9,275 nucleotides of DNA from Staphylococcus capitis subsp. capitis (GTDB lineage: Bacteria; Bacillota; Bacilli; Staphylococcales; Staphylococcaceae): positions 1-9,275 of the forward strand of contig NZ_CP145264.1 in assembly GCF_040739495.1 (NCBI RefSeq), read 5' to 3'. The position numbers and the translations under genes were made by a program. Shown here in pieces: positions 1-9,275 of the stretch; position 1 is the stretch's first letter; each line of letters begins with the position of its first letter. The notes below the pieces were generated by a model. It saw nothing but the letters and a program-made list of their open reading frames with translations, made no database searches and was not told where the DNA came from.

Positions 1-9
1 ATAATTTAA

Positions 10-96
10 ATGAGCTACATCTATATTTTGCTTTTATTTCCTTTAATGGTGGGATTTATCTTATCATTAAAAAAGAAAAAACATGATAAAAAATAA
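10..96 (+). CDS. 28-aa hydrophobic peptide with lysine-rich tail, unknown function
   Basis: A short reading frame starts at ATG 10 and ends with TAA 94-96. It encodes one hydrophobic segment (about residues 3-20, including YILLLFPLMVGFILSL) followed by KKKKHDKK, the pattern of a single-span membrane peptide with a positively charged cytoplasmic tail. If the plasmid is circular, it lies 9 nt after the rep stop, and GGGAGG at 9266-9271 sits 13 nt before its start. That is longer than ideal but compatible with translation coupled to rep. I recognise no family. It could be a small membrane protein or toxin-like peptide, or a chance frame. The hydrophobic/charged layout favours a real peptide, but only moderately. 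Confidence 0.4.
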   Translation: MSYIYILLLFPLMVGFILSLKKKKHDKK

Positions 97-153
97 CTAA
101 TTCACTATAGTAAAGAAATTACAGATTTTCTATGAGTAAGACTTGTAATTTTA

Positions 154-182
154 TTGCAAATGAAGAAGCTACAAGCTATACT
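154..182 (+). promoter_or_regulatory. Promoter of the antitoxin RNA
   Basis: TTGCAA at 154-159 and TATACT at 177-182 are separated by exactly 17 nt, a good sigma-A promoter. It predicts transcription from about 188-190, at the start of the direct repeat that matches the toxin translation-start region. This is what is expected for RNA II of an Fst-type par locus. Confidence 0.7.
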
Positions 183-188
183 GAAATT

Positions 189-249
189 AACAAATATTGA
201 ACTCATGTATCACCGAACCCCAACCTATGCCAGTAGGTTGGGGTTCTTT
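189..249 (+). ncRNA. Antisense antitoxin RNA (RNA II type) of the Fst locus
   Basis: A transcript from the promoter at 154-182 would run through 189-207 (AACAAATATTGAACTCATG) and end at the hairpin 215-246, giving about 60 nt, close to the size of RNA II of pAD1 par. The 5' part repeats, with one mismatch in 19, the plus-strand sequence at 345-363. The RNA is therefore complementary to the toxin mRNA around its start codon, and the repeat continues loosely into a shared TCACC near the Shine-Dalgarno. The 3' part is complementary to the toxin mRNA through the shared terminator. Both contact points are those described for RNA I/RNA II of the Fst family. The ends are predicted. Confidence 0.72.
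215..249. terminator. Bidirectional terminator shared by toxin mRNA and antitoxin RNA
   Basis: A perfect 13-bp stem (215-227 with 234-246, GAACCCCAACCTA paired with TAGGTTGGGGTTC) encloses a 6-nt loop and is followed by TTTA on the plus strand. It lies between the convergent toxin gene and antitoxin promoter, so it can end both RNAs and form the loop-loop contact known from Fst loci. The T-tract is short, particularly on the minus strand. Confidence 0.8.
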
Positions 250-269
250 AGTGGTGAGGCTATGTCGCC

Positions 270-362
270 TTATTTATTGCGGTTGTTTAGCCAAAACGTG
301 AAAATCGCAACACAGCACTCTACTATAATAGGTGCTATTATACAAACAAATATTAAACTCAT
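270..362 (-). CDS. fst: Fst-family type I toxin, 30-aa membrane peptide
   Basis: The minus-strand frame from ATG (362-360) to TAA (272-270) encodes 30 residues. It begins MSLIFVCIIAPIIVE and ends FTFWLNNRNK, a hydrophobic helix containing the IIAPIIV core followed by W-L and a charged tail, which is the signature of the Fst/Ldr family of type I toxins. In that family, peptide that escapes antisense control damages the membrane and kills plasmid-free daughters. AAGGAGGTG (minus strand of 368-376) sits at ideal spacing and fixes the start. A leader hairpin (374-398) partly covers this site, and an antisense RNA starts at about 189, so both expected controls are present. A plus-strand frame over the same DNA (154-411) has no family signature and is not coding. 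Unusual detail: a Glu-Cys-Cys follows IIAPIIV, where many relatives have glycine. Confidence 0.85.
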   Translation of the reverse strand: MSLIFVCIIAPIIVECCVAIFTFWLNNRNK

Positions 363-371
363 GATTTCACC
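345..371. repeat. Direct repeat copy over the toxin start, partner at 189-214
   Basis: Positions 345-363 (AACAAATATTAAACTCATG) match 189-207 with one difference in 19, and a further TCACC is shared downstream (367-371 and 210-214). This is the DRa/DRb arrangement of Fst loci: two convergent RNAs carry the same repeats in opposite sense and can pair over the toxin start codon. Confidence 0.75.
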
Positions 372-373
372 TC

Positions 374-398
374 CTTCCGCCGAATCTATCGCCGGAAG
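374..398 (-). promoter_or_regulatory. 5' leader hairpin masking the toxin Shine-Dalgarno
   Basis: In the toxin mRNA, CUUCCG (398-393) pairs with CGGAAG (379-374), and an inner CGA pairs with UCG after one mismatch. The 3' arm takes up AAG of the AAGGAGG ribosome binding site. In fst mRNA an upstream helix is known to hold translation down until antitoxin regulation is established, and this stem is in the same place. Confidence 0.65.
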
Positions 399-413
399 TA
401 AGACGACCTAAGT

Positions 414-422
414 ATTATAACA
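414..422 (-). promoter_or_regulatory. Extended -10 promoter of the toxin mRNA
   Basis: The minus strand reads TGTTATAAT here: a perfect TATAAT (419-414) preceded by TG-n. No good -35 box is visible 16-18 nt upstream, which is acceptable for an extended -10 promoter. Transcription would start at about 405-407 and give a leader of roughly 45 nt containing the hairpin at 374-398. Confidence 0.6.
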
Positions 423-635
423 GAAACTTAATTAATATACTTCTTTGGTATTATTCTTTATATAACAAATAAAATAAATGAAAAATTTCAGATAACTAAT
501 CAAATAAATAAATTTAAACCGCTGTTTTGTCATTTGAGATTTTGAATAAAGATACAAAAGTTCACTTAATGAAAAAGAATGAAAACACGTGAGAACAACG
601 ATGTATAAAAGATGAATAAACGATAATCACAAGAC
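423..635. other. Non-coding AT-rich gap
   Basis: No credible gene, RNA or repeat was found between the toxin promoter and the terminator at 636. Short frames such as the one at about 570 are only a few codons long and lack ribosome binding sites. It seems to be the junction between the toxin-antitoxin module and the cargo block. Confidence 0.5.
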
Positions 636-673
636 AAAGGCTTAAACGCTGTTAAATCAACGTTTAAGCCTTT
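636..673. terminator. Terminator of the LysR-type gene (bidirectional)
   Basis: A perfect 13-bp stem (636-648 with 661-673, AAAGGCTTAAACG/CGTTTAAGCCTTT) encloses a 12-nt loop and is bordered by A-rich sequence on the left and TATTG on the right. It lies 17 bp past the stop of the minus-strand regulator and closes the left side of the cargo block. Confidence 0.8.
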
Positions 674-690
674 ATTGTTAGTTAACATAA

Positions 691-1551
691 TTAACTATTA
701 TAGGTAGTAGAATTGTATAGTCTATTCATTGACTGAATTATATCAATAATTTTATTCATCTTACTTTTATCATGTGACACTACTCCTACAACTCTTTTAT
801 AATTTTGTAATTTTTTTTGATATAAGTTCATACTTTCAAGTCTTGTAGTCAATGATTGGGGGGTCAAAGTAATACCTTTATTTGCTTTAACATTAGCCAA
901 TATAGTTTCATAATAATCAACATAATTAATATGTAGCTTATCTTTAAGAGAATAACTTTTAAGAAAATTATATGTATCACATGGTGGTGTTTGTATATAA
1001 ATATTCTCCTTTTTTAAGGATTTTACATTAACTTGCTTAGTGTTTGTAAACTTATTTTTATCAGCATAAGCTACAATAAAATCTTCAGTATAAATTTTTT
1101 CTATATAAAGCGAATCATTCCTTAAATTTGTAATATCACCGATAATAACATCTATATTATCTTTATAAAGTTCTTCAATTAACACTGAAGTACTATTTTC
1201 AATAACTAAAACGACATTTTTAGTAAGATAATTCCTCTCATGTAACTTATATAATGAAAAACTAGGTATGACTCCCAATCTAATTTTTCTATTTTTAGAA
1301 TTACTTATTTTATTTTTTAAATCTTTTATTTGCTCGTTCATTTTTAAAAATGAATGAAAAACAATATTTCCACTTTTAGTTAAAAAAATTCCTTTAGAAG
1401 TTCTATAAAATAAATCACAGTCAAAGTAATTTTCAATACTTTTAATTCTTTTGCTTAAGGCTGGTGTACTTATATTCAATTCTTTAGAAGCTTTATTTAA
1501 ACTATTGTATTCGACAACTTTAATGAAGTCTTTCATATAATTAAAATCCAT
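691..1551 (-). CDS. LysR-family transcriptional regulator
   Basis: A 286-residue protein of normal LysR length. Residues 1-60 form the winged helix-turn-helix: MDFNYMKDFIKVVEYNSLNK, then ASKELNISTPALSKRIKSIE as recognition helix and its approach, and LFYRTSKGIFLTKSG as the wing. The remainder is a LysR effector-binding domain (IRLGVIP at its first strand). I start it at the ATG at 1551, four codons inside the longest frame, because GGGGG lies 5-9 nt before it, the upstream ATG lacks a ribosome binding site, and LysR proteins usually begin right at this helix. It is divergent from the biosynthetic operon with about 107 bp between starts, the classic arrangement for a regulator that controls its neighbour in response to a pathway compound. 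The effector is unknown; a substrate, intermediate or product of the operon is my inference. Confidence 0.9.
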   Translation of the reverse strand: MDFNYMKDFIKVVEYNSLNKASKELNISTPALSKRIKSIENYFDCDLFYRTSKGIFLTKSGNIVFHSFLKMNEQIKDLKNKISNSKNRKIRLGVIPSFSLYKLHERNYLTKNVVLVIENSTSVLIEELYKDNIDVIIGDITNLRNDSLYIEKIYTEDFIVAYADKNKFTNTKQVNVKSLKKENIYIQTPPCDTYNFLKSYSLKDKLHINYVDYYETILANVKANKGITLTPQSLTTRLESMNLYQKKLQNYKRVVGVVSHDKSKMNKIIDIIQSMNRLYNSTTYNS

Positions 1552-1586
1552 AAAATCCCCCATAGTATTAACTATTGCTTTATACC

Positions 1587-1613
1587 TATATTAAGACATT
1601 ACTTATTCATATA
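1587..1613. promoter_or_regulatory. Candidate LysR operator (imperfect dyad) in the divergent promoter region
   Basis: TATATTAAGA (1587-1596) and TATTCATATA (1604-1613) form an inverted repeat with 8 of 10 pairs around a 7-nt spacer, in the middle of the gap between the divergent regulator and operon. LysR proteins bind AT-rich interrupted dyads at such places. I could not fit a strict T-N11-A box at the dyad centre, and I could not identify strong -35/-10 boxes for either direction, which would fit activator-dependent promoters. The DNA is very AT-rich, so chance is a real possibility. Confidence 0.35.
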
Positions 1614-1658
1614 TTTCAAGTAAAGATTTATCCTTTTAATAACAGAGGAGGTGAAAAG

Positions 1659-2138
1659 ATGATTTATTTTTCTACAGCTGAAGTAGATGACATAGATAGT
1701 GTCGCAAGCTTTCGTATGATTTTATTAAATAATGGTAAATCACATTATGGAAGTGCAAATAATGATGAACTTTTAAAAATTAAAAATCATTTTAAAAGTT
1801 GGATGAAAAAAAATTTAAAAAAAGATGATGTACATATTGTTATAAGTAAGAATGACGACGAAGAAATTATAAGTATGGGGATAGGAATAATTGATAACCG
1901 TGCCCCTGTACAAGGATCATTAAATGGTAAAAGTGGTTGGATTTCAAGTCTAATTGTTCATCCTAATTACAGAAAGCAAGGGCTTGGGAAAGAAACATTG
2001 AATACATTAATAAAATGGTTTGATATGAACTATGTTTCAAAAATCATTTTACATTCTACTAAAGAAGGCGAATTTTTATACAATAAATTAGGATTCTTAA
2101 AAGATAATGAGAATATATTTATTAAAACTATTTATTGA
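1659..2138 (+). CDS. GNAT-family N-acetyltransferase, probably acetylating an aminoketone
   Basis: A 159-residue protein of standard single-domain GNAT length. The acetyl-CoA pyrophosphate-binding motif A is clear at residues 97-113 (SLIVHPNYRKQGLGKETL, with the R/Q-x-x-G-x-G core at RKQGLG), and FLYNKLGF at 139-146 supplies the usual C-terminal motif with Tyr141 as likely general acid. I chose ATG 1659 over an in-frame start 28 codons upstream because GAGGAGGTG at 1645-1653 is an excellent ribosome binding site and the upstream extension runs into the promoter region. It is the first gene of the operon; the next starts 14 nt after its stop. Family membership is secure, the substrate is not visible. 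Given the ALAS-like gene in the same operon, acetylation of the free amine of an alpha-aminoketone is the best inference, which would also prevent such compounds from self-condensing to pyrazines. Confidence 0.88.
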   Translation: MIYFSTAEVDDIDSVASFRMILLNNGKSHYGSANNDELLKIKNHFKSWMKKNLKKDDVHIVISKNDDEEIISMGIGIIDNRAPVQGSLNGKSGWISSLIVHPNYRKQGLGKETLNTLIKWFDMNYVSKIILHSTKEGEFLYNKLGFLKDNENIFIKTIY

Positions 2139-2152
2139 GGAAGGAAACAAAT

Positions 2153-3211
2153 ATGAATGTTTTGATAATCGGTATGGGGTTTGCAGGAAATATGTATCAA
2201 CAAGTTTTATCCCATCTAAAAAAATATGATAATTACTCATTGAATATAGCTTATCACTCAAAAAGTAGAAACAATTTTTCAATAAAATACTACTCAACTC
2301 TTAGAACTGCACTTAAAGAACATAAACCTTCTTTAATAATTGTTACCGTAAATGATGTATATCATTTAGAAATTTTAAATGAACTTAAAGATTTTAAGGG
2401 AACTATTTTATGCGAAAAACCTCTTGTTGCTAATCAAGAGCAATTAGACATAATAAAAAATTCTCTTTCTAATGAAATCAATTTAATTTTAAGTACCGTT
2501 ATTCGTTTCTCACGTGCGTCTCAAAAACTAAAGAATTTTTTAAAGAATAGAAAAACTTCCATAAAAAAAATAAATTTTGTTTGGAAAAAAAATAGAATTA
2601 ATGATTACCGTCCCACAGTAGGAGTTATCAGTGAAGTTATTCATCCTTTAGATACCATTCAATGGCTTTTAGACAAAAATATTAATATCCAAAATACATT
2701 AACGACTTCATCTAATTATTCTGTTGATAGAAATAAAAAAACTTTAGATAGTGTATTTATTTTAGGAGAAACTGATGATAAAGAAGTTATTTCTGGATAC
2801 AGTAGCTTTATTAGTTTACAAGTCGAGCGATCTATTGAAATTGTGTTAAAGGATCTAGAACTAGATACACATTTTTTTATTACATTAACTTTTGACAAAG
2901 ACGAATGGTTCTCAGATAAATTAATTATTTTTCAAGAAGATCAGGAAGGTTATAAAGAAATAATTAACTTTAATAGTATGGATATTAAGACTCATTATAG
3001 TAAAAAAATAGAACGCACATTACTAATGGTTAAAAATATTTTAAATAGTGAAATGAAATCTACTGATCTTTGTTTAAAAGAGGATACATTTAGTATCCAA
3101 TCATTACTTAATGACATTTCAAAAAATGAGCCTAAAAGTGAAATTGACTATGATTTTTCTTCAAAGAACATTTTAAAAAAGAATTCAACAACATTCGATA
3201 GGATAGGATAA
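2153..3211 (+). CDS. Gfo/Idh/MocA-family NAD(P)-dependent oxidoreductase
   Basis: A 352-residue protein. The N-terminal Rossmann fold opens with MNVLIIGMGFAGNMY (GxGxxG at residues 7-12), and ILCEKPLVANQEQL at 85-98 carries the EKP motif that marks the family; Lys89 is the usual catalytic or cofactor-contacting lysine. The C-terminal alpha/beta domain contains EVIHPLDTIQWLL (161-173), where His164 and Asp167 match the family's G-x-H-x-x-D helix, though the flanking glycines are missing. The start is ATG 2153: GAGGAAGG overlaps the end of the acetyltransferase gene at good spacing, and a TTG frame start at 2135 would place the signal inside the gene. It has no sugar-metabolism neighbours, unlike most relatives, so a tailoring step on the operon's product (reduction, or redox-assisted dehydration) is more likely. 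The precise reaction is not readable from the sequence. Confidence 0.85.
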   Translation: MNVLIIGMGFAGNMYQQVLSHLKKYDNYSLNIAYHSKSRNNFSIKYYSTLRTALKEHKPSLIIVTVNDVYHLEILNELKDFKGTILCEKPLVANQEQLDIIKNSLSNEINLILSTVIRFSRASQKLKNFLKNRKTSIKKINFVWKKNRINDYRPTVGVISEVIHPLDTIQWLLDKNINIQNTLTTSSNYSVDRNKKTLDSVFILGETDDKEVISGYSSFISLQVERSIEIVLKDLELDTHFFITLTFDKDEWFSDKLIIFQEDQEGYKEIINFNSMDIKTHYSKKIERTLLMVKNILNSEMKSTDLCLKEDTFSIQSLLNDISKNEPKSEIDYDFSSKNILKKNSTTFDRIG

Positions 3212-3213
3212 TA

Positions 3214-4359
3214 ATGAAAAAAATATGGATTTTAACTATAGGTATGTTTGCCTTAGGTATGGATGCCTACATTGTAGCTGGATTAATACCTTCAATAAGT
3301 CAAAGTTTTAACAAAAATAGTTCTGCTATTGGTCAGGGAGTAACAGTTTTCACATTATTTTTCTCTATTTCTGCACCAATTTTTTCAACAATATTAGCTA
3401 AATCGCCAGTAAAAAAAATATTAGTGATAGCAATCAGTGTATTTACTTTAGCCAATATTATAACCGCAATATCTATGAACTACACGGTATACATCATATC
3501 AAGAGCAATCGCTGGATTAGGAGCTGGCGTATTCTCACCAATAGCGATAAGTGCAAGTAATCATTTAGTTTCAGAAAAGCATAAAGGAAAAGCAATCGCA
3601 TTTACAGTAGGTGGAATGAGTGTAGGAACTGTCATAGGAGTGCCTCTTGGACTAGAAATTTCGAAGCTTTCTAATTGGAGATTTGCGATGTTGGTTATTA
3701 TTGTCATTAGCTTTATTGCATTGATAAGTATTTCTATACTGATGCCTAAATTTAAAATACAGGCTCCTCCAAATTTAAAAGATCGTTTTCAATTATTCCT
3801 AAACAGACACGTCCTAAGAGTTATTTCAGTCACATTATGTGCTGCTGTCGCTAGTCTAGGTTTGTATACTTATTTGGCCGATATCATTAAAGCAAATACG
3901 GATATAAAAAGTTTAACTTATTACCTTACAGCCTGGGGCATAGGTGGATTAATAGGAAGTTTTGGCATAGGTTTTGTTATAGATAAATTTAAAAATACAA
4001 GACTTGTTATGTTGATTATTTTAATTTTATTAGCATTAAGTTTTGTTTTAATTCCTGTTTCTATCAAATTACCTCTATTAGGCTTACTACCCTTTATTCT
4101 ATGGGGGGCTATGGGATGGGCTACACAAGCACCCCAACAACATATACTACTAAAAAATCATCCTAAACATGGAGGTTCTGCTGTAGCTTTAAATAGTTCT
4201 ATTAATTATTTAGGCAGTGCTATTGGATCAGCAATCGGAGGAATTATTTTATTTAATGTTAATAATACAAACGTACTAATATATAGCGCTTTAGGAATTA
4301 CTATTATTGGTATTTTATTACAATTGTTAAATATTTCTATAGATAGGGAGAAATTATAG
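3214..4359 (+). CDS. MFS drug:H+ antiporter-type exporter (DHA1 family)
   Basis: A 381-residue, very hydrophobic protein with about 12 predicted membrane helices, the usual length for the DHA1 branch. Helix 1 has GMDAYIVAGLIP with an acidic residue (Asp17) as in AraJ/Bmr-like exporters. Motif B is present at 96-105 (SRAIAGLGAG, Arg97), and the antiporter motif C glycine pattern is at 133-146 (GGMSVGTVIGVPLG), which is characteristic of exporters rather than importers. Its start lies 2 nt after the upstream stop, behind AGGATAGGAT, and its stop directly abuts the next start codon, so it is co-translated with its neighbours. In this context it most likely expels the operon's product, providing both delivery and self-protection. 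The substrate is inferred. Confidence 0.88.
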   Translation: MKKIWILTIGMFALGMDAYIVAGLIPSISQSFNKNSSAIGQGVTVFTLFFSISAPIFSTILAKSPVKKILVIAISVFTLANIITAISMNYTVYIISRAIAGLGAGVFSPIAISASNHLVSEKHKGKAIAFTVGGMSVGTVIGVPLGLEISKLSNWRFAMLVIIVISFIALISISILMPKFKIQAPPNLKDRFQLFLNRHVLRVISVTLCAAVASLGLYTYLADIIKANTDIKSLTYYLTAWGIGGLIGSFGIGFVIDKFKNTRLVMLIILILLALSFVLIPVSIKLPLLGLLPFILWGAMGWATQAPQQHILLKNHPKHGGSAVALNSSINYLGSAIGSAIGGIILFNVNNTNVLIYSALGITIIGILLQLLNISIDREKL

Positions 4360-5547
4360 ATGTATAAAGAACAAAGTATCGCTTTACTTAATGATTTAAA
4401 ATCTAGTAATCAATATAGAGAATTTAAAGAGATAAATAGAATAGCGGGAAAGTACCCTTCAGCTTATAATTTTAATAATAAAATTAATGTTTTTTGTAGC
4501 AATGACTATTTAGGAATGTCACAAAACAAAGAAATTATGCTTTCAATGATAGATGCAATAATTAAGTTAGGCGCTGGAGCTGGGGGCTCTAGAAATATCG
4601 GGGGATCACATAAATACTTCTCTATGTTAGAAAATATGTTAGCTGAATGGCATCAAAAGGAAAGTGCACTGGTATTTCCTACTGGATATTCTTCAAATGA
4701 TGCTAGCATTCAGTGCCTTTTAAGGAAATTTCCTGAAATGATTGTATTTTCAGACTCTAAAAATCATGCTTCTATAATTAATGGCATAAGAAGCACTAAG
4801 AATCAAAAGATAATTTTTGAACATAACAATACATATGACTTAGAAAGTAAACTAAAAAATTACTCAAAAGATACACCTAAAATAATCATATTTGAATCTA
4901 TCTATTCTATGGATGGTGATGTTGCTCCAATTAAAGAGATAGTAAATTTGGCTATTAAATACAATGCTCTAACTTTTTTAGATGAAGTTCATGCAGTAGG
5001 TATGTATGGAAAAACAGGAGCAGGATATGCTGAATTATTAGGTATATCAGACAAAATAGATATCATTCAATCAACTATGGCCAAAGGAATCGGCATTATT
5101 GGAGGATATATAACAGGTGAAAAAAATATTATTGATTTAATTAGATCATTTTCTTCTGGGTTTATTTTCACTACAGCACTTCCGCCTTGTATAGTAGCAG
5201 GTTGTATTACTAGTGTAAACCACATTAGAAATTCTAATGTGGAAAGAATAAATTTAAAAGAAAAGACAAAGTATTTACGAGAAAAATTAAGTGAGTACAA
5301 TATTCCAGTTCTAAAGGAAAGTACTACACATATCGTTCCTGTAATTATAGGAAATAGTCTAAAATGTAAACAAGCTTCTGAGAAACTTTTACAAGAATAT
5401 AATATATATGTCCAACCTATTAACTATCCTACGGTAGAAAAAGGTACTGAAAGATTTAGAATTAATGTAACACCTAATCATACCCATAAGGATATTGATC
5501 ATTTATGTGAATCTATTCATTCAATTTTCAGAGAATTAAGTATTTAA
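4360..5547 (+). CDS. ALAS-like alpha-oxoamine synthase (PLP enzyme), predicted non-glycine substrate
   Basis: A 395-residue PLP enzyme that follows 5-aminolevulinate synthase almost end to end: FCSNDYLGM (45-53), GAGAGGSRNIGG (71-82), SDSKNHASII (131-140, His136 stacking on PLP), ESIYSMDGD (179-187), LDEVHAVGMYG (207-217, Asp208 and His211), Schiff-base Lys242 in STMAKGIGIIGGYI, GFIFTTALPP (267-276), YVQPINYPTV (350-359) and GTERFRI with Arg367 for the amino acid carboxylate. Arg20, Asn48 and Lys150 match ALAS residues that hold succinyl-CoA. Two departures matter. Ser77 replaces the threonine that restricts ALAS to glycine; related synthases that use larger amino acids have serine there. The PLP loop reads MAKG in place of the usual LGKA. 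AGGGAG at 4344-4349 precedes the start, which abuts the transporter stop. The likely reaction is decarboxylative condensation of an amino acid (serine or alanine) with succinyl-CoA or another acyl-CoA. The family is near certain, the substrate inferred. A role in normal heme synthesis is unlikely in staphylococci, which use glutamyl-tRNA. Confidence 0.92.
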   Translation: MYKEQSIALLNDLKSSNQYREFKEINRIAGKYPSAYNFNNKINVFCSNDYLGMSQNKEIMLSMIDAIIKLGAGAGGSRNIGGSHKYFSMLENMLAEWHQKESALVFPTGYSSNDASIQCLLRKFPEMIVFSDSKNHASIINGIRSTKNQKIIFEHNNTYDLESKLKNYSKDTPKIIIFESIYSMDGDVAPIKEIVNLAIKYNALTFLDEVHAVGMYGKTGAGYAELLGISDKIDIIQSTMAKGIGIIGGYITGEKNIIDLIRSFSSGFIFTTALPPCIVAGCITSVNHIRNSNVERINLKEKTKYLREKLSEYNIPVLKESTTHIVPVIIGNSLKCKQASEKLLQEYNIYVQPINYPTVEKGTERFRINVTPNHTHKDIDHLCESIHSIFRELSI

Positions 5548-5681
5548 AACTATTATACTGTAAGACTTGTTTTTACTCTTCTTGAATTATTAAGCAACTA
5601 TCCTTATAATTTATTCAATTTTTCATTAAAAAATTCAAAGAAGCTGAAAGATTTTTACCAGTAAGCTAGCATATCTCATAA

Positions 5682-5716
5682 AGTGACTAACGTAGTTGTT
5701 AGTCACTCTTTTTATT
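5682..5716. terminator. Bidirectional terminator between cargo operon and mobilization gene
   Basis: A perfect 10-bp stem (5682-5691 with 5698-5707, AGTGACTAAC/GTTAGTCACT) with a 6-nt loop is followed by CTTTTTATT on the plus strand. It lies between the operon (plus) and the convergent accessory gene (minus), whose stop codon falls inside the T-run, and closes the right side of the cargo block. Confidence 0.85.
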
Positions 5717-6122
5717 GTTGCTCTTTTAATCGTTTAATCGCATTTTTTAATGGCCGATCATCACGATATGTATTGAAGTTCATAAATGCTGTACTATCAA
5801 AATGTTGTAATAAGTGATGAAAGACGTCATTTTCTTGTCTCAGTTGGTCGATTTCATCTTCCAACTGATGAATATGGCGCTGGAGTGCCTGATTGCTCGA
5901 TTTGAGTGCCTCGTTGTCTTTTTTAAACAATTCACTGACTTCACTGGATTCTTTAATTTGTTCGATGACTGTCGGTTTAATCCGATTACCAATGGCTGTA
6001 TGACGTATGTATTCGGTCACATTCATCTCTCGAATATCCGCAAGTGCACAAATCTTTTCGTATTGCGATTGACTTACACGAATTGTTAAAATTTTTTCTT
6101 TTGAATTTTGTTTTTTTGGCAT
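5712..6122 (-). CDS. Ribbon-helix-helix/coiled-coil mobilization accessory protein (MobC-like)
   Basis: A 136-residue protein. After a basic start (MPKKQNSKEK), residues 11-45 (ILTIRVSQSQYEKICALADI, then MNVTEYIRHTAI) have the strand-helix-helix pattern of ribbon-helix-helix DNA-binding domains found in MobC-type relaxosome proteins and plasmid repressors. Residues about 60-115 form a heptad-rich, charged coiled coil (LKSSNQALQRHIHQLEDEID), suggesting dimer or higher assembly. GAGGTGG just before the ATG supports the start. It is divergent from the MobV relaxase gene across a palindrome-rich region, and two related palindromes (6147-6172 and 6188-6201) lie directly upstream. It probably binds these to repress itself and to shape the relaxosome. 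Its GC content looks higher than that of the cargo genes, in line with the relaxase. The exact name is uncertain because this is not a well-known partner of MobV. Confidence 0.75.
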   Translation of the reverse strand: MPKKQNSKEKILTIRVSQSQYEKICALADIREMNVTEYIRHTAIGNRIKPTVIEQIKESSEVSELFKKDNEALKSSNQALQRHIHQLEDEIDQLRQENDVFHHLLQHFDSTAFMNFNTYRDDRPLKNAIKRLKEQQ

Positions 6123-6146
6123 TGAACCACCTCATGATTAATATAT

Positions 6147-6172
6147 GATAAGCATACATATGTGTGCTTATC
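6147..6172. promoter_or_regulatory. Palindromic operator candidate 1 for the RHH protein
   Basis: A 26-bp palindrome (GATAAGCATACATATG then TGTGCTTATC) with a single mismatched pair, 25 bp upstream of the accessory gene start. Its core, CATACATATGTGTG (6153-6166), recurs as CATACATATGTATG 35 bp further on. Paired palindromes of one core next to a ribbon-helix-helix gene are typical of autoregulatory operators. Confidence 0.55.
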
Positions 6173-6187
6173 TTTATATTAATATAA

Positions 6188-6201
6188 CATACATATGTAT
6201 G
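6188..6201. promoter_or_regulatory. Palindromic operator candidate 2 for the RHH protein
   Basis: CATACATATGTATG is a perfect 14-bp palindrome and differs from the core of the first site at one base. A third half-copy, GCATACATAT at 6245-6254, lies inside the large inverted repeat that follows, tying the oriT structure to the same binding motif. Confidence 0.55.
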
Positions 6202-6232
6202 CTAATAAATACGTATGATTTGAGGTGGTATG

Positions 6233-6298
6233 AGCTAACATTTGGCATACATATTTTCAAACATATTTGTTTGATAATGCGTATGTCATTTGTTAGCT
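6233..6298. repeat. 66-bp imperfect inverted repeat, oriT hairpin candidate
   Basis: Two 31-nt arms (6233-6263 and 6268-6298) pair at 25 of 31 positions around a 4-nt loop (TATT), with outer arms AGCTAACA/TGTTAGCT and inner arms TCAAACA/TGTTTGA perfect. Two of the mismatches would be G-T wobbles. Such a long hairpin in single-stranded DNA suits relaxase recognition or termination of transfer, or a single-strand origin. Confidence 0.6.
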
Positions 6299-6308
6299 AT
6301 AGAACGGA

Positions 6309-6330
6309 ATTCAAAAATATATTTTTGAAT
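6309..6330. repeat. 22-bp perfect palindrome
   Basis: ATTCAAAAATA and its exact complement form a perfect palindrome without spacer just after the large inverted repeat. It is AT-only in the centre, so it could also be an easily melted element of oriT. No protein partner can be named. Confidence 0.5.
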
Positions 6331-6359
6331 GTAGTGATGGCCTCGCCAGAGCGAAGATA

Positions 6360-6447
6360 ACTCTTACATTTGAATGTAAGAGTATATCGAGCTATACTCT
6401 CATTGCGGAATCAGCCTCACATGTTTGAGGCGTAGCGGTGAGAGTAT
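6360..6447 (+). repeat. Three overlapping, mutually exclusive hairpins
   Basis: Hairpin A has perfect 11-bp arms (6360-6370 with 6373-6383, ACTCTTACATT). Hairpin B (6379-6386 with 6393-6400, AGAGTATA/TATACTCT) uses the right arm of A. Hairpin C (6394-6402 with 6439-6447, ATACTCTCA/TGAGAGTAT) uses the right arm of B and holds an inner GCCTCA/TGAGGC stem (6414-6419 with 6426-6431). Shared arms mean A plus C, or B, can form but not all three. This resembles an attenuator-like switch in the relaxase leader, or alternative single-strand folds of oriT. Confidence 0.5.
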
Positions 6448-6463
6448 CCATCATTTTACATAA

Positions 6464-6543
6464 GCGAAGCATTGTCGAAGGTAGACAATCACAGCGCTTG
6501 TAAAATGATATTTGCGAAGGTTCTCGAAAGTAGAGAACCACAG
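6464..6543 (+). repeat. Two structured repeat units with conserved loops and different stems
   Basis: Unit 1 (6464-6494) and unit 2 (6514-6543) share the frame GCGAAG - stem - GAARGTA loop - stem - CACAG, 50 bp apart. The stems differ but each is self-complementary: ATTGTC/GACAAT (6471-6476 with 6484-6489) and GGTTCTC/GAGAACC (6519-6525 with 6533-6539). Unit 1 is also enclosed by outer arms ATCATTTTAC (6450-6459) and GTAAAATGAT (6500-6509). Keeping the loop and the pairing while changing the stem sequence points to selection on a folded RNA or single-stranded DNA. Confidence 0.55.
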
Positions 6544-6560
6544 ACAAATCAAAAAGCTTC

Positions 6561-6568
6561 GGGGAGGG
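6561..6568 (+). promoter_or_regulatory. Ribosome binding site that sets the relaxase start at TTG 6577
   Basis: GGGGAGGG is followed by 8 nt and then TTG. No ATG nearby has any comparable signal: the in-frame ATGs at 6505 and 6610 lack one, and the first in-frame TTG (6472) lies in the stem of a hairpin. Confidence 0.65.
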
Positions 6569-6576
6569 CGCTCAAT

Positions 6577-7785
6577 TTGAAATTAGCTTGGAATACGCAA
6601 AAAAATAAAATGAGCGATGTTAAAGGCAAAGAGATGGAACAAGAACGTAAAGGGAGAATCAAAAACGATGAGATTGATTTGAAACGGACAAACTTAAACT
6701 TTGATTTAGTTGAAGATGAACGTCATTTGTATCATCGTGTGAAAGATAGAGTCGATTATTATAAAGAACAGGGGTCACGTGTACAGAAAAATAGTGTGGT
6801 GATGTATTCCAATATCATTACGTTATCGAAAGAAGAGGCCGACCGTATGGGAGAAACACGTACAAAACACTACTTTAAGACATGTAAAGATTACTTCAGT
6901 GAACGTTTTGGCGAAGCTAATGTCGTTTCAGCGAAAGTGCATATGGATGAATCAGCGCCTCATATGCACCTTCACTTTATACCTGTGAATCATCAAGGGC
7001 GGTTATCAGCACGTACAGCTATGAATCGACAAGCCATTCATCATATCCATGATGAATTAACAACACATCTGTGCCAGCAAGGTTTTGATGTTGAACGTGG
7101 GAGTACCGATGATAATAAAACGTATATTCAAGATATTCATGAATATAAAAGGAAAGCGAAAGTTTTAAGTGAATTAGACCAACAAATTGAAACGAAAAAA
7201 CAATTGTTGAGGGATATCAACGATTTACACGATGAAAAAGAACATTTAACTCGGGATATTCAAAACTTAAAACGGAAAAATCATTTTTTACAAGAGGATT
7301 CTCAACAGGCTCAAGAAGATATCGACCTATACAAGCAACTGAGAACGATTTCTAGGGACGATTTTAAAAAAGAGGAGGAAAAGTACCAACAAGAAATCGA
7401 AGCGTATGAGGCGTCTCTGAGTGGCCTTAGAATGAATTACCGAGATTTGGACAAGCGTAATCAACATTTAACAACACAAAATAATCAACTCGAACACCAT
7501 TTAGACATGTTAAATGCACGTCATCAAACGATGAACGACATGGTAAGAAACGATACACGTATTTTGTTTGCGGGGCTTAGATGTGCGTTGAAAGATAGGA
7601 ACATTGATTTAAGCGCAGAAATTAAATATCAACGTATGCCAGAAGTCGGTATTGATCCCGATACGGTGGATCAGGGGGCTTTAACACATGCATATCAAGG
7701 TAATGTGTCAGGGATAGACCATCATATAAGAAAGGCATCAGCACCTATTAAAAAAGAGACAGAGAATGACTTAGAATTAGAATAA
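6577..7785 (+). CDS. mob: MobV-family relaxase (Pre/Mob plasmid mobilization protein)
   Basis: A 402-residue protein from a TTG start. It nicks oriT and pilots single-stranded plasmid DNA into a conjugation channel supplied by another element. The MobV signature HMDESAPHMHLHFIP is at 122-136, with His122, Glu125, His129 and His131 matching the metal ligands of MobM from pMV158. KRTNLNFDL at 36-44 matches the N-terminal motif (RSHLNYEL in MobM). Residues from about 200 to 350 form a long coiled coil, as in relatives. The longest frame begins at 6472, but its first 35 codons overlie hairpins and have no MobV similarity. Starting at TTG 6577, QK at 8-9 aligns with QK at 9-10 of MobM. Odd feature: the catalytic motif HNER around His22 of MobM aligns with EQER (21-24), so the expected nucleophile is glutamate. 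GC content looks higher than in the cargo genes, suggesting a separate origin. Confidence 0.85.
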   Translation: MKLAWNTQKNKMSDVKGKEMEQERKGRIKNDEIDLKRTNLNFDLVEDERHLYHRVKDRVDYYKEQGSRVQKNSVVMYSNIITLSKEEADRMGETRTKHYFKTCKDYFSERFGEANVVSAKVHMDESAPHMHLHFIPVNHQGRLSARTAMNRQAIHHIHDELTTHLCQQGFDVERGSTDDNKTYIQDIHEYKRKAKVLSELDQQIETKKQLLRDINDLHDEKEHLTRDIQNLKRKNHFLQEDSQQAQEDIDLYKQLRTISRDDFKKEEEKYQQEIEAYEASLSGLRMNYRDLDKRNQHLTTQNNQLEHHLDMLNARHQTMNDMVRNDTRILFAGLRCALKDRNIDLSAEIKYQRMPEVGIDPDTVDQGALTHAYQGNVSGIDHHIRKASAPIKKETENDLELE

Positions 7786-7795
7786 ATCAATAAAA

Positions 7796-7836
7796 ATAAG
7801 CGCTCAAACAAGTATGATACTTGCCTGAGCGCTTAT
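7796..7836. terminator. Long nearly perfect hairpin after mob, probable terminator
   Basis: Outer 11-bp stem ATAAGCGCTCA (7796-7806) with TGAGCGCTTAT (7826-7836), a 2x2 internal mismatch, then inner 7-bp stem CAAGTAT/ATACTTG around one base. The relaxase gene stops just upstream, but the only T-rich tail is on the minus strand (TATTTTTATTG), so it would work best for transcripts coming from the rep side; for mob it may act more as an RNA 3'-end stabiliser. Confidence 0.65.
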
Positions 7837-7848
7837 CTCAATGAAAAG

Positions 7849-7899
7849 AGTAATTAAAAACTTAATAAGCTTAATTAACTTATTAAGTTTTTAATTACT
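7849..7899. repeat. Perfect 21-bp inverted repeat
   Basis: AGTAATTAAAAACTTAATAAG (7849-7869) is repeated exactly in inverse at 7879-7899, with a 9-nt spacer containing TTAATTAA. It is AT-rich but far too long to be chance. Its role is unknown: single-strand origin, recombination site, or scar of an inserted element. Confidence 0.65.
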
Positions 7900-7925
7900 G
7901 AACTAGTCTACTAATTCAGTAATTA
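7892..7925. repeat. Second inverted repeat sharing an arm with the first
   Basis: TAATTACTGAA (7892-7902) pairs with TTCAGTAATTA (7915-7925) around 12 nt. Its left arm overlaps the right arm of the 7849-7899 repeat, so the motif AGTAATTA occurs three times in alternating orientation and the two hairpins exclude one another. Confidence 0.55.
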
Positions 7926-8090
7926 GGAACAATACCTTTGTATTTCTATATTATTATAAGAATTCCAAGGTAGCAAAGATATTATATTGGAAGTGATAGA
8001 TGTGAGTATGATTTCTAAATTAATTGATGAAGATATTTTTTAAAGTTTATTTTTGTGTTCGTTTCTTTAGAAGTATATTTGAATGAATTT
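7926..8090. other. Non-coding stretch before the replication origin
   Basis: No gene is supported. One 13-codon frame (GTG at about 8001 to TAA at about 8042, MSMISKLIDEDIF) has GGAAGTGA in front of it but no recognisable product; it may be a gene remnant or nothing. An imperfect TACCTT/AAGGTA pairing near 7929 and 7967 is too weak to call. Confidence 0.4.
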
Positions 8091-8115
8091 GGAGTATTTC
8101 ACTCCGACCTTTTTA
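8091..8115 (+). terminator. Weak terminator-like hairpin left of the origin
   Basis: GGAGT (8091-8095) pairs with ACTCC (8101-8105) around ATTTC, followed by GACCTTTTTAAT. The stem is short, but a terminator here would shield the origin from transcription coming from mob. Confidence 0.35.
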
Positions 8116-8302
8116 ATATATTTTTATAAATCTTTTTATAAACCTTTTTAGGCATTATTTGAGGCTTAGAGCGACAAGAGGTTTGAAATGATAAAAGGGA
8201 CATTTTGTAACAGTAAAAGGGACATTTTGTAACAGTAAAAGGGACATTTTGTAACAGTAAAAGGGACATTTTGTAACAGTAAAAGGGACATTTTGTAAAT
8301 TA
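8107..8302 (+). other. Replication origin: AT-rich region plus five iterons
   Basis: A strongly AT-rich stretch with repeated CTTTTTA/TTTTTATAAA (about 8109-8152) precedes five tandem 22-bp repeats beginning at 8193, 8215, 8237, 8259 and 8281. Each reads AAAAGGGACATTTTGTAA plus CAGT; the fifth lacks the last four bases. The four full units are identical. Rep_3 initiators bind such iterons directly upstream of their own gene, and one helical turn is about 10.5 bp, so 22-bp spacing places the sites on one face of the DNA. I saw no convincing DnaA box. Confidence 0.85.
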
Positions 8303-8396
8303 AGTCACTTATATTCTTTATTCTCTATATAATAGGTGTTATAATTCGTTTAATCATTATTATAGAGGGACATTTTGTAAATTAAGTCACTTATAT
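8285..8396 (+). repeat. 30-bp direct repeat (iteron core plus flank) bracketing the rep promoter
   Basis: Positions 8285-8314 and 8367-8396 are identical over 30 bp: GGGACATTTTGTAA of the iteron followed by ATTAAGTCACTTATAT. The rep promoter lies between them. The second copy falls in the untranslated leader, so Rep bound to both could block or loop out its own promoter. Confidence 0.75.
8337..8345 (+). promoter_or_regulatory. rep promoter (extended -10)
   Basis: TGTTATAAT is a perfect extended -10 element. The -35 region 17 nt upstream (TTTATT at 8317-8322) is weak. A second TATAAT at 8328-8333 is an alternative. The predicted start near 8352 leaves a leader of about 65 nt that carries the second iteron-core copy. 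Confidence 0.6.
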
Positions 8397-8415
8397 ATTT
8401 AGAGAGGAGTTTTTT

Positions 8416-9275
8416 ATGTCTGGTGAAACAGTAGTATATAGAAATGAGATGAATTTAGTCCCATTAAGACGTTTTACAAGTACTGAAGTAGATTTATTTT
8501 TTACATTATGCAATAAACTTAAAGAACAGGATACGAGAAAAGTAATTATTCCTTTTGAAGAATTAAAATATTTAAGTAACTACTATACACGTTCTCAAGA
8601 ACGTTTTATTAATGATTTAGAGCACGTATACGATAAAATGTTGAATCTAACATATGTGGAGCGTAATGATAGGTCTTTTGAAAAATTTGTTTTATTTACT
8701 TCATACAAATTAGATTTAGACGAAGAATGTTTATCTATTAGTGTTAATCCTGATTTAAAACATATTTTAAATTCTATAACAGCTGATTTTACGAAATTTG
8801 AATTAAAAGAAATGACCCATCTTAAATCTACTTACGCTAAAAATATGTTTAGATTGCTTAAACAATATAAACATACTGGTTATATAAAAATAAATATAGC
8901 TGATTTTAAAAATCGTCTAGATATACCTAAAACTTATCAGATGAATGATATAACCAAACGTGTATTAAAGCCAATAATTAATGAACTTTCTTCAATTTTT
9001 AATAATCTTAATATCAATAAAATTAAAGCAAAAAAAGGACGTAAAATTGAATGGTTAGAGTTTACCTTTGACGCTGAGAAACGCATTCACAACAAACGAC
9101 AACCACAAATAACTAATATAGGTAAGTCGCACCAATATACTAATCGTGAGAAAACACCTAAATGGCTTGAAACTGGTTTATATAAGGGACAACATGCTCA
9201 TACAGACTATGACCCTCAATTAAAAAAAGATCGAGAGGCATTTCAACGTCAATTAGAAGAAAAATGGGAGGAATA
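8416..9275 (+). CDS. rep: Rep_3-family plasmid replication initiator (open at the window end)
   Basis: A frame of 286 codons runs from ATG 8416 to the window edge, ending in an incomplete codon TA. The start has AGAGAGGAG (8401-8409) at good spacing. The sequence begins MSGETVVYRNEMNLVPLRRF and contains FTSTEVDLFFTLCNKLKEQ and FTKFELKEMTHLKS..FRLLKQYKHTGY, which I recognise from staphylococcal Rep_3 initiators (two winged-helix domains that bind iterons and melt the origin). Length is about that expected for the whole protein, and the last residues (QRQLEEKWEE) look like a natural C-terminus, so probably only the last base of the stop is missing. If the molecule is circular, base 1 (A) completes TAA. 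Likely autoregulated through the iteron-core repeat downstream of its promoter. Confidence 0.92.
   Translation, partial: MSGETVVYRNEMNLVPLRRFTSTEVDLFFTLCNKLKEQDTRKVIIPFEELKYLSNYYTRSQERFINDLEHVYDKMLNLTYVERNDRSFEKFVLFTSYKLDLDEECLSISVNPDLKHILNSITADFTKFELKEMTHLKSTYAKNMFRLLKQYKHTGYIKINIADFKNRLDIPKTYQMNDITKRVLKPIINELSSIFNNLNINKIKAKKGRKIEWLEFTFDAEKRIHNKRQPQITNIGKSHQYTNREKTPKWLETGLYKGQHAHTDYDPQLKKDREAFQRQLEEKWEE

What the first reader, a model, noticed from the sequence alone, without database searches (positions are those of the whole stretch)
1659..5547. Plasmid operon resembling an alaremycin-type pathway: possible antimetabolite of heme synthesis in staphylococci
Seen: four abutting genes encode a GNAT acetyltransferase, a Gfo/Idh/MocA oxidoreductase, an MFS exporter and a close ALAS homologue, with a divergent LysR regulator. 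Known: staphylococci form 5-aminolevulinate from glutamyl-tRNA, so an ALAS is not needed for heme. As I recall, Streptomyces alaremycin (5-acetamido-4-oxo-5-hexenoic acid, an analogue of 5-aminolevulinate that acts on porphobilinogen synthase, HemB) is made by an ALAS homologue using serine and succinyl-CoA, an N-acetyltransferase and an oxidoreductase/dehydration enzyme, with an MFS exporter. Inferred: this operon makes the same or a related acetylated aminoketone, giving the host a weapon against competitors. I know of no description of such a cluster on a staphylococcal plasmid.
Basis: partly seen in the sequence, partly recalled or inferred. Interest (0 to 1): 0.93.

Follow-up and report, generated by a model that had tools for sequence, protein, structure and literature searches.

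The report
Plasmid heme-blocking antibiotic operon, skin Staphylococcus
A small plasmid of the skin bacterium Staphylococcus capitis carries a five-gene unit that is predicted to make and export an alaremycin-like fake building block that would block heme synthesis in neighbours, and plasmids of related staphylococci carry just the regulator and exporter of this unit, likely as protection.

Summary
The window is the complete 9275-bp plasmid of S. capitis DSM 20326. Four abutting genes (GNAT acetyltransferase, Gfo/Idh/MocA oxidoreductase, MFS exporter, ALAS homologue) lie opposite a LysR gene. The chromosome has its own glutamyl-tRNA reductase and one HemB, so the ALAS is not needed for heme. 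The ALAS has serine at R. capsulatus Thr83, reported to direct amino-acid choice: serine in 66 of 67 rows of its clade, threonine in 25 of 25 housekeeping rows. In Pseudomonas relatives, 28 of 29 fetched serine-type loci have GNAT and Gfo directly downstream; in a Bacillota family, 1 of 2. Six gammaproteobacterial loci add an asparagine-synthetase-like gene, which fits the amide primocarcin (recalled). New here: 14 plasmid records of S. epidermidis, S. hominis and S. casei match only LysR+MFS; around the pair in the seven fetched, GNAT, Gfo and ALAS are absent. That fits detached immunity. Best reading: an alaremycin-type (5-acetamido-4-oxo-5-hexenoate) pathway aimed at HemB. Product, substrate and activity are untested, Alm sequences were not compared, and serine-type ALAS with only an EamA transporter also exist.

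The parts
691..1551 (-). LysR-family regulator, divergent to the operon (alternative ATG at 1563)
   Evidence: HTH_1 and LysR_substrate; NCBI annotation 691-1551; found together with the MFS gene on plasmids of S. epidermidis, S. hominis and S. casei
1564..1658 (.). divergent promoter region; conserved up to 1637 on the three LysR+MFS-only plasmids compared
   Evidence: blastn matches ending at window 1637 in L098, L099 and L100; imperfect inverted repeat 1592-1604/1618-1630
1659..2138 (+). GNAT N-acetyltransferase, predicted to acetylate the aminoketone
   Evidence: PF00583 41.8 bits; relative directly downstream of ALAS in 28 of 29 serine-type loci of Pseudomonas relatives and 1 of 2 of a Bacillota family
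2153..3211 (+). Gfo/Idh/MocA oxidoreductase-fold enzyme, predicted to form the exocyclic double bond (loss of water)
3214..4359 (+). MFS (drug-exporter type) transporter, predicted exporter and self-protection
   Evidence: MFS_1 147 bits; best NCBIfam Cmx/CmrA 151.8 bits, below its cut-off 400; 92-96% identical copies without the biosynthetic genes on five fetched plasmids; dN/dS 0.15-0.20 on the three compared
4360..5547 (+). ALAS homologue (alpha-oxoamine synthase), predicted to join an amino acid other than glycine (serine favoured) to succinyl-CoA; Ser77 replaces R. capsulatus Thr83
   Evidence: TIGR01821 526.4 bits; residue mapping to 2BWN; clade and residue counts
5682..5707 (+). terminator-like hairpin followed by a T-run, after the operon
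   Evidence: pattern scan, 11 pairs; 3 sites found against 1.3 expected in shuffles, so weak alone

Best explanation
The operon encodes a predicted alaremycin-type pathway: the ALAS homologue would condense an amino acid, likely L-serine, with succinyl-CoA, the GNAT would acetylate the amine, the Gfo/Idh/MocA enzyme would likely remove water to give 5-acetamido-4-oxo-5-hexenoate or a close relative, and the MFS protein would export it as a likely weapon against the HemB of competitors. Shown by sequence: gene set and order, retained catalytic residues, the Thr83-to-Ser change, the separate clade, the independent heme route of the host, the recurrence of GNAT and Gfo beside such ALAS in two phyla, and free-standing LysR+MFS copies on plasmids of neighbouring species. 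Inferred: substrates, order of steps, product, target, and the exporter's protective role. The LysR protein would sense the compound or an intermediate and switch on the exporter and operon.
For: ALAS family 526.4 bits. R. capsulatus positions Arg21, Asn54, Asn85, Ser137, His142, Asp214, His217, Lys248 and Arg374 are unchanged while Thr83 is Ser77 (the roles of these residues are recalled). PMC4525017 (passages): Thr83 directs amino-acid specificity. PMC11906848 (passages): ALAS has Thr there, E. coli AONS and serine palmitoyltransferase have Ser, and smaller residues there widen the range of a related enzyme. Ser in 66 of 67 clade rows (Ala in one), Thr in 25 of 25 housekeeping rows; of the 120 listed protein relatives, not chosen by residue, 109 of the 110 that fit the motif have Ser. 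The clade is one side of a branch, SH-aLRT 99. GNAT+Gfo downstream in 28 of 29 serine-type loci of Pseudomonas relatives and 1 of 2 in a Bacillota family; 0 of 1 threonine-type locus there and 0 of 67. AsnB-like gene in 6 of 6 loci L003-L008, matching recalled primocarcin, the amide of alaremycin. GluTR and a single HemB on the chromosome. LysR+MFS without GNAT, Gfo or ALAS in 7 of 7 fetched plasmid stretches; exporter under purifying selection in the three compared.
Against: No product, activity or expression data. Ser at position 83 also occurs in cyclizing actinomycete ALAS and in AONS, so it does not by itself name serine. Other mapped positions also differ (51, 53, 114, 115, 117, 145, 277). 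A Gfo/Idh/MocA enzyme is not an obvious dehydratase. Serine-type ALAS with only an EamA transporter and no GNAT/Gfo exist in at least four loci, plus a divergent pair on a Priestia plasmid, so the residue change is not tied to the full pathway. One serine-type locus, L156, has an internal stop and no partners. The Alm proteins could not be compared. The LysR+MFS pair could serve against another drug.
Confidence: 0.62

Rival explanations
1. The ALAS homologue uses L-alanine (or another small amino acid), and the operon makes a saturated acetylated 4-oxo-hexanoate (5,6-dihydroalaremycin-like), with the Gfo enzyme as a reductase or desaturase.
For: AONS (alanine as its substrate is recalled) also has Ser at the equivalent position (passage in PMC11906848); the Gfo fold is an NAD(P) oxidoreductase fold.
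Against: The recalled alaremycin route starts from serine; a recurring extra enzyme fits a step that needs the hydroxyl of serine.
Confidence: 0.17
2. The enzyme is an ordinary glycine-using ALAS, and the operon makes or modifies 5-aminolevulinate itself (extra heme precursor or N-acetyl-ALA).
For: TIGR01821 score above the curated cut-off; automatic annotation hemA.
Against: Thr83 is Ser in 66 of 67 clade rows; the host already has GluTR and HemB; no heme gene is on the plasmid; GNAT and Gfo have no place in heme synthesis.
Confidence: 0.08
3. A C5N-type (2-amino-3-hydroxycyclopentenone) pathway with a cyclizing ALAS, as in actinomycete secondary metabolites.
For: Thr83-to-Ser is a marker of cyclizing ALAS (passage).
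Against: The window enzyme keeps Ile at 149 and Thr at 365, where cyclizing ALAS have Leu/Val and Ser; two Streptomyces plasmid ALAS that I take for the cyclizing kind lie outside the clade; no acyl-CoA ligase or amide synthetase among the plasmid's genes. The fourth published marker, position 231, could not be mapped (Glu in the structure's sequence).
Confidence: 0.04
4. The free-standing LysR+MFS pairs on plasmids of S. epidermidis, S. hominis and S. casei are a general efflux system unrelated to this compound, and the biosynthetic genes were added to it in S. capitis.
For: Closest named MFS family is chloramphenicol efflux Cmx/CmrA, though below cut-off; pairs occur on several replicon types.
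Against: MFS relatives 36-47% identical sit in the Parageobacillus, Rahnella and Pseudomonas-type clusters too, so this kind of exporter goes with the pathway.
Confidence: 0.2

Closest known systems
Alaremycin (alm) pathway, Streptomyces sp. A012304 (Okui et al. 2025; only the reference line seen)
   Same: Alaremycin acts on porphobilinogen synthase (review passages).
   Different: Other phylum; carried on a 9.3-kb plasmid typed as mobilizable by PLSDB; divergent LysR; exporter module also found alone in neighbours. Alm sequences not compared.
Primocarcin (recalled: the amide of alaremycin)
   Same: Same carbon skeleton is expected from loci L003-L008, which add an asparagine-synthetase-like gene.
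   Different: The window has no such gene, so the free acid is expected.
Housekeeping 5-aminolevulinate synthase (HemA of Alphaproteobacteria)
   Same: Family model, catalytic residues; 45-52% identity to loci L009-L082.
   Different: 29 aligned positions with under 6% overlap between the clade and housekeeping rows, Thr83 to Ser and Ser87 to Gly among them; no heme gene on the plasmid.
Cyclizing ALAS of C5N compounds (actinomycetes)
   Same: Thr83 to Ser.
   Different: Ile149 and Thr365 retained; partner genes absent; separate place in the tree.
Epifadin of nasal S. epidermidis (PMC11310079, listing and start of abstract only)
   Same: A non-bacteriocin-class antimicrobial of a human-associated staphylococcus.
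   Different: Non-ribosomal peptide/polyketide type product; unrelated genes.

Membership tests
Alaremycin-type pathway | ALAS homologue outside housekeeping ALAS | tested here: met
   One side of a branch with 66 other rows, SH-aLRT 99, quick tree with long-branch warnings
Alaremycin-type pathway | ALAS homologue uses L-serine and succinyl-CoA | not testable with these tools
   Ser77 at the amino-acid-specificity position is compatible with serine or alanine
Alaremycin-type pathway | N-acetyltransferase gene in the cluster | tested here: met
   GNAT 1659-2138
Alaremycin-type pathway | oxidoreductase/dehydration enzyme in the cluster | tested here: met
Alaremycin-type pathway | MFS exporter in the cluster | tested here: met
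   3214-4359, PF07690 147 bits; direction of transport untested
Alaremycin-type pathway | sequence homology to AlmA, AlmB, AlmC, AlmE | not tested
   Paper not held, no Alm sequence identified; Streptomyces genomes could not be reached
Alaremycin-type pathway | product 5-acetamido-4-oxo-5-hexenoate inhibiting HemB | not testable with these tools
   needs LC-MS and enzyme assay
Housekeeping ALAS (heme) | Thr at R. capsulatus position 83 | tested here: not met
   Ser77; 25 of 25 housekeeping rows have Thr
Housekeeping ALAS (heme) | host needs ALAS for heme | tested here: not met
   GluTR 451.3 bits over cut-off and HemB 485.3 bits on the chromosome
Cyclizing ALAS (C5N) | Thr83Ser | tested here: met
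Cyclizing ALAS (C5N) | Ile149 to Leu/Val and Thr365 to Ser | tested here: not met
   window Ile143 and Thr358; 18 and 19 of 67 clade rows do carry Leu or Ser there
Gfo/Idh/MocA family | Rossmann GxGxxG, EKP motif, catalytic His, two-domain fold | tested here: met
   G7, G9, G12, E88-K89-P90, H164 invariant in 37 rows; fold; the role of H164 is recalled from the family

The most novel reading that the evidence does not exclude
Human skin staphylococci wage a heme-antimetabolite arms race: S. capitis carries, on a small mobilizable plasmid, an alaremycin-type antibiotic operon, and S. epidermidis, S. hominis and S. casei have kept or acquired only its LysR-controlled exporter as immunity without production. 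The same serine-type ALAS core has been dealt out across bacteria in three forms: acid type (ALAS-GNAT-Gfo-MFS), amide type with an AsnB-like enzyme in Pseudomonas, Stutzerimonas and Halomonas, and a minimal ALAS+EamA form in Macrococcoides, other Bacillota and other Staphylococcus species, possibly including the S. aureus group, which would export an unacetylated ALA analogue.
Probability: 0.45. Interest if true: 0.88.

Novelty: new member of a known kind. Interest (0 to 1): 0.74.

Why it matters
If true, a human skin commensal would make a small antimetabolite against heme synthesis rather than a peptide bacteriocin, encoded on a 9-kb plasmid with mobilization genes, and neighbouring species would carry transferable immunity without production. 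It would give a simple three-enzyme route to alaremycin-type compounds in tractable hosts, explain many genes now annotated 'hemA' in bacteria that do not need ALAS, and warn that plasmid-borne tolerance to HemB-directed antibiotics may already circulate in staphylococci.

Tried and rejected
Heme biosynthesis role: rejected because the host has the C5 route and the specificity residue differs. C5N pathway: rejected on residues 149 and 365, tree position and missing partner genes. A second, resistant HemB as self-protection: not found, one HemB match only. Gfo enzyme by sequence against PDB: no match, hence the fold search. In the fold search no dehydratase stood out; sugar dehydrogenases head the list, and oxidoreductive glycosidases and YjhC are lower among the listed rows, so the reaction is not told by the fold. 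Rfam: nothing at gathering score. Promoter scan: not above shuffles.

The bases just before the MFS start on five LysR+MFS-only plasmids resemble the end of the Gfo gene, which would suggest loss from a full cluster, but this is also the ribosome-binding region, so I do not rely on it. Reaching Streptomyces genomes for the alm cluster failed.

Literature searches for prior reports: 'alaremycin' 3 papers; 'primocarcin' 0; aminolevulinate synthase + Staphylococcus + biosynthetic gene cluster + plasmid 0; of the rows listed (12 of 24; 9 of 9; 1 of 1; 10 of 63), none has a title or abstract start that describes such an operon. Only open-licence PMC papers are searched.

Counting notes; 10 loci did not fit the motif pattern and were not counted (among them L095, which is serine-type by its translation); L001, L087, L093 and L094 are the window or its near-copies; L083/L085 and L084/L086 are the same places twice; several of the 67 threonine-type loci lie on short contigs. 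Tree and residue counts: 95 rows, namely the window, every third of loci L009-L082 without an in-frame stop (25, called housekeeping), 11 further loci picked partly for their motif or context, 2 Streptomyces plasmid ALAS, the chromosomal KBL-like protein, and of P0038-P0156 those of 385-450 residues that were numbered up to P0062 or divisible by three; L083/P0048, L084/P0054 and L091/P0075 are near-duplicates; one housekeeping row (L060) fell apart from the others. L131 and L151 repeat L003 and L005; L129 and L130 look like near-copies; the Pseudomonas GNAT query was out of frame (54 residues), so the GNAT matches rest on the window GNAT except in L131; flanks are about 1.5 kb, so AsnB and MFS were not visible; 4 of the 34 places had no locus.
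Full report
What is there. The window is the whole 9275-bp plasmid unnamed3 of Staphylococcus capitis DSM 20326 (NZ_CP103052.1, 100% over its length) and contig C4 of the held genome. Besides replication (Rep3 family), mobilization (MobV and a NikA-like protein) and an Fst-type toxin gene, the recognised genes are a LysR gene (691-1551, minus) and four abutting plus-strand genes: GNAT 1659-2138, Gfo/Idh/MocA 2153-3211, MFS 3214-4359, ALAS homologue 4360-5547.

The ALAS homologue. It passes the NCBIfam 5-aminolevulinate synthase model (526.4 bits, cut-off 338.55), and its best matches among solved structures are named ALAS (7x98, then 2bwn/2bwp), 2BWP being R. capsulatus ALAS (passage in PMC11906848). 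Mapped on that sequence, positions 21, 54, 85, 137, 142, 149, 214, 217, 248, 365 and 374 are unchanged, while Thr83 is Ser77; positions 51, 53, 114, 115, 117, 145 and 277 also differ. PMC4525017 states that Thr83 directs the amino-acid specificity of ALAS (passages). PMC11906848 states that the equivalent residue is threonine in R. capsulatus ALAS, valine in KBL and serine in E. coli AONS and in serine palmitoyltransferase, and that shrinking it widens amino-acid use in a related enzyme (passages). In an alignment of 95 rows, serine stands there in 66 of 67 rows of the window's clade (alanine in one) and threonine in 25 of 25 housekeeping rows. Some of the 67 were picked by context or motif; but among the 120 best protein relatives, not chosen by residue, 109 of the 110 that fit the motif have serine, one alanine, and 10 did not fit the pattern. 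In a quick maximum-likelihood tree the 67 rows are one side of a branch (SH-aLRT 99); two ALAS from Streptomyces plasmids, which I take for the cyclizing kind, fall outside (the tree warns of long branches). Ser at this place predicts an amino acid with a side chain; it does not tell serine from alanine.

The host does not need it. The chromosome encodes glutamyl-tRNA reductase (451.3 bits, over the cut-off) and one HemB (485.3 bits). No heme gene lies on the plasmid.

The gene set is a recurring unit. Relatives of GNAT and Gfo lie beside serine-type ALAS in Pseudomonas (2), Stutzerimonas (2), Halomonas and a gammaproteobacterial MAG (6 of 6 loci L003-L008), on a Parageobacillus plasmid (ALAS-GNAT-Gfo, then a divergent LysR|MFS pair) and on a Rahnella plasmid (MFS-ALAS-GNAT-Gfo). 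Of 398 genomes of the family of Pseudomonas sp. AOB-7, 32 have a close ALAS. Thirty of the 34 places came as loci: 28 of 29 serine-type ALAS have GNAT and Gfo directly downstream on the same strand; the exception, L156, has an internal stop; the one threonine-type locus has neither. In a Bacillota family 2 of 80 genomes have a close ALAS: one has GNAT and Gfo downstream (L127), the other an EamA transporter instead. Among the 80 loci of the first genome scan, 0 of the 67 threonine-type loci had either gene. The protein search with Gfo returned 36 proteins, where named from Staphylococcus, Mammaliicoccus, Bacillus, Rossellomorea, Aeribacillus, Xenorhabdus, Dickeya, Pseudomonas and Salmonella; 32 of them, with the window's and four from loci, align as one family with a shared signature. 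In the genus, 3 of 84 Staphylococcus genomes have such an ALAS, the window's own included.

Two variants. (a) All six loci L003-L008 insert a 617-residue protein between Gfo and MFS (in two pieces in L005); the L003 copy passes the glutamine-hydrolysing asparagine synthase model (497.9 bits, cut-off 267.1). Turning a carboxylate into its amide is what would convert alaremycin to primocarcin (structures recalled). The window, the Parageobacillus and the Rahnella loci lack it, so the free acid is expected there. (b) A two-gene operon of serine-type ALAS plus an EamA transporter, without GNAT or Gfo, occurs in the two other Staphylococcus genomes, in Macrococcoides canis plasmid pSD607 and in the Bacillota genome just named, and a divergent pair lies on a Priestia plasmid. 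Its product is open; it shows that the residue change does not require the full pathway.

Detached exporter modules. A distant DNA search with the LysR-to-ALAS region found 31 plasmid records, 30 of them listed. Fourteen (11 S. epidermidis, 2 S. hominis, 1 S. casei) match only the LysR and MFS parts: twelve at 89.5-93% DNA identity, two at about 70%; in one of the twelve (AP028323.1) the MFS region is annotated as hypothetical proteins and may be broken. Stretches of seven of the 14 were fetched: LysR and MFS in 7 of 7 (MFS 92-96% identical in five, 65% in two), GNAT and Gfo in 0 of 7, and no ALAS beyond matches of about 45 residues with E of 0.009 or more. They sit on different replicon types. 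The divergent promoter up to window 1637 is conserved on the three compared. MFS dN/dS is 0.15-0.20 with no stops in these three, so the exporter is maintained without the enzymes. Over whole plasmid records, only S. capitis (2, one interrupted) and M. canis (1) carry an ALAS at 60% identity or more, and six records carry a Gfo relative. Producers plus non-producing carriers of the regulator-exporter pair is what spreading immunity to an exported antibacterial looks like. It is not proof: the pair may act on another drug.

Limits. The primary paper on alaremycin biosynthesis (Okui et al. 2025) is not held; I saw only its reference line. No Alm sequence was compared. A second S. capitis plasmid copy (strain H17, 9274 bp) has an interrupted ALAS frame, either real decay or a sequencing fault.

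Verdict. I file it as a new member of the alaremycin kind with moderate confidence, and rate the detached exporter modules and the breadth of the family as the most surprising parts.

Noticed in passing
window 270-362 (-): Fst-type type I toxin gene, annotated by NCBI on the same plasmid (coordinates converted); no Rfam match in the window.
   Followed up: partly
window 8192-8298: 4.9 perfect copies of a 22-bp repeat before the Rep gene, likely replication iterons.
   Followed up: no
L094 (S. capitis H17 plasmid): Near-identical plasmid, one base shorter, with the ALAS frame interrupted and no hemA annotated; decay or sequencing error.
   Followed up: partly
L084/L086 (G066), P0054: ALAS+EamA pair lying between genes that look like a hemolysin/leukocidin region and groEL (by reading the translations); near-identical protein P0054 is named S. 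aureus and stands for 318 sequences. The EamA gene in L086 is split over two frames.
   Followed up: partly
P0108, P0150: ALAS named from Bartonella, an alphaproteobacterial genus, inside the window's clade on a long stem.
   Followed up: no
PMC10656689 (passages): A Serratia marcescens pangenome study lists a GNAT protein and 5-aminolevulinate synthase among insect-associated genes; P0151, named Serratia, is a close relative of the window ALAS, so it may be this cluster.
   Followed up: no
L070: A contig titled Bacillus subtilis carries an ALAS 47% identical to the window's, in the range of the alphaproteobacterial loci; probably contamination.
   Followed up: no
L098-L100: S. epidermidis LysR+MFS plasmids also carry beta-class phenol-soluble modulin genes and ABC transporter genes.
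   Followed up: no
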